DNA from: Paludibacteraceae bacterium
GTDB lineage: Bacteria > Bacteroidota > Bacteroidia > Bacteroidales > Paludibacteraceae
Assembly (NCBI GenBank): GCA_024401555.1
Contig: JAKSKV010000008.1
Span: 44,835-108,834, forward strand
Direction: 5' to 3'
DNA: 64,000 nt
Both the position numbers and the translations under genes were made by a program. Shown in pieces: positions 1 through 64,000 of the stretch. Within the stretch, counting starts at the first letter, position 1; each line of letters starts with the position of its first letter. Under the pieces are notes generated by a model. The model saw only the letters and a program-made list of their open reading frames with translations. It searched no databases and was not told the origin of the DNA.

Positions 1-787
1 GTCTGAATGCGCTCTCGTCGATGGAGATGTATTTCCTTGCGGAGGCGATGTAGGTTTGTATGATCTCCTCCCGCAAATCCTCGGGAAAGTTAGCCTTTGC
101 TTGCCAAGCGAAAGAGGCGAGGTCGTAGTAAATTGGCCCTCTTCTTCCTCCTTGGAAATCAATAAAGTAAGGTTCTCCATCCTTGACCATCACATTGCGT
201 GATTGGAAGTCGCGGTAGAGGAAGGTGTCGCTCTTTTCTTGCAAAATAAGGTTGCATAGGCGTTCGAAATCATCCTCCAGCTGAGGTTCGGAGAACTCAA
301 TGCCTGTGAATTTCAGAAAATCATATTTGAAGTAATTCAGATCCCAAAGAATGGAACGACGATCCATTTCCGGAATAGGGAAGCAGATCGAGAAGTCCAA
401 TCCTTCCGCACCCTTGAACTGCACATCCGGAAGCGAGGCGATCGTTTTGAGGATCAATGCTCGCTCCTCAGCGCTAAACGTTCCACTTTTCACGCCGCTT
501 TGAATCAGACTGAAAAGGGAATCCTCCCCCAAATCCTCTTGCAGATAGTAGCGCTCATCCGCTGAGGCAGCGATGACTCTCGGCACATTTAACCCCTTGC
601 CGTAAAAGTGGTTAGCCAGTTTGATGAAGGCGTGGTTCTCCACTGGGTTGGTGCCCTTCACGCCGATCAAAGTGTGGTTTTGTGAACGTAATCGGTAGTA
701 GATGCGGTTGGATCCTTCGCCTTTGAGTTTTTGGCAATCAGCCGTTTCTCCTGTCGTTTTTTTGAAGAGAGAGATGATTCCTTCCAT
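1..787 (-). CDS. Phosphotransferase (APH-fold sugar kinase-like), C-terminus outside window
   Basis: Translated by eye from the ATG at 787, the frame stays open to the window edge, so only the N-terminal ~262 residues are visible. It starts MEGIISLFKK and carries an APH/choline-kinase type catalytic site: YRDFQSRNVMV (Brenner-type catalytic Asp, here YRDF) followed by YFIDFQGGRRGP (metal-binding Asp). This matches the phosphotransferase family that includes AmgK-type N-acetylhexosamine kinases of peptidoglycan recycling; in Bacteroidales the protein is often fused to a RapZ C-terminal domain, which would lie beyond position 1. Substrate is inferred only. A TATCTTTG -7 box lies 43-50 bp upstream, and the gene is divergent from the DUF4286 gene. 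Confidence 0.8.
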   Translation of the reverse strand, partial: MEGIISLFKKTTGETADCQKLKGEGSNRIYYRLRSQNHTLIGVKGTNPVENHAFIKLANHFYGKGLNVPRVIAASADERYYLQEDLGEDSLFSLIQSGVKSGTFSAEERALILKTIASLPDVQFKGAEGLDFSICFPIPEMDRRSILWDLNYFKYDFLKFTGIEFSEPQLEDDFERLCNLILQEKSDTFLYRDFQSRNVMVKDGEPYFIDFQGGRRGPIYYDLASFAWQAKANFPEDLREEIIQTYIASARKYISIDESAFR

Positions 788-829
788 TCTGAATGATATG
801 ATTTTAAATTTTTTATTTTCTGTTATTAA

Positions 830-837
830 CAAAGATA
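830..837 (-). promoter_or_regulatory. Bacteroidota -7 box (TATCTTTG) for the phosphotransferase gene
   Basis: Minus-strand TATCTTTG matches the TAnnTTTG consensus and predicts a 5' leader of roughly 35 nt before the ATG at 787. It lies back to back with the plus-strand box at 840-847. Confidence 0.6.
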
Positions 838-839
838 GT

Positions 840-847
840 TATTTTTG
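840..847 (+). promoter_or_regulatory. Bacteroidota -7 box (TATTTTTG) for the DUF4286-ruvC operon
   Basis: TATTTTTG matches TAnnTTTG but ends only 5 bp before the ATG at 853. If used, transcription would begin at or next to the start codon, giving an essentially leaderless mRNA. No clear -33 TTTG is visible at the normal distance. Confidence 0.5.
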
Positions 848-852
848 CATTT

Positions 853-1158
853 ATGATTGTTTTTAATACGACATATTTGGTAGCAAAAGGTGCGGAATCC
901 GCTTTTTTGCAGTGGGTGAAGGAGGTATATGCGCCTTTGATCACGCAAACGGGTTTGCTTACAAACGGACGTTTGTTCAAGGTTTTGGTGAGTGAAGAGG
1001 AGGGGATTACCTATTCCCTTCAGTTTGATGCGGCGGGTGTCCCTGAGATGGCTGATTTCAAAAAACGTTGTTGGCCTGATTTGGAGAAGATGGTCTCCGC
1101 ACGTTTTGGAGAAGCGGTGCTTCAATTCTCCACCTATCTGAAGTCTTGTGAATTATGA
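853..1158 (+). CDS. DUF4286 family protein
   Basis: A 101-residue soluble protein. The N-terminal pattern MIVFNTTYLV, the WVKEVYAPLI stretch and the C-terminal FSTYLKS fit the small DUF4286 family common in Bacteroidota (ferredoxin-like alpha/beta fold expected, function unknown). The start is supported because family members begin with MIVxNTT. Its last codons overlap the ruvC start by 4 bp (ATGA), so the two are translationally coupled. Confidence 0.85.
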   Translation: MIVFNTTYLVAKGAESAFLQWVKEVYAPLITQTGLLTNGRLFKVLVSEEEGITYSLQFDAAGVPEMADFKKRCWPDLEKMVSARFGEAVLQFSTYLKSCEL

Positions 1159-1775
1159 GTCCAGTGAAGAAGGGGGCTGCGGAGCGTATCATTTTAGGCA
1201 TCGACCCGGGAACCAACTTGATGGGTTTCGGCATTATTCGTTCGGTAGGTAACAAGGCGGAATTCGTCGATTTAGGCGTCCTGGATATCCGGAAGGTGTC
1301 GGATACCTATATGAAATTGAAGGCGATATACGACAAAATCATTGAGTTGGTCGATTATTATCTGCCCGATGAATTCGCCATTGAGTCACAGTTCTTCGGA
1401 AAGAATGTCCAATCCATGCTCAAATTGGGTAGGGCGCAGGGTGTGGCCATCGCGGCGGCTTTGCAACGTGATCTTCCGATTGCCGAGTATGCGCCGTTGA
1501 AGATAAAGATGTCCATCACGGGTAATGGTGCGGCGACCAAGGAGCAGGTGGCTTCGATGTTGCAGCGTCAATTGAACATCCCTGATGAGGCGATGCAACA
1601 ACATCTGGACGCGACCGACGCTTTGGGTGTTGCCTTGTGTCACTTCCACCAAATCAACCGTGTGGTGCCGGAGAAGCATTTCACCTCTTGGAAAGAGTTC
1701 GCCGCAAAAAACGAGAAGCGGGTGAGCGGGTGGAAGGAGTTTGTCGAAAATAGAAAGAAAAAAGAAGAGGAATGA
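1155..1775 (+). CDS. ruvC: Crossover junction endodeoxyribonuclease RuvC
   Basis: Resolves Holliday junctions with RuvAB during recombination and repair. The RNase H-like core is intact: IDPGTNLMGFG near residue 16 (first acidic ligand), IESQFFGKN (Glu), and DATDALGVALCH near residue 152 (C-terminal Asp). At 206 residues it is slightly longer than typical RuvC because of a Lys/Glu-rich tail, usual in Bacteroidota. It overlaps DUF4286 upstream and the Rid-family gene downstream by 4 bp each. Confidence 0.97.
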   Translation: MSPVKKGAAERIILGIDPGTNLMGFGIIRSVGNKAEFVDLGVLDIRKVSDTYMKLKAIYDKIIELVDYYLPDEFAIESQFFGKNVQSMLKLGRAQGVAIAAALQRDLPIAEYAPLKIKMSITGNGAATKEQVASMLQRQLNIPDEAMQQHLDATDALGVALCHFHQINRVVPEKHFTSWKEFAAKNEKRVSGWKEFVENRKKKEEE

Positions 1776-2938
1776 TATACAGTAGGATAGAGACAGACGA
1801 GGCGATTCGTCGAATAGGAAGTGTGCGTTTGGACTGCGCTCGATTCAAAGGAGTCGGTAGTGCGGAGGAATCGTTCGCTTTTTTGCATGTGACGGATCCG
1901 ATGCTTCCGTATTCCCAACAGGCGGATGCGTTGTTCCAATTGTTGAAACATTGGATGATGGAGCGGAATAGTTCCCAAACGTCTGTTTTTGTTCGTTTTT
2001 TCGTGAGTGACGCATCCAACCAGGAGGCGGATGTGGCGCACCGTTGGCAGGAGTTGGGAAGCAAGGCTGCCCTTTCCATTATCCAACAGCCTCCTATGGA
2101 TGGCACGAAGGTGGCGGCTTGGGTTTACGCAGTCTCCGGTGCCCAACTTCACGTTTCGGGTCCAATGGTGGCGGCTCGCATAGGCGACTACACCCATTAT
2201 TGGTACACGAACAATACGCTTCCTATGAGCGATTCGCTTACCCAAACAGGCGGAATTTTAGAGGCGTATGAGCAGGCCTTGTCGGCTGTGAAATGCAACT
2301 TGCCCGCCCATTGCGTGCGCACATGGTTCTTTGTTCAAAATGTCGATGTGAACTATCACGGCGTTGTGGTCGGAAGACGCGAGAATTTCGCGCGTATCGG
2401 CCTTACGGAGAAGACGCACTATATCGCCAGCACTGGTATTGAAGGACGATCCGCCGATCCGAAGGCGCTTGTCAAGATGGATGCCTATGCGGTGGCGGGA
2501 CTACAACCGAATCAACAACAATACCTTTATGCGCCGGACTATTTGAATCCTACCCACGAGTACGGCGTCACCTTTGAGCGTGGCGTAAAAGTGAAGTATG
2601 GCGATCGTGGCCACCTGTTCATATCAGGAACAGCCAGTATCAACAATAAGGGCGAGGTGGTGCATGTCGGCGATATCCGTAAACAGACCGAACGTATGTG
2701 GACCAATGTGGAGCAACTGCTGATGGAGGGCGGCGCGTCGTTTAACGATGTGGCGCAGATGTTCGTTTACATTCGGGATGTGGCCGATTACAAGGTGGTG
2801 AACGATCTCTTCGAAGAGCGTTTCCCGATGGTGCCGAAGATCATATTGTTGGCACCCGTATGTCGCCCGGCATGGTTGATCGAGATGGAGTGCGTCGCGG
2901 TTGTGAAGGAGGAGAATCCCGGATTTGCGGCTTTTTAA
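1772..2938 (+). CDS. Rid (YjgF/YER057c/UK114) family protein, two-part, 388 aa
   Basis: The C-terminal ~130 residues carry a Rid-type domain (LFISGTASINNKGEVVHVGD, QTERMWTNVEQLLMEGGASFNDV, then VVNDLFEERFP). The N-terminal half resembles the first lobe of chorismatase-like/Rid-fused proteins, also with a trimeric chorismate-mutase-like fold. Canonical Rid proteins are enamine/imine deaminases; whether this one keeps that activity cannot be told, since the usual catalytic Arg context is only loosely matched. It overlaps ruvC by 4 bp, so it is probably cotranscribed. Confidence 0.75.
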   Translation: MIYSRIETDEAIRRIGSVRLDCARFKGVGSAEESFAFLHVTDPMLPYSQQADALFQLLKHWMMERNSSQTSVFVRFFVSDASNQEADVAHRWQELGSKAALSIIQQPPMDGTKVAAWVYAVSGAQLHVSGPMVAARIGDYTHYWYTNNTLPMSDSLTQTGGILEAYEQALSAVKCNLPAHCVRTWFFVQNVDVNYHGVVVGRRENFARIGLTEKTHYIASTGIEGRSADPKALVKMDAYAVAGLQPNQQQYLYAPDYLNPTHEYGVTFERGVKVKYGDRGHLFISGTASINNKGEVVHVGDIRKQTERMWTNVEQLLMEGGASFNDVAQMFVYIRDVADYKVVNDLFEERFPMVPKIILLAPVCRPAWLIEMECVAVVKEENPGFAAF

Positions 2939-3019
2939 CCATCTCCTTCCCAAATCACTTTGTATATTTCCTAAAAACATATAAATTGCGAAAGGTTTCA
3001 ACATCCTAAATTATAGCTT

Positions 3020-3406
3020 ATGGCAAAGGAAAAATTTCTTTTAGAATACTCTTTCGGACATGTTTCCGCTTCCGTTCTGTGGAATAGTATCAGCACCACA
3101 TCAGGACTCTCTTGCTGGTTTGCCGACAAGGTTTACCAAGAGGGCGACGCGATCCATTTCGTATGGGGAAAGACGGAAGTGCAAAAGGCTGAAATCCTGC
3201 TACATAGAAATGGGTCATATATTCGCTACCACTGGTTGGACGATGAGAATCCGAAGTCATACTTCGAGTTGAAGATCTTGTGTGACGAGTTGACGATGGA
3301 TGTGATCCTTGTGGTGACCGATTTCTGTGAGGCCGACGAAAAGGAGGAGGCCATTGAATTGTGGAACAATCAGATAGATGCCTTGAAAAAGGCGTTGGGC
3401 GCTTGA
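3020..3406 (+). CDS. START-like domain protein (SRPBCC fold)
   Basis: A 128-residue cytosolic protein with the Bacteroidota START-like pattern: LLEYSFGHVSASVLWNSIST at the N-terminus, LSCWFADKV, a central YIRYHWLDDE, and a C-terminal helix IELWNNQIDALKKALG. These proteins form a hydrophobic ligand-binding helix-grip fold; the ligand is unknown. It stands alone, 80 bp after the Rid gene and followed by its own promoter for the next gene. Confidence 0.8.
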   Translation: MAKEKFLLEYSFGHVSASVLWNSISTTSGLSCWFADKVYQEGDAIHFVWGKTEVQKAEILLHRNGSYIRYHWLDDENPKSYFELKILCDELTMDVILVVTDFCEADEKEEAIELWNNQIDALKKALGA

Positions 3407-3417
3407 TGATTTTTTGG

Positions 3418-3425
3418 TATCTTTG
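3418..3425 (+). promoter_or_regulatory. -7 box (TATCTTTG) for the LptF/LptG-type permease gene
   Basis: TATCTTTG with a TTG at 3395-3397, 20 bp upstream, fits the Bacteroidota -33/-7 arrangement. Its position rules out the TTG at 3414 as the start codon and supports the ATG at 3447, preceded by AGGAG. Confidence 0.65.
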
Positions 3426-3446
3426 CGGTCAGAACAAAGGAGTGAG

Positions 3447-4913
3447 ATGCGCTTAAAAAGATTATATTCATTTTTGTTGAGCGAATTCGTCGGCACATTG
3501 GGTGCGACGTTCTTTGTCTGTCTCTTCATTGTGTTGATGGAGTTTATTTTCCGCTACATGAATGAGTTGGTGGGCAAGGGATTGGACTATTCCGTCCTGT
3601 TCGAATTCTTCATGTATGCCGCACTCTCCTTGATCCCTACCGCTTTGCCGCTGGCGATATTGCTCTCCTCCCTGATCACCTTTGGTGGTTTTGGCGAGCG
3701 TTTGGAGTTGTTGGCGATGAAGGCGGCGGGTATCTCCCTCAGCCGTATTATGCGCCCCTTCTATGTAGTCATCTCTGTTATCAGCATTTGCGCATTCCTC
3801 TATTCCGAGTTGGCGATTCCTGCCGTGCAGTCCAAGTTGTGGACCATGTTGCTCTCCATGAAATCTAAATCGCCGGAAGTGGAGATCCCAGAGGGCTCTT
3901 TCTATTCCGGCATTGATGGTTACAACTTCTATGTCAAGAAGAAAAACAACAAAACAAAGTTGTTGCAGGATATTAAAATCTACGATTTCTCCAAGGGATT
4001 TGATAATGCAGTGGTGATGGCGGCCGATTCTGGACGCTTGAAATCGTCGGAGGATAAGTTGAGCATGGTGCTGATGCTCTATTCCGGTGAATCGTTCGAG
4101 AATTTGAAGGAACAGAAGACCTCCGGGAAAAACATTCCGTATCGACGAGAAACCTTCTCCTACAAGGAGGTGATCATCGATTTCGACGCCAATTATAGCC
4201 AGATGGATGAGTCTATCCTATCCAACCGTTATATGGGTAAGAACTTAGAGGAGTTGACCCATGCGATCGATTCCATGACGGCGCATGCGGATAGTATTCA
4301 TCATGCCCAGTGGGCACTCTATTGGCCTCTCTATTTCGATCGTGGCCTTTTGGGCAAGAAATCTTTGAAGGATGACTTGGAAAGCCATGAGGATTACAAC
4401 ATAGATCGTTTGATGAGAGATTACAACGCCTCGGCGAAGCTTGAAATATACAAGAGGGCGAATCGTAACGCGAACCGTATCAAGATGGATATGCCGTTTA
4501 TTCACGGCCAAACATTTGCCGATATGAAGCGTGTCCATCGATTCGACATCGAACGTCACCGAAAATTCACTTTGGCATTCGCGTGTTTGGTCTTTTTCTT
4601 GATTGGCGCACCGTTGGGCGCGATTACCAAGAAGGGAGGAATCGGTATTCCGGTCGTTTATAGTATTGGCTTCTTTATCCTTTATTATGTGATTGATAAC
4701 TTCGGCTACAAGATGGCGAGGGATGGTATCTGGCAAGTCTGGCAAGGCATCTGGTTGAGTACCTTCGTGCTCTTCCCGTTGGGCGTCTTTTTAACCCATG
4801 AGGCCTCTATGGACCGATCCATCAACATATCCAATCCGTTTAAGCGGAGGAAGAAAAAGAGTGGAGGAGATGACTCTTCATCGAAAGAGGAAGCCGCCTC
4901 AAACAATGAGTGA
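3447..4913 (+). CDS. LptF/LptG (YjgP/YjgQ) family permease
   Basis: Inner-membrane permease subunit of the LPS export ATPase LptB2FG. The 488-residue protein begins MRLKRLYSFLL and has three hydrophobic segments in the first ~130 residues, a soluble periplasmic jellyroll-like region, and three further segments near the C-terminus (LAFACLVFFLIGAPLGAI, then GIPVVYSIGFFILYYVIDNFGY). GAPLGAITKKGGIG is the family signature before the second membrane block. A charged cytoplasmic tail rich in Lys, Glu and Ser ends the protein. The start was set by the upstream promoter and SD. Confidence 0.9.
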   Translation: MRLKRLYSFLLSEFVGTLGATFFVCLFIVLMEFIFRYMNELVGKGLDYSVLFEFFMYAALSLIPTALPLAILLSSLITFGGFGERLELLAMKAAGISLSRIMRPFYVVISVISICAFLYSELAIPAVQSKLWTMLLSMKSKSPEVEIPEGSFYSGIDGYNFYVKKKNNKTKLLQDIKIYDFSKGFDNAVVMAADSGRLKSSEDKLSMVLMLYSGESFENLKEQKTSGKNIPYRRETFSYKEVIIDFDANYSQMDESILSNRYMGKNLEELTHAIDSMTAHADSIHHAQWALYWPLYFDRGLLGKKSLKDDLESHEDYNIDRLMRDYNASAKLEIYKRANRNANRIKMDMPFIHGQTFADMKRVHRFDIERHRKFTLAFACLVFFLIGAPLGAITKKGGIGIPVVYSIGFFILYYVIDNFGYKMARDGIWQVWQGIWLSTFVLFPLGVFLTHEASMDRSINISNPFKRRKKKSGGDDSSSKEEAASNNE

Positions 4914-4939
4914 AATGAACATTAGCAATATATAACTGA

Positions 4940-6148
4940 ATGGACAAATATAAGTTGGATAGCATAGAAGAGGCTATCGAGGATTTCAAGGAGGGAAAGT
5001 TCGTGATCGTAGTCGATGACGAAGATCGTGAGAATGAGGGCGATTTCATCACTGCGGCCGAATTGATTACCCCTGAAAAGGTGAATTTTATGTTGAAGGA
5101 GGGTAGGGGCGTGCTATGTTGCCCTGTCACCTTGTCCCGTTGCAATGAGTTGAAGTTGGACAAACAGGTGTTCGATAACACCTCTATGTTGGGTACCCCA
5201 TTTACCATTACGGTCGATAAATTGGAGGGTTGCACCACAGGTGTCTCCGCTGCCGATCGTGCGGCTACGATTCGCGCGTTGGCTGATCCGACCTCCGTTC
5301 CTGAGACTTTCGGACGTCCCGGACATATCAATCCGCTCTATGCGCAGGATAAGGGTGTCTTGCGTCGTGCCGGACATACCGAGGCCGCTGTGGATTTGGC
5401 CCGTTTGGCGGGATTGCAGCCATGCGCCGCATTGATTGAGATCATGAACGAGGATGGCACGATGGCCCGTATGCCTCAATTGATGGAGCGCGCGCAGAAG
5501 TTTGGCTTGAAGATCATCTCGATCCGTGATTTGATCGCCTACCGCGTACAATCCGAATCCTTGGTGGAGAAGGGAGAGACGGTTCATCTCCCTACGAAAT
5601 ACGGTGATTTCATGTTGACTCCTTTCCGTCAGAAATCCAATGGCTTGGAGCATGTCGCTTTGGTGAAGGGAAACTGGAAGGCGGACGAGTCTATTCTTGT
5701 CAGGGTACACTCCTCTTGCGTGACGGGAGATATCTTCGGTTCCATGCGATGTGAGTGTGGCGAGCAGTTGCAGGAGGCGCTTCGTCGTATCGAGAAAGAG
5801 GGCAAGGGCGTATTGCTCTATATGAATCAGGAGGGCCGCGGCATTGGTTTGATGAATAAGATCAAGGCTTATAAACTTCAGGAAGAGGGATACGATACCG
5901 TGGATGCCAACATCCATTTGGGCTTCCAACCCGATGAGCGTGAGTATGGTGTCGGGGCGCAGATCTTACGTGAGTTGGGCGTTTCAAAGATGCGCTTGAT
6001 GACCAATAATCCGGTGAAGCGTATCGGTCTGGAGAGTTTCGGTCTGGAGATTGTGGAGAATGTCCCTATCGAGATTGTGCCGAACCAGTATAACGAGTTC
6101 TACATCAAGACGAAGAAGCTTCGTATGGGACACGATTTGCATTTGTAG
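4940..6148 (+). CDS. ribBA: Bifunctional DHBP synthase / GTP cyclohydrolase II
   Basis: Makes both riboflavin precursors: 3,4-dihydroxy-2-butanone 4-phosphate from ribulose 5-phosphate, and diaminohydroxypyrimidine from GTP. The RibB half (about 1-200) shows the acidic [12 protein letters not shown] loop and [15 protein letters not shown]. The RibA half (about 205-400) shows the zinc-cysteine segment [19 protein letters not shown] and the [12 protein letters not shown] motif. Length 402 is normal for the fusion. It starts 26 bp after the permease gene. Confidence 0.97.
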
Positions 6149-6182
6149 TAGATTAATAAAAACGAAAAATTAAAATAAGGAA

Positions 6183-6851
6183 ATGATGTTAAATGTATTG
6201 TTACAAGCGGTTGAGGCGGAGCAGGAGGTGGCTTCCTTGAACCTTTTCGAATTGGCGAAGGCTGGTGGATGGATCATGATTCCATTGCTCCTTTTGTGTA
6301 TGTTGGCGATCTATATCTTTGTGGAGCGTTTGATCGTGATCCGCAAAGCATCTGTCAAGGATCCTACTTTTATGGATAAAATCAAGGATTATATCAACGA
6401 GGGAAAGATCGATGCCGCGCTAAATCTTTGCAAAAAGACTGACACACCTTACGCTCGTATGATCGAGAAGGGTATCATGCGTTTGGGCCGTCCGATGAAT
6501 GATGTGATGGTGGCCATCGAGAACGTGGGTAACTTGGAGGTGGCTAAGTTGGAGAAGGGACTCTCCCTTTTGGCGACTACCGCTGGAGGTGGCCCGATGA
6601 TTGGATTCTTGGGTACTGTGACTGGTATGATCCAAGCCTTCTTTAATATGGCGAACGCTGGTAACAACGTGGATGTAAGCCTACTTGCCGGAGGTATCTA
6701 TACCGCAATGGTGACCACAGTGGGTGGCCTTGTCGTAGGTGTCATCGCCTATTTCGCCTACAACTATTTGATCTCTTTGGTTGATAAGGTGGTCAGCAAT
6801 ATGGAGGCTCGTTCCATGGAGTTCATGGATATCCTCAACGAACCCGCTTAA
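6183..6851 (+). CDS. exbB: MotA/TolQ/ExbB proton channel protein
   Basis: Pentameric inner-membrane part of the TonB motor that uses proton-motive force. The 222-residue protein has an N-terminal TM (IMIPLLLLCMLAIYIFVERL), a cytoplasmic region, and two C-terminal TMs including GGGPMIGFLGTVTGMIQAF and AGGIYTAMVTTVGGLVVGVIAYFAY, the ExbB/TolQ signature with channel-lining Thr. Codon 2 is also ATG. It is followed 20 bp later by exbD. Confidence 0.95.
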   Translation: MMLNVLLQAVEAEQEVASLNLFELAKAGGWIMIPLLLLCMLAIYIFVERLIVIRKASVKDPTFMDKIKDYINEGKIDAALNLCKKTDTPYARMIEKGIMRLGRPMNDVMVAIENVGNLEVAKLEKGLSLLATTAGGGPMIGFLGTVTGMIQAFFNMANAGNNVDVSLLAGGIYTAMVTTVGGLVVGVIAYFAYNYLISLVDKVVSNMEARSMEFMDILNEPA

Positions 6852-6871
6852 TGAGTTAAACTGAATTAGTT

Positions 6872-7285
6872 ATGGCACTTAAAAGAAGAAGTAAGGCCGA
6901 GGCGGGGTTCAATATGTCATCCATGACGGATATCGTATTCTTGTTGCTGATATTCTTCATGCTGACCTCGACGGTGGTGCACCCTAACGCCATCAAGTTG
7001 ATGCTTCCGCAGAGCAAACAGCAGACTTCCGCGAAACCGATCACTCGTGTGACGATCGATAAGGAACTCAATTACTATGTGGCATCCGGTAATGAAAAGG
7101 AACGTCCCGTCACATTTGATGAGATTGAACCATTCTTGCAGCACCAAGTGTTGGAAGAGCCGGAGATGTACGTGGCGCTCTACGCCGACGAGACGATCCC
7201 TTATGGAGAGGTCGTAAAGGTGTTGAACATCGCGAATGCGAATAAATTCAAATTGGTTATCGCAACGAGACCTCAGAAAAATTAA
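6872..7285 (+). CDS. exbD: ExbD/TolR biopolymer transport protein
   Basis: A 137-residue protein with one N-terminal TM containing the functional Asp: FNMSSMTDIVFLLLIFFML (Asp near residue 18, proton path). The periplasmic domain follows, with the YALYADETIPYGEVVKVL-type region and the C-terminal KLVIATRP strand. It lies between exbB and tonB in the same operon. Confidence 0.95.
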   Translation: MALKRRSKAEAGFNMSSMTDIVFLLLIFFMLTSTVVHPNAIKLMLPQSKQQTSAKPITRVTIDKELNYYVASGNEKERPVTFDEIEPFLQHQVLEEPEMYVALYADETIPYGEVVKVLNIANANKFKLVIATRPQKN

Positions 7286-7288
7286 TCT

Positions 7289-8158
7289 ATGCAGGATAAC
7301 GACAAAGCAAAACTTATCGCGATGGTTGTGACGATTCTGTTGCATCTGTTGTTGATATTGTTGATGTTAAATATTTACCTTACACGGCCGATCTCCGACG
7401 AGGAGGAGGGCTTGGAGGTAGCGCTCGGTATCGAGTCTTTGACTTCGGGTGCCGATGTGGCGGATGCCGCTCCCGTCTCATCCGCGGAGCCAGAGCCTAC
7501 GCCTGCGCCGCAACCTACCGCTCCGGTGGATGAGTCATATCAGACGCAGAACATCGAGGAATCGCTTGATATGCCTGACAAGAAACCTCAGAAGACGGAG
7601 GAGCAGTTGCGCAAGGAGCGTGAAGAGCGTGAGAAGAGAGTTGCGGAGGAGAAGGCTCGACAGGAGCAGGAGCGAAAGTTGGCCGAGGAGAAGCGCAAGC
7701 AGGATAGCATCAAGGCCCGTATCGCTCAAAACATGAAGGGCTTGAAGGGTGGAGGCGCCGGTGGTAATGGTACCGATGCCAATGCAAGTGGTATCGGCGA
7801 TGGTACAGGTACTGGTTCCAAAGGTAATCCCTTCGGAAGGGATGGCTCGACCTCTACCCAAGGTGCCGCAAGTTCTGGCGACAACCTCTCTTGGAGTTTG
7901 GCTGGAAGATCTTTGAAGGGATCTTTGGCGCGACCAGTTTATAGTGCCCAGGAAGAGGGCAAGGTCGTGGTTGATATCAAAGTGGATAAAAATGGCAATG
8001 TGATCAATACTAGCGTCGGTAGAGGAACCAATATTACGGATGCCTCTGTCTTGAAGGCTGTGCAGGAGGCTGCGAAGAAGACCAAGTTCTCTCCCCGCAC
8101 GGATGGAAAGGATGGCGATCAGTTTGGTCAGATTACCTATAATTTAAAATTGGAATAA
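7289..8158 (+). CDS. tonB: TonB-type energy transducer (TolA-like linker)
   Basis: Transduces ExbBD energy to outer-membrane TonB-dependent transporters. It has one N-terminal TM (IAMVVTILLHLLLILLML), a Pro/Ala/Glu spacer, a long charged coiled-coil rich in Glu, Lys and Arg (about residues 100-150), a Gly-rich linker, and a C-terminal TonB domain (about 205-289: RPVYSAQEEGKVVVDIKVDK then GQITYNLKLE). The long charged helix recalls TolA, but the terminal domain reads as TonB. It ends one base before the DJ-1 gene. Confidence 0.85.
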   Translation: MQDNDKAKLIAMVVTILLHLLLILLMLNIYLTRPISDEEEGLEVALGIESLTSGADVADAAPVSSAEPEPTPAPQPTAPVDESYQTQNIEESLDMPDKKPQKTEEQLRKEREEREKRVAEEKARQEQERKLAEEKRKQDSIKARIAQNMKGLKGGGAGGNGTDANASGIGDGTGTGSKGNPFGRDGSTSTQGAASSGDNLSWSLAGRSLKGSLARPVYSAQEEGKVVVDIKVDKNGNVINTSVGRGTNITDASVLKAVQEAAKKTKFSPRTDGKDGDQFGQITYNLKLE

Positions 8159-8159
8159 G

Positions 8160-8702
8160 ATGAAAGCATATGTTTTTTTAGCCAATGGCTTTGAGGAGAC
8201 AGAGGCAATCGCTCCGATCGATGTGATGCGCAGAGCGGGTATCGATGTGGTGACAGTTTCGGTAACGGGAGAGGAGATGGTGACATCTTCTCATAATGTC
8301 TCCGTAAAGGCGGACGCCTTGTTTGATTCGTTGGATTACGCTGACGCTAATCTGTTGGTGTTGCCAGGCGGTATGCCAGGCACCTTGAATTTAGGTGCGC
8401 ACAAAGGTCTTTGTGACCTTTTGCTTCGTGCTTCCAAAGATGTGGTCTTGGGTGCGATTTGTGCAGCCCCTTCCGTTTTCGGCGCATTGGGATTGTTGAA
8501 GGGAGAAAAGGCGACTTGCTATCCTGGTTTTGAGGATAAGTTGACGGGCGCTGAGTTCGTGAAGAGCAAGGTGGTGGTTTCCGGACAATTCGTGACCAGT
8601 TGTGGTGCGGGCGCCGCTATCCACTTCGGTTTGGCGCTTGTAGCCAAGGTGAAAGGGGCGGAATTCGCAGAAAAATTGGCGGTTAGTATGGAATTTGCAT
8701 AA
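8160..8702 (+). CDS. DJ-1/PfpI family protein
   Basis: A 180-residue DJ-1/ThiJ type protein. GFEETEAIAPIDVMRRAGI near the start supplies the conserved Glu, and VLGAICAAPSVFGALGLL holds the nucleophile-elbow Cys near residue 103. Family members act as glyoxalases, deglycases or chaperones; the exact role here is not shown. It starts 1 bp after tonB and is probably cotranscribed with the TonB cluster. Confidence 0.9.
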   Translation: MKAYVFLANGFEETEAIAPIDVMRRAGIDVVTVSVTGEEMVTSSHNVSVKADALFDSLDYADANLLVLPGGMPGTLNLGAHKGLCDLLLRASKDVVLGAICAAPSVFGALGLLKGEKATCYPGFEDKLTGAEFVKSKVVVSGQFVTSCGAGAAIHFGLALVAKVKGAEFAEKLAVSMEFA

Positions 8703-8709
8703 AAAGTAT

Positions 8710-8717
8710 TATTTTTG
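8710..8717 (+). promoter_or_regulatory. -7 box (TATTTTTG) for the 8745 lipoprotein gene
   Basis: TATTTTTG begins 8 bp after the DJ-1 stop and gives a leader of about 20 nt, suggesting the lipoprotein has its own transcript. Confidence 0.6.
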
Positions 8718-8744
8718 CTTAAAATTTATTAAAATATCTAAGTT

Positions 8745-9302
8745 ATGAACAAGAAATTATTAATGTTACTGTTGGCTGGTTTTTCATTTGCAGTACTTCC
8801 TTCATGTGGTGACGAGGAGGACGATAACGAACCAACTAAGAATGAGCAAACAAACGGAGAGAACAACCAAGGTGGTGACAACAACCAAGGTGGTGAGCAA
8901 CAACAACCTACAGGCCTTCAATTGGCTGATATCACAGGTTCTTACACTGGTAGCCTTTATGCTGCTCTTGAGCCAGATGAGCCGATCCAAGAGGGTTTGG
9001 GCGTAGTTGTATCAAGTGCTGACAACAAGACTTTGAGCTTGGCGGTTGAGCCAATCGAGATTTTGGGTATTCAAGTTGATAACATCGCATTTGATGGCAT
9101 CCCTGCCACTTATGATGCGGCTGCTGATGCATGGAACTTTACTGCAAGCGGTTTGAAGGTTGATTTGTTGGGTGGTATGATCAATGCTGATGTTGATGTG
9201 AAGCAAGGCGTATTCACAAAGGACGGTTTGACCTTTACTATCAATGTGAAGACCAACCAAGATGTTGACATCGATTTGAACTTTGTAGGTAAGAAGAAAT
9301 AA
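8745..9302 (+). CDS. Surface-type lipoprotein with beta-rich (calycin-like) C-terminal domain
   Basis: Signal peptide MNKKLLMLLLAGFSFAVLPSC with the lipobox Cys at residue 21, immediately followed by GDEEDDNE, the acidic signal that directs Bacteroidota lipoproteins to the cell surface. A low-complexity Asn/Gln/Gly linker (residues ~33-52) contains an imperfect tandem repeat of NNQGG. The rest alternates polar and hydrophobic residues in beta strands (ITGSYTGSLY, VSSADNKTLSLAVEP) like calycin-type domains. Function unknown. A strong terminator follows. Confidence 0.75.
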   Translation: MNKKLLMLLLAGFSFAVLPSCGDEEDDNEPTKNEQTNGENNQGGDNNQGGEQQQPTGLQLADITGSYTGSLYAALEPDEPIQEGLGVVVSSADNKTLSLAVEPIEILGIQVDNIAFDGIPATYDAAADAWNFTASGLKVDLLGGMINADVDVKQGVFTKDGLTFTINVKTNQDVDIDLNFVGKKK

Positions 9303-9320
9303 TTTTTTCACCCTATAGAC

Positions 9321-9358
9321 AAAGGCAGTTGGGATTTCTCCTGACTGCCTTTTTTTTA
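9321..9358 (+). terminator. Rho-independent terminator after the 8745 lipoprotein gene
   Basis: Inverted repeat AAAGGCAGT / ACTGCCTTT (9321-9329 and 9344-9352) followed by a T run. The complementary A run makes it usable from the minus side as well, where rnhB ends at 9356. Confidence 0.85.
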
Positions 9359-9961
9359 TTCTCCGAAATCGAATTTTAATTGCGGGTCAATCAGTGTGAA
9401 TGACATGCGATGGTGTTCTGTGGCACCGAACTCCTCTATCGCCTTCCTGTGGTCCTTGGTGGGATATCCCTTGTTTTTCGCCCAATGGTAGGCGGGATAG
9501 TCGGAGGCGATCTTATTCATATAATCGTCTCGATAGGTCTTGGCTAAGATGGAAGCGGCCGCTATGGACATATACTTGCCGTCTCCCTTGACCACGCATT
9601 GGTGGGGAATGCCTTCGTATGGTTTGAATCGGTTGCCATCAATAATCAGATGTTCCGGCTTCACTTGGAGCGTCTCAATGGCTCTGTGCATCGCCAAGAA
9701 AGAGGCATTGAGGATGTTGATTTTGTCGATCTCCTTTGCCGATACGACGCCGACCGCCCATGCGATGGCCTCCGCCTCTATGATGGGACGAAGCTCGTAT
9801 CTGCGCTTCTCTGTGAGTTTTTTGGAGTCGTTGAGTAGTTCGTTCTGGAAATCCTCCGGGAGGATCACAGCGGCCGCGAAAACGGGTCCTGCGAGGCATC
9901 CTCTGCCCGCTTCGTCGCATCCGGCCTCAATGGTATGCTCTTTTAGGTAAGGAAGTAACAT
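9356..9961 (-). CDS. rnhB: Ribonuclease HII
   Basis: Removes RNA from RNA/DNA hybrids and misincorporated ribonucleotides. The catalytic region [14 protein letters not shown] near residue 14 supplies the first Asp-Glu pair; LIIDGNRF and the [15 protein letters not shown] segment supply the other acidic sites. The 201-residue length is normal. It is the last gene of the operon, starting 3 bp after the recN stop. Confidence 0.95.
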
Positions 9962-9964
9962 CTT

Positions 9965-11620
9965 TTATCTTTTTAATAACTCCTTCGCATTCTGGATGGC
10001 TGCCTCTGAAAGGGCGGAACCGCTCAGCATTTGGGCGATTTCAGTGACGCGTTCCGTCTCGTTCAATTGCTTGATGTGCGAAAGGGTGGTCAATTCGTTG
10101 TCCTCTTTGTAAACTTTGTAATGGGTAGCCCCTTGGGCAGCGATTTGAGGCAAGTGGGTGATGCTGATTACCTGCATCTGCTCGCCCATCTTTTGCATCA
10201 GATCCCCCATTTTGTCCGCCACTTCGCCGGAGACGCCCGTATCGATCTCATCCAAGATGATGGTAGGTAACTCCTCCGATTGGCAGAGAATGGATTTCAA
10301 GGCCAACATCACACGAGAAAGTTCTCCGCCTGACGCTACGCTCGAAATCGGTTGGAGCGAAGCGTTTTTGTTGGCGCTGAAGAGGAATTTCACAGCGTCG
10401 CCGCCATTGCCGTCCAACTCTGGGAGTGGTTCGACGCACACCTCCAATTTGGCGTTGGGCATGCCTAAACCGCGAAGGATCTCCGCAATGGATTGTTCCA
10501 GTTTTGGTTTGGCCTTTTGACGTTTCTCCGATATCTGTTTCGCTAATTTCGTTAATTTATCTTTGAGTAAGGCGATCTCCTTTTCTATTGCCTCTGTCGC
10601 CTCTTGGGCGTTCTCCATTTCAGAGAGTTGCTTCTCGAAATCCGCCTGTAGATTCAGCAGGTCGGCGAGGTTGTCCACATGGTGTTTCTTCTCTAAAGTA
10701 TAGATGAGGTCCAAACGCTCGTTGGCTTGTTCCAAACGTTGCGGATCGACGTTTACATCCGATAGTTTCATCTCCACCTCTCTCGTGATATCCTTCAACT
10801 CGATTAGGCAGCTGTTCAGACGCTCTTTGACCTCTGAATAGGATTCCGAAAAACCTTCGATGGAAGCGATGGCGTTTGTGGCCTCTTTGAGTGCGGAGCA
10901 GATATTCTCCTCCTTTTCCGAGAGAAGCCACATGCTTTTTGAGAGCGCCTCCTTGAGTTCCGTCGTGTGGGAAAGGGCATTGACCTCCTCCTCCAAATCG
11001 GTTTGCTCGTTCTCTGAGAATTTTGCCTCTTGGAGTTGTCTCAGCTGGAATTCGAGGTAATCTCGGTTGGCGTTTCTCTCGTCGTTAAGTGCGATGAGTT
11101 CTTTTAGTTCTCTCTTCTTCTTGGAATACTCCTTGAAGAGAGTCCTGTAGGCCGTAAGCGGATCGCTTGTCTCTGATAACGCATCAAGAACCTGCAGTTG
11201 AAAAGAGGCCTCGTTGAGTAGCAAAGTCTCGTGTTGGGAGTGTATGTCGATCAGTTTCGCGGTCAGCTCTTTTAGAAGCGTCAGCGCCACGGGTGTATCG
11301 TTGACAAAGGCCCTTGATTTGCCGTTGGGGGCTATTTCCCTGCGGATGATGCAGTTGTCATCGTAGTCGATATCGTTCTCTTCAAAAAAAGAGGATAGCG
11401 TGTAGGCAGATATGTCGAACTCCGCCTCGACCACACATTTTTTCTCTTCATCTTTCAGTGCCTTGGAATCGGCCCGTTGCCCCTGTACAAGCCCTAATGC
11501 GCCTAATAAGATGGATTTTCCGGAGCCAGTCTCGCCTGTGATTACAGAGAATCCTTGGTTCCATTCGACATTGGTCTTTTCGATTAAAGCATAATTTTCA
11601 ACCGATAATGATTTTAACAT
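9965..11620 (-). CDS. recN: DNA repair protein RecN
   Basis: SMC-like ATPase acting on double-strand breaks. Walker A GETGSGKSILLGAL near residue 29, an extended coiled-coil in the middle (residues ~150-370), the ABC signature ASGGELSRVMLALKSIL and Walker B TIILDEIDTGVSGEVADKMG near the C-terminus. Length 551 is normal. It lies between porD and rnhB. Confidence 0.96.
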   Translation of the reverse strand: MLKSLSVENYALIEKTNVEWNQGFSVITGETGSGKSILLGALGLVQGQRADSKALKDEEKKCVVEAEFDISAYTLSSFFEENDIDYDDNCIIRREIAPNGKSRAFVNDTPVALTLLKELTAKLIDIHSQHETLLLNEASFQLQVLDALSETSDPLTAYRTLFKEYSKKKRELKELIALNDERNANRDYLEFQLRQLQEAKFSENEQTDLEEEVNALSHTTELKEALSKSMWLLSEKEENICSALKEATNAIASIEGFSESYSEVKERLNSCLIELKDITREVEMKLSDVNVDPQRLEQANERLDLIYTLEKKHHVDNLADLLNLQADFEKQLSEMENAQEATEAIEKEIALLKDKLTKLAKQISEKRQKAKPKLEQSIAEILRGLGMPNAKLEVCVEPLPELDGNGGDAVKFLFSANKNASLQPISSVASGGELSRVMLALKSILCQSEELPTIILDEIDTGVSGEVADKMGDLMQKMGEQMQVISITHLPQIAAQGATHYKVYKEDNELTTLSHIKQLNETERVTEIAQMLSGSALSEAAIQNAKELLKR

Positions 11621-11632
11621 AGTCTAATATAA

Positions 11633-12538
11633 TTAGTTCAACAACTCTTGGAACTTGTTGGTCTGTGTCGGCAAAATGCCTTGGAGAATATCGTAGAGAT
11701 CCTTCTTCTCCTTGGATGTTGCGGGTTTAAACATATCCAAAAGTTCATTCATCTTTGATTCCACGAATAATTGAAGTGCGATGGAATAGGGAACCGCACG
11801 GTTCATCTCCTTGAGATAAGGCATGTTGTTGAAGATGTTGGTACGCCCCTTTTCGACGCTGTTCACCATCTCATCCAATCCGAAACGGTGGTATTCGTAG
11901 ATGATGTCACGCAGCTTTTTCAGACGCTCGTCTTGGTAGTTGCTGACCAAAGCGTATCTATTTCTATCGCTGTCGAATGCTTTCCAGCCCACATCGTTTG
12001 AACCTTGTGCCAAAGAGACGATCATTTCCGCTTTTTCGTAGTAGCGGGATCCTCCGTATCTGCTGAAAGAGTCGAAGTTGAGGCCGACGATGATGTTCAC
12101 ATAGAAGGCGATGGTCGAGAGCAGATTGTTCTCGTATGTATTCTCGTCAAACTCCAATTTTTGGTATTGGGTGTAGTTGAATTGGAGGTTCTTGTCCAGA
12201 AAGTTGAATAGGGTGGTGTTGTATCCGGAGTTGAACACTGGTCGGCTCGCCTGTACTTGCAGTTGCCCCGAATAATTCTCTCCTGCGGCCTTCTCCAAAG
12301 TGATGACGAAGTTACACTCGATGCGCTCCTCGTCAGAGAAGGTTGCGTCGGTCCACCTGCGGCTATTGATGAATTCGGTCAAGTCGTTGCTCAATTCGGT
12401 GTAGATCTCCTTATTCGTACCCTCGATTTGGTCGGTGTTGATGCGCACATAGGCCTTGACGTCTTGGGCGGTGGCGATGAGGCCGTTGGACAAGGCGACC
12501 ATGAGTAGGAGTATGTTTCTAAGTATGCTTCTCATCAT
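11633..12538 (-). CDS. porD: T9SS protein PorD (DUF4835)
   Basis: DUF4835 protein, an accessory part of the type IX secretion/gliding apparatus. The signal peptide ends GLIATAQD; the mature protein holds family-typical stretches such as YTELSNDLTEFINSRRWTDATF, LLSTIAFYVNIIVGLNFDSFS and KLRDIIYEYHRFGLDEM. It overlaps the coaBC stop by 4 bp. Its presence fits the Por secretion tails found on cargo proteins later in the window. Confidence 0.9.
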   Translation of the reverse strand: MMRSILRNILLLMVALSNGLIATAQDVKAYVRINTDQIEGTNKEIYTELSNDLTEFINSRRWTDATFSDEERIECNFVITLEKAAGENYSGQLQVQASRPVFNSGYNTTLFNFLDKNLQFNYTQYQKLEFDENTYENNLLSTIAFYVNIIVGLNFDSFSRYGGSRYYEKAEMIVSLAQGSNDVGWKAFDSDRNRYALVSNYQDERLKKLRDIIYEYHRFGLDEMVNSVEKGRTNIFNNMPYLKEMNRAVPYSIALQLFVESKMNELLDMFKPATSKEKKDLYDILQGILPTQTNKFQELLN

Positions 12539-13743
12539 TTCTTACGGTTCATAAGGGACAGCGCATGGTCGATGATATCCTTGGCGACCTCCTTTTTGGG
12601 TTTGAGGTCATAGGCTATTTTTTCGCCGCTTCTGTCGAAAATGGTTATTTTATTGGTGTCGTGTTGGAAACATGCGTTTTTATCGTTCAATGAGTTCATG
12701 ACGATGAAATCAAGGTTTTTCCGTTCGCATTTTCCTACGGCATTACTCTCTTCGTTGTCGGTCTCTAACGCGAATCCGATCATCATTTGTCCCTCCCGTT
12801 TCATCTTGCCTAATGCGGCTGCGATGTCTTGGGTAGGAACCAGATCCAATTGCATGGCACCTGTCTTTTCCCGCTTGATCTTGTGCTCCGCACGTTGGGC
12901 AGGGGTGTAATCCGCTACCGCTGCGCAAAGAATCTCGATGTCCGCAGATTCGGCTGCTTGGGTGGCTGCGAGATACATCTCGTTTGCGGACTCTACAGAG
13001 ACACGGGTGATGTTTGGATGTTTAGGAGTTAGGGAAACCGGTCCTGAAACCAATGTGACCTTCGCTCCGCGCTCCGCACACTCTTCCGCAAGGGCGTAAC
13101 CCATCTTTCCTGATGAGTAGTTTCCTATAAAACGGACAGGATCTATCTTTTCGTGTGTAGGACCTGCGGTGATCATCACATTTTTGCCTGCGAGGTCTTG
13201 GCTGCTCTTGAAGAATTTCTCCACGTAGTCCGCGATCGCTTCGGGTTCGGCCATTCTGCCCTTCCCCGTCAGCCCGCTGGCGAGGAATCCCTCTTCGGCG
13301 TCGATGATGTGGTTGCCGCGTTCCTTTAGCAGCGCGATGTTTTTCTGTACGGCTGGGTGGGCGTACATGTCCAAATCCATGGCGGGTGCCAGGAATACTG
13401 GGCATTTAGCGGAGAGGTAAGTGGTCAGCAACAAGTTGTCTGCTATGCCATTCGCCATCTTCCCGATGGAATTGGCGGTGGCTGGAGCGATCACATATGC
13501 GTCGGCCCAGATGCCCAGTGACACATGGCTGTTCCATTCTCCATTTTCAGGATTAAAGAAGTCCACCAAGATTGGGTTTTGGGAGAGCGTCGCCATGGTG
13601 AGCGGCGTGATGAACTGCTTGGCCAAAGGTGTCATGACCACCTTGACGTTGGCTCCTCTCTTCTTGAACTCCCTTACCAGCGTGGCGGTTTTGTAAGCCG
13701 CGATGCCGCCGGTTACGCCCACTATGATGTTTTTACCTTCCAT
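12535..13743 (-). CDS. coaBC: Phosphopantothenoylcysteine decarboxylase / phosphopantothenate-cysteine ligase
   Basis: Bifunctional coenzyme A biosynthesis enzyme. The flavin-binding CoaC half begins MEGKNIIVGVTGGIAAYK and contains NSHVSLGIWADAYVIAPATANS (catalytic His) and the substrate clamp PAMDLDM. The CoaB half has AGPTHEKIDPVRFIGNYSSGKMG, AAVADYTP and KIKREK. The ATG at 13743 was chosen because it gives the normal family N-terminus; an ATG further upstream would run into wzz. It starts 4 bp after wzz. Confidence 0.96.
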   Translation of the reverse strand: MEGKNIIVGVTGGIAAYKTATLVREFKKRGANVKVVMTPLAKQFITPLTMATLSQNPILVDFFNPENGEWNSHVSLGIWADAYVIAPATANSIGKMANGIADNLLLTTYLSAKCPVFLAPAMDLDMYAHPAVQKNIALLKERGNHIIDAEEGFLASGLTGKGRMAEPEAIADYVEKFFKSSQDLAGKNVMITAGPTHEKIDPVRFIGNYSSGKMGYALAEECAERGAKVTLVSGPVSLTPKHPNITRVSVESANEMYLAATQAAESADIEILCAAVADYTPAQRAEHKIKREKTGAMQLDLVPTQDIAAALGKMKREGQMMIGFALETDNEESNAVGKCERKNLDFIVMNSLNDKNACFQHDTNKITIFDRSGEKIAYDLKPKKEVAKDIIDHALSLMNRKK

Positions 13744-13747
13744 ACTG

Positions 13748-14908
13748 TTATTCGTTTGGGGAGGCCGCAACCTCCGGTTCGTTCTCTTCTTCCTCTAATT
13801 TTTTTCTCAATTCTGGGATAATGTTCCATGCGAGTATGGCGAGACAAGAGAGGAATCCAGCTAAGAAACCTCCTGCGACCACACCCTTCAATTTCCTCAT
13901 TTTATCGTTAGGAAGCGGATATCTTGGTTCGTCGATGATTTGGATCAGAGGTGTCTCTTTGGCGAGATCCATCTTCAGCATCTCGATGTTTTTCATCATC
14001 TCCGTATAGGTGGCCGAGAGTATTTGAATGTCTGTTTCAATTTTCCAGAGCGTTGGCGCCGCATACATACCATTGGCGTTTCTGTTGGCGTCGCTATAGG
14101 CGGCTCGCTTGGCGAAGCTTTGGTCTAGGCATTTGCGGACGGAATCCGCCTTGCTTTGGAATGTCTCCACATTCTTTCTTGCCAAAGCGGTCTTGGTGTT
14201 GACGTAGAATTCAGATACTGCCTTCAGGTGCGCCTCGGAGAATCTCTTTGCGAATTGCTCGTCTGGGAAGGCGAAGGTGTACTCCATAAAAGAGAGTTTC
14301 TTGTCTCTTCTGGATACAGCGACTGAGTTCTTGATAAGACTTTGCGCTTTGAGGTTTAGCAAACTATCCTGTTCCCTGCTGAAACTCATTCTCTCTTGTT
14401 CCAAAGGGTAGAATATGTCACAAGCGGAAACGACTCCATTTTTTGTCTCCTTTTTTGTCTTCTCCTTTTGGCAGTTAGCTCTTGTGCTATCGCAGGTGAG
14501 CAGATATTCCATGAAGGAGAGCGTATCTCCCTCGTACGCTACAGGAGAGAGCAGTGTCTTCTCCATCAGTGCTGGAGATTTTAGGAGCTCAAGGACATTG
14601 TCTCCTGTGAAGGCATCCATGCCACCTCCTCCTAAGTTGAGCAATGAACTCAATCCTCCCAATGCACCTCCCGATGAGGAGGAACCTCCTACAGTGAACG
14701 TATAGTGGGAGGAGTAGGTGATAGGTCTGTTGTAGGCGTAGATGTAGCCGATAATGCCTCCTAATAGTCCAGCCGCAACAATGAACCATTTCTTATTCCA
14801 TAGAACCGCCCAATATTTTTTTATCGTCTCAAAGATCTCCTTTGCGGATATGTTGTTGGTGGGTTCTTCGGAACCCATCCCTTTTAGTAACTCTTCAAGC
14901 TCGTTCAT
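13748..14908 (-). CDS. Wzz/chain-length determinant family protein
   Basis: Inner-membrane polysaccharide co-polymerase type protein. N-terminal TM (KKWFIVAAGLLGGIIGYIYAY), a long periplasmic helical region (about 60-340), the Pro-rich motif EPRYPLPNDKMRK, and a C-terminal TM (GVVAGGFLAGFLSCLAILAWNI) with an acidic cytoplasmic tail. No tyrosine kinase domain is attached. It would control the length or export of a surface polysaccharide with the adjacent SLBB exporter, 4 bp upstream. Confidence 0.88.
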   Translation of the reverse strand: MNELEELLKGMGSEEPTNNISAKEIFETIKKYWAVLWNKKWFIVAAGLLGGIIGYIYAYNRPITYSSHYTFTVGGSSSSGGALGGLSSLLNLGGGGMDAFTGDNVLELLKSPALMEKTLLSPVAYEGDTLSFMEYLLTCDSTRANCQKEKTKKETKNGVVSACDIFYPLEQERMSFSREQDSLLNLKAQSLIKNSVAVSRRDKKLSFMEYTFAFPDEQFAKRFSEAHLKAVSEFYVNTKTALARKNVETFQSKADSVRKCLDQSFAKRAAYSDANRNANGMYAAPTLWKIETDIQILSATYTEMMKNIEMLKMDLAKETPLIQIIDEPRYPLPNDKMRKLKGVVAGGFLAGFLSCLAILAWNIIPELRKKLEEEENEPEVAASPNE

Positions 14909-14912
14909 CTTC

Positions 14913-17345
14913 TTATTTTTTTGCGTTCATAATAGCCGTCACCACAACCGATGACATGGTTACAACCGACGACATGGTGGTGACAAGGAAGGTGGTGTTT
15001 TCCTTGCTGTTGCTGCTTCTCTCTTTCTTCTCCGGCACAAAGATATGTGATCCGGGTTTCACGTCCGGATAGTTCTTCATCCACAAAAAGTGCCTGGTCG
15101 ATGCGATTCTTCCGCTTGGGTAAGCTACATAAACCGAACTCTTTTTCGCATTGCTGGTGAAACCTCCCGCACCTCTTACATATTTTCTGAGGCCAGTGTT
15201 GTTGAATACCTCCTTGCCTGGCACTTGGACGCTTCCTGCGATGGTGATGGTTTGCATCTCTTGCGGAATGAAGATGACGTCTCCATTTCTTACGATTAGA
15301 TCAGACTCTTCGTTTCCGGGATGTTTGATGATCTTATCTAAACGGATGCCCACAAGGTCTTGCCGTGCGTTGATCTCTGCTTTGATTTTCTTCAAAGTCT
15401 CTTCGTCCTCCGCATTGTTCAACATCTCCATGATTTTCAGGTCTCTCTTTTTCTCCGCCTCTGTCCGATTGGCGCTGCGGATGAGGAAGGCGCCCTGCGG
15501 GTAGGCGAATTTGGTCAATCCTCCGGCGCGGGCGATGACGTCCGAAATTTTCTCAGTCTTGTTGGTAATGGCGTAAACGCCAGGGTGCCTGCTCTCTCCT
15601 GTGATTTGGATAGTGCCTAAGTTCTCATAACCCTCCATTGATCGGATGGTGATTTGGTCGTTGGGCATCAACTGGAAATTGCCGTCTGCTCCGTTGAGTG
15701 TCCTGTCCAAAGAGAGGAGGAATACCTCCCTCTTTTGATCCCCTTTTTTGAGGACGGAAGAGTCTTTGATCATGCGGACCACCTCGATCTTCTGAGGGTC
15801 TGCGTCTTCCTCAAATCCTCTTGCCAAGAATATTAAATCGCGTAGCGTCGCGTTCTCGTAGTAAGGGAAAGAACCTGGAGCGATAACTCTACCATAGACG
15901 TAGAGTTGTTTTTTATGTTCAAAGTCGTTTTTGCCGCCGATGGTTACGACATCCTCTTTCTGTAAAGCAACGTTGAATCTTCCCTCCATCAAATCTTTCA
16001 CATTGAATGAGGTGATTTCTGGGGTGAGGTCGTCTTGGAGCCTTACGATGGTGGCGTTCTCCATGAAAGCGTCTTCGGTAAGACCGTTCGCTTTGGCAAC
16101 CAAGTCCTTCAGCGTCATGTTCTCCTCCAACGCATAGACGCCTGGACGGAATACACTACCCATAATTTGGACTCTATTGCTGTATTTATCCAACATCTTG
16201 CTGATTTGGTAGATGTCGCCAGCCGCCGGTGTGAAAAGGTTGAACAGTTCCTTGGAAACGTCGGCCACACTCTTCTCGCCGTTCATGTTTCGGGTGACGG
16301 ATATACGGTCGGTGTAGGCCTCGTCGGTGAAGCCACCGCAGTAATCCAATAGGTTTTTCAGTGTCTCTCCCTTTTTGAGTTCAAAGATACCCTCTCGTTT
16401 CACTTCTCCGTTTACGGTCACTCTGTTTTCGTAAGTGTTGACTAAGATGACATCCTGGTCTTGGAGGGTTGTGTTGCTAGGCATGGCTCCGTTGGCGAGG
16501 AATTCGTAGAGATCGACAGTCGCCACCTCTTTGCCGCCGCGGATCACCTTGATGTTACGCATGGTTCCGTTGGATGAAGGGCCGCCACATGCGTTCAAAG
16601 CGTTGAATACGGATGAGACGGATGATAGCGTATAGCTTCCTGGCGTGCTGACTTCACCCATGATATACACCTTGATGGAGCGTATTTTGTTGATGGAGAC
16701 GCTGACGGAGGTTCTGCCGGAGGAGATGGAGGTGTAGATGCCGCTCATCTTTTTCTTGATGACATTCTCCGCTTCTTCGATGGTAAGGCCGCTCACTTGC
16801 GCGACACCTGCATTGGGGATACGGATGGTTCCCTCTTTGGTGACGGTGAGGTCGTAGGTGGCTTCCGCCATGCCGAACACGTCGATATGGAGTTCGTCGT
16901 TAGGTCCCACTCTGTAGTTGCGAGGTGTGGCGACTGCTTGGCTGGGTTCGAAAGAGACTTTGCTGTTGTTGAAAAGGGTGCTTCCGAAGATACGGCTGTC
17001 CATTCGTTTGCTGTTTAAGGCTGTTTCATCAACGGGGGCCGAAGCGATTCTTCTGCTGGCCTCGGAGATCTCTTCCGCCGAGGTTGTTTGTGTCTCGATG
17101 GCGTTGATGCGTGTCTTTAACTTTTCCCACTCCGCCGCAGGCATGTTTTTGGTCTTGGCCATGCGCTCCACGTCTGCGAGCGAGTAACCCGCATTGGTGT
17201 ATTTGCTGACGAAGTCGGCGATTTGCGCATCCGATAGCTGGTCTGCCTTCACGTTTTGGATGTTGCTTAGGGAGATGCTAGCCGCTTCCGCCAACATGAA
17301 AACTCCCAAAAGGAAACTAGTAAGGAAACTGAATTTTTTTATCAT
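14913..17345 (-). CDS. SLBB-domain polysaccharide export protein
   Basis: Wza-type outer-membrane/periplasmic exporter. The signal peptide starts MIKKFSFLTSFLLG; the ATG at 17345 was chosen because the upstream in-frame ATG lies ahead of the -7 box. The export domain follows (NYRVGPNDELHIDVFGMAEATY, near residue 145), then several SLBB repeats of the type YVMGEVxxPGxYxLxxxxTLxDLxxxAGG, and a C-terminal hydrophobic segment. At 810 residues it is long, as in other Bacteroidota exporters with many SLBB repeats. It opens the six-gene minus-strand operon. Confidence 0.9.
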   Translation of the reverse strand: MIKKFSFLTSFLLGVFMLAEAASISLSNIQNVKADQLSDAQIADFVSKYTNAGYSLADVERMAKTKNMPAAEWEKLKTRINAIETQTTSAEEISEASRRIASAPVDETALNSKRMDSRIFGSTLFNNSKVSFEPSQAVATPRNYRVGPNDELHIDVFGMAEATYDLTVTKEGTIRIPNAGVAQVSGLTIEEAENVIKKKMSGIYTSISSGRTSVSVSINKIRSIKVYIMGEVSTPGSYTLSSVSSVFNALNACGGPSSNGTMRNIKVIRGGKEVATVDLYEFLANGAMPSNTTLQDQDVILVNTYENRVTVNGEVKREGIFELKKGETLKNLLDYCGGFTDEAYTDRISVTRNMNGEKSVADVSKELFNLFTPAAGDIYQISKMLDKYSNRVQIMGSVFRPGVYALEENMTLKDLVAKANGLTEDAFMENATIVRLQDDLTPEITSFNVKDLMEGRFNVALQKEDVVTIGGKNDFEHKKQLYVYGRVIAPGSFPYYENATLRDLIFLARGFEEDADPQKIEVVRMIKDSSVLKKGDQKREVFLLSLDRTLNGADGNFQLMPNDQITIRSMEGYENLGTIQITGESRHPGVYAITNKTEKISDVIARAGGLTKFAYPQGAFLIRSANRTEAEKKRDLKIMEMLNNAEDEETLKKIKAEINARQDLVGIRLDKIIKHPGNEESDLIVRNGDVIFIPQEMQTITIAGSVQVPGKEVFNNTGLRKYVRGAGGFTSNAKKSSVYVAYPSGRIASTRHFLWMKNYPDVKPGSHIFVPEKKERSSNSKENTTFLVTTMSSVVTMSSVVVTAIMNAKK

Positions 17346-17373
17346 AATAATTATGCTATACTCGTTAATCTCG

Positions 17374-17381
17374 CAAAAATA
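17374..17381 (-). promoter_or_regulatory. -7 box (TATTTTTG) for the SLBB-wzz-coaBC-porD-recN-rnhB operon
   Basis: Minus-strand TATTTTTG, 28 bp from the ATG at 17345. It is the only clear consensus box ahead of the six tightly spaced genes. Confidence 0.6.
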
Positions 17382-17461
17382 CTGAAAATAATTCACAATT
17401 CATAAGGTTTCCTGGTAAAACATCGAGGGGAAGACAATCTGGTATAATCGCGAAAAAATGG

Positions 17462-17469
17462 TATTTTTG
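17462..17469 (+). promoter_or_regulatory. -7 box (TATTTTTG) for the ABC-F gene
   Basis: TATTTTTG ends 18 bp before the ATG at 17488 and overlaps the longer upstream reading frame, so that longer start is unlikely. Confidence 0.6.
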
Positions 17470-17487
17470 CGCCGTAATATTAGATTT

Positions 17488-19125
17488 ATGATTTCAGTAG
17501 ATGGCTTGACGGTCGAATTCTCAGGTTCGACGCTTTTTGAGAATATCTCGTTCCAGGTGAACGAAAGTGATAGAATTGCCTTGATGGGTAAAAATGGTGC
17601 GGGTAAATCTACCTTGCTGAAAATCCTCGCGGGTGTGCAAAATCCCACGCGCGGCTCGGTGACGGCTCCCAAAGGGACGGTGATCGCCTATCTGCCTCAA
17701 CATCTGATGACGGAAGATCACCGCACGGTGTTCGAAGAAGCTTCTCTTGCTTTTTCTGAACTTTTCGCGATGGAGGCGGAGATCGAACGGTTAAATAAAG
17801 AATTGACGGAACGAACTGATTACGAGAGTGATAGCTATATGGAGCTCATCGAAAAGGTTTCGACTCTCAGCGAAAAATATTATTCCATAGAAGATACCAA
17901 TTACGAGGCGGATGTGGAGAAAACCTTGTTGGGATTAGGCTTCGCCCGTGAAGATTTCAACAAGCCGACCAACCAGTTCAGTGGCGGATGGCGTATGCGC
18001 ATCGAGTTGGCGAAGATCTTGCTTCGCAAGCCTGATGTCATCTTGTTGGACGAGCCGACCAACCACTTGGATATTGAATCCATTCAATGGTTAGAGGAGT
18101 TCTTGGTGGAGAGTGCCAAGGCGGTGATTGTCATCTCGCACGACCGTGCTTTTGTCGATAACATCACCACCCGTACCATTGAGGTGACCATGGGCCGTAT
18201 CTACGATTATAAAGTCAATTATTCCCACTATCTGGAGCTTCGTAAGGAGCGTCGCGAACAGCAACAAAAGGCCTATGACGAGCAACAAAAGATGATTGCG
18301 GAAACCAAGGAATTCATCGAACGATTTAAAGGAACCTATTCTAAAACTTTGCAAGTGCAGTCGCGTGTGAAGATGTTGGAGAAGTTGGAGATTCTGGAGG
18401 TGGACGAGGAGGATACCTCCGCTTTGAGATTGAAATTCCCGCCATCCCCTCGTTCAGGAAGTTATCCTGTCATTGCGGATCGTGTGGGCAAATCATATGG
18501 AGATCATCTTGTGTTCAAAGATGCCACGTTCACCATAGAGCGTGGCGACAAGGTGGCCTTTGTCGGCAAGAACGGTGAGGGAAAATCCACCTTGGTGAAG
18601 GCCATTATGAACGAGATCGACCACGACGGAACCTTGACTTTGGGACACAATGTGATGATCGGTTATTTTGCTCAAAATCAAGCCTCTTTGTTGGATGGAG
18701 AATTGACGGTCTTCCAAACCATCGATGATGTGGCGAAGGGCGAAATCCGTAATAAAATCAAGGATTTGCTGGGTGCCTTCATGTTTGGCGGAGAGAATTC
18801 CACCAAGAAGGTGAAGGTGCTTTCAGGTGGTGAACGCACCCGTTTGGCGATGATCAAACTCTTGTTGGAACCTGTGAATCTCCTTATCCTCGACGAGCCT
18901 ACCAACCACTTGGATATGAAGACCAAGGACATCTTGAAATCGGCCTTGAAGGATTTTGATGGGACACTGATTGTCGTTTCCCACGACCGTGATTTCTTGG
19001 ATGGCTTGGTGACGAAGGTTTACGAGTTCGGTAATAAAAAAGTGACCGAACACCTTTGTGGCATCTATGAGTTTTTGCAGGAAAAGAAGATGGAAAATCT
19101 TCGTGAAATTGAACGGAAGAATTGA
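17488..19125 (+). CDS. ABC-F family ATPase
   Basis: Soluble tandem-ATPase protein acting on ribosomes rather than a transporter. First nucleotide-binding domain: GKNGAGKSTLLKIL, signature FSGGWRMRIELAK, Walker B VILLDEPTNHLD. The linker (about 235-310) is Arg/Lys/Gln-rich, typical of the P-site tRNA interaction motif. Second domain: GKNGEGKSTLVKAI, LSGGERTRLAMIK, LLILDEPTNHLD. Without the C-terminal extension of Uup it resembles the EttA/YdiF-like group; antibiotic protection cannot be claimed. 545 residues from the chosen ATG. Confidence 0.92.
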   Translation: MISVDGLTVEFSGSTLFENISFQVNESDRIALMGKNGAGKSTLLKILAGVQNPTRGSVTAPKGTVIAYLPQHLMTEDHRTVFEEASLAFSELFAMEAEIERLNKELTERTDYESDSYMELIEKVSTLSEKYYSIEDTNYEADVEKTLLGLGFAREDFNKPTNQFSGGWRMRIELAKILLRKPDVILLDEPTNHLDIESIQWLEEFLVESAKAVIVISHDRAFVDNITTRTIEVTMGRIYDYKVNYSHYLELRKERREQQQKAYDEQQKMIAETKEFIERFKGTYSKTLQVQSRVKMLEKLEILEVDEEDTSALRLKFPPSPRSGSYPVIADRVGKSYGDHLVFKDATFTIERGDKVAFVGKNGEGKSTLVKAIMNEIDHDGTLTLGHNVMIGYFAQNQASLLDGELTVFQTIDDVAKGEIRNKIKDLLGAFMFGGENSTKKVKVLSGGERTRLAMIKLLLEPVNLLILDEPTNHLDMKTKDILKSALKDFDGTLIVVSHDRDFLDGLVTKVYEFGNKKVTEHLCGIYEFLQEKKMENLREIERKN

Positions 19126-19137
19126 TTATGATTTTGT

Positions 19138-19176
19138 TCGCTTATTGGGGCGTTTTCAAAACGCCCCAATAAGCGA
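19138..19176. terminator. Perfect 39-bp palindrome between convergent genes
   Basis: Two 19-nt arms (TCGCTTATTGGGGCGTTTT and its exact complement) around a single C. It fills most of the 56 bp between the ABC-F and dgt stop codons and would form a very stable hairpin in both transcripts. No T run follows on either side, so its termination mode is inferred. Confidence 0.7.
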
Positions 19177-19181
19177 GCCTC

Positions 19182-20513
19182 TTACAATATCGGAATACTG
19201 ATACCCGTAATCTTCCTGTACAAATCCAGTGCGTAGATATCTGTCATACCTGAGATATAATCCAGTACGGCGATGATCCGTTTGTATGGATCTTCGTCTT
19301 GGGTTTCGTATTGTTCAGGAATACGGTCGATGAGTTGTCTGGAGTAGGCTTTTTCAGGATTGAACACCGCATTGATCACCTTGTCGATCAGGGTGTAGAT
19401 GATGTTGTAACCGGCGATCTCAATGTCCATCACCAAGTGGGAGCGGTAAATCTTTTTCACAGAAACCTCTTGGCACTTTTTATAGGCGCCGCCGACACGT
19501 TCTGAAACATAGTCGATGAGTGATCCGGTGAAGGTGCCTGACAATATCTCATCCTCGTGTTGGATAAATGCTTTGGAACACTCATCCACCAAGACGCCGA
19601 TGACGGAAGATCGCAAGTAGGCGATCTGCTCATTCTCGTCCTCCACATCCTTCATGTGCGCCCTCTTCCTTTCTACTTGATCTTCCGAGAAGTAGTTGAG
19701 TAGTAGGTTCTTGGCCTCGTCGTTGCTCAGCAGACGTAGCTTGTGGGCATCCTCAATGTCCATGATTTCGTAGCAGATGTCGTCGGCCGCCTCCACTAGA
19801 TAAACCAATGGATGTCTGGCGTATTTATCCTCATCCAACTGGATCATACCCAAATCATCCGCTAACTTCTTGAAATCCGCTGTCTCGCTCTGGAAGAAGC
19901 CGAATTTTTTCTTCTTCTCCGAGACATAATCGGACTTATAAGGGTATTTGACGATAGAGGCGATGGTGGAGTAGGTGAGGACGAATCCACCCTTCCTTCG
20001 TCCGTTGAATTGGTGCGTCAATAGTCTGAAAGCGTTGGCGTTTCCTTCGAAGTGGATGATGTCGTTCCACTGGCTATCGCTCAATCCATATCTCTCTTTC
20101 AGGGCTTGGCCATCACCCTCTGAGAAGTAAGAGGCGATGGCGGTTTCTCCGGAGTGTCCGAAAGGTGGGTTCCCCATGTCGTGCGCTAAACAACCAGCCG
20201 ATACGATGGCTCCAATCTCTTGGATGTTATCGGTGATGGAAGGGCCATGTTTCTCCTTCAACATCTTGGCGATGCTGTTGCCTAAGGATCGTCCCACGCA
20301 AGAGACCTCCAGACTGTGTGTCAAACGGTTGTGTACGAAGATGCTTCCTGGCAACGGAAAGACCTGTGTCTTATTTTGTAACCTGCGGAAAGGGGCGGAG
20401 AAGATCAGTCGGTCAAAGTCTCGTTGGAATTCCGTGCGATCTTGTTTCTTCGCATCGTGGAAATCTTCCAACCCGAATCGTTTGGTGGTGATAAGTTTGT
20501 TCCAATCCATCAT
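19182..20513 (-). CDS. dgt: dGTP triphosphohydrolase-like (dNTPase) HD protein
   Basis: HD-domain dNTP triphosphohydrolase that controls dNTP pools. FSAPFRRLQNKTQVFPLP and NRLTHSLEVSCVGRSLG (first His of the HD site), then GCLAHDMGNPPFGHSGE (HD pair), and YLVEAADDICYEIMDIEDA (distal Asp). 443 residues is the normal length. It begins 40 bp after the MetH activation-domain gene and may be cotranscribed with it. Confidence 0.93.
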   Translation of the reverse strand: MMDWNKLITTKRFGLEDFHDAKKQDRTEFQRDFDRLIFSAPFRRLQNKTQVFPLPGSIFVHNRLTHSLEVSCVGRSLGNSIAKMLKEKHGPSITDNIQEIGAIVSAGCLAHDMGNPPFGHSGETAIASYFSEGDGQALKERYGLSDSQWNDIIHFEGNANAFRLLTHQFNGRRKGGFVLTYSTIASIVKYPYKSDYVSEKKKKFGFFQSETADFKKLADDLGMIQLDEDKYARHPLVYLVEAADDICYEIMDIEDAHKLRLLSNDEAKNLLLNYFSEDQVERKRAHMKDVEDENEQIAYLRSSVIGVLVDECSKAFIQHEDEILSGTFTGSLIDYVSERVGGAYKKCQEVSVKKIYRSHLVMDIEIAGYNIIYTLIDKVINAVFNPEKAYSRQLIDRIPEQYETQDEDPYKRIIAVLDYISGMTDIYALDLYRKITGISIPIL

Positions 20514-20553
20514 GATAATTAAGAGTTATGAAACGTCAGTTCGATATAGTCAA

Positions 20554-21465
20554 TTAAGAGTTCGCTAACCATTTGTTCAGTTCCTTCACTGAGGTGTTGC
20601 GTTGTGCGGCGTAACTCCTTTTTTGGTCTTCCGCGATTTCGCCCACCATGAAATAGAAAGATTGCGGATGCGCGATGTGAAGCCCGCAGATGGAGGCGTT
20701 GGGCCGCATGGCACAGTTCTCGGTCAGTTGAATGCCTATTTCCGACAGATGAATGGCTGCGTCCACCTCTTTGAGGAGCGAGATGTCTGGCATGGCGGGA
20801 TAGCCAAAGGCGGGGCGGATGCCCTCACGTCCAGTGACCTTCCCATATCCCCAATAGTGGTTCCTTGATTGTTCATGGAGCCAATCCGCGGTAGCCTCCG
20901 CCAAGCGGTCTGCCACACTTTTGATCAAGATGGAGGTGTAGTCGTCGCCCTCTTCCCGAACGCGCTCGGCCCATTCGTCACCTCCGTGGACGGTGACGGC
21001 AAAGATGCCGACATAATCTGTCGCAGGGGAGATGAAGTCCGACATGGAGAGGCAACAGTTGTTGCGTTCGCTTGGATGCTGTTGCCTTAGCATAGGGAGG
21101 TAGAGCGGTTTCCCGTCGAGATCGTGGATTTGTATGCCCTCCTCTTCGCTATGAGCCTCCGAGAAGCAAAGCATCGCCGATATGGAGAAGATTCCCTCCG
21201 AGATGCCTTCCCGTAAAACCTCTTGCGCGTCTCGCATTAGTTTGTAGGCCTCTTCCGCCTTCCCACGCTCTTCGGGACGGTAGCGGAGCAGCCATTGCGT
21301 CTTGCAAGCCGCGCAGTCGCATAATGTATCCAATCCTTCGTAATTACCCGTCATCTTCCAGGCGTGGAAGAAGAAGCGCCAATCGATTCTGGGAAGAATC
21401 TGACGGATATCGACGCTTTCGAAAATCTTTTTGCCGATGAATGTCGGGGTGACGGGTGAATACAT
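20554..21465 (-). CDS. Stand-alone methionine synthase (MetH) activation domain protein
   Basis: Corresponds to the C-terminal SAM-binding activation domain of cobalamin-dependent methionine synthase, which remethylates oxidised cobalamin. Key segments are IDWRFFFHAWKM near the start, ADRLAEATADWLHEQSR (ordinarily AExLHxxVR), and RPAFGYPAMPDISLLKEV (SAM-binding RxxxGYPAxPD), then LTENCAMRPNASICGLHIAHP. The ATG at 21465 was chosen since the MFS terminator hairpin (21481-21515) overlaps the upstream ATG. The catalytic MetH modules are not in the window, so the enzyme seems to be split. Confidence 0.88.
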   Translation of the reverse strand: MYSPVTPTFIGKKIFESVDIRQILPRIDWRFFFHAWKMTGNYEGLDTLCDCAACKTQWLLRYRPEERGKAEEAYKLMRDAQEVLREGISEGIFSISAMLCFSEAHSEEEGIQIHDLDGKPLYLPMLRQQHPSERNNCCLSMSDFISPATDYVGIFAVTVHGGDEWAERVREEGDDYTSILIKSVADRLAEATADWLHEQSRNHYWGYGKVTGREGIRPAFGYPAMPDISLLKEVDAAIHLSEIGIQLTENCAMRPNASICGLHIAHPQSFYFMVGEIAEDQKRSYAAQRNTSVKELNKWLANS

Positions 21466-21480
21466 TGGTTCGGAATCTAA

Positions 21481-21515
21481 TAAAAGAAACCCCATGCTGA
21501 ATGTACATGGGGCTT
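21481..21515 (-). terminator. Terminator after the GPH transporter gene
   Basis: Minus-strand hairpin AGCCCCATG / CATGGGGTT with a 9-11 nt loop, followed by TCTTTTATT. It separates the transporter from the downstream MetH activation-domain gene. Confidence 0.75.
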
Positions 21516-21533
21516 CTGAAAAGGAATGCGGAT

Positions 21534-23141
21534 TTAAGCCTCCGTTATTTCTTTCGAGCCCTCTCTTCTCGATTTCAACGTGTTGGTGATGTTGTTCATG
21601 ATCTCTTGGTTGAGCGGATAGAGAAGCATGCAAGCGGCACCTACGACAGCAATGATCGCTGGGATCCAGCTCATCAGTTGGATAATGCCCGGAACGGCTT
21701 TCTGGATTGCCAATGAGTCGAGGCCGTTATATCCGTAGATACCCAATACAAGACCAATCAAGGCTCCTGCGATACCTCCACCGAATTTCGTTGCGAATGA
21801 TCCAGCCGAATAAACCAAGCCAGTCGCGCGACGGCCGTTGGTGTATTCTGAGTAGTCAGCCGCATCACCCAACATGGCGAAGAAGAGGGTTGGCATAATG
21901 GCGGCGGCACACTCGGAGAGCGAACCGATGGCGAAGATCATGGAGGTATCTTGCGGACCACAGAAGACCATCAATGCGTTGATGCCGCCAGACACGAGCA
22001 GTGCGGCGATGAAGAGGTTCTTCTTGCCCATTTTTGCGCTGAGAGGTGTGGTGATGGCCGCACCGATAATGGAGGCGATCATCAAGGCGGTCATGTAGAG
22101 TCCAGCCATTAGTTGGTTGTGGACGTAGTGGGTGAAATAGATCACGGTAATGCCTTGTTTCATGTTGTTGTAGATGTTGAAAACCAATCCTACGATCAAC
22201 AATACCACCCAAGGTTTATTTTTGACTAGGTCTAATAAGTCTTGTTTGATATTCTCCTGTTGATGCGCAGGTGGCGTTACCCTCTCTCTTGTATAATAGA
22301 AAGTAATGAAAAGGCACAATATCAAAACAATGGACAAACTGCCAATGGCGTTTCTATAACCGACACGCTGGTCGATGATGGTGATGTTCTCTTGGGTGAT
22401 TTCCGGCTCGCCCTCCACAATGAAGGTGTAGGGGCGTTCGGCCTCCATTGAGAAGCTTTTGCCTACGGTAGCGGAGTCAGCCTTGTTGCCTACCATCACA
22501 AAGGTAGCGACACCGCCATTGGTTTTGATGTTGACGTTCTTTACGTCGTTAGGGGCGGAAACTGTCACTTCAAATTTTTCGGCATCCAATTGTTTGATAT
22601 CCATGGATGGGTTGATGTTGCCGAAGTAGGCTACCAAGAAGAGTAGTAATCCCTGTACCAGCATACCACCGGCGAAGGCGCCGACCATACGGAAGGAACC
22701 GATGCTTGTACGCTCCTTGTCGTCGTCCGTCATAACGGCCATCAAAGCGCCATAAGGGATGTTGTTGGCGGTGTAAATGCATGTGAAAAGGAGGTAAGTG
22801 CAGAATGCATAGGCTATTTTCGCATTCATAGACCAACTCTCAGGACAGACGTAGAGTAGGGTTAGAATGACACCCAGCGGGATGGCGGTCCACAAAATCC
22901 ATGGACGGAATTTACCGTGTTTGGTGTTGGTTCTGTCGCCGATCATGCCCATAAAGACATCACTGACACCATCCGTTGTTCTGGCCAAAAGCATCAATGT
23001 GGCTACGATTCCGGGAGCCAAACCGAAAACATCCGTGTAGAAAATGATAAGGAATGCGGAGACGCCGCGCCATGCGATGTTGGCGGATGCGTCACCCAAG
23101 GCGTAAGCCACCTTTTCTTTGATCGATAATTTTTCTCTCAT
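21534..23141 (-). CDS. GPH family sugar:cation symporter with a periplasmic insert
   Basis: Major-facilitator type glycoside-pentoside-hexuronide symporter: N-terminal KEKVAYALGDASANI, the RTTDGVSDVFMGMIGDRTNTKHGKFRPWIL motif region after TM2, and about 12 TMs. It is 535 residues, longer than usual (~450-480), because residues ~175-260 form a soluble, beta-rich insert between TM5 and TM6 (VTVSAPNDVKNVNIKTNGG to IVEGEPEITQENITIIDQRV). By MelB topology this loop faces the periplasm. Substrate unknown. Confidence 0.88.
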   Translation of the reverse strand: MREKLSIKEKVAYALGDASANIAWRGVSAFLIIFYTDVFGLAPGIVATLMLLARTTDGVSDVFMGMIGDRTNTKHGKFRPWILWTAIPLGVILTLLYVCPESWSMNAKIAYAFCTYLLFTCIYTANNIPYGALMAVMTDDDKERTSIGSFRMVGAFAGGMLVQGLLLFLVAYFGNINPSMDIKQLDAEKFEVTVSAPNDVKNVNIKTNGGVATFVMVGNKADSATVGKSFSMEAERPYTFIVEGEPEITQENITIIDQRVGYRNAIGSLSIVLILCLFITFYYTRERVTPPAHQQENIKQDLLDLVKNKPWVVLLIVGLVFNIYNNMKQGITVIYFTHYVHNQLMAGLYMTALMIASIIGAAITTPLSAKMGKKNLFIAALLVSGGINALMVFCGPQDTSMIFAIGSLSECAAAIMPTLFFAMLGDAADYSEYTNGRRATGLVYSAGSFATKFGGGIAGALIGLVLGIYGYNGLDSLAIQKAVPGIIQLMSWIPAIIAVVGAACMLLYPLNQEIMNNITNTLKSRREGSKEITEA

Positions 23142-23170
23142 GTTGTGTCTTTAGTATTAAATTACAAATT

Positions 23171-23178
23171 CAAATATA
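23171..23178 (-). promoter_or_regulatory. -7 box (TATATTTG) for the GPH transporter gene
   Basis: Minus-strand TATATTTG, 29 bp before the ATG at 23141, in a short A+T-rich spacer after tadA. Confidence 0.6.
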
Positions 23179-23193
23179 GGAAACATTTATGTT

Positions 23194-23625
23194 TTATCTC
23201 AGTTTTTTGAAGAAGCTGGTCATCAGTTCGGCGCATTCCTCTTGTAACACCCCGGAAACTACCACGCATTTGGGGTGGAGGGCGTTAGGAGCGATGGTCG
23301 AATAACCGCGCTTGGTATCGGGTGCCCCGTAAACCACTTTGCTGATTTGCGCCCAACCGATCGCTCCCGCACACATGGTGCACGGTTCGACGGTCACGTA
23401 TAAGGCGCAGTCCGTCAGATATTTGCCGCCCATATAATCGGCCGCCATGGTAATGGCCTGCATCTCCGCATGGGCCGTGACGTCGTGTAACGTCTCGGTG
23501 AGGTTATGCGCTTTGGCGATGATCTGCTCACCGTGGACGATGACTGCACCGATGGGTACCTCGTCTTTCGCTCCGGCCTTTTTCGCCTCGGCGATTGCTT
23601 GTTTCATGAAGTATTCGTCGTTCAT
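23194..23625 (-). CDS. tadA: tRNA adenosine(34) deaminase-type (TadA/CMP-dCMP deaminase) protein
   Basis: Zinc deaminase: HAEMQAI (zinc His and catalytic Glu) and PCTMCAGAIGWAQI (two zinc Cys). The 143-residue length and start MNDEYFMKQAIAEAKKAG fit TadA, which makes inosine at the tRNA-Arg wobble position. The ATG at 23625 was chosen because it gives the family N-terminus; it lies 2 bp after the stop of the small basic protein gene. Confidence 0.9.
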   Translation of the reverse strand: MNDEYFMKQAIAEAKKAGAKDEVPIGAVIVHGEQIIAKAHNLTETLHDVTAHAEMQAITMAADYMGGKYLTDCALYVTVEPCTMCAGAIGWAQISKVVYGAPDTKRGYSTIAPNALHPKCVVVSGVLQEECAELMTSFFKKLR

Positions 23626-23627
23626 GG

Positions 23628-23867
23628 CTATTCGATGTTGTCGAAAAGTGTAGGGGAGTCCGCTTCTAACCGTTTTAGCACGGTAAGCATCAGCGTCTCC
23701 CTGCAAAATTTAGCTTTGTTCGCAATTTTGTATTTCTCGAAAAAACGGTTCAAAGTCCTCATTTCAGCATCGTTCAGGGCGATGCTGATCCGTTGGTTCC
23801 TGACCAATTTTTTCCGGTCGGGCACCCTCTTCGTGACTTTGTTGTTTTTGCGCTTTACGTTTGCCAT
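23628..23867 (-). CDS. Small basic protein, possibly ribbon-helix-helix-like
   Basis: 79 residues from ATG 23867, rich in Lys/Arg (MANVKRKNNKVTKRVPDRKK). The middle RISIALNDAEMRTLNRFFEKY followed by a second helix recalls ribbon-helix-helix DNA-binding proteins, but this is a pattern guess. It is tightly linked to tadA (2 bp). The longer ATG at 23876 lies inside the -7 box and is rejected. Confidence 0.65.
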   Translation of the reverse strand: MANVKRKNNKVTKRVPDRKKLVRNQRISIALNDAEMRTLNRFFEKYKIANKAKFCRETLMLTVLKRLEADSPTLFDNIE

Positions 23868-23873
23868 ACTTCG

Positions 23874-23881
23874 CAAAGTTA
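23874..23881 (-). promoter_or_regulatory. -7 box (TAACTTTG) for the small basic protein-tadA operon
   Basis: Minus-strand TAACTTTG ends 6 bp before the ATG at 23867, so the transcript would be nearly leaderless, as at the DUF4286 gene. Confidence 0.5.
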
Positions 23882-23966
23882 GTCTATTTCGTCGATAGTT
23901 GGTGCGGTTTCGGTCGTCTTTGGTTTAAAAAATCATTCGTTTTTTCGTTTTTTGCATGAAAAAAGA

Positions 23967-23991
23967 TAAATTTGCAAAGTGTATATTTTTG
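23967..23991 (+). promoter_or_regulatory. Two candidate -7 boxes (TAAATTTG, TATTTTTG) for the DUF4197 gene
   Basis: TAAATTTG at 23967-23974 and TATTTTTG at 23984-23991 both match TAnnTTTG. The first also has a TTTG 12 bp upstream, shorter than the usual -33 spacing. Confidence 0.5.
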
Positions 23992-24008
23992 AATGTGTAA
24001 TTTAAAGA

Positions 24009-24932
24009 ATGGGAAAAATGGATATAAAATTAGGAATAAGAAGAGCATTTATGTTGTCGTTTGTGGGAGCCGCGTTTCTTGTCTCCTCTTGCGATGAGGA
24101 TATTTTAGGTGGTTTGTCGGATGCCCTTTCCGAGGGAGATACCGCAGCCGCATTGAAGGAGGCATTGAAGGTGGGCGCACAGACTGCCGCCACCAATTTG
24201 GGCCAGAAGGATGGCTATTTCGGAGATGCCATGGTGAAAATCGGTATGCCGAAAGAGGTGGCCACCGCCGCTGAATTGTTGCAGACGGAGGCTGGAAAGA
24301 CATTCTTGCAGGCTGCGGGCGCAGACAATATGAATCCTGATAATATAGTGGAATTGATGAATCGCGCCGCTGAAACAGCCGCTCCCGAGTCGGCTGAAAT
24401 CTTTGGTAACGCGATCACCAGCATGACATTGGCGGACGGTGAGGCGATTTTGTTCGGCAACTATACTAGCCAATCAGCTTCCGAGGAGGGAAATGTGACC
24501 GCGAAGTTCGGTTCCGACCAAGCGGCTACCTCTTATCTTTACGATAAAACCTATTCCGGATTGCAAACCACTTTTGGTAAGGTGATTACAGGCACTTTTG
24601 ACCAGGTGGCTGTAGGCGGTAAAACAGTGAATGACGCATGGAAGGGTTTCACCAGTGTCTATAACCAAATTGCTGATTTCAAGGCTGATCCTAAGGGACA
24701 ATTGGCGATGATAGGTTTGAAGGCTGGCTTGACTGCCGCTGGCAAGACAGCCCTTTATGACAAAGTGGCGTCTATCCAACACGTCAACACCGACTTGGGC
24801 GAGTATGTGACTGGCAAAGCTTTGGACGGCTTGTTCACCAAGGTGGCTGAAAAGGAGACAGGTATCCGTACCAATGCGGCGGAGCGTACCTCTGAATTGT
24901 TGAAGAAGGTGTTTGGTCGTTTGGACAAATGA
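24009..24932 (+). CDS. DUF4197 family lipoprotein
   Basis: Signal peptide with lipobox LVSSC (Cys near residue 28) followed by DED. The mature part is the DUF4197 domain: ALKEALKVGAQTAATNLGQKDGY near the start and GLFTKVAEKETGIRTNAAERTSELLKKVFG at the C-terminus, with alanine-rich helices between. Function unknown; periplasmic or outer-membrane location expected. A second in-frame ATG at 24018 is possible. Its stop overlaps the comF start (ATGA). Confidence 0.88.
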   Translation: MGKMDIKLGIRRAFMLSFVGAAFLVSSCDEDILGGLSDALSEGDTAAALKEALKVGAQTAATNLGQKDGYFGDAMVKIGMPKEVATAAELLQTEAGKTFLQAAGADNMNPDNIVELMNRAAETAAPESAEIFGNAITSMTLADGEAILFGNYTSQSASEEGNVTAKFGSDQAATSYLYDKTYSGLQTTFGKVITGTFDQVAVGGKTVNDAWKGFTSVYNQIADFKADPKGQLAMIGLKAGLTAAGKTALYDKVASIQHVNTDLGEYVTGKALDGLFTKVAEKETGIRTNAAERTSELLKKVFGRLDK

Positions 24933-25639
24933 TCTGGCTGCGGAGCGCACTGGACGGTTTTGTGGAACTCTTCTATCCCAGACTTTGTGTCGGGTGCGGG
25001 GAGAAACTCTTCAAGGATGAGCAGTATGTCTGCTTGCAGTGTCGTTCGAAGCTCCCTTTGATCCGAGAACATGAGGTGCCGGATAATTTCGTGGAGCAAC
25101 ACCTCTATGGACGCCCCTTCATCGAATCAGCGACAGCGTTGTTGGTCTATGGAAAAGAGACGACCGTCCAACGGATGGTTCACGAGATAAAGTACCACGG
25201 AGCCAAAGAGTTGGCCCGAAGTTTGGGTACGATGTTGGGCAGACAATTGCGAGAGGGAAGGTTCTCCTCTGTGGATGCGATCGTTCCTGTTCCGCTTCAT
25301 CCCAAACGTTTGAAATGGAGAGGCTATAACCAAAGCGAGTGGTTTGCCATGGGTCTTTCCGATGAGATGGAAGTTCCCGTCCGCACCGATTGGGTGAAGC
25401 GTGTCGTGGAGACCTCGACTCAAACCAAGAAAAGTGTGGAGGAACGGTGGAGCAACGTGCAGGGCATATTTGAGCTTTGCGAAGATGCCGTTCCTGAAGA
25501 TATGGCAGGCAAGCATCTATTGATCGTGGATGATGTGATCACGACGGGTGCGACGGCTATGGCTTGCGCGGCGGCCTTCTCGTCCGTGGAAAATGTGAGG
25601 TTAAGCGTCGCTTCTATTGCGGCAGTGAATAAAGGTTGA
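24929..25639 (+). CDS. comF: ComF family phosphoribosyltransferase-like protein
   Basis: N-terminal double zinc ribbon (PRLCVGCGEKLF, YVCLQCRSKLP) followed by a PRTase fold: IVPVPLHPKRLKWRGYNQSE and the PRPP loop LLIVDDVITTGATAMACA. ComF proteins are linked to DNA uptake in competent bacteria; in Bacteroidota their role is not settled. 236 residues. Starts within the DUF4197 stop codon. Confidence 0.92.
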   Translation: MIWLRSALDGFVELFYPRLCVGCGEKLFKDEQYVCLQCRSKLPLIREHEVPDNFVEQHLYGRPFIESATALLVYGKETTVQRMVHEIKYHGAKELARSLGTMLGRQLREGRFSSVDAIVPVPLHPKRLKWRGYNQSEWFAMGLSDEMEVPVRTDWVKRVVETSTQTKKSVEERWSNVQGIFELCEDAVPEDMAGKHLLIVDDVITTGATAMACAAAFSSVENVRLSVASIAAVNKG

Positions 25640-25663
25640 ATTATTAATTTAAAATTTATAAAG

Positions 25664-26128
25664 ATGAAGAAGATTAAATTTTTTGCATGTTTGATGTCCA
25701 TATTTGTAGGATTGTCGTTCGGATTCTGCGCTTGCGGAAGTGACGATGACACGGATACTAACGTACAGGATGACACCACAAAGCCATCCCATGACGCGAC
25801 CATCCAAGAGGGAAAAACATTCTATTCAAGTTTGGAGACTGCTGCTACCAGTAAGGATGCCACTTCCATCACTGCCGCTTCGGCTAGTGTGGCTGCTTTG
25901 GCGATGAACTACACTAAGTTCAAGGACGACAAGGAATACACAGCGAACTTCTTGGCTGGTGTTGTGATGGCTAAGTATGGCGTTACCGACGAGCAGGAGG
26001 CTAAGTCTGAGAAATACGTGAATGAGGTCAATGATTTGAAGAGTATTTTGGATGGTGGTATCAACGCATCCAATGTGACCACCGCTGTGGCTCAACTGAC
26101 ATCATTTGTACTTTCAAACAAAAAATAA
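25664..26128 (+). CDS. Lipoprotein of unknown function, 154 aa
   Basis: Signal peptide MKKIKFFACLMSIFVGLSFG with a lipobox ending in Cys near residue 24 (CAC), then GSDDDTDTN, an acidic surface-targeting signal. The remainder is Ala/Thr/Lys-rich and helical (TAATSKDATSITAASASVAALAM). I recognise no family. It sits between comF and a second lipoprotein of similar build; the pair may form one unit. Confidence 0.7.
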   Translation: MKKIKFFACLMSIFVGLSFGFCACGSDDDTDTNVQDDTTKPSHDATIQEGKTFYSSLETAATSKDATSITAASASVAALAMNYTKFKDDKEYTANFLAGVVMAKYGVTDEQEAKSEKYVNEVNDLKSILDGGINASNVTTAVAQLTSFVLSNKK

Positions 26129-26146
26129 CAGCAATCCTTTTTTATC

Positions 26147-26626
26147 ATGAGAAGCACAAAATTATTCATGGTCGCACTTCTTCCTGCCGCATTGTGGTTG
26201 GGGTCATGTGACGATGATACGGTAGATAGTTCCAATTTAGGAAGACCTGTCGAGTTCCCTGAAATGAGCGAACGAGAGAGAGGTTTTGCCAATGGAGAGA
26301 TTTTTGGAAAGTCTTTGAACAGCATCTGCGACACCATCTCTTCCGCAAGGGAGAAGGATGTGTTGGACAGTCCTGTTTTCAACGGCATGTTGACTCCTCC
26401 ATACTCTAAGATTCAACGTCCATACGAGTTGTACACGGAAAACAAGAGCGACTCTTTGTGGATGGTTGGATTCAACGAGGCATTGGATGAAATGTCATCC
26501 GCAGCTACTGATGAGGAACTCCAAGCAAAGATTATGAATGTCTTGTCAATGGTTCTATTCGACGATATCGACAGTAACGACAATGCGATGCTTGCGTTGC
26601 AGTTGGAAGAGTTGTTGAAGAAATAA
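26147..26626 (+). CDS. Lipoprotein of unknown function, 159 aa
   Basis: MRSTKLFMVALLPAALWLGSC gives a lipobox Cys at residue 21 followed by DDDTVD. The mature part includes FPEMSERERGFANGEIFGKS and a C-terminal helix LALQLEELLKK. No family recognised. It starts 18 bp after the previous lipoprotein and ends just before a strong terminator. Confidence 0.7.
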   Translation: MRSTKLFMVALLPAALWLGSCDDDTVDSSNLGRPVEFPEMSERERGFANGEIFGKSLNSICDTISSAREKDVLDSPVFNGMLTPPYSKIQRPYELYTENKSDSLWMVGFNEALDEMSSAATDEELQAKIMNVLSMVLFDDIDSNDNAMLALQLEELLKK

Positions 26627-26646
26627 TGACGAAATGATATTGGGTT

Positions 26647-26688
26647 AGGAAGTGTGGCCAAGTCATGCAAGGCCGCACTTCCTTTTTT
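26647..26688 (+). terminator. Terminator ahead of dnaG
   Basis: Inverted repeat AGGAAGTGTGGCC / GGCCGCACTTCCT (one G-T pair) with an 11-nt loop and a following T run. Confidence 0.85.
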
Positions 26689-26717
26689 GACGAATAAAAG
26701 GGTAATATTAGGAAGCG

Positions 26718-28775
26718 ATGATTGACCAGGCTACCGTCGATAGGATATTTGATGCGGCGCAGATCGTCGATGTGGTGTCGGATTATGTGACATTGCACCG
26801 CCGTGGTGCGAACTATACTGGTTTGTGTCCCTTCCATGATGAGAAGACGCCTTCGTTCTCCGTATCACCCGCAAAGAATATCTACAAGTGTTTTGGTTGC
26901 GGAAAGGGTGGAAACCCTATCAATTTCGTGATGGAATTGGAGAACCTCAGTTATTACGAGGCGCTCAAGTTCTTAGCGAAAAAGTACCATATCGACATAC
27001 AAGAAGAGGAACTCTCCGCAGAACAGATAGCGGAGCGTACCGAGAGGGAGAGCATGATGGCTGTCACCGAATGGGCGCAGCAACACTTCACCCACAATCT
27101 GTTCGAGACGCAAGAGGGTCAGTCGATCGGTATGTCCTACTTCTCGCATCGTGGATTCCACGAAGATACAATCCGCAAATTCCAGTTGGGCTATGCGTTG
27201 GATAAGCGCGACGCCTATACTGTTTTGGCCCAAGAAAAGGGCTTTAAACGAGACTATCTGGAAAAGGTCGGATTGACCATTGTGAAAGATAACAACTATG
27301 CGTTCGACCGTTTTCATGGTCGTGCCATGTTCCCGATCCATTCCATTTCTGGAAAGGTGATCGGATTTGGTGGACGAACGCTGAAAAAGGACGATCAGGT
27401 GAAGTACCAAAATTCACCCGAATCGGATATTTACCATAAAGGAAATGTGCTTTATGGTATCTTTTTTGCCAAGAATGCGATCATCAAGGAGAAGAAGTGC
27501 TACATTGTGGAGGGTTACGCCGATGTGCTCTCCATGGTGCAAGCGGGTGTGCAGAATATTGTCGCCCCCTGTGGTACCGCGTTGACGGTGGAGCAGATTC
27601 GCCTTCTTCGTCGTATTGTCCCCTCCGTGGATGCGGACAGACTCGATGGCAATAAAAATGTCACCATGCTCTACGACGGCGATAGCGCCGGTGTGCATGC
27701 GGCTCTGAAAAATGGTAAACTACTCTTGCAAGAGGGGTTGAACGCGAAGGTGGTGGTGCTGCCTCCGGAGGATGATCCGGATACATTCGCACAGAACCAC
27801 GACTCTTCGTATGTGCTCCAATATTTGGCGGAACAGGAGCAGGATTATATCATCTTCAAGACCAATTACCTTTTGAAGGAGGCGAATGGCGATCCGATAA
27901 AGAAGGCGCAGACCATTACGGAGATGGCGCAGACCATTGCGGTGATCTCTGATCAGGTGAAGCGCTCGGTCTATATCTCGGAGTGCGCTAAAATATTGGG
28001 AGTGGAGGAGAGTCTGCTCCATACGACCATTGCGCAAAAGCGTTGGGAACAGGCCAATGCCAATCCGCAACCCTCCAATCCAATCTCTGAAGCGCAACGT
28101 GTGCCTGTCGCTCCTCCGGACGACCTTTTCAATCCCGATAACGAGCCAGCCGGTACGCCTCAAAAAAGCGATTTGGGTGTCGCCTCGAACTCATCGGTCA
28201 ACCTTGCCGATTACGCGAAGGAGCGTGAACTCATCTACTATTTGGTGAGATATGGCGAGCGAGAGGTGCTTCGTGTCTCAAATGAAGGACAGGAGGTGGT
28301 CGATCATGTGGTGACCTATCTTGTCAGTGAGTTGGAGATGGATGACCTGCATCTGGAGCATCCCGTCTATGCCAAGATGTTGAGAGACTTCCATGAGGCA
28401 TTCAATTCGGGTACGTTGCTTACCGCACAGCAGTTCTTTATGCGTAGCATGGATTCGGAGGTGACGGCTATCGCTTCAGATCTCCTTTCCGACCGTTATC
28501 AGTTGAGTAGAATGTATGATAAACATTGCGATGACAACAAAATCAAGGTTCGAAAAATGGAACGGGAGGAGGACGAACGTTTGACGTCCGATTTGCCTCG
28601 TGTGATGTGCGAGTTTAAGTTCTATTGTGTCCAACAGGAGATGGCGAAGTGTCTGAAAATGCTGCAGACATCGGCCGATGAGGAGGCGCGGAAAGAGTCC
28701 ATGAGCCGGTATATGGCCTACCAGAGGGCCAAGCAAGAGTTGGCTAAGATTTTAGGAGAACGAATCATAAAATAG
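26718..28775 (+). CDS. dnaG: DNA primase
   Basis: Makes RNA primers at the replication fork. Zinc-finger domain: GLCPFHDEKTPSFSV and YKCFGCGKGGNPINFV (about residues 37-75). The catalytic core has IVEGYADVLSM (TOPRIM Glu) and YDGDSAGVHAA (TOPRIM Asp), about 265-325. The C-terminal region (about 450-685) is the DnaB-interaction part. 685 residues is the usual Bacteroidota length. Confidence 0.97.
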   Translation: MIDQATVDRIFDAAQIVDVVSDYVTLHRRGANYTGLCPFHDEKTPSFSVSPAKNIYKCFGCGKGGNPINFVMELENLSYYEALKFLAKKYHIDIQEEELSAEQIAERTERESMMAVTEWAQQHFTHNLFETQEGQSIGMSYFSHRGFHEDTIRKFQLGYALDKRDAYTVLAQEKGFKRDYLEKVGLTIVKDNNYAFDRFHGRAMFPIHSISGKVIGFGGRTLKKDDQVKYQNSPESDIYHKGNVLYGIFFAKNAIIKEKKCYIVEGYADVLSMVQAGVQNIVAPCGTALTVEQIRLLRRIVPSVDADRLDGNKNVTMLYDGDSAGVHAALKNGKLLLQEGLNAKVVVLPPEDDPDTFAQNHDSSYVLQYLAEQEQDYIIFKTNYLLKEANGDPIKKAQTITEMAQTIAVISDQVKRSVYISECAKILGVEESLLHTTIAQKRWEQANANPQPSNPISEAQRVPVAPPDDLFNPDNEPAGTPQKSDLGVASNSSVNLADYAKERELIYYLVRYGEREVLRVSNEGQEVVDHVVTYLVSELEMDDLHLEHPVYAKMLRDFHEAFNSGTLLTAQQFFMRSMDSEVTAIASDLLSDRYQLSRMYDKHCDDNKIKVRKMEREEDERLTSDLPRVMCEFKFYCVQQEMAKCLKMLQTSADEEARKESMSRYMAYQRAKQELAKILGERIIK

Positions 28776-28781
28776 AAGTTT

Positions 28782-29447
28782 ATGGGTGCCTTGAAAAATA
28801 AAATCGGGTGGTGGCTGTTGCTCTTTATGGTGTTGTCGGTAAGTTGCGCATCTGTAACATCTAAGAGAAAGCAAGCGGCAGTGGTGGCGGCGTTACATCA
28901 TCGTGCCAGCCTCAATACGGTGCAATATAATGTCCGTAAAATCCTCACCTACGAAGATTTCAGCACGTTGGACGGAACCCTGTTTTTCGAGAAATTCTCC
29001 ATTCAAATTCCAGGCGACCGCAAGATAGCCTTGCCAGTGGATGTGATTATCAAATCATCGATAGATTTATCTGCGATGACTGCGGCGGATGTGGAGGTGA
29101 AAGCGGGAGAAATCACCCTTCTGTTACCGGCCCCCAAGTTGGAAATCAGCTCCTCCGCCATTGATTATTCCCGCGAGATGCAATTTCTCTCTTGGAATCG
29201 ATCTAAGTTTTCCGAGGCTGAGAAAGAGGCTATTCTGAAGAGTGGAGAACAAAAGATCCTGCAAGAGATGAGTCGTGCCGATGTGATGGCTCGTTCTTTG
29301 GTAGCGGCCTATAAGGCATTGATCCCCCTCTTGGAGGCGGCTGGTTATGCGTCGGAGAGTGTCACGATCTGTTTTCGCAGTGATTTGAAGGATGATACAA
29401 CGGATGATTCCATTATGGATATGTTGCAAGGAAGGAGGAACTTATGA
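28782..29447 (+). CDS. DUF4230 family protein, first copy
   Basis: An N-terminal hydrophobic segment ending LSVSCAS reads as TM or lipobox, then a DUF4230 domain: NTVQYNVRKILTYED, LPVDVIIKSSIDLSAM, VEVKAGEITLLLPAPKLEI and a basic/acidic helix LKSGEQKILQEMSR. 221 residues. Function unknown. It overlaps the next DUF4230-like gene by 4 bp. Confidence 0.82.
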   Translation: MGALKNKIGWWLLLFMVLSVSCASVTSKRKQAAVVAALHHRASLNTVQYNVRKILTYEDFSTLDGTLFFEKFSIQIPGDRKIALPVDVIIKSSIDLSAMTAADVEVKAGEITLLLPAPKLEISSSAIDYSREMQFLSWNRSKFSEAEKEAILKSGEQKILQEMSRADVMARSLVAAYKALIPLLEAAGYASESVTICFRSDLKDDTTDDSIMDMLQGRRNL

Positions 29448-30052
29448 TGGAACAGTCGGTGGAGAAACATGGATATAGGAGGATTGCCATAGGGATTGTC
29501 TTGCTCTTCTGTCTCTTTTGGATAGGGAAACGGTGGTATGATGCGCAACATCCCAAACCGCTGAATCCTATGGAAATCGCTGTCCAAATCACTGCCATTC
29601 AGGATATCAACGAGTGGGAGTTCCTTTGTGTGGAGATGGAGGAGATGGAGGACACGCTCATCATCAACCCTGGGTTCAAACCGGCATATCGCTTTGCCCG
29701 CATCTATAAGGGACGGGCATGTTTGGGCATTGATATGCGTCGTGTCACTGATGATTGGGCTCGTAAATCCAATGATACGCTCTATTTGAGATTGCCGGAT
29801 ATTCAATTGTTGGATGAAAACATAGTAAATGACCTCTCTACCCGTACATTTTATGCCAGTGGGGAAATGACCCCTGTAATCAAACAGGAGTTATACGAGC
29901 GTGCCAAGCGCGATATGCGGAGGCGTGCTTTGTTGGAGGCGAATGTGGAGATGGCCAGAGAATATGCAAGGGACTATTTCTTGAGTTTGTATAGACGATT
30001 GTATGGGGAGAAGGAGAATCTAGTAGTTGAAATTGAATTTGTTGCATTATAA
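29444..30052 (+). CDS. DUF4230-like protein, second copy
   Basis: N-terminal TM (IAIGIVLLFCLFWIGKRW), then VQITAIQDINEWEFLCVE, LRLPDIQLLDENIVND and a C-terminal helix YERAKRDMRRRALLEANVEMAREYAR. The order of elements parallels the preceding DUF4230 protein, so it is probably a diverged paralogue working with it. 202 residues. Confidence 0.7.
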   Translation: MMEQSVEKHGYRRIAIGIVLLFCLFWIGKRWYDAQHPKPLNPMEIAVQITAIQDINEWEFLCVEMEEMEDTLIINPGFKPAYRFARIYKGRACLGIDMRRVTDDWARKSNDTLYLRLPDIQLLDENIVNDLSTRTFYASGEMTPVIKQELYERAKRDMRRRALLEANVEMAREYARDYFLSLYRRLYGEKENLVVEIEFVAL

Positions 30053-30079
30053 TAGTATAAAATTAAAACATTATTGAGT

Positions 30080-30583
30080 ATGAAGGCTCCTAAGATTATG
30101 ATGGCGCTCATTGCGTCAGTGGTCGTAGTTGTTTTATTAAACCTTTTATTGAAAGTGATGGGAATCTCTGGTGTGGGTATCTTGACCGTATTCTCATTGA
30201 TGTTGATCTCTTTGGCACTTCTCGTAGTCCCTATTGTCGGACTCGTTATCAGTAAACCCGACCCGATAGATAGCAATCTCTCTATAGAGGAGGCTGCGCT
30301 ATTACAGAAGGAGAGAAAGAAATTAAGAATAGCAATGCTGATTTTGGGAATGGGCCTCTCCATTATGGCGATGGGAGTGCTCTTTAAGGTGATGCATTGG
30401 CCGGGTGCTATGTTTAATCTTAGGGTGGGTCAGGTTATCGCTTTGACGGTGGCGATCATTACCATTATTCTTTCTTGGCGTTCCAAGTATATGATGGTGA
30501 AATATTTGGGATTTTTGGCTGTGGCTTTCTCTTTGGTTTTTGGCAATGCCTACCTGTACGGAAGTTTGGATAAGATTATATAA
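30080..30583 (+). CDS. Four-TM membrane protein with GldL-type N-terminal motif
   Basis: Predicted TMs at about 8-28, 34-57, 85-107 and 120-150. The stretch MGVLFKVMHWPGAMFNLRVG matches the KIMHWPGA motif seen at the N-terminus of GldL and in other Bacteroidota membrane proteins. It lacks the long periplasmic part of GldL, so it is not GldL itself. Start ATG 30080 chosen over the TTG two codons upstream. 167 residues. Confidence 0.7.
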   Translation: MKAPKIMMALIASVVVVVLLNLLLKVMGISGVGILTVFSLMLISLALLVVPIVGLVISKPDPIDSNLSIEEAALLQKERKKLRIAMLILGMGLSIMAMGVLFKVMHWPGAMFNLRVGQVIALTVAIITIILSWRSKYMMVKYLGFLAVAFSLVFGNAYLYGSLDKII

Positions 30584-31013
30584 CAGGGAATTTAAACGAT
30601 ACTGTGAGGCTGTGGATGCCAGATTGCAGAATGATTCTTATGAGAATTGGTGTAAAGTGAATGCTGAGAACGCTAAAATAGGTGCTTTGAATCGTGATAG
30701 CGAGCGATATAACCGTTTGACTGCTTTAGAGGATTTGGCGGCACAAATGGCCAAAGGCGAGGAGCATGGCAAGGTGGTTTGTGTACTTAGGGATCCTTCG
30801 CATGAGGGGTTTTATGGGTTGAGTGTCTTTGGTGCACCCCAGTCGCGCAAATCTCCACAATACCAACCAGAGGTTTCTTTGTCGGATTATGTCGAGAATG
30901 AGGTGAGTGAAGGGGACATCCTTTATGTGGTGACCGATGAAGAGAGTGTGAAAGAGCATCTGGTTGAGTTGGGTGTTGATGAGAAGAATATTGTGATGGT
31001 GGGGCAAGAGTAG
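30546..31013 (+). CDS. Hypothetical soluble protein, 155 aa
   Basis: No family recognised. From the ATG at 30546 it overlaps the preceding membrane protein by 38 bp; a GTG at 30612 would give a shorter version without the overlap. The C-terminal third alternates strands and acidic turns (GDILYVVTDEESVKEHLVELG) and suggests a small alpha/beta fold. A bidirectional terminator follows at 31035-31077. Confidence 0.55.
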   Translation: MPTCTEVWIRLYNREFKRYCEAVDARLQNDSYENWCKVNAENAKIGALNRDSERYNRLTALEDLAAQMAKGEEHGKVVCVLRDPSHEGFYGLSVFGAPQSRKSPQYQPEVSLSDYVENEVSEGDILYVVTDEESVKEHLVELGVDEKNIVMVGQE

Positions 31014-31034
31014 TATTCTGGACATCCATTGACA

Positions 31035-31077
31035 AAAAAAATCCGAGCAGATAACTATCTACTCGGATTTTTTAGTT
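31035..31077. terminator. Bidirectional terminator, copy 1 of a 43-bp direct repeat
   Basis: Hairpin TCCGAG / CTCGGA flanked by an A run and a T run, so it can stop both the plus-strand hypothetical gene and the minus-strand Rpn gene. The full 43 bp recurs exactly at 32010-32052. Confidence 0.85.
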
Positions 31078-31092
31078 ATGTAAAAGCATTAC

Positions 31093-31935
31093 TTATACAT
31101 CAATAAGTTCCTTGACTTTGTCTGAAGAAAGTTTCATTCTTACACTGATTTCGTCGGTAGACATGCCGCTTTCATGGAGAAGCCTCACGGAGGTGGCAAT
31201 CCCTTCCTCTATACCTCTTTCGTATCCGTAAGCCTCTGCATCTCCAGCATCCGCGATCTCCTTGATGGATCTCTCGTATTCTGCATATTCCTCTTCCGTA
31301 AGGGCGGAAACTTTCGCCTTCTCGATCATCTCAAGAAGTGAATCGTCGGCAACTTTATATACTCTTGGATCTATATTTTCCATATTCTCTAAATTTTTAA
31401 TTACCTCCATCCAAGCGTCTTTTAGCGTTAAGTGGTTGTAGTTAATCTTGAAATGAGGCAGGGAGATGTAGTATTTTCGCATTCTGTTCCAAAATTCCTC
31501 GCCTGTATCAAGGTTGCATTCTGATGTTCTAGTAATGGTTTGGTCCAGGCCGTCCATTTTGGAGCCCATTAGGAACACGCCAATTATTTGAGGTATATCT
31601 TCCTTCATATTGCTCCAAACCATTCCCTTGGGAATCTCTTTGTCCAGTAATGTGCAAAGATAATAACTTGCGCGGGTTTTGTAGTATTTTTGCACGTAGT
31701 TTTGCATTTCGATTAGAACAGCGTCTCCGTTTGCCAACTTGCAACGTAGATCGAAGGTGACGCCTCGTTGCCGTGGGTGATCTCTTATTACTTCAGGCGT
31801 TTCAATTTTTACCTCGTCAATTCTCCCATAGTCGTCTGAAAGTATTACGTTTAAAAAAGCCTGTAATCTTTTCTCGTCTCCAAAACAGCGTTTAAATCCG
31901 AAGTCTGATTTTAAGTTGATATAGATGTTTTTCAT
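31093..31935 (-). CDS. Rpn family recombination-promoting nuclease (PD-(D/E)XK, transposase_31-like)
   Basis: 280 residues. N-terminal SDFGFKRCFGDEKRLQAFLNVIL is the family opening; GVTFDLRCKLANGDAVLIEMQNY supplies the nuclease core (Asp, then Glu-x-Gln). The C-terminal region is helical and ends with SGMSTDEISVRMKLSSDKVKELI. Rpn proteins stimulate RecA-independent recombination in vitro and are often in multiple copies. The gene is enclosed by two identical terminators. Confidence 0.88.
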   Translation of the reverse strand: MKNIYINLKSDFGFKRCFGDEKRLQAFLNVILSDDYGRIDEVKIETPEVIRDHPRQRGVTFDLRCKLANGDAVLIEMQNYVQKYYKTRASYYLCTLLDKEIPKGMVWSNMKEDIPQIIGVFLMGSKMDGLDQTITRTSECNLDTGEEFWNRMRKYYISLPHFKINYNHLTLKDAWMEVIKNLENMENIDPRVYKVADDSLLEMIEKAKVSALTEEEYAEYERSIKEIADAGDAEAYGYERGIEEGIATSVRLLHESGMSTDEISVRMKLSSDKVKELIDV

Positions 31936-31965
31936 ATAAATTTATAATATGATGTAAATATTACA

Positions 31966-31973
31966 CAAAAGTA
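31966..31973 (-). promoter_or_regulatory. -7 box (TACTTTTG) for the Rpn-type gene
   Basis: Minus-strand TACTTTTG, 30 bp before the ATG at 31935, in an A+T-rich spacer with TTTG 12 bp further upstream. Confidence 0.5.
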
Positions 31974-32009
31974 ATATTTTGTCGTCAAAATAGAAAGAAA
32001 TGTGGGAAT

Positions 32010-32052
32010 AAAAAAATCCGAGCAGATAACTATCTACTCGGATTTTTTAGTT
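32010..32052 (-). terminator. Fumarase terminator, copy 2 of the 43-bp direct repeat
   Basis: Identical to 31035-31077. It lies 16 bp after the fumarase stop and would end that transcript. Confidence 0.85.
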
Positions 32053-32068
32053 TATCAAATGTGGTAGC

Positions 32069-33709
32069 CTATTTCTTGCAGCTGCAACCTGGCTTCAATT
32101 GCTTGAAGAAGTCGTTGCCCTTGTCATCCACCAAGATGAATGCAGGGAAGTCTTCCACTTCAATCTTCCAGATAGCCTCCATACCCAATTCAGGATACTC
32201 GACACACTCGATGCTCTTGATGTTGTTTTGAGCCAAGATAGCGGCTGGACCACCGATGGAACCCAAGTAGAATCCGCCATGCTTCTTGCAAGCGTCGGTC
32301 ACGTCTTGTGAACGGTTACCCTTCGCCAACATGATCATAGATCCACCCATGCTTTGGAACTCATCCACGTAAGGGTCCATACGGCCCGCAGTGGTAGGAC
32401 CCATACTTCCGCATGGCATACCCTCTGGAGTCTTAGCAGGACCAGCGTAGTAGATAGGGTGATCCTTGATGTATTGTGGCAAATCCTCGCCAGCGTCGAT
32501 ACGAGCCTTCAACTTAGCGTGAGCGATGTCACGGCCTACGATGATTGTACCCTTCAAAGAGAGGCGAGTGGAAACTGGATATTTGGAAAGTTCCTTCAAG
32601 ATATCCTTCATTGGTTGGTTCAAATCGATCTTCACAGCGTCGCCCTCGCCTGCTTGACGAAGCTCTGCTGGAATCAACTCGTATGGTTTGTCATCCATCT
32701 TCTCGATCCAGATACCATCCTTGTTGATCTTAGCCTTGATGTTACGGTCTGCGGAGCAGCTAACGCCCAAACCGATAGGGCAGCTGGCACCGTGACGTGG
32801 CAAACGTACGACGCGGATGTCGTGAGCCATATACTTTCCGCCGAATTGAGCGCCCAAACCGATGTTGTGTGCCTCCTCCAACAATTGCTTCTCCAACTCG
32901 ATGTCGCGGAATGCGCGGCCAGTCTCGTCGCCAGTGGTTGGCAAACTGTCGTAGTAGTGGGTAGAGGCCAATTTTACGGTAAGCAAGTTCTTCTCCGCGG
33001 AGGTACCACCGATAACGATGGCGATGTGGTAAGGAGGGCAAGCCGCAGTACCCAAAGACTTCATCTTCTCCACCAAGAATGGAACGAGTGTACCTGGGTT
33101 TTGGATACGTGCTTTGGTCTCTTGATACAAGTAAGTCTTGTTGGCGGATCCACCACCTTTGGTCACCATCAAGAAGTGGTATTCCATACCCTCTGTTGCC
33201 TCGATGTCGATTTGAGCAGGCAAGTTACACTTGGTGTTCACCTCGTCGTACATGTTCAAAGGCGCGTTTTGGGAGTAACGGAGGTTCTCCTCTGTGTAGG
33301 TCTTGAACACACCCTTCGCCAAAGCCTCCTCATCGCAGTATCCGGTCCAAACCTGTTGGCCCTTCTCTCCGTGGATGATAGCGGTACCGGTATCTTGGCA
33401 AAGAGGCAATTTACCCTTTGCTGCCACCTCCGCATTGCGCAAGAAGGTGAGCGCTACATATTTATCGTTGTCGCTCGCCTCTGGATCGCTCAAAATCTTT
33501 GCGACCTGCAAGTTGTGTGAACGACGCAAAAGGAAGGATACGTCGCGGAAAGCCGCGTTGGCCATCTTGGTCAATCCCTCTTTCTCGATTTTTAGAATTG
33601 GTTTACCTTCGAAATCACCGACAGACACGTGGTCTTTGGTCAACAAATAGTACTCCGTATCGTCCTTTCCAAGTTGGAACATCGGAGCATACTTAAATTC
33701 TACAGCCAT
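32069..33709 (-). CDS. Fumarate hydratase class I (4Fe-4S, single chain)
   Basis: Interconverts fumarate and malate. 546 residues in the FumA/FumB layout: alpha part with [12 protein letters not shown] (cluster Cys), [22 protein letters not shown], and [17 protein letters not shown] (cluster Cys); beta part with [42 protein letters not shown] and [21 protein letters not shown]. The Cys-rich tail CSCKK is unusual but harmless looking. Stands as a single transcription unit. Confidence 0.96.
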
Positions 33710-33772
33710 AATTCTGTTATTTAATGTTTTATGAATGATCTAATTTTCTCGACTAAGTAACGAATTTTTTTT

Positions 33773-33780
33773 CAAATATG
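33773..33780 (-). promoter_or_regulatory. Possible -7 box for fumarase (CATATTTG, one mismatch)
   Basis: Minus-strand CATATTTG differs from TAnnTTTG at the first base and would give a ~55-nt leader. Confidence 0.35.
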
Positions 33781-33796
33781 CGAGATATTTCGTCCT

Positions 33797-33835
33797 AAAA
33801 AAGAGCGCCACCGCAAGATTTTCCTGCGGTGGCGC
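33797..33835 (-). terminator. Terminator of the 33889 secreted-protein gene
   Basis: Perfect 11-bp stem GCGCCACCGCA / TGCGGTGGCGC with a 9-nt loop, followed on the minus strand by TCTTTTTTAGG. Confidence 0.9.
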
Positions 33836-33888
33836 ACAATGTATGTCAGCTTTCCCCTCCATGCGTAGGGGAGGCGATCGTCTTTGGA

Positions 33889-34383
33889 TTATTTAACCTT
33901 GGATTTGAAGAATTTACCAAGGATTGCGCCCATGTTGGTAGCACCGTCACCCATCAAGTTGAGGTGAGTTCCCCACTTGCCGCCTTCGCCTTCGAGCTTG
34001 GTGATCTTAGCGACGGTCTTGCCCTCTGCGTCCACTACGTAGGCGTCTGCAGTGGTAGTACCTCTCTTCTCTACCTTGATGGCGTCGATACGAAGGGTGT
34101 ATTTTGCGTTGTCGAATGAACCGATGGTGATTTTACCCTTGTTGCTTTTGTTGAACTCCTCGACGAACTTGGCTTGGATCTCCTTGACACCCTTGTCCCA
34201 GTTCTCCTCTTGTGCGACGTAATCCTTGAAAGACATGCCCTTCAAAACTGCGTTGTTGTAATTCAACTCCACGTTCATGCGAGACTCGCCCTTCAACGCG
34301 TCCAAAGAACCCTCTGCCAATTTTTGAGCGTAACAACCCATTGTTACCATGCCCATAAGAACAATTGCACCTAATTTTTTCAT
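33889..34383 (-). CDS. Secreted protein of unknown function, 164 aa
   Basis: Signal peptide MKKLGAIVLMGMVTMGCYAQ, likely cut after AQ by signal peptidase I; the Cys context is a poor lipobox. The mature part holds LNYNNAVLKGMSFKDYVAQEENWDKGVKEIQAKFVEEFNK split across two helices and a beta-rich YTLRIDAIKVEKRGTTTADAYVVD. No named family recognised. Confidence 0.7.
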   Translation of the reverse strand: MKKLGAIVLMGMVTMGCYAQKLAEGSLDALKGESRMNVELNYNNAVLKGMSFKDYVAQEENWDKGVKEIQAKFVEEFNKSNKGKITIGSFDNAKYTLRIDAIKVEKRGTTTADAYVVDAEGKTVAKITKLEGEGGKWGTHLNLMGDGATNMGAILGKFFKSKVK

Positions 34384-34533
34384 TTTCTTTTCTATTTAAT
34401 GTTATTGATGATATTATTGTTTTGTTTGATGATGCTAAGGTAGAAGAAAAAAATGTATTTGAAAATAATTTTATATGCTTTTGGCGTTTGTATCGATAAA
34501 TTCCTCTTTTTTGTCTATGGCTAAGGTGTGTGC

Positions 34534-34579
34534 AAAAATAAAAAAGCCCCAATGAATTCTGATGAATCTCACTGAGGCT
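34534..34579 (-). terminator. Strong terminator after two tiny ORFs
   Basis: Minus-strand stem AGCCTCAGTGAGATTC paired with GAATTCATTGGGGCT (about 15 pairs with one bulged A), loop ATCA, then TTTTTTATTTTTG. It overlaps the stop codon of the 17-residue ORF. Confidence 0.85.
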
Positions 34580-34631
34580 ATCTCCGAGGAACGAACTGTC
34601 GTCGTCGGTGTTCAAATCGTCTGTTCCGCAT
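34578..34631 (-). CDS. Tiny Arg-rich ORF (17 aa)
   Basis: Read by eye: MRNRRFEHRRRQFVPRR then TAG. Seven or eight of 17 residues are Arg and the final AG of the stop begins the terminator stem. It lies 30 bp downstream of a 26-residue ORF on the same strand. Its coding status rests on composition and on the compact arrangement only; it could also be chance. Confidence 0.4.
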   Translation of the reverse strand: MRNRRFEHRRRQFVPRR

Positions 34632-34661
34632 AGTTTTGTACTTAAAAGGTTAGTCGCTGGT

Positions 34662-34742
34662 CTATTTGTTCAATTCGGTGATTTCCATTGCCACTTTTGC
34701 TACGAAACACGCTGCGATTGAAAAGAAAACTGTTGTCATCAT
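34662..34742 (-). CDS. Tiny hydrophobic ORF (26 aa)
   Basis: Read by eye: begins MMTTVFFSIAACFV and ends MEITELNK, followed by TAG. A hydrophobic N-terminal half and polar C-terminus suggest a small membrane peptide. The leader is A+T-rich (AAATATTTAAAATT before the ATG), as is usual for Bacteroidota translation starts. It heads a possible two-cistron micro-operon that ends at 34534-34579. Confidence 0.45.
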   Translation of the reverse strand: MMTTVFFSIAACFVAKVAMEITELNK

Positions 34743-34990
34743 AATTTTAAATATTTATGCGTTAATTATTCATATTTATGTAATTCCTCGTTGAATTACA
34801 CTGCAAATGTAGCATACGAAATTTAAACTACAAAATAAATATGCAATTATTTTTTATAAAAAGTAAAAATTTATGTTTTGTATGCATTTTATTGTATAAA
34901 TAATGTATAAATTAGGTATATTAAATAATATGCAGCTTTAATGTTAATATTGTATAAATATTAATAGAGGATATTGCAAGGGTTTATTTA
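34743..34990. other. A+T-rich intergenic stretch without a gene
   Basis: About 250 bp of very A+T-rich DNA between the tiny ORFs and the YtxH-like gene. It presumably carries promoters in both directions; no repeat, RNA gene or ORF was supported. Confidence 0.5.
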
Positions 34991-35003
34991 TTTCCTATAT
35001 TTG
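34974..35003 (+). promoter_or_regulatory. Promoter (-33 TTG, -7 TATATTTG) of the YtxH-like gene
   Basis: TTG at 34974-34976 and TATATTTG at 34996-35003 are separated by 19 bp, the normal Bacteroidota spacing. The leader would be about 35 nt. Confidence 0.65.
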
Positions 35004-35045
35004 TAATATCAGAATTTTAAAAACTCATTTTAAAACTATAGGGCT

Positions 35046-35291
35046 ATGGGAAATAATTTTGTGAAAGGAGCGGCATTTGGTGCTGCGGCTGCGTTGTTCT
35101 TGAACTATTTGTTGAACACCGATGAGGGTAAGGAGACTTGTCAAAAGGTAAAGGATAAAGTAAAGAATGCGGTGGATGATTTGGCTTCGACGATTGAAAA
35201 CGGTTTTGAGGATTTCAACAAGAAAGAGCAACAACCGGAGAATAGTCAGGCGATTGTTCCTACTGAACAGAATACGGATGGTGCCGAGTGA
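35046..35291 (+). CDS. YtxH-like small membrane-associated protein
   Basis: 81 residues: MGNNFVKGAAFGAAAALFLNYLL is a short glycine/alanine-rich hydrophobic helix, followed by NTDEGKETCQKVKDKVKNAVDDL, an amphipathic helix as in YtxH/gas-vesicle-like stress proteins, and an acidic tail. A stress or envelope role is inferred from family only. Own promoter and terminator. Confidence 0.7.
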   Translation: MGNNFVKGAAFGAAAALFLNYLLNTDEGKETCQKVKDKVKNAVDDLASTIENGFEDFNKKEQQPENSQAIVPTEQNTDGAE

Positions 35292-35320
35292 CCGATCCGC
35301 GAATTTTAAGGTTAATGAAA

Positions 35321-35359
35321 AAGCCCCGTTGAGGAATATCCTCTTCGGGGCTTCTCTTT
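35321..35359. terminator. Bidirectional terminator between YtxH-like and GH9 genes
   Basis: Stem AAGCCCCG...GAGGA / TCCTC...CGGGGCTT with T-rich sequence on the plus side and TTTTTCATT on the minus side, between convergent genes. Confidence 0.85.
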
Positions 35360-35387
35360 ATAATAATAGTGTTGCGTAATATGTCTC

Positions 35388-37244
35388 TTACTCTTTGATG
35401 ATTCTCTCGGTGAGAACCTCGCTGGCGGTGACCACACGGATGACATATATGCCAGGAGTCATATCCTCCAAGTCGATGGCGCATTCCGTTCCCTGTGCGG
35501 TAAGGCTGCGGCAGAGGGCGCCCATCTCGTTGATGACCTCGATGCGGATGGTTCCGTTCTCCACGTTGGATAGTTGGATGTTGATCCTATTTTGGGTCGG
35601 ATTGGGATAGATAGCGCATTGGGCATTCGCTGCGGTCTCCTTTACGTCGGTCGTGCTGATTGGGTTCAACTTGCTGTTGATGTAGGCCAAAGCGCCCACC
35701 AGACCTGCGTTGTAGTCGATACCACCCTCTGTCATGGAGTAGCTGCTGCTGTTGTCTTCGTAGTATCCGTCCTTCAACGAACCGCCCACCAAGTAGCCGA
35801 ATTGGATGTATTTGTAGTTGTTGTCCACCTTGGGCAATTTATATTTCTCCCGATCCAAATCGTTGATGTCCGTTCTGAAGAAGTTTCTGTGATGAGGGAA
35901 GTAAGGACACTTCTCTCCGAATCCTACGATATAGGATTGGTTTTGGGAGTTCTTACCCATGATGTACTCCACATTGTAGAGGGTGTAAGGGTTGATCTTC
36001 TCCGCATTGTTCAATTTGTCGTTGAGGGCGTAAACGAAGGCTTGGTTGGCAGGGTAGCGAAGCGCTCCCCATTGGTTGCCTTGCACATTGAGCATGTAGC
36101 CTGATTTGGGTTTGTACATCACATCCACATAGTAGTTTATGGCATTCTTTGCCTTCTCTCCCCACTCCGAAACATCGGATAAGGAGGCCATTTCGTATGC
36201 GGCAAGGTCCTCTCTGTGGTCCCAACAAAGAGTGTAGTTGTATTGGTATTCCGCACTCTTCTTAGGGTCTGTGGATTCGTTCAGCCAGTTGCAGTTCTCC
36301 TCCGCCTTCTTCAGGTAGGTCGGATCTTGAGTCGCTTTGTAGAGCTCCGCATACATGGAGACCATATCGTGGACATATCTGTTTCCCGCACCGTAGAATG
36401 CGGCGGATGTGGTACCCTTGCTGGTTTGCTCCACAAACTCGCAAGCTACCTTCGCCTTCTCCAAGCAGGCATCTGCGTAGGCTTGATCGTATTTGGCATA
36501 AACTCTGGACATGATTGCCAAGGCGGAGCTGGCTTGAGAGGCCATGGCGGTGGCGTTTCCTGTCGCCTTTAAAATAGATCTAGGGCCATCCGCTTCACCT
36601 CCGTTGCTTTTGGGAAGAGCCGATTTAACTGGAGAGGTGCACCAGATTTTGTGGTCTGCGTTTCCGTCTCCCTTTTGGTAGTAGAAGGTGCGGTTGTCGC
36701 GCACCGCTTTGAGGATAAAGTCGGTGGCGTATTTCACCTCGTTCAAAATATCGGGGATGCCGTCCGGCTCGCCTTTACCGCCCTCCCAAGTGTAGTCATC
36801 GGCGTTGATGTAACCGTGGTAATCCTCTGAGTAGAAGTCTGGATAACCATTAGGGAATTCGGCGTATCCCAAAAGAAGCATATAGACCGAGTAGTAGAAG
36901 GTTTGGCCAAAGAGCACCATGTCTCCGCAGTCGAACCAACCGCCCTTCAAATCGTAGTCGCCGTCCGCATCCTTGAGGAAGGATTTACCCTTCACGAATT
37001 TGCTACGGTCGAAGCCGATGTTGCTCGCCACATCGTTTGCTTCGTGGGTGTCCACCAACCAGTTCACGCCTTCACCCATACGTTGGGCTCCGTAGAAGCG
37101 GGTGGTCATCCATAACGCTTTTTGATACTGTTCATTCTCGAACCTTGGCGCCTCTTGTGCCATGGCATTCATGCCTAGCAGGGCGCACATGAAAACTAAT
37201 ACTGAATACTTAACTTTAAACATTTTACTTTTTGTGTTTAACAT
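35388..37244 (-). CDS. Secreted GH9 family glucanase (cellulase) with Por secretion tail
   Basis: Glycoside hydrolase family 9 inverting beta-1,4-glucanase. Signal peptide ends GMNAMAQ. The catalytic module includes GGWFDCGDMVLFGQTFYYS (Asp pair that binds the water), CPYFPHHRNFF (substrate-binding His-Arg), and MTEGGIDYNAGLVGALAYI (acid Glu). The last ~75 residues, from YPNPTQNRINIQLS to VLTERIIKE, form a T9SS sorting domain. The ATG at 37223 (MFKVKYSVL) is an equally possible start. No separate CBM is evident. Confidence 0.93.
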   Translation of the reverse strand: MLNTKSKMFKVKYSVLVFMCALLGMNAMAQEAPRFENEQYQKALWMTTRFYGAQRMGEGVNWLVDTHEANDVASNIGFDRSKFVKGKSFLKDADGDYDLKGGWFDCGDMVLFGQTFYYSVYMLLLGYAEFPNGYPDFYSEDYHGYINADDYTWEGGKGEPDGIPDILNEVKYATDFILKAVRDNRTFYYQKGDGNADHKIWCTSPVKSALPKSNGGEADGPRSILKATGNATAMASQASSALAIMSRVYAKYDQAYADACLEKAKVACEFVEQTSKGTTSAAFYGAGNRYVHDMVSMYAELYKATQDPTYLKKAEENCNWLNESTDPKKSAEYQYNYTLCWDHREDLAAYEMASLSDVSEWGEKAKNAINYYVDVMYKPKSGYMLNVQGNQWGALRYPANQAFVYALNDKLNNAEKINPYTLYNVEYIMGKNSQNQSYIVGFGEKCPYFPHHRNFFRTDINDLDREKYKLPKVDNNYKYIQFGYLVGGSLKDGYYEDNSSSYSMTEGGIDYNAGLVGALAYINSKLNPISTTDVKETAANAQCAIYPNPTQNRINIQLSNVENGTIRIEVINEMGALCRSLTAQGTECAIDLEDMTPGIYVIRVVTASEVLTERIIKE

Positions 37245-37298
37245 GACTTACAAAGTTTTAATTCAAGAAACATTTATGACATTTATACTTAACGGGTG

Positions 37299-37306
37299 CA
37301 AATATA
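37299..37306 (-). promoter_or_regulatory. -7 box (TATATTTG) for the GH9 gene
   Basis: Minus-strand TATATTTG, 54 bp before ATG 37244, giving the gene its own transcript separate from the esterase upstream. Confidence 0.6.
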
Positions 37307-37372
37307 GTAATAAATGTTTTATGACTCTATTCTATGCTTGTTTTATTCATTGATAATCAAATGTCTAAATAG

Positions 37373-37403
37373 AAAAGGAGTTTGGTGGTGCCAAACTCCT
37401 TTT
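37373..37403 (-). terminator. Terminator after the double-esterase gene and its structured 3' region
   Basis: Stem AAAGGAGTTTGG / CCAAACTCCTTT with a 5-nt loop, followed on the minus strand by TTCTATTTAG. Confidence 0.8.
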
Positions 37404-37477
37404 GTACGGCGGTTTTATTCCCCAATGAGGGGTAGCGGGTAAATGGTTGACTTCCCGATGTAAAATAGCCGCCGCAC
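37404..37477 (-). ncRNA. Candidate structured RNA (three-way junction) in the 3' region of the esterase gene
   Basis: The minus strand can fold into an outer stem GTGCGGCGG...TTTTA / TAAAACCGCCGTAC (14 pairs with a CTA bulge) enclosing two hairpins, CGGG/CCCG (37454-37457 with 37436-37439) and CCCC/GGGG (37429-37432 with 37420-37423). A terminator follows directly. It may be a 3'-UTR-derived small RNA or simply a protective 3' structure; the fold was drawn by hand. Confidence 0.4.
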
Positions 37478-37494
37478 GTCAGCTGCAGAACGAT

Positions 37495-39897
37495 TTATTT
37501 CACGATGATGACATGTTTATCATGTTGGATCATCACGATGTATAAGCCTTGAGGAAGTTCGGTGCGGATCTCCCTTGACTCGTCCAACGTATGCTCTTCG
37601 CGGAGGTTTCCGTTTAGGTCGAAGATGCGGACGCTCTTAGGAAGGAAGTCTCCGGTGATGCGGAACCAACCGTCGGTCACATGAGTAGGGTAGAGGCTCC
37701 ATGGTGCTGGGGCGCTCTCCTCCGTGAGCGATGTCTCGTCAGGAGTGATGGGTTCGCCGCCTTCAAACATGGCGGTAAGGGTGGTGCCGTTCTCTTTCAT
37801 GGCGAATCGGTAAATGGTCCGGGAGGATGCCTCTTCCCCGTCTTGGTTCCATCCCAAAAATTTCTTGCCGCTGGCCGGTAGTGTTTTAACGGTGATAGGC
37901 GCACCTTGCGGGAAGGCTGACGACATGGTGATCGCACCTGAATTGGCGAGGTTGGCTTTGACGGTAAGCGGATAGAGCGGTTTCATGTAGTGGACCAGTG
38001 CCTGTATGAAGGGGTCGTCCATCTCCTTTAATGCCTCTGTGATGAGTTTACAAAGCGTCAATGCGCCCATTTCTTGAAAGTGGGTACCATCTGTCTGTCC
38101 ATTAGGATAGTTGCTGTATTCGCCCGCCACATAGGTGTTGTAAAAGAAGCGGGAACAATAGTCGGACGAGGTGCCCTTAAAGAGGTTGTGCGAAAGCATG
38201 TTCAAGTCTGCGAAGGCGCAATTTCTGGCCTTTGCCACCTTGCTCATAGCGCCTCGGTAATCATTGCCCGATTCGGTGAATACGTTTCTCATGCCATTGT
38301 TGTTCCAAGCGTTCATCACCATAGGCGACACCAAGACTGGAATGGCTCCTTTGGAACGTGTCTCCACCACGAATGAATCGATGTATTTCTCGTATTGATC
38401 CACTGGTGTGTACCGTTCCGCTTTCCTATTGTCCCTATCATTGTGACCAAACTGGATGAATACGAAGTCTCCTGGTTGCAGTTCTTTCATAATCGTATTC
38501 CATCTGCCCTGCTCCCTGAAGCTTCGGGAACTTCTGCCGCCGATCGCATGGTTGTGGATGTCGATATCGTTGTTGAAGAAGTATTTCAACACCTGTCCCC
38601 AACCGGTCATAGGGGATTGGCTCTCCTTGTAGTCGCATACGGTAGAGTCTCCGATGAGGTAAATTTTGCGGATGGTACCGTCTTTGCCGATGGTGACACA
38701 GATGTTGAGTCGGGCGCTCTTCCCGTTCGCCAATTTCATCTCTACCGAGTAGGTGCCGTTGCGGTCTATGGCTAATGTGGCCGATTTCGCACCGTTGATA
38801 GCGGTGTTGTTGAAATACCACTGATAGGATTGGGCGGCGGAGGCTACCAACTCTTTTTTGTCGTTGTCTATGGTAAGGGTAGGATCCTCGATGACGATGG
38901 GTGTCTGTGGTTCCTCCTCTTTGATGTTGCTTTCGTAAACCGCCTTATAGGTCACGTCGCTTTTGCCCATTTTCAGGACGTGGAGCGACTGGTTGGTGAT
39001 GCTCACTTTGTCGCCGTTCTCCCAACGGAGGAATTTGGCTCCGCTCTTGGCGATGGTTTTCAGCGTGACATTGATGCCTTCAGGGAAGTCCGCACTTCTG
39101 GAGATGGCCTGCGATTTAGAGGCGTCATTGATGGTGAAGGTCACCTTGTGGCGAGGCAATGTGCATGCCGCCAACTTCTTGAGGTCGTTGTTGGTGCTCT
39201 TTTCGATTGTTTCCACCACAAAGCGGGCATTCTCGGTCGCTCCGATCTCTTGGTAGTGTACTTGGTCCGTGTTGCCGTTCCTATAGTTAGGGTATTCTCC
39301 GGCTACCAAATGCATGGTGAGGAAACGTTCCGCATAGAGTTGCCCTTGCGCCACAAATAGATCGTAGCAAAATTTATCGAGGTCAACGAGTGGAACAGAG
39401 AGCTCTTTGGCGACATCCCGCATCAATTGGGGATGCTCGTGATAGGAGTCGTAAGGCTTTCCATTTTGCCATGCGCAACGACGCACGGTGGTGACCAAGA
39501 CAGGAATGGCTCCTTTCCCTTGCGCCTCTTTGACGAAGTTCCTGATATATTTTTCAAAGGTGCCTTTGGGGGCATAGCGTTGCGGATCTGAATTGTTACG
39601 GTCGTTGATGCCGAATTGGATGAAGAGGTAATCCCCCTTTCTGAGTTGGTTTTTGACATCATTCCAGTGCTTGTTGTAAAAGCTCATGGAGCTAGTTCCT
39701 CCGACCGCCTTGTTGAAGACGACCGCCTTGGATTTGTCGAAGAAGAAGGGGAGCATCTGTCCCCAACCCTTGCGGGGAGCGTATCCGTCGTTATAATCTT
39801 GTACTGTGGAATCACCAATGGTGAATATCCGTAGCTGTCCAAAACTTGGGATGAGCAGTGTGGTGATGGATAGCAAGAATAGTAAAAATCGTCTCAT
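37495..39897 (-). CDS. Secreted protein with two SGNH/GDSL rhamnogalacturonan-acetylesterase domains and Por tail
   Basis: 800 residues. Signal peptide (to about 20). First SGNH domain about 22-235: IGDST (Ser 30), GGTSSMS, FGINDRN, and DQVHYQE (Asp/His near 210-213). A repeat domain (KFLRWENGD...VTYKAVYE) and an Ig-like segment (SYQWYFNNTAINGA) follow. Second SGNH domain about 408-620: IGDSTVCDY, GGRSSRSF, FGHNDRDN, DGTHFQE. A second repeat (KFLGWNQDGEE) and a C-terminal Por-type tail (from ~725) end the protein. Both active sites look intact, consistent with removal of acetyl groups from pectin. Confidence 0.9.
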   Translation of the reverse strand: MRRFLLFLLSITTLLIPSFGQLRIFTIGDSTVQDYNDGYAPRKGWGQMLPFFFDKSKAVVFNKAVGGTSSMSFYNKHWNDVKNQLRKGDYLFIQFGINDRNNSDPQRYAPKGTFEKYIRNFVKEAQGKGAIPVLVTTVRRCAWQNGKPYDSYHEHPQLMRDVAKELSVPLVDLDKFCYDLFVAQGQLYAERFLTMHLVAGEYPNYRNGNTDQVHYQEIGATENARFVVETIEKSTNNDLKKLAACTLPRHKVTFTINDASKSQAISRSADFPEGINVTLKTIAKSGAKFLRWENGDKVSITNQSLHVLKMGKSDVTYKAVYESNIKEEEPQTPIVIEDPTLTIDNDKKELVASAAQSYQWYFNNTAINGAKSATLAIDRNGTYSVEMKLANGKSARLNICVTIGKDGTIRKIYLIGDSTVCDYKESQSPMTGWGQVLKYFFNNDIDIHNHAIGGRSSRSFREQGRWNTIMKELQPGDFVFIQFGHNDRDNRKAERYTPVDQYEKYIDSFVVETRSKGAIPVLVSPMVMNAWNNNGMRNVFTESGNDYRGAMSKVAKARNCAFADLNMLSHNLFKGTSSDYCSRFFYNTYVAGEYSNYPNGQTDGTHFQEMGALTLCKLITEALKEMDDPFIQALVHYMKPLYPLTVKANLANSGAITMSSAFPQGAPITVKTLPASGKKFLGWNQDGEEASSRTIYRFAMKENGTTLTAMFEGGEPITPDETSLTEESAPAPWSLYPTHVTDGWFRITGDFLPKSVRIFDLNGNLREEHTLDESREIRTELPQGLYIVMIQHDKHVIIVK

Positions 39898-39921
39898 ATC
39901 TTTCTTTTTTTTGTTTTACAA

Positions 39922-39953
39922 TCAAAAGGCATCCCGACGTGTGAGTCGGGATG
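39922..39953 (-). terminator. Terminator after the PL11 gene
   Basis: Perfect stem CATCCCGAC / GTCGGGATG with a 6-nt loop, followed on the minus strand by CCTTTTGATTG, in the 77-bp gap before the esterase gene. Confidence 0.75.
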
Positions 39954-39974
39954 TCTTGAACACACATTGGGGCA

Positions 39975-42782
39975 TTATTCGCACAGAATGATCTTTTCCG
40001 CGATTGTCTTTCCGCCAATTCTTAGGTTTAGAATGCAAGCACTTTTCTTTGGGAGTTTATCTGTCTCTTTGTGTAAAATATTTCTGCCGATTTGGAGCAT
40101 GGTCTCTTTGTGGTCGATCAAGGTTCCGTCCATGCTGAAGAGGTTGATCTCCGCAAGCTCCGCTCTGTCGGATTGGATATCAATGTAGAGGCTCTCTTTT
40201 ACTGGGTTAGGGTAGAAAGAGGTGTTGATGTCGGAAGCGATGGTAGAGGCGATGGTCTCGACCTGTTCGTTCTTCAACTCGCCCATCAAGTAGAGGCAGG
40301 CGTTCTTGACGATGGTGAGGCCCTCCTCCGTGATGTTGCCGTATGAGCTGCTGTTCAGACCGATTTGGATGAATGGGTTGCTGATCTTGTCGCCGGCGAT
40401 GCTGCTCTCCTTCTCGATTTCGAAGATGGAAACTGCCTCTTCTCCCTTGATGGACGCGATGGTTTGGATCTTTCCGCTCGCATCGGTGAATGCCTCAGGA
40501 TTCATGTAGGTGAGGGCTTTGGTGTTCACCTCGGATACCATCTGCACCTCGTTGCCGTTGATGAAGTTCACGTCTTTGAAAAGTACGTGGCTCTTTTGGC
40601 TCTCCTCGACGATAAGGTTCGTGGCGGTGGTGTTGTCTCCGAACCCGTTCTTCGCCCAGTTCCATGCGCCATCTGCGCTCTTGTAGCCTTGTACTTTCAT
40701 GCATAGCGTTGGCTTTTGGATGCTCTTCAGCTCTTGCATGACAGCTGCGGTGGAAGGGGTTGTCTCGCTGATGAGGATCATGTCGAAATCGGTGTAGTCG
40801 TATCCGCTTTTTGTCGCATTGATCTCCCTGACGTATAGTGTCTCATCCTCTTTAAGCATCTTTAGGATCAAATCGTTTTGGAAGTTAGCGTTGGATGGGT
40901 CGCAGATGTAGGCGATGTGTTTCAAACCCTCCGGCATTGGCTCAAGCGGTTCGTCGATGACAGGCGCTTGTGGCGTCTCGTTGCCGGGCGTGTAGATGTC
41001 TGGTTGCTTCACGTTGTCGATGCCGTCGCCAATGTAGAATCCCAAGTGGGGAGGTTGGTTGTAGGCGGTGTTTTGCCAAGCCACGCCACAACGATAGACT
41101 GGGTCGTGCATAAGAGTGAACAATCGGTATTTGCTCTCGATTGTGGTGGTGTAGATATAGATGTTGTCACCATCGTGAAGGATCACCTCTTCGCGCCAGT
41201 CTCCGAGGATATCGGCGCTGAGGCATGGGGTATTCTTCGTTCCGTTGCAGGCGTTACCCTTGAAGGTTATCAAACGAGTGGTGCCGTTACCGTTCCACTT
41301 ATCGCATTTGTTGCCATCCAATAATTCGTCTTGAAGATCGCCGTCCCAGTAGAGACGGAAGTTGACGCTTGGCTTGTTATCGGAAATCTTGTTACCCTTG
41401 CAGTCGAACACGCCGGGTGCGGAGCTCCAGCACTCAAATCCCTTGTGTTTCGGATCGATGTCGGCCGCCATTCCACGACCATTGTCGGTGCCTGTCTTTT
41501 TGCCCCAAAGCACCTTGCCAGTCTTCAAATCCCTCAATTCATAACCATAGGCTGATCCCTTCTCCTCGTGGACGAACCAACCCTCCAAACCCGCATGGGA
41601 AGGGTCAAGGTCCGAAACGTGCATGGCGTCGCCATGTCCGTAACCTGTACGGTAGATCAATTTACCGTTGTCGTCGATCACTGCCGAGCCATAGATGATT
41701 TCGTCCTTTCCGTCGCCATCCACATCGGCTACCGAGACATTGTGGAATCCCTCTCCGTAGGCGCCTTGTCCCTTTTGATCGGAGTTGTGGTACCAGCGTT
41801 GAACCAATTTGCCGTTCTTGAAATCGTAGGCGGCAAGTGTCGAACGGGTGTAGTAACCGCGACACATCACGATGCTTGGGTGGACACCATCCAAGTAAGC
41901 GGTGCAGGCCAAGAAACGGTCCACACGGTTGCCGTAACCGTCGCCCCAACCATTCACGCTACCTCTGGCAGGGTTGTAAGGAACAGTGTGTATCTCTTCT
42001 CCAGTTTGTCCGTTGAAAATGGTCAAATACTCTGGTCCGCTCAAAACGTAACCATCGCCGTTTCTGTAATCCTTTTTAGGATCGTCGTTATTCAATATCA
42101 CATATTTGCCTTTGCCGTCCTTGGTGCCGGGAGCGGTCTTGCAGACCATCTCGCACTTGCCGTCACCGTCGTAGTCATAGACTTGGTATTGGGTGTAGTG
42201 TGCGCCGGAACGGATGTTGACACCCAAATCGATTCTCCAAAGGAAAGTACCGTCCATCTTGTAGCAGTCGATGATGCAGTTGTCTGTCTTTCCTGATTGG
42301 GAGTTATCCTTTGCGTTGTTGGGGTACCACTTCATGAAAAGTTCGTACTCGCCATCTCCATCCACGTCACCCACGCTCATGTCGTTACCTGCGTAATTGG
42401 TGCCGGGTCTTCTGAGTTTCAATGTTTTTTGTTGGGAAGCCCATGGCGTAACGGCTTTGGATGCCTCCGTCTCTTTTCCGTTCAAAACAGATTTTACCAC
42501 ATATTTGGAATTGGCTCCCCCTTTGGTATCCACAAAGTTGGTCTTTGTGGTGATGGGGGCGTCGTTCACCTTCGTGCCGTCCCTGTAGATGTTGAATCCG
42601 ATGGATGGACTGTCGGTGCCTAAGTAGCGCCAACTGATGTAAACACCATTGTTTACCTTTACCGCTACGACACCTCTGTCGAGATATTCCATCTGACGTG
42701 TGGCGGCGGATGCTCCTAATGACCCTATTAATAGGAACAATAATAAAGCGAATTTTCCAAATCTTGTGTTCAGTGTTTTCAT
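39975..42782 (-). CDS. Secreted PL11 rhamnogalacturonan lyase with extra domain and Por tail
   Basis: Family PL11 beta-propeller lyase that cleaves the rhamnogalacturonan-I backbone. Signal peptide ends GASAATRQ; RQMEYLDRGVVAV and SWRYLGTDSPSIGFNIYRDG are the family opening, and calcium-binding repeats DVDGDGEYE, DYDGDGKCE, DVDGDGKDE line the propeller (to ~600). Residues ~625-850 form an alpha/beta domain (LKHIAYICDPSNANFQND, YTDFDMILISET) of flavodoxin or ThuA-like look, not part of standard PL11. The last ~85 residues (YPNPVKESLYIDI to KIILCE) are a Por secretion tail. Confidence 0.92.
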   Translation of the reverse strand: MKTLNTRFGKFALLLFLLIGSLGASAATRQMEYLDRGVVAVKVNNGVYISWRYLGTDSPSIGFNIYRDGTKVNDAPITTKTNFVDTKGGANSKYVVKSVLNGKETEASKAVTPWASQQKTLKLRRPGTNYAGNDMSVGDVDGDGEYELFMKWYPNNAKDNSQSGKTDNCIIDCYKMDGTFLWRIDLGVNIRSGAHYTQYQVYDYDGDGKCEMVCKTAPGTKDGKGKYVILNNDDPKKDYRNGDGYVLSGPEYLTIFNGQTGEEIHTVPYNPARGSVNGWGDGYGNRVDRFLACTAYLDGVHPSIVMCRGYYTRSTLAAYDFKNGKLVQRWYHNSDQKGQGAYGEGFHNVSVADVDGDGKDEIIYGSAVIDDNGKLIYRTGYGHGDAMHVSDLDPSHAGLEGWFVHEEKGSAYGYELRDLKTGKVLWGKKTGTDNGRGMAADIDPKHKGFECWSSAPGVFDCKGNKISDNKPSVNFRLYWDGDLQDELLDGNKCDKWNGNGTTRLITFKGNACNGTKNTPCLSADILGDWREEVILHDGDNIYIYTTTIESKYRLFTLMHDPVYRCGVAWQNTAYNQPPHLGFYIGDGIDNVKQPDIYTPGNETPQAPVIDEPLEPMPEGLKHIAYICDPSNANFQNDLILKMLKEDETLYVREINATKSGYDYTDFDMILISETTPSTAAVMQELKSIQKPTLCMKVQGYKSADGAWNWAKNGFGDNTTATNLIVEESQKSHVLFKDVNFINGNEVQMVSEVNTKALTYMNPEAFTDASGKIQTIASIKGEEAVSIFEIEKESSIAGDKISNPFIQIGLNSSSYGNITEEGLTIVKNACLYLMGELKNEQVETIASTIASDINTSFYPNPVKESLYIDIQSDRAELAEINLFSMDGTLIDHKETMLQIGRNILHKETDKLPKKSACILNLRIGGKTIAEKIILCE

Positions 42783-43050
42783 AATACAAAATTTAAATAA
42801 TACATACTTACAATCCTATTCTCCATATTCATAGTCACCACTCTTCGCAAGATTGCTTGAGTGATTACGACGCTAAGGTAGTATGGGAGGGAAAGATCGT
42901 TATGTAATATCACTTCACTTGTATGGAAAATCGCTTCATGGTATATATGTATCTGAAAATCAATTATATATAACAATAAAAAAACATGACCGCTGTCAGC
43001 TGTCATGCCTGTAAATCTTAGGAAACTGTTGTTTGGAAGGTTTGATTTTT
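42783..43050 (-). promoter_or_regulatory. Intergenic region with PL11 promoter (possible -7 TACCTTAG near 42875)
   Basis: 268 bp between the HTCS and PL11 genes, holding the HTCS terminator (42976-43007) and presumably the PL11 promoter. A minus-strand TACCTTAG is the nearest -7-like element, a weak match, and would give a ~90-nt leader. A binding site for the HTCS AraC domain is expected here but was not identified. Confidence 0.35.
42976..43007 (-). terminator. Terminator of the HTCS gene
   Basis: Minus-strand hairpin CATGAC / GTCATG followed by TTTTTTT. Confidence 0.7.
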
Positions 43051-46000
43051 TTAATCGTTCATCACTTTGGATGGAGGAACGCCGAAGGCATCCTTGAATT
43101 TCTTGCTGAAGTAGAGCGGATCATTGAATCCAACTTTGTAGGCTACGTCACTGACGTTGCATCCACCTTCCGACAAAAGTTTTTTCGCTTTGTTCAGCCT
43201 ATACTCGGAAAGGATCTCCACAGGGGATTTGTCGGTCAATGTCTTGAGCCTTCTTGTCAGGGTGGATTTACTCATTCCCAACGCATGGGCGATATCGTCG
43301 AAAGAGAATTCTGGGTTCTCGTAGTGGGCGACGATGACATCCATGAGTTGCTGTAGCAGCGGATTCTCCTCCTCTTTAGGCGTTGATGAATCTTCCGTCT
43401 CGTTGTACCTCTCCATTAAGAACTTGATTTGTTGCCTCTTTAGGAATAGAAGGATGTTGCGGACCTTGGTTAAAAGTTCAGCGTCGTCGAACGGCTTGGT
43501 GATGTAATCCAGCGCGCCATTGGCGAGCCCGGCCAATTTGATGTCGGTCTCCCTTCTTGCGGAGAGGAAGAGCAATGGAATGTTGGAGGTGCAGTTGTTT
43601 TGTCGTAGCAAGCTAAACATTTGGAGTCCATCCATTTGTGGCATATCCACATCGCTGATAATCAGATCGGGGATAATCTCCTTGGCCTTGAGAAGACCCT
43701 CCTCTCCGTTGGTGGCCGTGTGGACTTCCACATAAGGAGCCAGTATCGTTTGAAGATGCTGTAGGATCAAAGGATCGTCGTCGATCGAGAGAATGCTCTT
43801 CCCTTCCAACATTTTTATGTCGTCTGCGGAAAGTTGCGGGGCAGAGGCGGCCGTTTCCCGCTCCGTAAGTTGGGTCGTTGCCTCCTCTGTGGAGGTGTCA
43901 AGACGGAAGGAGATGGTGGTACCTTCCCCTTCGGCGCTCTCAATGTATAGGCTACCGTTATTCTTTTCGATAAAATCTTTGATGATCTTAAATCCCAACC
44001 CTTTGCCCATCTCTTGGTTGGTGCCTGGCGTGGAAGGGGCGGTTCCGTTCAGTAGCAGCGCCCTCTGTTGAGGCGACATGCCGACGCCTTCGTCCTTGAT
44101 TTTAAACCATAGGTGTTCCTCCTCGTCATAAATGTCGATGTGGATGGATTTCCCTGTTGGCGTGAACTTTATGGCATTGGTAATCAAGTTGCGGATGATG
44201 GTGGAGAGCATCTTCTCGTCGGCTATGGCGCAATGCTTGGCCTTGGACTCTATGGTGATGTTGATTCCCTTCTCTCGCGACATTCCCTGTAACAAAAGGA
44301 TGATTTCGCCGGTTAAGGCGGCCACGTCGATGGAACGCATTTCGCATCGCATGGAACTCTTACCCTCTGTGGCCCAATCCAGCAGTTTGACCATTTCTGT
44401 TTGTAAGGATGTTGCCGAGTGGTGGATTTGGACGAGTGAGTGGGCTTTGTCGCCCTGCTCCTGCATGGCATGTTCCAAGCCACAGACGATGGCGAACATC
44501 GGATTTTTCAAGTCATGGGCGATGATGGAGACCAGTTGGTCCTTCTCCTTCATGCTGTTGAGCAAAGCGATGTTTTTAGACTCTATCTCAATGTTTTGAT
44601 CTTGTAGGATATGGTTCTTTTCATCCAATTCATGGGTGCGTTCCGCAACGATCTCCTCCAACTCCTCTTTCTGACGCTTGATGCGTCTGATGCGATGGTT
44701 GACGATGAGGAAGGCGATTCCGCCCAATAGCAAGAGAATCGCTATCTTCAACCAAATGGTTTGCCACCAGGCTGGCACGACCTCAATGGATTTTCGGAGT
44801 ATGATGTTGCCTGGCTGGAATTCATCGCCCTTCGTCATCACTTCGATGAGGTAGGAGCCAATGGGGAGGTGGTTGATGTTGATTTCCCGTTGGGTAAGGC
44901 GTGTCCAGGTGGAGTCGAGCCCCATTATCCGGTATTGTACATTCCATGCGTTGTAATTGCAGAAGTCCACAATGTCGAAACATAGGCGAATGTTGGTCTG
45001 GTTGTAGGCTACGGTAATCTCCGAGTCGGTGTTGAGCGGCTTTAGCAGCGGTGCGGTGCCGGGTGCGACTCTTTTGTTCTGTATGTATAGATCCGACCAT
45101 TCCGCGTATCTGGTTGCGCACTTTTGCTCATCATCGTGTTTGTAAACGATGAATCCATTCTTGCTTCCGAACAGTAGATGTCCGTTCTCCCTTTGGTAGA
45201 TGGCCCTCTCCACGAAATAGTCGTTGTCGTTGGGTAAATGGTAAAGCGTTTTGAAAGTTCTTCCCTGAGGGTTCACCCGCATGATACCGTTGGAGCCGCT
45301 ACACCACAGATTGCCCTCTTTGTCCCGTAAAATGGATTTATAAGATCCGCTGGGAAGATATTCCACTGGTTGCAACAGACTATCTCCGGGCAATAAGGTG
45401 AATATGCCATTGTTGGCTACCACCCACAAGGTACCTTCATCGTCGCATACGCATTGGTGGATGGTTTGCGGATTATGGCTGGGTGTGAGGTTTTGGTCTG
45501 GTAGGATGGCACGTATTCCATGCGCATCTTTTCGCCAGATGGTTCGGGAGGTAAGGATCCAGTATGCCTCCTCGCGGGGAGAGTAGTAGGCGGCGTGCGT
45601 CCACTTGTCGGCCTCTCCATTGAGTAGGAGAGGAACTCTTTCCCATTCCCCCTTCTTATAGGCATAGACGCCGTCTCCTGAAGTGCAGGCGAGGAATTCG
45701 TCCTTCCCGTTCGAGCAAATGGATTTGATGGTGAGGAGGGGACGGTTTAATCGGATCAGCTCCGTATGAAGGGTGTTGTTGGTGGGGGTGTATCGGATGA
45801 TGGCGCCTCCCCAAGAGGAGATGAAAATTTGGTTGTGGAAATATGCCAGCGAGAGAACACTGTTGCTGGAGAGACCGTTGTGGTCGGTGAGATGTCTTTT
45901 CCCCTGGTAGAGGGAGTCTACCTCCCAAATGCCTTGTCCATCGGTTCCGACAAGCAATCCTCCTTCGGGTGTCTCAAGAAAACTGGAACAATATAGATTG

Positions 46001-47016
46001 GAAAGGCCAATGTCGCTGGAGTGGAACATCTCCATCTGTTCGATGGGTGTACATCGCCAAAGCCCGGAGTTTTGGGTGCCGATCCAGATGCTTCCCGTCT
46101 CGTCTTCGTAGAGTGCGGAAATCTTCTTGAGGAGATCCTCATTTATGTTCTTCGGCGTCGCCTTTTTGAATTGGAGCGGTAGCTCTATCGGTGCGTACCA
46201 AAGGCCGTTTCCGGCAGTGCCGATCCATAGTGTTTTCTCTTTGCTGACGACAATCTCGGAGATGCGGCTGAAAGGTGTTTGTAACATCGTGCAACTCTTG
46301 AAGGCGCCATTCTCATCCATTTCGACAATATAGGATTCAGATACGGCTGAAGCTAGCAGAATCAGGTTGGGGGTGAGTTGTCGGATGTTGTTCACCTCGA
46401 GGATCTCTGCGAGGCGAGCGAACTGGTTATCTCGTTGCCCTGTTGAATCGTAAACGAATAGTCCATCCCCGCTTCCGACCCATCTGCGCTGATGGTTGTC
46501 TAGTAGGAAGGCGAGAGAGGCAATGGAGTCGATGACCGGTTTGAATCTGCCGTTCTGTGTGTCGTAACTGAACACGCCATCGGAAGTGGAGAGGTATTTC
46601 CCTCCTTGGGGATGGGCGAAGATGCCTGTGATATTCCCCGTGTATTTCGAATCGGATATTCTGGTGGAGTAGTCGATGAATCGGTCTTGGATCTTGTCGT
46701 AGGCGACCAATGTTCCGTAAGAACTGGCGAAAAGAGGCATGCTGTCGATGGAAGAGAACGCGTGGTAAAAATCGTTACGCTCCATCTCCGGGTAATCCGT
46801 GAGGTGGTAGTTCTTGAACATCTTTCCGTCAAAGCGGCTGATGCCGTAGTGTGTCGCGATCCAGATGAATCCTTGCCGGTCTTGCGTGATGTCGTGGAGG
46901 TAGTCATTGCACAACCCATCCTCTCCACCGTAATGGGTGAAGATGAAATCCTTGCCATGCGCCGAAAGTGTCCCGCATAGCAGAAGGATGATGAGGTGTG
47001 TTAAGATCTGTCGCAC
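43051..47016 (-). CDS. Hybrid two-component system (HTCS) sensor/regulator
   Basis: 1321-residue one-protein signalling system of polysaccharide loci. Signal peptide; periplasmic beta-propeller repeats (GGEDGLCNDYLHDITQDRQG, GFIWIATHYGISRFDG and onward) and a Y_Y_Y domain to ~750; TM about 755-777 (IWLKIAILLLLGGIAFLIV); coiled coil; HisKA with IIAHDLKNPMFAI (His near 835); HATPase with NLITNAIKFTPTG; receiver with SIDDDPLIL and IISDVDMPQMDG (phospho-Asp near 1120); AraC-type HTH at the C-terminus (SKSTLTRRLK, VGFNDPLYFSKKFKDAFG). The ligand is probably a pectin oligosaccharide, by neighbourhood. Confidence 0.95.
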   Translation of the reverse strand: MRQILTHLIILLLCGTLSAHGKDFIFTHYGGEDGLCNDYLHDITQDRQGFIWIATHYGISRFDGKMFKNYHLTDYPEMERNDFYHAFSSIDSMPLFASSYGTLVAYDKIQDRFIDYSTRISDSKYTGNITGIFAHPQGGKYLSTSDGVFSYDTQNGRFKPVIDSIASLAFLLDNHQRRWVGSGDGLFVYDSTGQRDNQFARLAEILEVNNIRQLTPNLILLASAVSESYIVEMDENGAFKSCTMLQTPFSRISEIVVSKEKTLWIGTAGNGLWYAPIELPLQFKKATPKNINEDLLKKISALYEDETGSIWIGTQNSGLWRCTPIEQMEMFHSSDIGLSNLYCSSFLETPEGGLLVGTDGQGIWEVDSLYQGKRHLTDHNGLSSNSVLSLAYFHNQIFISSWGGAIIRYTPTNNTLHTELIRLNRPLLTIKSICSNGKDEFLACTSGDGVYAYKKGEWERVPLLLNGEADKWTHAAYYSPREEAYWILTSRTIWRKDAHGIRAILPDQNLTPSHNPQTIHQCVCDDEGTLWVVANNGIFTLLPGDSLLQPVEYLPSGSYKSILRDKEGNLWCSGSNGIMRVNPQGRTFKTLYHLPNDNDYFVERAIYQRENGHLLFGSKNGFIVYKHDDEQKCATRYAEWSDLYIQNKRVAPGTAPLLKPLNTDSEITVAYNQTNIRLCFDIVDFCNYNAWNVQYRIMGLDSTWTRLTQREININHLPIGSYLIEVMTKGDEFQPGNIILRKSIEVVPAWWQTIWLKIAILLLLGGIAFLIVNHRIRRIKRQKEELEEIVAERTHELDEKNHILQDQNIEIESKNIALLNSMKEKDQLVSIIAHDLKNPMFAIVCGLEHAMQEQGDKAHSLVQIHHSATSLQTEMVKLLDWATEGKSSMRCEMRSIDVAALTGEIILLLQGMSREKGINITIESKAKHCAIADEKMLSTIIRNLITNAIKFTPTGKSIHIDIYDEEEHLWFKIKDEGVGMSPQQRALLLNGTAPSTPGTNQEMGKGLGFKIIKDFIEKNNGSLYIESAEGEGTTISFRLDTSTEEATTQLTERETAASAPQLSADDIKMLEGKSILSIDDDPLILQHLQTILAPYVEVHTATNGEEGLLKAKEIIPDLIISDVDMPQMDGLQMFSLLRQNNCTSNIPLLFLSARRETDIKLAGLANGALDYITKPFDDAELLTKVRNILLFLKRQQIKFLMERYNETEDSSTPKEEENPLLQQLMDVIVAHYENPEFSFDDIAHALGMSKSTLTRRLKTLTDKSPVEILSEYRLNKAKKLLSEGGCNVSDVAYKVGFNDPLYFSKKFKDAFGVPPSKVMND

Positions 47017-47032
47017 AGCAGTCTATTGTTTT

Positions 47033-48787
47033 TTATTCGCCTAATACCTTCACCAATTTGGTTTGATAACCCTTGATGGCAGCCATTAAGGAGGCGTTGA
47101 CCGAGTAGTCGTTGTCGTCTTTCGAGTTATCGAACTTCCAAGAGAAGTCGCCTCCGTTTGTTCTGCCGGCATAGGTGGTGACGATTTTCGCCACATCCTC
47201 CGCCTTGTCCACGCTGTAAGAATACATCAATGAGGCGTTTGTGTCGAAGTTGTCGTAAAGGCTTCCTCCCAATACCGCTTTCACGCTGGAAGGAACCTGC
47301 TCTTGGCGGTTGGCTACTTCGTAGGCGTCGAAGCTGGTTGCGTTCGTCTTTTGCGTGATGAAACTGAACTTGGAAGGCTTCTCCGTGAAGTAGTTGTTGA
47401 AGGACTTGATCATAGCGCCTGGTTCGCCACTGAATGTGCCATCGCCGAGCGCATCGGTTCCTTGTCCACCGATCATCATCGGTTTCGCTACGTTTCTGAA
47501 ATAGTTAGCCTCCACGAAAACACTGGCACCCATTACGGCGCCTACACCGTATTTGGCCACACCATCGTAGTAGTTGTTATAGACGTGGACAGACATCGTG
47601 CGCACACGAGGGTGGCGCGAATCACTGTGGTCAAACCAGTTGTGGTGGTAGGTGATATAGTTCGGACCCGTCTCCGATTTCATACCGCAGAGCGACATCT
47701 TTCCAGAGTCGTAGAAGTGGTTGTAGGAGAAGGTCATATATTGGGAGTCATCCTTGACATCCAAGGAACCATCACCTTTTGCCTGGTCCGCATCTGAACC
47801 AGCGGTGCCGTAGAAGATGTCATTGTGGTGAACCCAGCAGTTCTTGTTATTGGTCTCGAAGGCGATGCCATCGTCGCCGAAAAGCATGATGCCAAGGTTA
47901 CGGATTTCACAGTTGTTGTTGCGGATGCCTCGCACACCGAATCCGTAGCAGGTAGCGTCATTGCCGACACCCTCTATGGTGACATCCTTAACTGGTCGGT
48001 CATTGTTGGATGCTTTGAGAAGAAGGTTATTGTTATCTCCGGAACCGGTCATTCCTTCCGCCGTGATCCTTCCGATGAGTCGGATGCAGAATGGGCGCTT
48101 TTCGTACCCCTTTTGCAAAGCGGACATTACCGCTGAGATGCCGGTGCAGGATGTTGTTTTGGAGGCGGAGGTGAATACATCCGCTGTGAGGGTGCTCTTG
48201 TTCTTTTCGGTCACGTAGATGACCACCGCATTCTCTTTCAGCGTTCCATCATTATTGTAGGCCCCCACGGTGGCGCCACCCATGTGCGCGAATCCGCTTC
48301 TGTCGTGGCCCTTCACGTCGAAGGAGACAACGGTAGGTGTTCCACTCTCCTTGCCGTTGACCACTGGCAATATTTTCACGTCATGCTTTCCCTCTTTTAA
48401 ACCCAATACGTCCACACGGATCTTGTCGCCATAGTCACGCACCAACATGGCGTCCACCTTTTCGTAATTGGCGGCAGCGGCTGGTTTGCAGTAAACATTG
48501 TAGTTGGAGGCGTTGGAGAGAGGTGCCCATTCCGCATAGGCCGATTCCAACCAACCGGCGGCGCTGATGATCTTCACTGCCCCCTCGGTCACATCTCCTG
48601 GATTGGGCTCTTCGGGAATATTAGGTTGTCCGCCTTGATTGTCGTCGTGAACGAAAACCACGCTGTCCACCTCGGATGTGAGATAGTCAATGCGGCTACC
48701 ATCCTTCAAAAAGAGATGGAACGAATCTTGCGCGTTGAGGCTGCAGGAGGCAAGACACAATGCCCCCAGTAAGTATTGTCTTTTCAT
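47033..48787 (-). CDS. PL1 family pectate lyase, exported
   Basis: Cleaves polygalacturonate. N-terminal MKRQYLLGALCLASCSLNAQ can be read either as a lipobox (LASC) or as a signal cut after AQ. Residues ~25-60 resemble a domain common in Bacteroidota lyases (LFLKDGSRIDYLTSEVDSVVF), followed by a fibronectin-like segment and the parallel beta-helix: GDDGIAFETNNKNCWVHHND, DGSLDVKDDSQYMTFSYN (calcium Asp), HHNWFDHSDSRHPRVR (catalytic Arg). No Por tail is visible. It lies between the small Por-tailed gene and the HTCS in the same operon. Confidence 0.93.
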   Translation of the reverse strand: MKRQYLLGALCLASCSLNAQDSFHLFLKDGSRIDYLTSEVDSVVFVHDDNQGGQPNIPEEPNPGDVTEGAVKIISAAGWLESAYAEWAPLSNASNYNVYCKPAAAANYEKVDAMLVRDYGDKIRVDVLGLKEGKHDVKILPVVNGKESGTPTVVSFDVKGHDRSGFAHMGGATVGAYNNDGTLKENAVVIYVTEKNKSTLTADVFTSASKTTSCTGISAVMSALQKGYEKRPFCIRLIGRITAEGMTGSGDNNNLLLKASNNDRPVKDVTIEGVGNDATCYGFGVRGIRNNNCEIRNLGIMLFGDDGIAFETNNKNCWVHHNDIFYGTAGSDADQAKGDGSLDVKDDSQYMTFSYNHFYDSGKMSLCGMKSETGPNYITYHHNWFDHSDSRHPRVRTMSVHVYNNYYDGVAKYGVGAVMGASVFVEANYFRNVAKPMMIGGQGTDALGDGTFSGEPGAMIKSFNNYFTEKPSKFSFITQKTNATSFDAYEVANRQEQVPSSVKAVLGGSLYDNFDTNASLMYSYSVDKAEDVAKIVTTYAGRTNGGDFSWKFDNSKDDNDYSVNASLMAAIKGYQTKLVKVLGE

Positions 48788-48799
48788 ATATGCTTGTTT

Positions 48800-49267
48800 T
48801 TATCTTTTGATGAACTTTAATACTGACCCTTCAATGGAGAGGAAATAGATGCCTTGCGGTAGATCTGCCACATTGGTGAAGATTTTACCGTCAGAAGTCG
48901 TCCCTTCCATGAAAACAGTGCCTTGGATATTGTGTATCTTGTAGGTGACGCCACTTGTCAAACCGTTTACGAAAAGAGTTTCCGATACGGGGTTAGGGTA
49001 GAGGTACATCTCTTTGTTCCCCAATGGAGAGAAACTCTCCGTGGAGGATCCTTCGGTGAAATAGATGCGTTGGAATGAGGTGAGTTCATAGGAGCGGGAT
49101 GTCCCGTCTGTGAAGGTCACTGAAAGCTCGCCAGGCTTGTTAAAGGCGATTTTGCGCACATCATTCGTGTTGTAAGTTTCGTTAGGATTAACGACAAATG
49201 TCCCTGCGTTTGCGGACATGGAGAGTGCGCAGAAACAAATAGGAATTAATAGTGTTTTTCGGCTCAT
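48800..49267 (-). CDS. Small secreted protein with Por secretion tail
   Basis: 155 residues from ATG 49267 (MSRKTLLIPICFCALSMSANAG signal peptide); the longer frame upstream would cross the -7 box. A short mature domain (VVNPNETYNTNDVRKIAFNK, SFQRIYFTEG) is followed by a T9SS tail, YPNPVSETLFVNGL to LPQGIYFLSIEGSVLKFIKR. No catalytic motif is seen. First gene of the pectate-lyase/HTCS operon, 12 bp from PL1. Confidence 0.8.
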   Translation of the reverse strand: MSRKTLLIPICFCALSMSANAGTFVVNPNETYNTNDVRKIAFNKPGELSVTFTDGTSRSYELTSFQRIYFTEGSSTESFSPLGNKEMYLYPNPVSETLFVNGLTSGVTYKIHNIQGTVFMEGTTSDGKIFTNVADLPQGIYFLSIEGSVLKFIKR

Positions 49268-49273
49268 AATAGT

Positions 49274-49285
49274 ACAATCGATTGT
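49274..49285. promoter_or_regulatory. 12-bp palindrome in the leader of the pectin operon
   Basis: ACAATCGATTGT with an additional half-site ACAATCG at 49289-49295. It lies between the -7 box and the ATG at 49267, so it could be an operator or a leader hairpin. Confidence 0.4.
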
Positions 49286-49295
49286 TTTACAATCG

Positions 49296-49303
49296 CAAAT
49301 ATA
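49296..49303 (-). promoter_or_regulatory. -7 box (TATATTTG) for the pectate-lyase/HTCS operon
   Basis: Minus-strand TATATTTG, 28 bp before the ATG at 49267. Confidence 0.65.
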
Positions 49304-49494
49304 AGAATTATGAGTTAAGAAATATTGAAAACGGAGCACAAAAAGTCATTCTTATATTGTGCGTCAAGTGAAATAATGCAAAATATCGTAGGTTTGTTAC
49401 GGAAAATGCGTTGTATTATTTTGGTGTTTGGAATAAAAAGTTTTTTTTTGTAGTAAATTTACATAGGTGTTTGGTGGAATTTTTAATACAAGTC

Positions 49495-50781
49495 ATGATA
49501 AGAGAATTTTGGGTTAAGAATTATTTGTCCATCCGAGACAGACAAGAGATTAATTTCCTGGCCAAAGGTCCGGCATCGGAACTGGTGACTGAGGTTACGG
49601 AAGGAGTCTTTGTCTATAAGTTGGGCATTCTGTACGGTTCGAATGCTTCTGGCAAGTCGAATATGCTGATTGCATTAAATGGAGTGTTCCGTCTTTTGGT
49701 GTTGCCAAAGTCGGATTCGAACAAGCATATAAATGGATTTATGCCGTTTGCATTGACCAAAGATGAGCCTACAGAGATGCACGTGTCGTTCTATGCACAT
49801 GGAGTGAGGTATGATTATGATGTAAAATTCAATAATCGATTTATCCTTGCGGAGACTCTGAATTACTATCCAAACAATTCAAGGGCTCTTTTCTATGAAC
49901 GTACATTTGTGGGAGAGAATGTGCAGGCAGAGATAAAGTTCGGCTCTACATTGAAATTACAGCAGAAGACTCAGCAGACAATTCGTGAGAACACATTGAA
50001 CAACCATAGTGTTTTGTCTGTATGCCGGAAAATGGCACTGACAGAAGATATTATGCCATTCAATAAACTGTATGGCTGGGTGATGGAGAACTATCACGAT
50101 GTAGATGGCGACAGTGACAAAGAAAAGGGTCTTGTCGAAATTCTAAAGGCCGCTTACAAGGATGACAAGAAGAGGAAGTTCTTTAATCAGATGCTCCAGA
50201 AAGCTGACTTGAATATCATTGACTTCAAACCTGTTCAGGAGGATAGATTCATTCCTCAGGATTTTCGTGAGCGAGTTCTGCGTGAGAGCATTCCTGATGA
50301 CATGAAGGAAGCTTTATTGAGACCAACAACCGACTCCGTGGATTTTGTGAATCACTCAGATTCAGGCAACTTCGACATACCTTTGGGATGGCAATCAAAG
50401 GGTACGCTTAAGTATATAAGAATCTTGGATGTGCTGTATGATTTGATTACGGGTGATCATGTATATTATCTGGATGAGTTGGGTGAAGATCTGCATTATG
50501 ACCTTCTGTTCTATTACTTGAATGTATTCTTGTTTAACTCGGAAAAATCACAATTGATTATCACAAGTCAGGAAACGGCATTGCTGCAGCAAGATTTGAT
50601 AAATGAGAACAGAGGTGTAGTGTGGTTTGTCGAGAAGAACAGAGAGACAGCAAGTTCGGAGTACAACCGTGGCGATTCGTATGGTCTGCATAAGAATCTG
50701 TCGCTTTACAATTCATATCGCATTGGCAGATTGGGCGCAAAACCAGAGTTGGGTTCTATCTTCGTAAATCTGGAGGAATAA
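49495..50781 (+). CDS. AbiLi/RloA-type AAA ATPase (AAA_15/21)
   Basis: 428 residues from ATG 49495 (MIREFWVKNYLSIRDRQEIN, the usual start of AAA_15/21 proteins); the in-frame ATG at 49411 is too far upstream. Walker A GSNASGKS (48-55), and a late ABC-like Walker B VYYLDELGEDLH followed by IITSQETALL. The next gene, one base downstream, is RloB-like, the pairing found in AbiL (AbiLi + AbiLii) abortive-infection systems. The partner is cut short, so the pair may be inactive. Start of the A+T-rich accessory region. Confidence 0.82.
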   Translation: MIREFWVKNYLSIRDRQEINFLAKGPASELVTEVTEGVFVYKLGILYGSNASGKSNMLIALNGVFRLLVLPKSDSNKHINGFMPFALTKDEPTEMHVSFYAHGVRYDYDVKFNNRFILAETLNYYPNNSRALFYERTFVGENVQAEIKFGSTLKLQQKTQQTIRENTLNNHSVLSVCRKMALTEDIMPFNKLYGWVMENYHDVDGDSDKEKGLVEILKAAYKDDKKRKFFNQMLQKADLNIIDFKPVQEDRFIPQDFRERVLRESIPDDMKEALLRPTTDSVDFVNHSDSGNFDIPLGWQSKGTLKYIRILDVLYDLITGDHVYYLDELGEDLHYDLLFYYLNVFLFNSEKSQLIITSQETALLQQDLINENRGVVWFVEKNRETASSEYNRGDSYGLHKNLSLYNSYRIGRLGAKPELGSIFVNLEE

Positions 50782-50782
50782 C

Positions 50783-51139
50783 ATGGGAAAGCTTAGAAAC
50801 GCTGCATTGATACTGGGCGAAGGTCCTACGGAATTCTACTATTTCAAGTCGTTGTGCGATGTATTCAAGGGATTGACTATCAAACCAGACTACCCGAAAC
50901 ATACAAACATTAAAGACTTGGATGCCAAGATAGCAGAGGGTGTGGCTATGGGCTTCAATCGCATCTTCTGCATCATTGATATAGACACCAAGGCTCGAGA
51001 ACCTGAGCGCTCACAATATGAGCGACTGAAGAATAAGTACGCACAACCTATCAACAAACCCAAGAAAGGATTGTATTGTGAGGTGAAGTTCTTCGAGACT
51101 CACCGTTGCACAGAACTATTCTTCTTGTACTACTTCTGA
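50783..51139 (+). pseudogene. Truncated RloB/AbiLii-like TOPRIM protein
   Basis: 118 residues matching the N-terminal half of RloB: ILGEGPTEFYYFKSL (Glu 13-16 region, TOPRIM) and RIFCIIDIDTK (Asp 66/68). It ends abruptly after FFETHRCTELFFLYYF, where family members (about 200 residues) continue for roughly another 80. No continuation was found in any frame of the 110 bp before the next gene, so the 3' part appears deleted rather than frameshifted. A functional short form cannot be excluded. Confidence 0.7.
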
Positions 51140-51174
51140 AGACAATTTTTCTAGGTGGATTGTGAGAAAATGTG

Positions 51175-51182
51175 TAATTTTG
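51175..51182 (+). promoter_or_regulatory. -7 box (TAATTTTG) for the AAA_14/DUF4143 gene
   Basis: TAATTTTG matches TAnnTTTG; TTG lies 12 bp upstream. The leader would be about 65 nt. Confidence 0.5.
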
Positions 51183-51254
51183 CAAGCGAAAAAAGTTGGA
51201 AAAACGGACAGATTAGTGCGTTTTTATAATTGATTAGCGGACAAATATCGAAAT

Positions 51255-52604
51255 ATGATAACTAGAAAAGCGGACGAGTGGATTGATCGCCACTTCAGAA
51301 ATACGAAGAAGGCATTGCTGCTGACAGGTGCCAGACAGGTGGGTAAGACGTATGCTGTGAGGCGTGCGGCTGAGAGGCTTGGGTGGCATCTGGTGGAGAT
51401 GAATTTCTTGCTGCAGCCCGAGACGATTAACATCGTGAAGGGGGCTGGTGAACTGAAGGAGGTGATGCTTCGCATTTCGGCTTATGCTAATGTGCCTCTG
51501 GATTGGGAACGGACGCTGATCTTCTTCGATGAGGTGGAGGAATATCCGGACGTGATGACCTGGGTGAAGGCTTTTGTCGATAAGGGCTATCATCTGGCGT
51601 TGAGCGGTAGTCTGCTGGGAGTGGAATTGAACAATGTTCGTTCGGTGCCTGTGGGTTATTTGGACGAGAAGCAGATGTACCCTTGTGACCTGGAGGAGTT
51701 TATCAGAGCCGTGGGTGTGCAGGATGCTGTGATTGATTCGCTTCGTGAGGCTTGGAAGGAGAGGAAACCGGTGGATGCGTATGTGCACCAGAAGATGATG
51801 CAGTTGGTGAACCTCTACCTGCTGGTGGGCGGTATGCCTGCGGCTGTGCAGACGTATCTGGACACGAACGATATGCAGCGGGTGCTGATGGAGCAAAGGT
51901 CGATATTGGCGCTCTACAAGAAGGACATCGGAAGGTATGATCCTGAGGACAAGCTCTACATCAACGACATCTTCGACCTGATTCCGCCAGAACTGAATGC
52001 GAAGAACAAGCGTTTCATCCTGAAGAACCTGAATGAGCATTTCAAGTTCAGCAGACATGAGAACAGTTTCACTTGGCTGAGGGATGCAGATATGGCTTTG
52101 CCAACGCATTGTGCCGAAGAGCCGAAGGTGCCTTTAGTGTTGAGTAAGGCAAGTAACTTGTTCAAACTGTTTCAGAATGATGTAGGTCTGTTGGCGTGTC
52201 AGTATGCCGATGGCATACAGCTGAGGATTCTGCAAGGTGAGACGAACATCAACTATGGTGCAATCTATGAGAACCTGACGGCTCAGGAGTTGCATGCACA
52301 TGGATGGAGTTTGTTCTATTTTCAGAATAAGAAGCAGGGTGAGCTTGATTTCCTGCTGGAGAAGGACACGGAAATCATTCCGCTGGAGGTAAAATCGGGT
52401 AAGGACTATGCGCGCCATGTGGCATTGAACAATGTGATGGCGAACCCAGAATACAGTATCAAGGAGGCGATAGTGTTGTGTAACGACAACCTGAGCACCC
52501 GAGGTAATGTGACGTATGCCCCCATCTATATGCTGATGTTCATAGAGAAGCAAAAGGATGATGGTCCGAAGATCTTTAAGCTGGATTTGAGTGGATTGGT
52601 GTAA
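51255..52604 (+). CDS. AAA_14/DUF4143 ATPase
   Basis: 449 residues. ATPase domain: LLLTGARQVGKTYAVRRAAE (Walker A near 25-32), TLIFFDEVEEYPDV (Walker B near 88-95), LALSGSLLG (sensor). The C-terminal DUF4143 part contains a PD-(D/E)XK-like core, GELDFLLEKD...IIPLEVKSGKD. These ATPases are numerous in Bacteroidota, of unsettled function, and frequently found in accessory regions. It has its own promoter and sits where the RloB gene is broken off. Confidence 0.9.
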   Translation: MITRKADEWIDRHFRNTKKALLLTGARQVGKTYAVRRAAERLGWHLVEMNFLLQPETINIVKGAGELKEVMLRISAYANVPLDWERTLIFFDEVEEYPDVMTWVKAFVDKGYHLALSGSLLGVELNNVRSVPVGYLDEKQMYPCDLEEFIRAVGVQDAVIDSLREAWKERKPVDAYVHQKMMQLVNLYLLVGGMPAAVQTYLDTNDMQRVLMEQRSILALYKKDIGRYDPEDKLYINDIFDLIPPELNAKNKRFILKNLNEHFKFSRHENSFTWLRDADMALPTHCAEEPKVPLVLSKASNLFKLFQNDVGLLACQYADGIQLRILQGETNINYGAIYENLTAQELHAHGWSLFYFQNKKQGELDFLLEKDTEIIPLEVKSGKDYARHVALNNVMANPEYSIKEAIVLCNDNLSTRGNVTYAPIYMLMFIEKQKDDGPKIFKLDLSGLV

Positions 52605-52633
52605 TTTCATAAAAATTATAAGATTTCAGTGAT

Positions 52634-52906
52634 ATGACATCAAAAAGCGAATCCAATTGGTATCAAAACTATGAGCCCTTGAAAGCGTACATCCTTGAAC
52701 GAGGACATCTGCCAGATAAACATGTGGTAGAAAACCGCGCTTTGCTTTCCTGGGCGAAGTACCAGAGGAAGAAGATTAAGGAAGGTACGCTGGATGCAGA
52801 GAAACTAAAACTGTTTGAAACATTACTCGCCACTCGTTCAAATGAGCATACAGGGGGGAGAAGGAAGAAGATAGGTGTACTACTTAGTGCTCCATTAATT
52901 TATTGA
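52634..52906 (+). CDS. Helicase-associated (HA) domain protein, 90 aa
   Basis: Most of the protein is one HA-type helical domain: WYQNYEPLKAYILERGHLPDKH and NRALLSWAKYQRKKIKEGTLD, ending HTGGRRKK. HA domains are thought to bind DNA. The final ~12 residues (IGVLLSAPLIY) look atypical, as if the original C-terminus had been replaced. Confidence 0.65.
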   Translation: MTSKSESNWYQNYEPLKAYILERGHLPDKHVVENRALLSWAKYQRKKIKEGTLDAEKLKLFETLLATRSNEHTGGRRKKIGVLLSAPLIY

Positions 52907-53179
52907 AAGTATGATAAGTTGTTGATTTTCTAATATTCTACTTTATGCATGTTGTAATCAAATATGTCCGTTCTTAGATATTTGCACGTGTCGAATCAAG
53001 CAAGTATATATGCTAGATGAAGGTAATATTTGGAGAAGATGGTCTTGAAGATTTCAAGAAAAGTATGTTACGTTAAGCCGAATGCACAAAGTATAGTTCT
53101 ACGTCGTGCTTGAATGTCCTAATAAAGGCTTATTATTTAAAGATAATAAAATAACTTCGAAATAATATAAACAATAGAT
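52907..53179 (+). promoter_or_regulatory. A+T-rich leader of the five-gene cluster, with -7-like TAACTTCG at 53152-53159
   Basis: No clear gene; a 19-residue ORF at 53017-53076 (MKVIFGEDGLEDFKKSMLR) reads like a relict or a leader peptide. TAACTTCG, one mismatch from TAnnTTTG, is 20 bp before the ATG at 53180 and could start the operon. Confidence 0.4.
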
Positions 53180-56100
53180 ATGTTAGTAACAGGAAATAAA
53201 ATAAATGAATGCCACATTTTGAATATGTGTGCTTTAAATACGACCTTCCCACACATTCCTAGTGAAACAATATCTCGGGAAACGTATCTGGACCTGATAG
53301 ATCAGCAGTTTGCTGAAAACAAAGTACTTTGCGTTTCAGGTCAAAAAGGTGCTGGTGTATCAATGACACTTGCAATGTTTGCGATGAGACATTCCATGGA
53401 ATGTGTTTCTTATTTCAACTATGGATTGTCTAGAATGGAATTATCTCCCAAAACAATTGAGGACTGTTTGACAAAACAATTGATGTTATACATAGATGGT
53501 GATGTGTCCAAATATGAGGAAATTAATCTGCGATCCATAATGTATAAAGCTTTGAGAAGAGCAAAAAGTCAACATAGATATATATACTTTGTGATAGATG
53601 GCTTTGCTACAGTACCTGCCGATAGCAAGGAGATTCTTCGGGATATATTAGCACCATGGTTTTCCAACGAGAATATCCGTTTTCTATTTTCTGGGATAAG
53701 TAGTGAAATCAGTGCTATTCTACCGCGAGGGATGAAATCTGTCCAATCCAATTCAATACTAACATTTCAGAAAGTTGAGGTTTCTGATCTTCTTCGACGC
53801 ATAAATAAAGATATTAGCAATGATGAAATTGACATCTGTTATAAACTTACAGGAGGCAATGCAACTCAATTAAGTATATTATTAGAAAAATATGGAGAGA
53901 AAGGATCTTTTGATTTCGCTCAAAGGATGTACCAATACAACGAATATGATTTTTACAAAGAAGATTGGGATATCATAGAAGAGAGCGATGATAGTAAAGT
54001 AAAAACATTTTTGGGATTCCTTATTTTTTCAGAGCTCCCTCTAAATCAAGAAGTTCTTATGTCTGTATTAGAAGTAGATGTCGAGCAATTTAACCAAATT
54101 GCTATATACTGCTCAAAATACATAAGAGAAGATAAAGGGTGCTATTATATTAACTCTATTAGTTTGAGAAAATATTTATGTGACAAATTGACTCCAATAA
54201 AAAACGATATTGAACTACTACTAATAGATGTTTTTGAGAGAACGAACAATATAGAGGAGTCTTTTCTTTACTTGCCATCTTTGTATAGAAAATCAAACAG
54301 GAAAAGCGACCTTGTTTCATATCTGACTTCTGATAAAGTACAACATTTCCTTGAGGAGAAAAAATCGCAGGCAGCATTAAACGAACAATGTGAATTTGGT
54401 TTTAATGCATCAACAGGAATGGAGGATCAAGCCGGTGAATGTTTCCGTTTTGCGTTAAATAGAAGTTCATCAAGGGAAATTGAGAAGAATGAGCTCTCTG
54501 ATTCTGAAATAGAAGCATTGATAGCTGTTGGCGAAGACGAAAAAGCTTTTGCTCTAGCCCAAAAGGTGTTCTTATTGGAAGAACGGTTAAAGTGTCTTTT
54601 GATAATAGCCAGAGCCGGAAAGCACTTAAGTGATACAATGATGAGTCAATTAAGAGAGCAGATAAATGTATTGTCTGCTTCTATTGATTTTGAGCATATC
54701 CCAGATAAAGCTATAGAATTGGCAAAACTTATGCTGCCTATAGACTTTGTTGAAGCAATGGCAATAATTGATAAAGTAGCTAACCAGAAAAATCGCATTC
54801 AACTGGATAGCCTGTATGCTGCTATATCATTGTCCTATGAATATGAAGGAGAAAAAGGAGCCGATGACATGTCGAAGGCAGATATTGTAAGTACAAAGAT
54901 AGAGGACGATGGAATCAGAAAGATGGCAAATGCCATGAAATCCATTATGACAGAATGTACAGCTGATGAAATTTTGCAAGAATTAGAAAAATTGCCTACA
55001 TCATCTAGTAAATTATACTTCCTGCAGTTTTGGATACCAGATCATAAAGACATTCAGGATATAGGTAAAGTTGTTAAGTATGCTGTTAAACTGACTTTGG
55101 AGTCATCAAACGTTAATGTTCCTAAAGTGTCGCTAATTGGACATTTTTGCAAGCCATTAGTTAGTATGTCGCGAGAAGACATATTGGAAGTCGTATCAAT
55201 GATTGATTCTGTGACTACAGCTATACAATACCCTACAATAGACTATGTGGATCTGCAATTAACACTCATCCAGAGTTTATCAAATGTTGATTCAGAATCA
55301 GCAAAGAATAAGTTGGAGAATATTTACTTGCAATCATGCGATCATGAAGACAAAACACTTAATATACAGTGCAAGTCTTTGATTTTAAGCAGATACGACG
55401 AACTGGGGAATAAATGCCACCTAGAAAAATGGTTGATGCCTGCATTTGAATTGCAAAAGGAAATAATATCAGATATACTTTGTCAGTTCGATCAAACAGC
55501 GTACCACATGAAAGTGGTTGAAACTCCAATAAAAGAGTTGGTGTGTAAATATCCGTCTCTTGTTGAAGATGTTATACCAAAGATGAACACTGAGGCGAGA
55601 CGTAGCAAAGCTTACCTCTTAGCTTTGAATGAATATATAAAGCAGACAGATATAGAATCGTTAAATTGGTGTTACTTGACCAAGTTGTTCAATAAGGTTA
55701 CTTTTGATAAAACTGACTTGGATACTCCAATCATTCGGTTAGTACGTAAAGTGGTAAGATGTAAGGATAACAAGGATGCACTATTGGATAAAATTAAGCA
55801 GCATCTATATAAAATAAATTGTATAGAACACGAAGGCAATAAGTGTTATGTATTATCAATATTATATGTGTGGGTCAAGAATAATTTCTCCGATTTAGAG
55901 TTTGAGGGAAGAATTAAAGAAGATTTGGACAAAACTTGGGACACCATTGGAATACCATTGATGAAGGTAGAAGTTGGTTATCAAATAGCTAAGCAATTGT
56001 CCAAAATATCTTTGAAAGAAGATGCTCACGATTACATTAGAAAAACGGAAGATGTGCGAAAGCTTCAATTACTATCTTCATTTTCTTGCATGAGCGCATA

Positions 56101-58102
56101 TCAAGAGAGTTTATCATTGTTTGTGCACTCTATAGGTATATTGGTTCGTTCAAATTTGTGTAAGGATTCTGATTTGGAGCAGTTGGTTCAATTGCTTGCA
56201 TACGATGATTCTGAAGGTGATGCAATGATTGCATGGTCAAGAATTGCATTGGAGTTTTATTTAAACAAGAATGAAAACAAATTCTCAGAAATTGTAAACG
56301 AACATGTCTCAAAATCTTTAGACAAATATTCACAGTTCTACCAGAAGTATATTTTATACCACATTTCTCCTGCTCTATTCCTTTCAGGACAAGCTCTCTT
56401 CTTTAATAGGTTGAAGAATTATGATGCTTGGTTTGTAGACTTGTGTTTAGAAAACGTTGCACGATTTGTTAGAACAAAATATCCATATCCTGATTGTATG
56501 GATACAAGAAACGAGATTAGTTGTAATCCGCTGGACTACAAAGATTTCGAGTATCTTATCTTGTTGATGGAACATTCTAATGATGAGTGCTTTATTTACA
56601 ATACAACACAATCAATAGCTGAAGATATTAAAGATAACAATTCAAGATTGTCACGGGAACAAAGAGACTTTACATTCAGCTCATTAGAAAACGTAATTAA
56701 TACGAAATTGCCTATGGTGGGTGGTATTCAGCATGATGGCTATAAGATTGCTTGCCTTGCTATGATTGATGGATGTAAAAAGCCTAATGATACAAATTGG
56801 AGTACCTATAAAAGTAAGATTGAGGCAATACCTAATGTAGCAGATAAGGCGTTTTTGTATGCACAGGTAGCTCATTACATTAAAAAGGCTGATACTAGAA
56901 TAGAATTTTTATCAAAAGCTGTCGAAACCGCAGAATCAATAGCATGTTCTTTTGATAAAATGAGCCGCTTTGATATGTGTATTGAAGAGAGTTTCTCTAC
57001 AACTTCTTCTATGTCTAGAAATATTGTGAACAAGGCAATGGAATCTACCCTTGCTAATAAGAATGGTAAATATGAGGATGTACAGAAATTGATTGATCAA
57101 GTAAGAGAACATGATGAACAATTAGCAGATTCAATGCTAGACATGGTGGATCGCGATCCAGCCCGCCTTTCATATAAGAACAAGCTGAAATCTAACAGAG
57201 CGTCAAAAGCCAGATTGAAGTCTGCCAAAGAGGACATATCTAATGTTACTGCACTAACAAATCAAGAACAAATATCTTTCTTTGAAAAGCAATTGGAAGT
57301 CTTGATTAAGGGACGGAATGTTGCTCGTGATGTGGATAAGACTATATCAATCATGCATAAGATATATGAAAATCCTATTTCAGATACAAATAATGCAATT
57401 CTTTATTTTATGGAGAATCTGTATCGAAAGCACTCTGTAAATAATAGGCATAGCGTACTGATTAGAAAGATTCATGAAGCCATTGTATGCAACCTAAAAA
57501 TCGTGTTAGCTATCGCATCCGGCACATACGAAAAGTTGGAACGAATAAATAGAATTATGGATAGCGATATTCATAGAGATGACAACTTTGTACGTGCGGG
57601 AGAACATGAGAAGGGATTTGAAATTCTTCTTAAATGGTATATGGAACATTCATACAATCAACTTCGTATTGTGGATGCGTATTTCCACATAGAAGACTTT
57701 CTGATCATTAAAAAGTTTTTCGACATAAATAACGATTTAAATGTAAATATACTAACTCATAAACAAAAATATCCAGATATTGACGTATTTCAAAAAGGTT
57801 GGAATAGGGTGTCCGCAGATATGACAGGCTCTATTTCCATTACAACAGTATGCTTTAATGATGATCCTGGCACTTGTCCTATACATGATAGATGGTGGGT
57901 ATTGTACGATAATGAAACAGGTGAAAGCGTTGGTTTAAGACTGGAGTCATTAAGTGGTTTAGGAAAACGTGATAGTGAGATTTCAGAAATGGATGAGCAA
58001 TCATTGCATTCCTTTAATTCCCTATGGATTGAATATATTATGAATGGCATTCGTAAGAAAAATGAACGTAGATTGGATTACGATTACAAAACGATCAAAT
58101 AA
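53180..58102 (+). CDS. 1640-aa STAND-like NTPase with helical repeats and a C-terminal PLD-like domain
   Basis: N-terminal NTPase (about 25-260): VSGQKGAGVSMT has a P-loop shape but Val 60 replaces the usual Lys; YIYFVID (Asp 140) as Walker B; FLFSG (near 171) as sensor; then KLTGGNATQLSILLEKY and a winged-helix-like section. Residues ~400-1450 are almost wholly alpha-helical with no motif I recognise, presumably repeat units of a sensor. The last ~140 residues (VDAYFHIEDFLIIKKFF near 1498; IHDRWWVLYD with His 1569; SLSGLGKRDSEIS) resemble the PLD-like MIT_C-type domain seen at the end of bacterial defence proteins. First gene of the cluster. Confidence 0.7.
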   Translation: MLVTGNKINECHILNMCALNTTFPHIPSETISRETYLDLIDQQFAENKVLCVSGQKGAGVSMTLAMFAMRHSMECVSYFNYGLSRMELSPKTIEDCLTKQLMLYIDGDVSKYEEINLRSIMYKALRRAKSQHRYIYFVIDGFATVPADSKEILRDILAPWFSNENIRFLFSGISSEISAILPRGMKSVQSNSILTFQKVEVSDLLRRINKDISNDEIDICYKLTGGNATQLSILLEKYGEKGSFDFAQRMYQYNEYDFYKEDWDIIEESDDSKVKTFLGFLIFSELPLNQEVLMSVLEVDVEQFNQIAIYCSKYIREDKGCYYINSISLRKYLCDKLTPIKNDIELLLIDVFERTNNIEESFLYLPSLYRKSNRKSDLVSYLTSDKVQHFLEEKKSQAALNEQCEFGFNASTGMEDQAGECFRFALNRSSSREIEKNELSDSEIEALIAVGEDEKAFALAQKVFLLEERLKCLLIIARAGKHLSDTMMSQLREQINVLSASIDFEHIPDKAIELAKLMLPIDFVEAMAIIDKVANQKNRIQLDSLYAAISLSYEYEGEKGADDMSKADIVSTKIEDDGIRKMANAMKSIMTECTADEILQELEKLPTSSSKLYFLQFWIPDHKDIQDIGKVVKYAVKLTLESSNVNVPKVSLIGHFCKPLVSMSREDILEVVSMIDSVTTAIQYPTIDYVDLQLTLIQSLSNVDSESAKNKLENIYLQSCDHEDKTLNIQCKSLILSRYDELGNKCHLEKWLMPAFELQKEIISDILCQFDQTAYHMKVVETPIKELVCKYPSLVEDVIPKMNTEARRSKAYLLALNEYIKQTDIESLNWCYLTKLFNKVTFDKTDLDTPIIRLVRKVVRCKDNKDALLDKIKQHLYKINCIEHEGNKCYVLSILYVWVKNNFSDLEFEGRIKEDLDKTWDTIGIPLMKVEVGYQIAKQLSKISLKEDAHDYIRKTEDVRKLQLLSSFSCMSAYQESLSLFVHSIGILVRSNLCKDSDLEQLVQLLAYDDSEGDAMIAWSRIALEFYLNKNENKFSEIVNEHVSKSLDKYSQFYQKYILYHISPALFLSGQALFFNRLKNYDAWFVDLCLENVARFVRTKYPYPDCMDTRNEISCNPLDYKDFEYLILLMEHSNDECFIYNTTQSIAEDIKDNNSRLSREQRDFTFSSLENVINTKLPMVGGIQHDGYKIACLAMIDGCKKPNDTNWSTYKSKIEAIPNVADKAFLYAQVAHYIKKADTRIEFLSKAVETAESIACSFDKMSRFDMCIEESFSTTSSMSRNIVNKAMESTLANKNGKYEDVQKLIDQVREHDEQLADSMLDMVDRDPARLSYKNKLKSNRASKARLKSAKEDISNVTALTNQEQISFFEKQLEVLIKGRNVARDVDKTISIMHKIYENPISDTNNAILYFMENLYRKHSVNNRHSVLIRKIHEAIVCNLKIVLAIASGTYEKLERINRIMDSDIHRDDNFVRAGEHEKGFEILLKWYMEHSYNQLRIVDAYFHIEDFLIIKKFFDINNDLNVNILTHKQKYPDIDVFQKGWNRVSADMTGSISITTVCFNDDPGTCPIHDRWWVLYDNETGESVGLRLESLSGLGKRDSEISEMDEQSLHSFNSLWIEYIMNGIRKKNERRLDYDYKTIK

Positions 58103-58172
58103 GCAAGCACAAACAGGTAGAGCCATATGGCTTATTGTTCGATACTATCGCTTGTGGCAAAAGGGAAATGTT

Positions 58173-58484
58173 ATGAGAAGTTATACAAAAAAAGCAATTG
58201 GAGTTGCTGTTATATTGGGACTTATAGTGTTTATTTTTACATGCTTCAACACCCCTAAATATAAGGAATCTGAAGTTTCTAAAAATGCTAAAACGGAATT
58301 GTTTTTGAAAGAAATCGAAAAAATAGAATCTGTTGATAGCTTATTGCTTGATAGATGTGACTCTATATTGTTAAAATCAACAAACCAAGCAAGCACGACA
58401 AATTCTATAAGCGATCAGATAGATGCCGTCTCGACTAAACTTGACAAAATCAATAAATCTGTAAAAAATGTTCGACTTCACTAA
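58173..58484 (+). CDS. Small one-TM protein, 103 aa
   Basis: From ATG 58173: a basic start MRSYTKKA, one TM (IGVAVILGLIVFIFTCF) and a charged, helical C-terminal part ending SDQIDAVSTKLDKINKSVKNV, likely coiled coil. A start at 58044 would overlap the large gene. It overlaps the next gene by 17 bp, so the two should be made together. No family recognised. Confidence 0.6.
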   Translation: MRSYTKKAIGVAVILGLIVFIFTCFNTPKYKESEVSKNAKTELFLKEIEKIESVDSLLLDRCDSILLKSTNQASTTNSISDQIDAVSTKLDKINKSVKNVRLH

Positions 58485-60987
58485 TTATACGTATAGCGGA
58501 CTCCTGTCCATAATCGTAGCCCTATTGAGTTTTGCATACCCCAAGATTGTGGACAGCATATCTTGCATCGATGCAAAATACGGGTCTTCCATGCTAACAG
58601 CGCGAATGCAGAAAGAAAATTCACTTTTTGCTTTCAGATTACTGTTAGTTGTTAACCTTTGCTGTTCTATTTTGCTTCCATTCATGCTTGATCAGTCTTT
58701 GAACAGCAGATGGTATATACTTCTGCAAGCGATTGCAGTCGTATCTCTCATTACAGCCACTTTTTGTTTGTTTCAGACAATTAGTATTTATAATAATTCA
58801 AGCGAGTTGCAGGATGAAATTTGGTTAGACTTTTCAAAAGCAAGGGAAAAAGGACTAAAGGAAAAAGAAAGACAACATTTCTCAGAATGGATTGATTTAG
58901 CATGTTATACTATAGCTGGTGCAGATAGAAAAACAGCGAAAAAAGTATATGATTGTTTATCGGATTATATTGCATCCTTTATAAAGAATAACGAGAACTC
59001 GGATTTCGAATATGATGGCTATTATTATGAAGGAATGGACAAATTAAATAACTATCTGTGTAAGAACCCCGATGAACCAATATCTGTTAACAATGGCAAT
59101 CATTTATTGTGCTCGCTTATTTCACCCTACCTTGGCATCACTGAATCTACTTATCGATCTCTAAGAAAGAACTTGATGTTACAAGTGCATTACGGGAAGG
59201 AAGAGTGGATTTTGAATTATTGGACTCAAGCTTCCCAAAGATACGATTACTTTATGAAGAAAATCTCCACGTATGAACTCAATGAAGAGACAGGAGTAAA
59301 CTATTCTGAGGAAGATGTGCAGGAGAGAGACGAAGAGCGTTGGCGTTTCTTTGAGTTTCATTTTATGCTTTGTGCATTGATAATGCAACAAAAGAAATAT
59401 GAACTGCTAAGAGATATGTTATCCTTCACTCAATCCTTTCCACCTTCATACCCTTTGATTCCATCGACAATGCAGGCTTGTATGCAAGTCTTTCATGAGT
59501 ATAACCAACGATATTCTTATAACACAATAGAGTTGGAACGTAAGTACCCAATGCTTCGATCGCATGGAATTGTGGATGGTAAGATTATGGGTGCAGGAAA
59601 TATGTTTTTGTCACTCATGGTTTTGAGAGTATATACGCTTCTCTGGCCTTATGGTTCATCACACGCCTTAGGAACACCATATGCTGCTAATAATCTAAAA
59701 GATAATGCATCATGGATTACTGATATGGAAACCTTGAAGAGATGTTTGGCAATTGTCCGCACAAACAAGGATTTGATGCAAGCAATAGGAATTGCAGATT
59801 GGGAGAAAACCATCAAGGCAGCTGAAGAACAATATGGCGAGATCAAGGAACCTGAGACTATCATTGATGAATTTTTGGCATCGGTTAATCAACAAATGGA
59901 AGATGAACGCCAGAATGTGCCATACGATGAGCCACGAGTTGATAAGATGAAGGCAGAGGTTGTAGAACTGGTAACAAAGAACCTTGGAAAGTATTCTGAT
60001 TTCACAACTGATAGGAATTTCCAAAGTAAGTGCTCGTACTTCATTAATGCATCTGCATTCAACATATTCCCCAATTCGGCTTTTGTTGAGCACCGGGATA
60101 TGGACTATGCTAATATCCCAGAATGTATGAGTGAAGCCATGATATTCCAGTTCAGACATTACTTCGCGTCCGTTTTCTACAGAGAGACATCAATGCAGTA
60201 TTTCACAATTGATTCAGAATACGTGTTTAAAACTCTTGACAGATTGAAAATAGATGGTCAATTTACTATAGTAAGTTTTGGTATATATTGGGACTACTAC
60301 ATTGATAGAATAGAAGGATTAAGCAAGGACGCTTATTATTATTATCATGACGCAAAGATAATCAACCTAAATGGTGGGTCTAGCCTCTTGCAACAATGTT
60401 TCTATGTAATGAGGTCTGACGATTTGCCATATCTTGTCTTCCAGGAACCCTCAGAGGAATGGAAGTCTATATATAATCCAGATTGCAAGAAAACTGAATA
60501 TCAGTTGTGGTTGTCTTTGCAGAAGGTAAAGGAACATCCAGAAATGTTAAATGAAAAGGATCGAGAGCGCATGAACGAAAATCCTGATGAACTATCTGTA
60601 TTTGCAGGTATCATGTTAGCTCAGATGCATTGGAAAATGAGTTGCCCAACAATCAAAATTGAAATTAAGTATAAATTGATTGACAATGGGAATGTAGATG
60701 ACGTAGAAAAGATTTGCTCATTTGATGCGTATGTGGAAAAAGCCAATCAGCCAAAAGAGGATAAAATTAAGTTGTCAATATTGGAATGGAAGATAATGCA
60801 GGAGTTAGAAAAGGATCATAAGTTATCAGCATCTCGTTTAGGCAACATGTTGAAGGTAAAGTCGCATGTTGTCAGTAAATGCTTTGTTTCGCTTAAGAAC
60901 AAAAGTGTACTGGAAAGACATGGGACTCCTAAAAGTGGAACATGGGATGTTATAAAAGATTGGCAATCAAAATGTGAAAAGGAATAG
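58468..60987 (+). CDS. Membrane-anchored protein with three N-terminal TMs and a C-terminal winged helix, 839 aa
   Basis: TMs at about 9-28, 54-74 and 83-106. A long, Tyr- and Trp-rich soluble part follows (YYYEGMDKL, EERWRFFEFHFMLCAL, WDYYIDRIEGLSKDAYYYYHD), with no recognisable catalytic motif. Residues ~769-835 read as a winged helix (LSILEWKIMQELEKDHKLSA, LGNMLKVKSHVVSKCF, RHGTPKSGTWDV). The combination of membrane anchor and DNA-binding-type end is odd. No family recognised; function inferred only from the neighbourhood. Confidence 0.6.
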   Translation: MFDFTNYTYSGLLSIIVALLSFAYPKIVDSISCIDAKYGSSMLTARMQKENSLFAFRLLLVVNLCCSILLPFMLDQSLNSRWYILLQAIAVVSLITATFCLFQTISIYNNSSELQDEIWLDFSKAREKGLKEKERQHFSEWIDLACYTIAGADRKTAKKVYDCLSDYIASFIKNNENSDFEYDGYYYEGMDKLNNYLCKNPDEPISVNNGNHLLCSLISPYLGITESTYRSLRKNLMLQVHYGKEEWILNYWTQASQRYDYFMKKISTYELNEETGVNYSEEDVQERDEERWRFFEFHFMLCALIMQQKKYELLRDMLSFTQSFPPSYPLIPSTMQACMQVFHEYNQRYSYNTIELERKYPMLRSHGIVDGKIMGAGNMFLSLMVLRVYTLLWPYGSSHALGTPYAANNLKDNASWITDMETLKRCLAIVRTNKDLMQAIGIADWEKTIKAAEEQYGEIKEPETIIDEFLASVNQQMEDERQNVPYDEPRVDKMKAEVVELVTKNLGKYSDFTTDRNFQSKCSYFINASAFNIFPNSAFVEHRDMDYANIPECMSEAMIFQFRHYFASVFYRETSMQYFTIDSEYVFKTLDRLKIDGQFTIVSFGIYWDYYIDRIEGLSKDAYYYYHDAKIINLNGGSSLLQQCFYVMRSDDLPYLVFQEPSEEWKSIYNPDCKKTEYQLWLSLQKVKEHPEMLNEKDRERMNENPDELSVFAGIMLAQMHWKMSCPTIKIEIKYKLIDNGNVDDVEKICSFDAYVEKANQPKEDKIKLSILEWKIMQELEKDHKLSASRLGNMLKVKSHVVSKCFVSLKNKSVLERHGTPKSGTWDVIKDWQSKCEKE

Positions 60988-61037
60988 CTCCCCACATTTA
61001 ATCTTTCGGAAAACGACAATCTGAAATCTATAAAGTC

Positions 61038-62840
61038 ATGAGTACTACAGCAGACATAGAACATAAAGCCATCAATGAACTTGAGCGTTTCATTGAGGAT
61101 AGCGAGTGCATCGCGCCATTCATTGACGAAAACGATAAGGAACCTTGCTGGGATGGTCACTTGTATATTTATTCGGATGCAAATAAGGATAAGGAACATC
61201 TTTCCGGTCGTGTCCCTGTCCAGGTAAAGGGTACAGAGGTCAAAAATTTCAAGTGCAAGAAGTATTCCTTCTCAATAGACATGAATGACCTGAAAGCGTA
61301 TCTCAATGAACCAACCTTTTATATTATATGCCAGATAAAGAGGGGAACGAAGGAAAGAAAGTTGTTTTATCGTGCCTTGCTACCTTCTCTTGTCAAGAAT
61401 ATCATACGTGCTCATCCAAAGCAAAAGACAGTAGCAGTTCGCATGGAACCATTCCCACAGGAATTGCATGAGTTTGAGGATATGCTGAAAGTGTTCTTGG
61501 GAGACAGCCGTCGTCAGGTCAGTTTTGCCAACAAGAATGACTTTACCATGGAACAGGTCAAACTTAGAGGGGTAAAGCAGCTTTCTTTTATTACTCCTAA
61601 CAAGAATATGGATCAGTTTCAACTGATGAAGTATTTATCCACGCATTCATCCTATCTTTATGCAAAGGTGGATGAAGATTTGGACTATGAAGTACCTGTC
61701 GAGGGCCCGATGGCATTCTCTTTTCAGCGAGAGGTGAATGAACCCGTAAGCGTCGGAGGCAAGACTTATTTTGAGAAATTCAAAACCGAAATTAAGGATG
61801 GTAATATTATCGCAAATGTAGGTGATGGATTGTTGAAGATGGAAATGCCTATTGACGAAGAACTGGCAAAAAGACATTCAAAACTCTCAATACATGACGA
61901 ATCGGCATATTTGAGCGATGCTATACGAAATGCTGAGTTTGCACTAAATCTACATGAGACAGGTCAGATAACACTTGGCAAAACTGTATTCAATATAAGC
62001 AAGGCAAAAGAGAAAGATGCGGTTGAACGCATAAAAAAGAATCTTCAGAACTGGAAGGAACTAAAGGGAGTTTTGGACAAACTGCATGTTCGTAAAGAAT
62101 TTGATCTGACCAAGATTAGTAGAGAACAGGCACATCTTATAAGCATTTTGATTGATGCTATCGGAAGAGGTAAAAAGGTTGATATACCAGATGCAACCTC
62201 TACTCTTCTTGTTTGGGAGATTAGTAATGTTAAACTCTTGCTGTGGTGCTCTGTTGGCATTGATGGAAAATGTACATTAGGTGACTTCTTTGATGGGGAA
62301 CTTACTATCGCCTACAAATATGGCGAGAACATGGTTTACGAGTCAAGTGCCTTTACTTATTTGCAGACAGAAAACCTTTGGGAAAGATGTGGCAATATCC
62401 CATACGAAAAGCAGATCGCATCTTACGAAGCATTTGTTGGCAAGAATCCTCGAATATATCAGATGGCAAACTACGACATGCTTGATATGGTTAGAACCTA
62501 TGATAAGATTTCAGAATCAAATCTTGATAAAGCTGCTATGATTTATGACTCAGCCCTTTCTTTGAGTGAATGGTTACAAGCAAATGATGTGGAATACAAT
62601 AAAACCTTGCACATTGTGAACCGATTACAGATTATAAAACGCAAGCGGTCATTTACAGAGGAGGAAGTTATATCGCTGGAAGAAATTCGTGAATCATCTG
62701 ATGGCAATGCCTCATTGCAACTTGCTTGCTCTATTTTGCTGGATGATATAGACTCTGTGCGAAAGTATGAAAATGCTTGTACACAAGAGGAATTGACCTT
62801 GCTAAAACAATTCCCTATCTGGCACTTCTATGCAGCATAG
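61038..62840 (+). CDS. DUF4365 domain protein (PD-(D/E)XK nuclease-like), 600 aa
   Basis: The first ~170 residues match DUF4365: an acidic N-terminal helix (IEHKAINELERFIEDSE), PCWDGHLYIY (Asp 39) and GRVPVQVKGTE (Gln 62, Lys 64), the nuclease D...QxK core. The rest (about 175-600) has beta-rich segments (VPVEGPMAFSFQREV) and helices (ISREQAHLISILIDAIG) I cannot name. DUF4365 proteins are common in defence islands; nuclease action on nucleic acid is inferred from the motif. Confidence 0.8.
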   Translation: MSTTADIEHKAINELERFIEDSECIAPFIDENDKEPCWDGHLYIYSDANKDKEHLSGRVPVQVKGTEVKNFKCKKYSFSIDMNDLKAYLNEPTFYIICQIKRGTKERKLFYRALLPSLVKNIIRAHPKQKTVAVRMEPFPQELHEFEDMLKVFLGDSRRQVSFANKNDFTMEQVKLRGVKQLSFITPNKNMDQFQLMKYLSTHSSYLYAKVDEDLDYEVPVEGPMAFSFQREVNEPVSVGGKTYFEKFKTEIKDGNIIANVGDGLLKMEMPIDEELAKRHSKLSIHDESAYLSDAIRNAEFALNLHETGQITLGKTVFNISKAKEKDAVERIKKNLQNWKELKGVLDKLHVRKEFDLTKISREQAHLISILIDAIGRGKKVDIPDATSTLLVWEISNVKLLLWCSVGIDGKCTLGDFFDGELTIAYKYGENMVYESSAFTYLQTENLWERCGNIPYEKQIASYEAFVGKNPRIYQMANYDMLDMVRTYDKISESNLDKAAMIYDSALSLSEWLQANDVEYNKTLHIVNRLQIIKRKRSFTEEEVISLEEIRESSDGNASLQLACSILLDDIDSVRKYENACTQEELTLLKQFPIWHFYAA

Positions 62841-63031
62841 CATAAAGCCTTGCTTGCACGCGAAGTTCCCTTTTATAGTAGTCAATATGATTGTCTTCAA
62901 CAATGCGTTTGCGCTTGAAATAACGATAGGAAAAGTTAATATTAATCTTATCAATTTCATGGTTCTTGCTATGGCAAGCAACAAGGTTGGGTGAAAATTC
63001 AAACGATTGTAATAATCTTAATTCAAACGAT
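62841..63031 (-). pseudogene. Possible coding relict on the minus strand
   Basis: A minus-strand frame reads NLVACHSKNHEIDKINI, then FKRKRIVEDNH and YYKRELRVQARLYAML; its composition and codons look coding. It overlaps the 3' end of the DUF4365 gene and the 5' end of the next plus-strand gene, so it is more likely the tail of a disrupted gene than an intact one. No clear start. Confidence 0.3.
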
Positions 63032-63835
63032 ATGCACGATGATTCTTTAGATGATATTCGTGAGAAAGTTTTCTCCGGGTATCCCTTTGCCTTGTCAAAT
63101 GAAGAGAAAGATATTTTAGCCAAATTAAATACGGAAAGTATTCCTCTGGTAGTTAGTGAGTGTAGGCAAAAACTAGATTATCTTGGGAATAGATGTGCTG
63201 TATTTGCCTTTCTTAGGAACGATAATGACGGAGATAAGGTTCCAGATGCTGATTATGAGTCTGATCCATTGCTCAAAGAATACGCTATTATTAGAAACAG
63301 CTTCCCCAATATATGGGAATTGATGGGTTTTGTATCTCTTCTTGAGATGGATGCTATCTCTTTGCTAATCGGTATTCTGACGGCAGAGAGTGATGTTGAA
63401 AGAAAAATGCTTGGTAAACATGCCTATACAATTGTGTTTGAAGCAAGGCAAAAAGGTTTGTTCCAGAAGGTGTCAAAGGAAATGAGCGCATTCCCAGATT
63501 CTCTTCTTTCTAAGCAGGAAAACGATGAGTTGTGGAGTATAATAAAGAAGGATTTAAGGAGCATGTCGGATATTGGAGTAGAGCATACTATTCGTAACCA
63601 TATTGACGCCCATAAGTCTTCCTCATTTGAGTGCCAGTATGAAATATTTCGCTCTTGTAATTGGGGTCAGGCGGTATACGATCTCCTTGCGTTGATTCAA
63701 ATATCAGATAGGTTGTTGGGTGTTATAGAATCGGTTTTCTCTAAATACAAAGACGAGATAGAATCTGTTACAAACAGAATAAAAACAAGAGTGTCAATGT
63801 TAGATGACATATTAGAAAAGCTTAAACAAGAGTGA
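63032..63835 (+). CDS. Hypothetical helical protein, 267 aa
   Basis: From ATG 63032 (MHDDSLDDIREKVFSGYPFA). Largely helical and acidic, with a long C-terminal helix (YKDEIESVTNRIKTRVSMLDDILEKLKQE). LNKDIGVEHTIRNHIDAH-like region near the middle has a His pair, but no catalytic pattern is evident. No family recognised. It is separated from the DUF4365 gene by 191 bp, so its membership in the same operon is less certain than for the others. Confidence 0.55.
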   Translation: MHDDSLDDIREKVFSGYPFALSNEEKDILAKLNTESIPLVVSECRQKLDYLGNRCAVFAFLRNDNDGDKVPDADYESDPLLKEYAIIRNSFPNIWELMGFVSLLEMDAISLLIGILTAESDVERKMLGKHAYTIVFEARQKGLFQKVSKEMSAFPDSLLSKQENDELWSIIKKDLRSMSDIGVEHTIRNHIDAHKSSSFECQYEIFRSCNWGQAVYDLLALIQISDRLLGVIESVFSKYKDEIESVTNRIKTRVSMLDDILEKLKQE

Positions 63836-63924
63836 GATAGAGTTAATGTGTCTCAAATCCTTTGCTTGAAAAAATTTACGATCTATAGACATTTCTTTAC
63901 TCACATATAAATACAATGTACCAA

Positions 63925-63958
63925 AATTGAGGTTATGCCACCAGACATAACCTCAATT
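63925..63958. terminator. Likely bidirectional terminator at the end of the cluster
   Basis: Perfect 13-bp stem AATTGAGGTTATG / CATAACCTCAATT with an 8-nt loop; the minus side is followed by TTGG, the plus side by CTTATTGATTT. Confidence 0.6.
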
Positions 63959-63959
63959 C

Positions 63960-64000
63960 TTATTGATTTACGACTTTTAATGTAGGGTTGACTCTTGGCT
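63960..64000 (-). CDS. Possible 3' end of a minus-strand gene entering the window
   Basis: Only the last 12 codons are visible, PRVNPTLKVVNQ then TAA at 63962-63960, right before the hairpin at 63925-63958. Too short to identify. Confidence 0.3.
   Translation of the reverse strand, partial: PRVNPTLKVVNQ

Follow-up and report, generated by a model that had tools for sequence, protein, structure and literature searches.

An rloA-rloB-anchored island in a Paludibacteraceae bacterium as a probable slot for independent, putatively defensive modules

Among bacterial STAND (NLR-like) proteins, those of the Avs/AVAST type have a domain order in which the effector comes first, and in the phospholipase D (PLD) superfamily the catalytic motif is HxK. 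SPARDA combines a short Argonaute with a DUF4365-APAZ nuclease, and PADLOC includes PDC-S05 as a candidate single-gene system. In Campylobacter jejuni the rloAB pair lies inside a type I restriction-modification (RM) locus, according to the passages of PMC2928727 that concern it. We analysed a 64,000-nucleotide stretch of DNA (the window) from a Paludibacteraceae bacterium, for which a preliminary description had proposed an unnamed set of five genes acting together in the manner of abortive infection. In the literature covered, mostly PMC, we found neither this gene set nor a cargo slot at rloAB described. We propose, with a probability of roughly 0.8, that the stretch running from 49495 to 63963 or beyond forms a defence island organised as a cargo slot, and that its cargo consists of independent stacked modules and not of one system. 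In this proposal rloA-rloB would form the left edge, and gene 5 together with a tyrosine-recombinase gene that emerges at the contig end would form the right edge. The cargo would comprise a DUF4143 ATPase and modules that live alone elsewhere, namely gene 1, gene 4 and gene 3, the last probably paired with gene 2, and these would add up as independent defences rather than a single pathway.

Layout of the island

The five plus-strand genes in A+T-rich DNA are present as described, both in the list of open reading frames (ORFs) and in base composition, with a G+C content of 31-40% across the five-gene stretch versus 48% for positions 1-48000 of the window. They are the right-hand portion of a longer island that starts at rloA-rloB. 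The left anchor, rloA (49495..50781, plus strand), encodes an AbiLi-like ATPase (Pfam AAA_21, 1.6e-20; PADLOC AbiLi, 9.8e-59) and is followed on the same strand by a truncated rloB of 118 aa (50783..51139; Pfam RloB, 1.1e-10). The first cargo gene (51255..52604, plus strand), with a G+C of 0.496, encodes a DUF4143/AAA_14 ATPase (Pfam DUF4143, 5.4e-25) that fits the PADLOC model of the candidate system PDC-S01 (2.3e-177). Next to it, a 90-aa plus-strand ORF with a single helicase-associated (HA) domain (52634..52906; Pfam HA, 2.2e-9) is probably what remains of a larger gene.

Gene 1 (53180..58102, plus strand) encodes 1640 aa with a STAND-like NTPase region, a long middle and a C-terminal PLD-like domain. 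Gene 2 (58173..58484, plus strand; 103 aa), with one transmembrane (TM) segment and a polar tail, overlaps by 17 nt with gene 3 (58468..60987, plus strand; 839 aa), which has three N-terminal TM segments and an extra C-terminal tail. The overlapping one-TM and three-TM proteins of the preliminary description are therefore both seen, and the winged helix assigned to the latter is a possible feature of its tail. Gene 4 (61038..62840, plus strand; 600 aa) begins with a DUF4365 domain of the PD-(D/E)XK nuclease fold. Gene 5 (63032..63835, plus strand) encodes 267 aa from an ATG start, or 289 aa from a TTG at 62966, and forms the right edge of the island. The contig ends exactly where the window ends. 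A search of the whole window revealed no tRNA genes, and the 46 consensus promoters found compare with 49.6 expected by chance.

Cargo exchange behind rloA-rloB

The sister species G013 carries the order rloB, a 1298-aa protein (PADLOC Tmn, 4.7e-98) and gene 5 on its contig C169. DNA identity between G013 and the window is 90% in both shared flanks, which are 374 bases long on the left and 670 on the right, and the segment between them gave no blastn match; the Tmn gene thus occupies the place of the DUF4143 gene and genes 1-4. On the left, identity stops at 51136, the left junction of the replaced segment. This position is codon 118 of rloB, indicating that the rloB of the window was damaged: it encodes 118 aa versus 201-204 aa in nine relatives, while RloA is intact, and the missing part of rloB could not be located anywhere else in the window. 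On the right, the common DNA begins at 62996..63031, and the spacer that precedes it after gene 4 (62841-62995) has no match in 16 genomes of the genus.

RloA relatives with 67-97% identity were found in 11 other genomes. Ten rloAB loci, including that of the window, have readable downstream DNA; G015 and G054 were excluded because their contigs end first. In nine of the ten, the gene after rloB points the same way and begins between -3 and 116 nt past the rloB stop, the tenth (G137) having a convergent gene at 362 nt. In 8 of the 10 loci the cargo has a match among the defence or candidate families of PADLOC, in a tally that covers part of the cargo proteins. Besides PDC-S01 in the window and Tmn in G013, these are PDC-S60 in G001, GajA/GajB (Gabija) in G003 and Old in both G268 and G286, together with two loci that include loose matches, a partial one to HamB in G009 (a Hachiman-like helicase) and one to PifA in G121 (2e-13), the latter beside a type III RM system. 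The cargo of G137 and G214 had no PADLOC match.

Matching flanks around different cargo, the pattern of a defence hotspot, were found in four groups. In addition to the window and G013, these are G137/G121 (95.8% over 1949 bases and 98.1% over 3128), G009/G003 (92.8% over 3306 and 94.2% over 756) and G268/G214/G286 (about 94% over 2 kb, with a right flank at 92% over 1832 bases in G268/G214, against which that of G286 matches at 83% and 93% over 308 bases). G001 has no flank-matching sibling in the set. In the three groups other than window/G013, the left match runs up to the 3' end of rloB and stops there. A stretch of 226 bases in the middle, 73% identical between G268 and G214, counts against a clean swap in that case. 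Most of the relatives are draft metagenome assemblies, in which misassembly could mimic single swaps, although not readily four groups. The alignments demonstrate that the cargo between rloAB and the right flank is exchanged wholesale among close relatives, and DNA docked behind rloB is a place to seek new defence genes.

We infer that rloAB may have some role in the exchange. A more far-reaching reading would make RloAB the constant front half of a modular Prevotellaceae immune system that is completed by whichever defence gene is docked at the rloB 3' end. It draws on the close co-directional spacing in nine of the ten loci and on the variety of docked genes among relatives with flanks 83-98% identical. 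In this reading RloAB could detect infection or watch over the docked effector, or could instead serve as a homology arm and addiction device for effector exchange. We consider this doubtful; if rloAB did couple to exchangeable effectors, it would represent a modular immune front end.

The right edge of the island holds gene 5, which was matched in 2 of 300 genomes of the family, its own and G013 (87% at the amino acid level), and the differences between the two fall 17/11/39 by codon position over the 670 bases, a bias indicating that the gene is translated and constrained. Farther right, positions 63883-64000 of the window match the end of G013 contig C79 (92%), beyond which lies a Phage_integrase remnant (27.4 bits versus a cut-off of 27.1). 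HEPN RNases have the pattern R-x5-H, and a HEPN assignment of gene 5 was discarded, the pattern (RNHIDAH) being its one basis and Pfam lending it no support. We also set aside its single match among solved structures (8whn_A, 7e-4) as chance in a helical sequence, and its sole PADLOC match, Cas7d, is at chance level. One gene 5 relative was counted in a scan of viral contigs, which gave no locus for it.

Past gene 5 lies a perfect 34-bp palindrome (13-8-13; 63925..63958) with a terminator-like form. In G013 its loop is inverted relative to the flanks. The palindrome occurs at a single place in each of 2 of 16 genus genomes and is absent from the other 14, so that a role in cassette shuffling is unsupported and the idea of a multi-copy recombination site was rejected. 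It may be a terminator whose loop has inverted, or a site of recombination.

Distribution of the five genes and their relatives

The absence of a named system for the set was borne out, since PADLOC gave no family for genes 1-4 at E<=1. The parts also look defensive, as had been claimed: there is a PLD-like fold, a DUF4365 nuclease and a membrane protein, and defence genes lie close by, those near gene 1 homologues having been chosen by eye without a control set. What found no support was a single shared system. Using tblastn at E<=1e-3, we found that none of 113 loci from other genomes (duplicates included) carries two of the five families, a search in which diverged copies of gene 2 (too short) or gene 5 (too rare) may escape detection. 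None of 19 loci homologous to gene 1 has genes 2-5, and 15 of the 19 have at least 5 kb of downstream sequence; genes 1, 4 and 5 are missing from all 9 gene 3 loci, as are genes 1, 3 and 5 from all 8 distinct gene 4 contexts. Among 101 relatives searched for genes 3 and 4, both were full-length only in the genome of the window. A single abortive-infection system, with gene 1 as sensor, genes 2-3 as membrane arm and genes 4-5 as nuclease and helper, would account for the common strand, the small gaps, the 17-nt overlap and the similarly low G+C. However, full-length homologues of genes 1, 3 and 4 occur apart from one another, gene 5 comes after Tmn in G013, and the zero count among the 113 loci led us to reject this explanation, which is largely refuted by the absent co-occurrence and is now highly improbable. 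Genes 1-4 are closely spaced in the same orientation, no strong terminator separates them, and they may share a transcript in this genome, which counts against a reading as independent modules. Overall, the supposed new five-gene system is resolved into separate testable units, for which a defence function is suggested by domains and context.

Gene 1 stands alone and encodes a STAND-like/solenoid protein. Its C-terminus has a phospholipase-D fold, in agreement with the earlier claim of a PLD-like domain. Its family occurs in Bacteroidota, Bacillota, Betaproteobacteria and Cloacimonadota. In its putative STAND/NACHT-type P-loop region, the window copy matches Pfam AAA_22 with an E of 1e-4, under the cut-off; among seven relatives at E<=1, five match NPHP3_N and three NACHT, and nSTAND is also among the family matches. 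In an alignment of 19 members, from which a locus with a split gene (L083) was excluded, 6 retain the Walker A lysine and the other 13, the window copy (GxGVS) among them, carry a replacement. Lysine has given way to V, T or L in all 11 Bacteroidales and to A in two of three Betaproteobacteria. The Walker B acidic residue (hhhDG) is found in all 19 members, and all 19 likewise have HDR as the PLD motif, with arginine in place of the HxK lysine, which leaves the PLD-like activity uncertain.

Ten pairwise comparisons among five close Bacteroidales members gave an overall dN/dS of 0.07-0.10, with values of 0.08-0.11 for the NTPase part and 0.03-0.17 for the PLD part, indicating that the lysine-less NTPase domain is maintained and not decaying. 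By this measure the P-loop is under purifying selection. An inactive STAND domain in defence has a precedent in BrxB of BREX, as presented in the relevant passages of PMC12839542. We suggest that the middle region would sense an infection signal, that the STAND-like domain would then switch or oligomerise, and that the PLD-like domain could cut nucleic acid or another phosphodiester, halting phage spread at the cost of the cell. The locus adds a widespread single-gene STAND-like/PLD family, the whole protein unmatched by PADLOC, with a lysine-less P-loop under selection.

Gene 1 had no match in phage records or in viral contigs. Contexts in plasmid records were examined for 4 of 4 records of gene 1, 1 of 1 of gene 3 and 2 of 15 of gene 4. 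In G007 (L074 / L028) the gene 1 homologue is flanked by two ORFs with near-identical starts (L028 774-5792 and 11553-11927), as if it had inserted into a repeat family. The split homologue in Enterococcus crotali (L083 3833-8778) is a broken copy with intact relatives elsewhere, and a CHAT-domain gene (L025 15671-16666) lies downstream of the Cytobacillus homologue.

Gene 3 represents a three-TM family, without a Pfam or PADLOC name, that occurs without genes 1, 4 and 5. Nine fuller homologues were found, in G030, G038, G084, G711, G781, G767 (as two ORFs), G809, G622 and a Hymenobacter plasmid, and nine further genomes have weak matches to the C-terminal tail only. Hydropathy revealed N-terminal TM segments in the eight homologues checked, the split G767 copy being left out. 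The copy in G809 adjoins type III RM genes and an RloA-like gene, and that in G767 adjoins type I RM genes. An alignment of the homologues identified no family, its profile gave nothing usable among solved structures, and it found no relatives in viral contigs; against PADLOC, one of five homologues had a weak LmuC match (0.0017). A weak gene 3 match was also seen in G826, and the split homologue in G767 (L096 8946-11328) is a broken copy with intact relatives elsewhere.

A pairing of genes 2 and 3 is plausible from their arrangement, and they may form a membrane-anchored pair. Whether they make a true two-gene unit, leaving genes 1, 4 and 5 as single-gene units within the island, is a refinement for which we see about even odds. 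The 17-nt overlap speaks for it, as does a 202-aa ORF in G622 (L098 7968-8576) that resembles gene 2 in position and layout. This ORF begins with an HTH-like stretch, has a single TM and a polar tail, and stops 2 nt short of the gene 3 homologue. Against this, the likeness of that ORF to gene 2 is one of layout, and the other eight gene 3 loci have no clear abutting TM partner, other small or unrelated ORFs being found there. A gene 2 match to DUF3810 (Pfam 2.3e-4, under the cut-off) was dismissed as TM/coil similarity.

Gene 4 is a stand-alone protein with a SPARDA-type DUF4365 nuclease fold, and the claimed nuclease assignment is upheld by a PD-(D/E)XK fold with Q-x-K. Its DUF4365 domain could cut DNA after triggering of the C-terminal part. 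Gene 4 alone had no match in viral contigs, and an alignment of the family had seven. A partial gene 4 match was noted in G580. The relatives in 15 plasmid records and in putative viral contigs, together with the integrase remnant at the G013 right flank, would also suit ordinary accessory cargo of a mobile element with addiction or competition functions, and not defence. The nuclease folds and the STAND-like architecture argue against this, as does the exchange of these genes for known defence genes within the same slot, and we regard a non-defensive cargo as improbable.

Comparison with described systems

A cargo slot holding independent modules shares parts with several described systems. 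Like Avs/AVAST and other bacterial STAND proteins, gene 1 is a large single protein with an NTPase, a long middle and a putative effector. Unlike Avs, it has the NTPase at the N-terminus and the PLD-like effector at the C-terminus, its family has no Walker A lysine in 13 of 19 members, and it has no PADLOC Avs match. The C-terminal region of PDC-S05 matches two gene 1 homologues in their C-terminal PLD-like domain (7.4e-10 and 3e-9), but PDC-S05 is a protein of 285 aa without a STAND region and leaves the window gene 1 unmatched at E<=1. Gene 4 shares with SPARDA the N-terminal DUF4365 fold and the residues Q62/K64; the similarity to the model ends at residue 166, and a Pfam search of the nine proteins from 49411 to 63835 identified no Argonaute partner. 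As in RloAB/AbiL, rloA and rloB are adjacent, and in C. jejuni too the pair is lodged within the locus of another system, whereas here rloB is truncated and the pair fronts exchangeable cargo. Finally, the fixed flanks and variable defence genes recall the core defence hotspots of Pseudomonas (PMC10250203). In contrast to those hotspots, the fixed left flank here, rloAB, is a putative defence pair in its own right, and the slot is found at several chromosomal sites.
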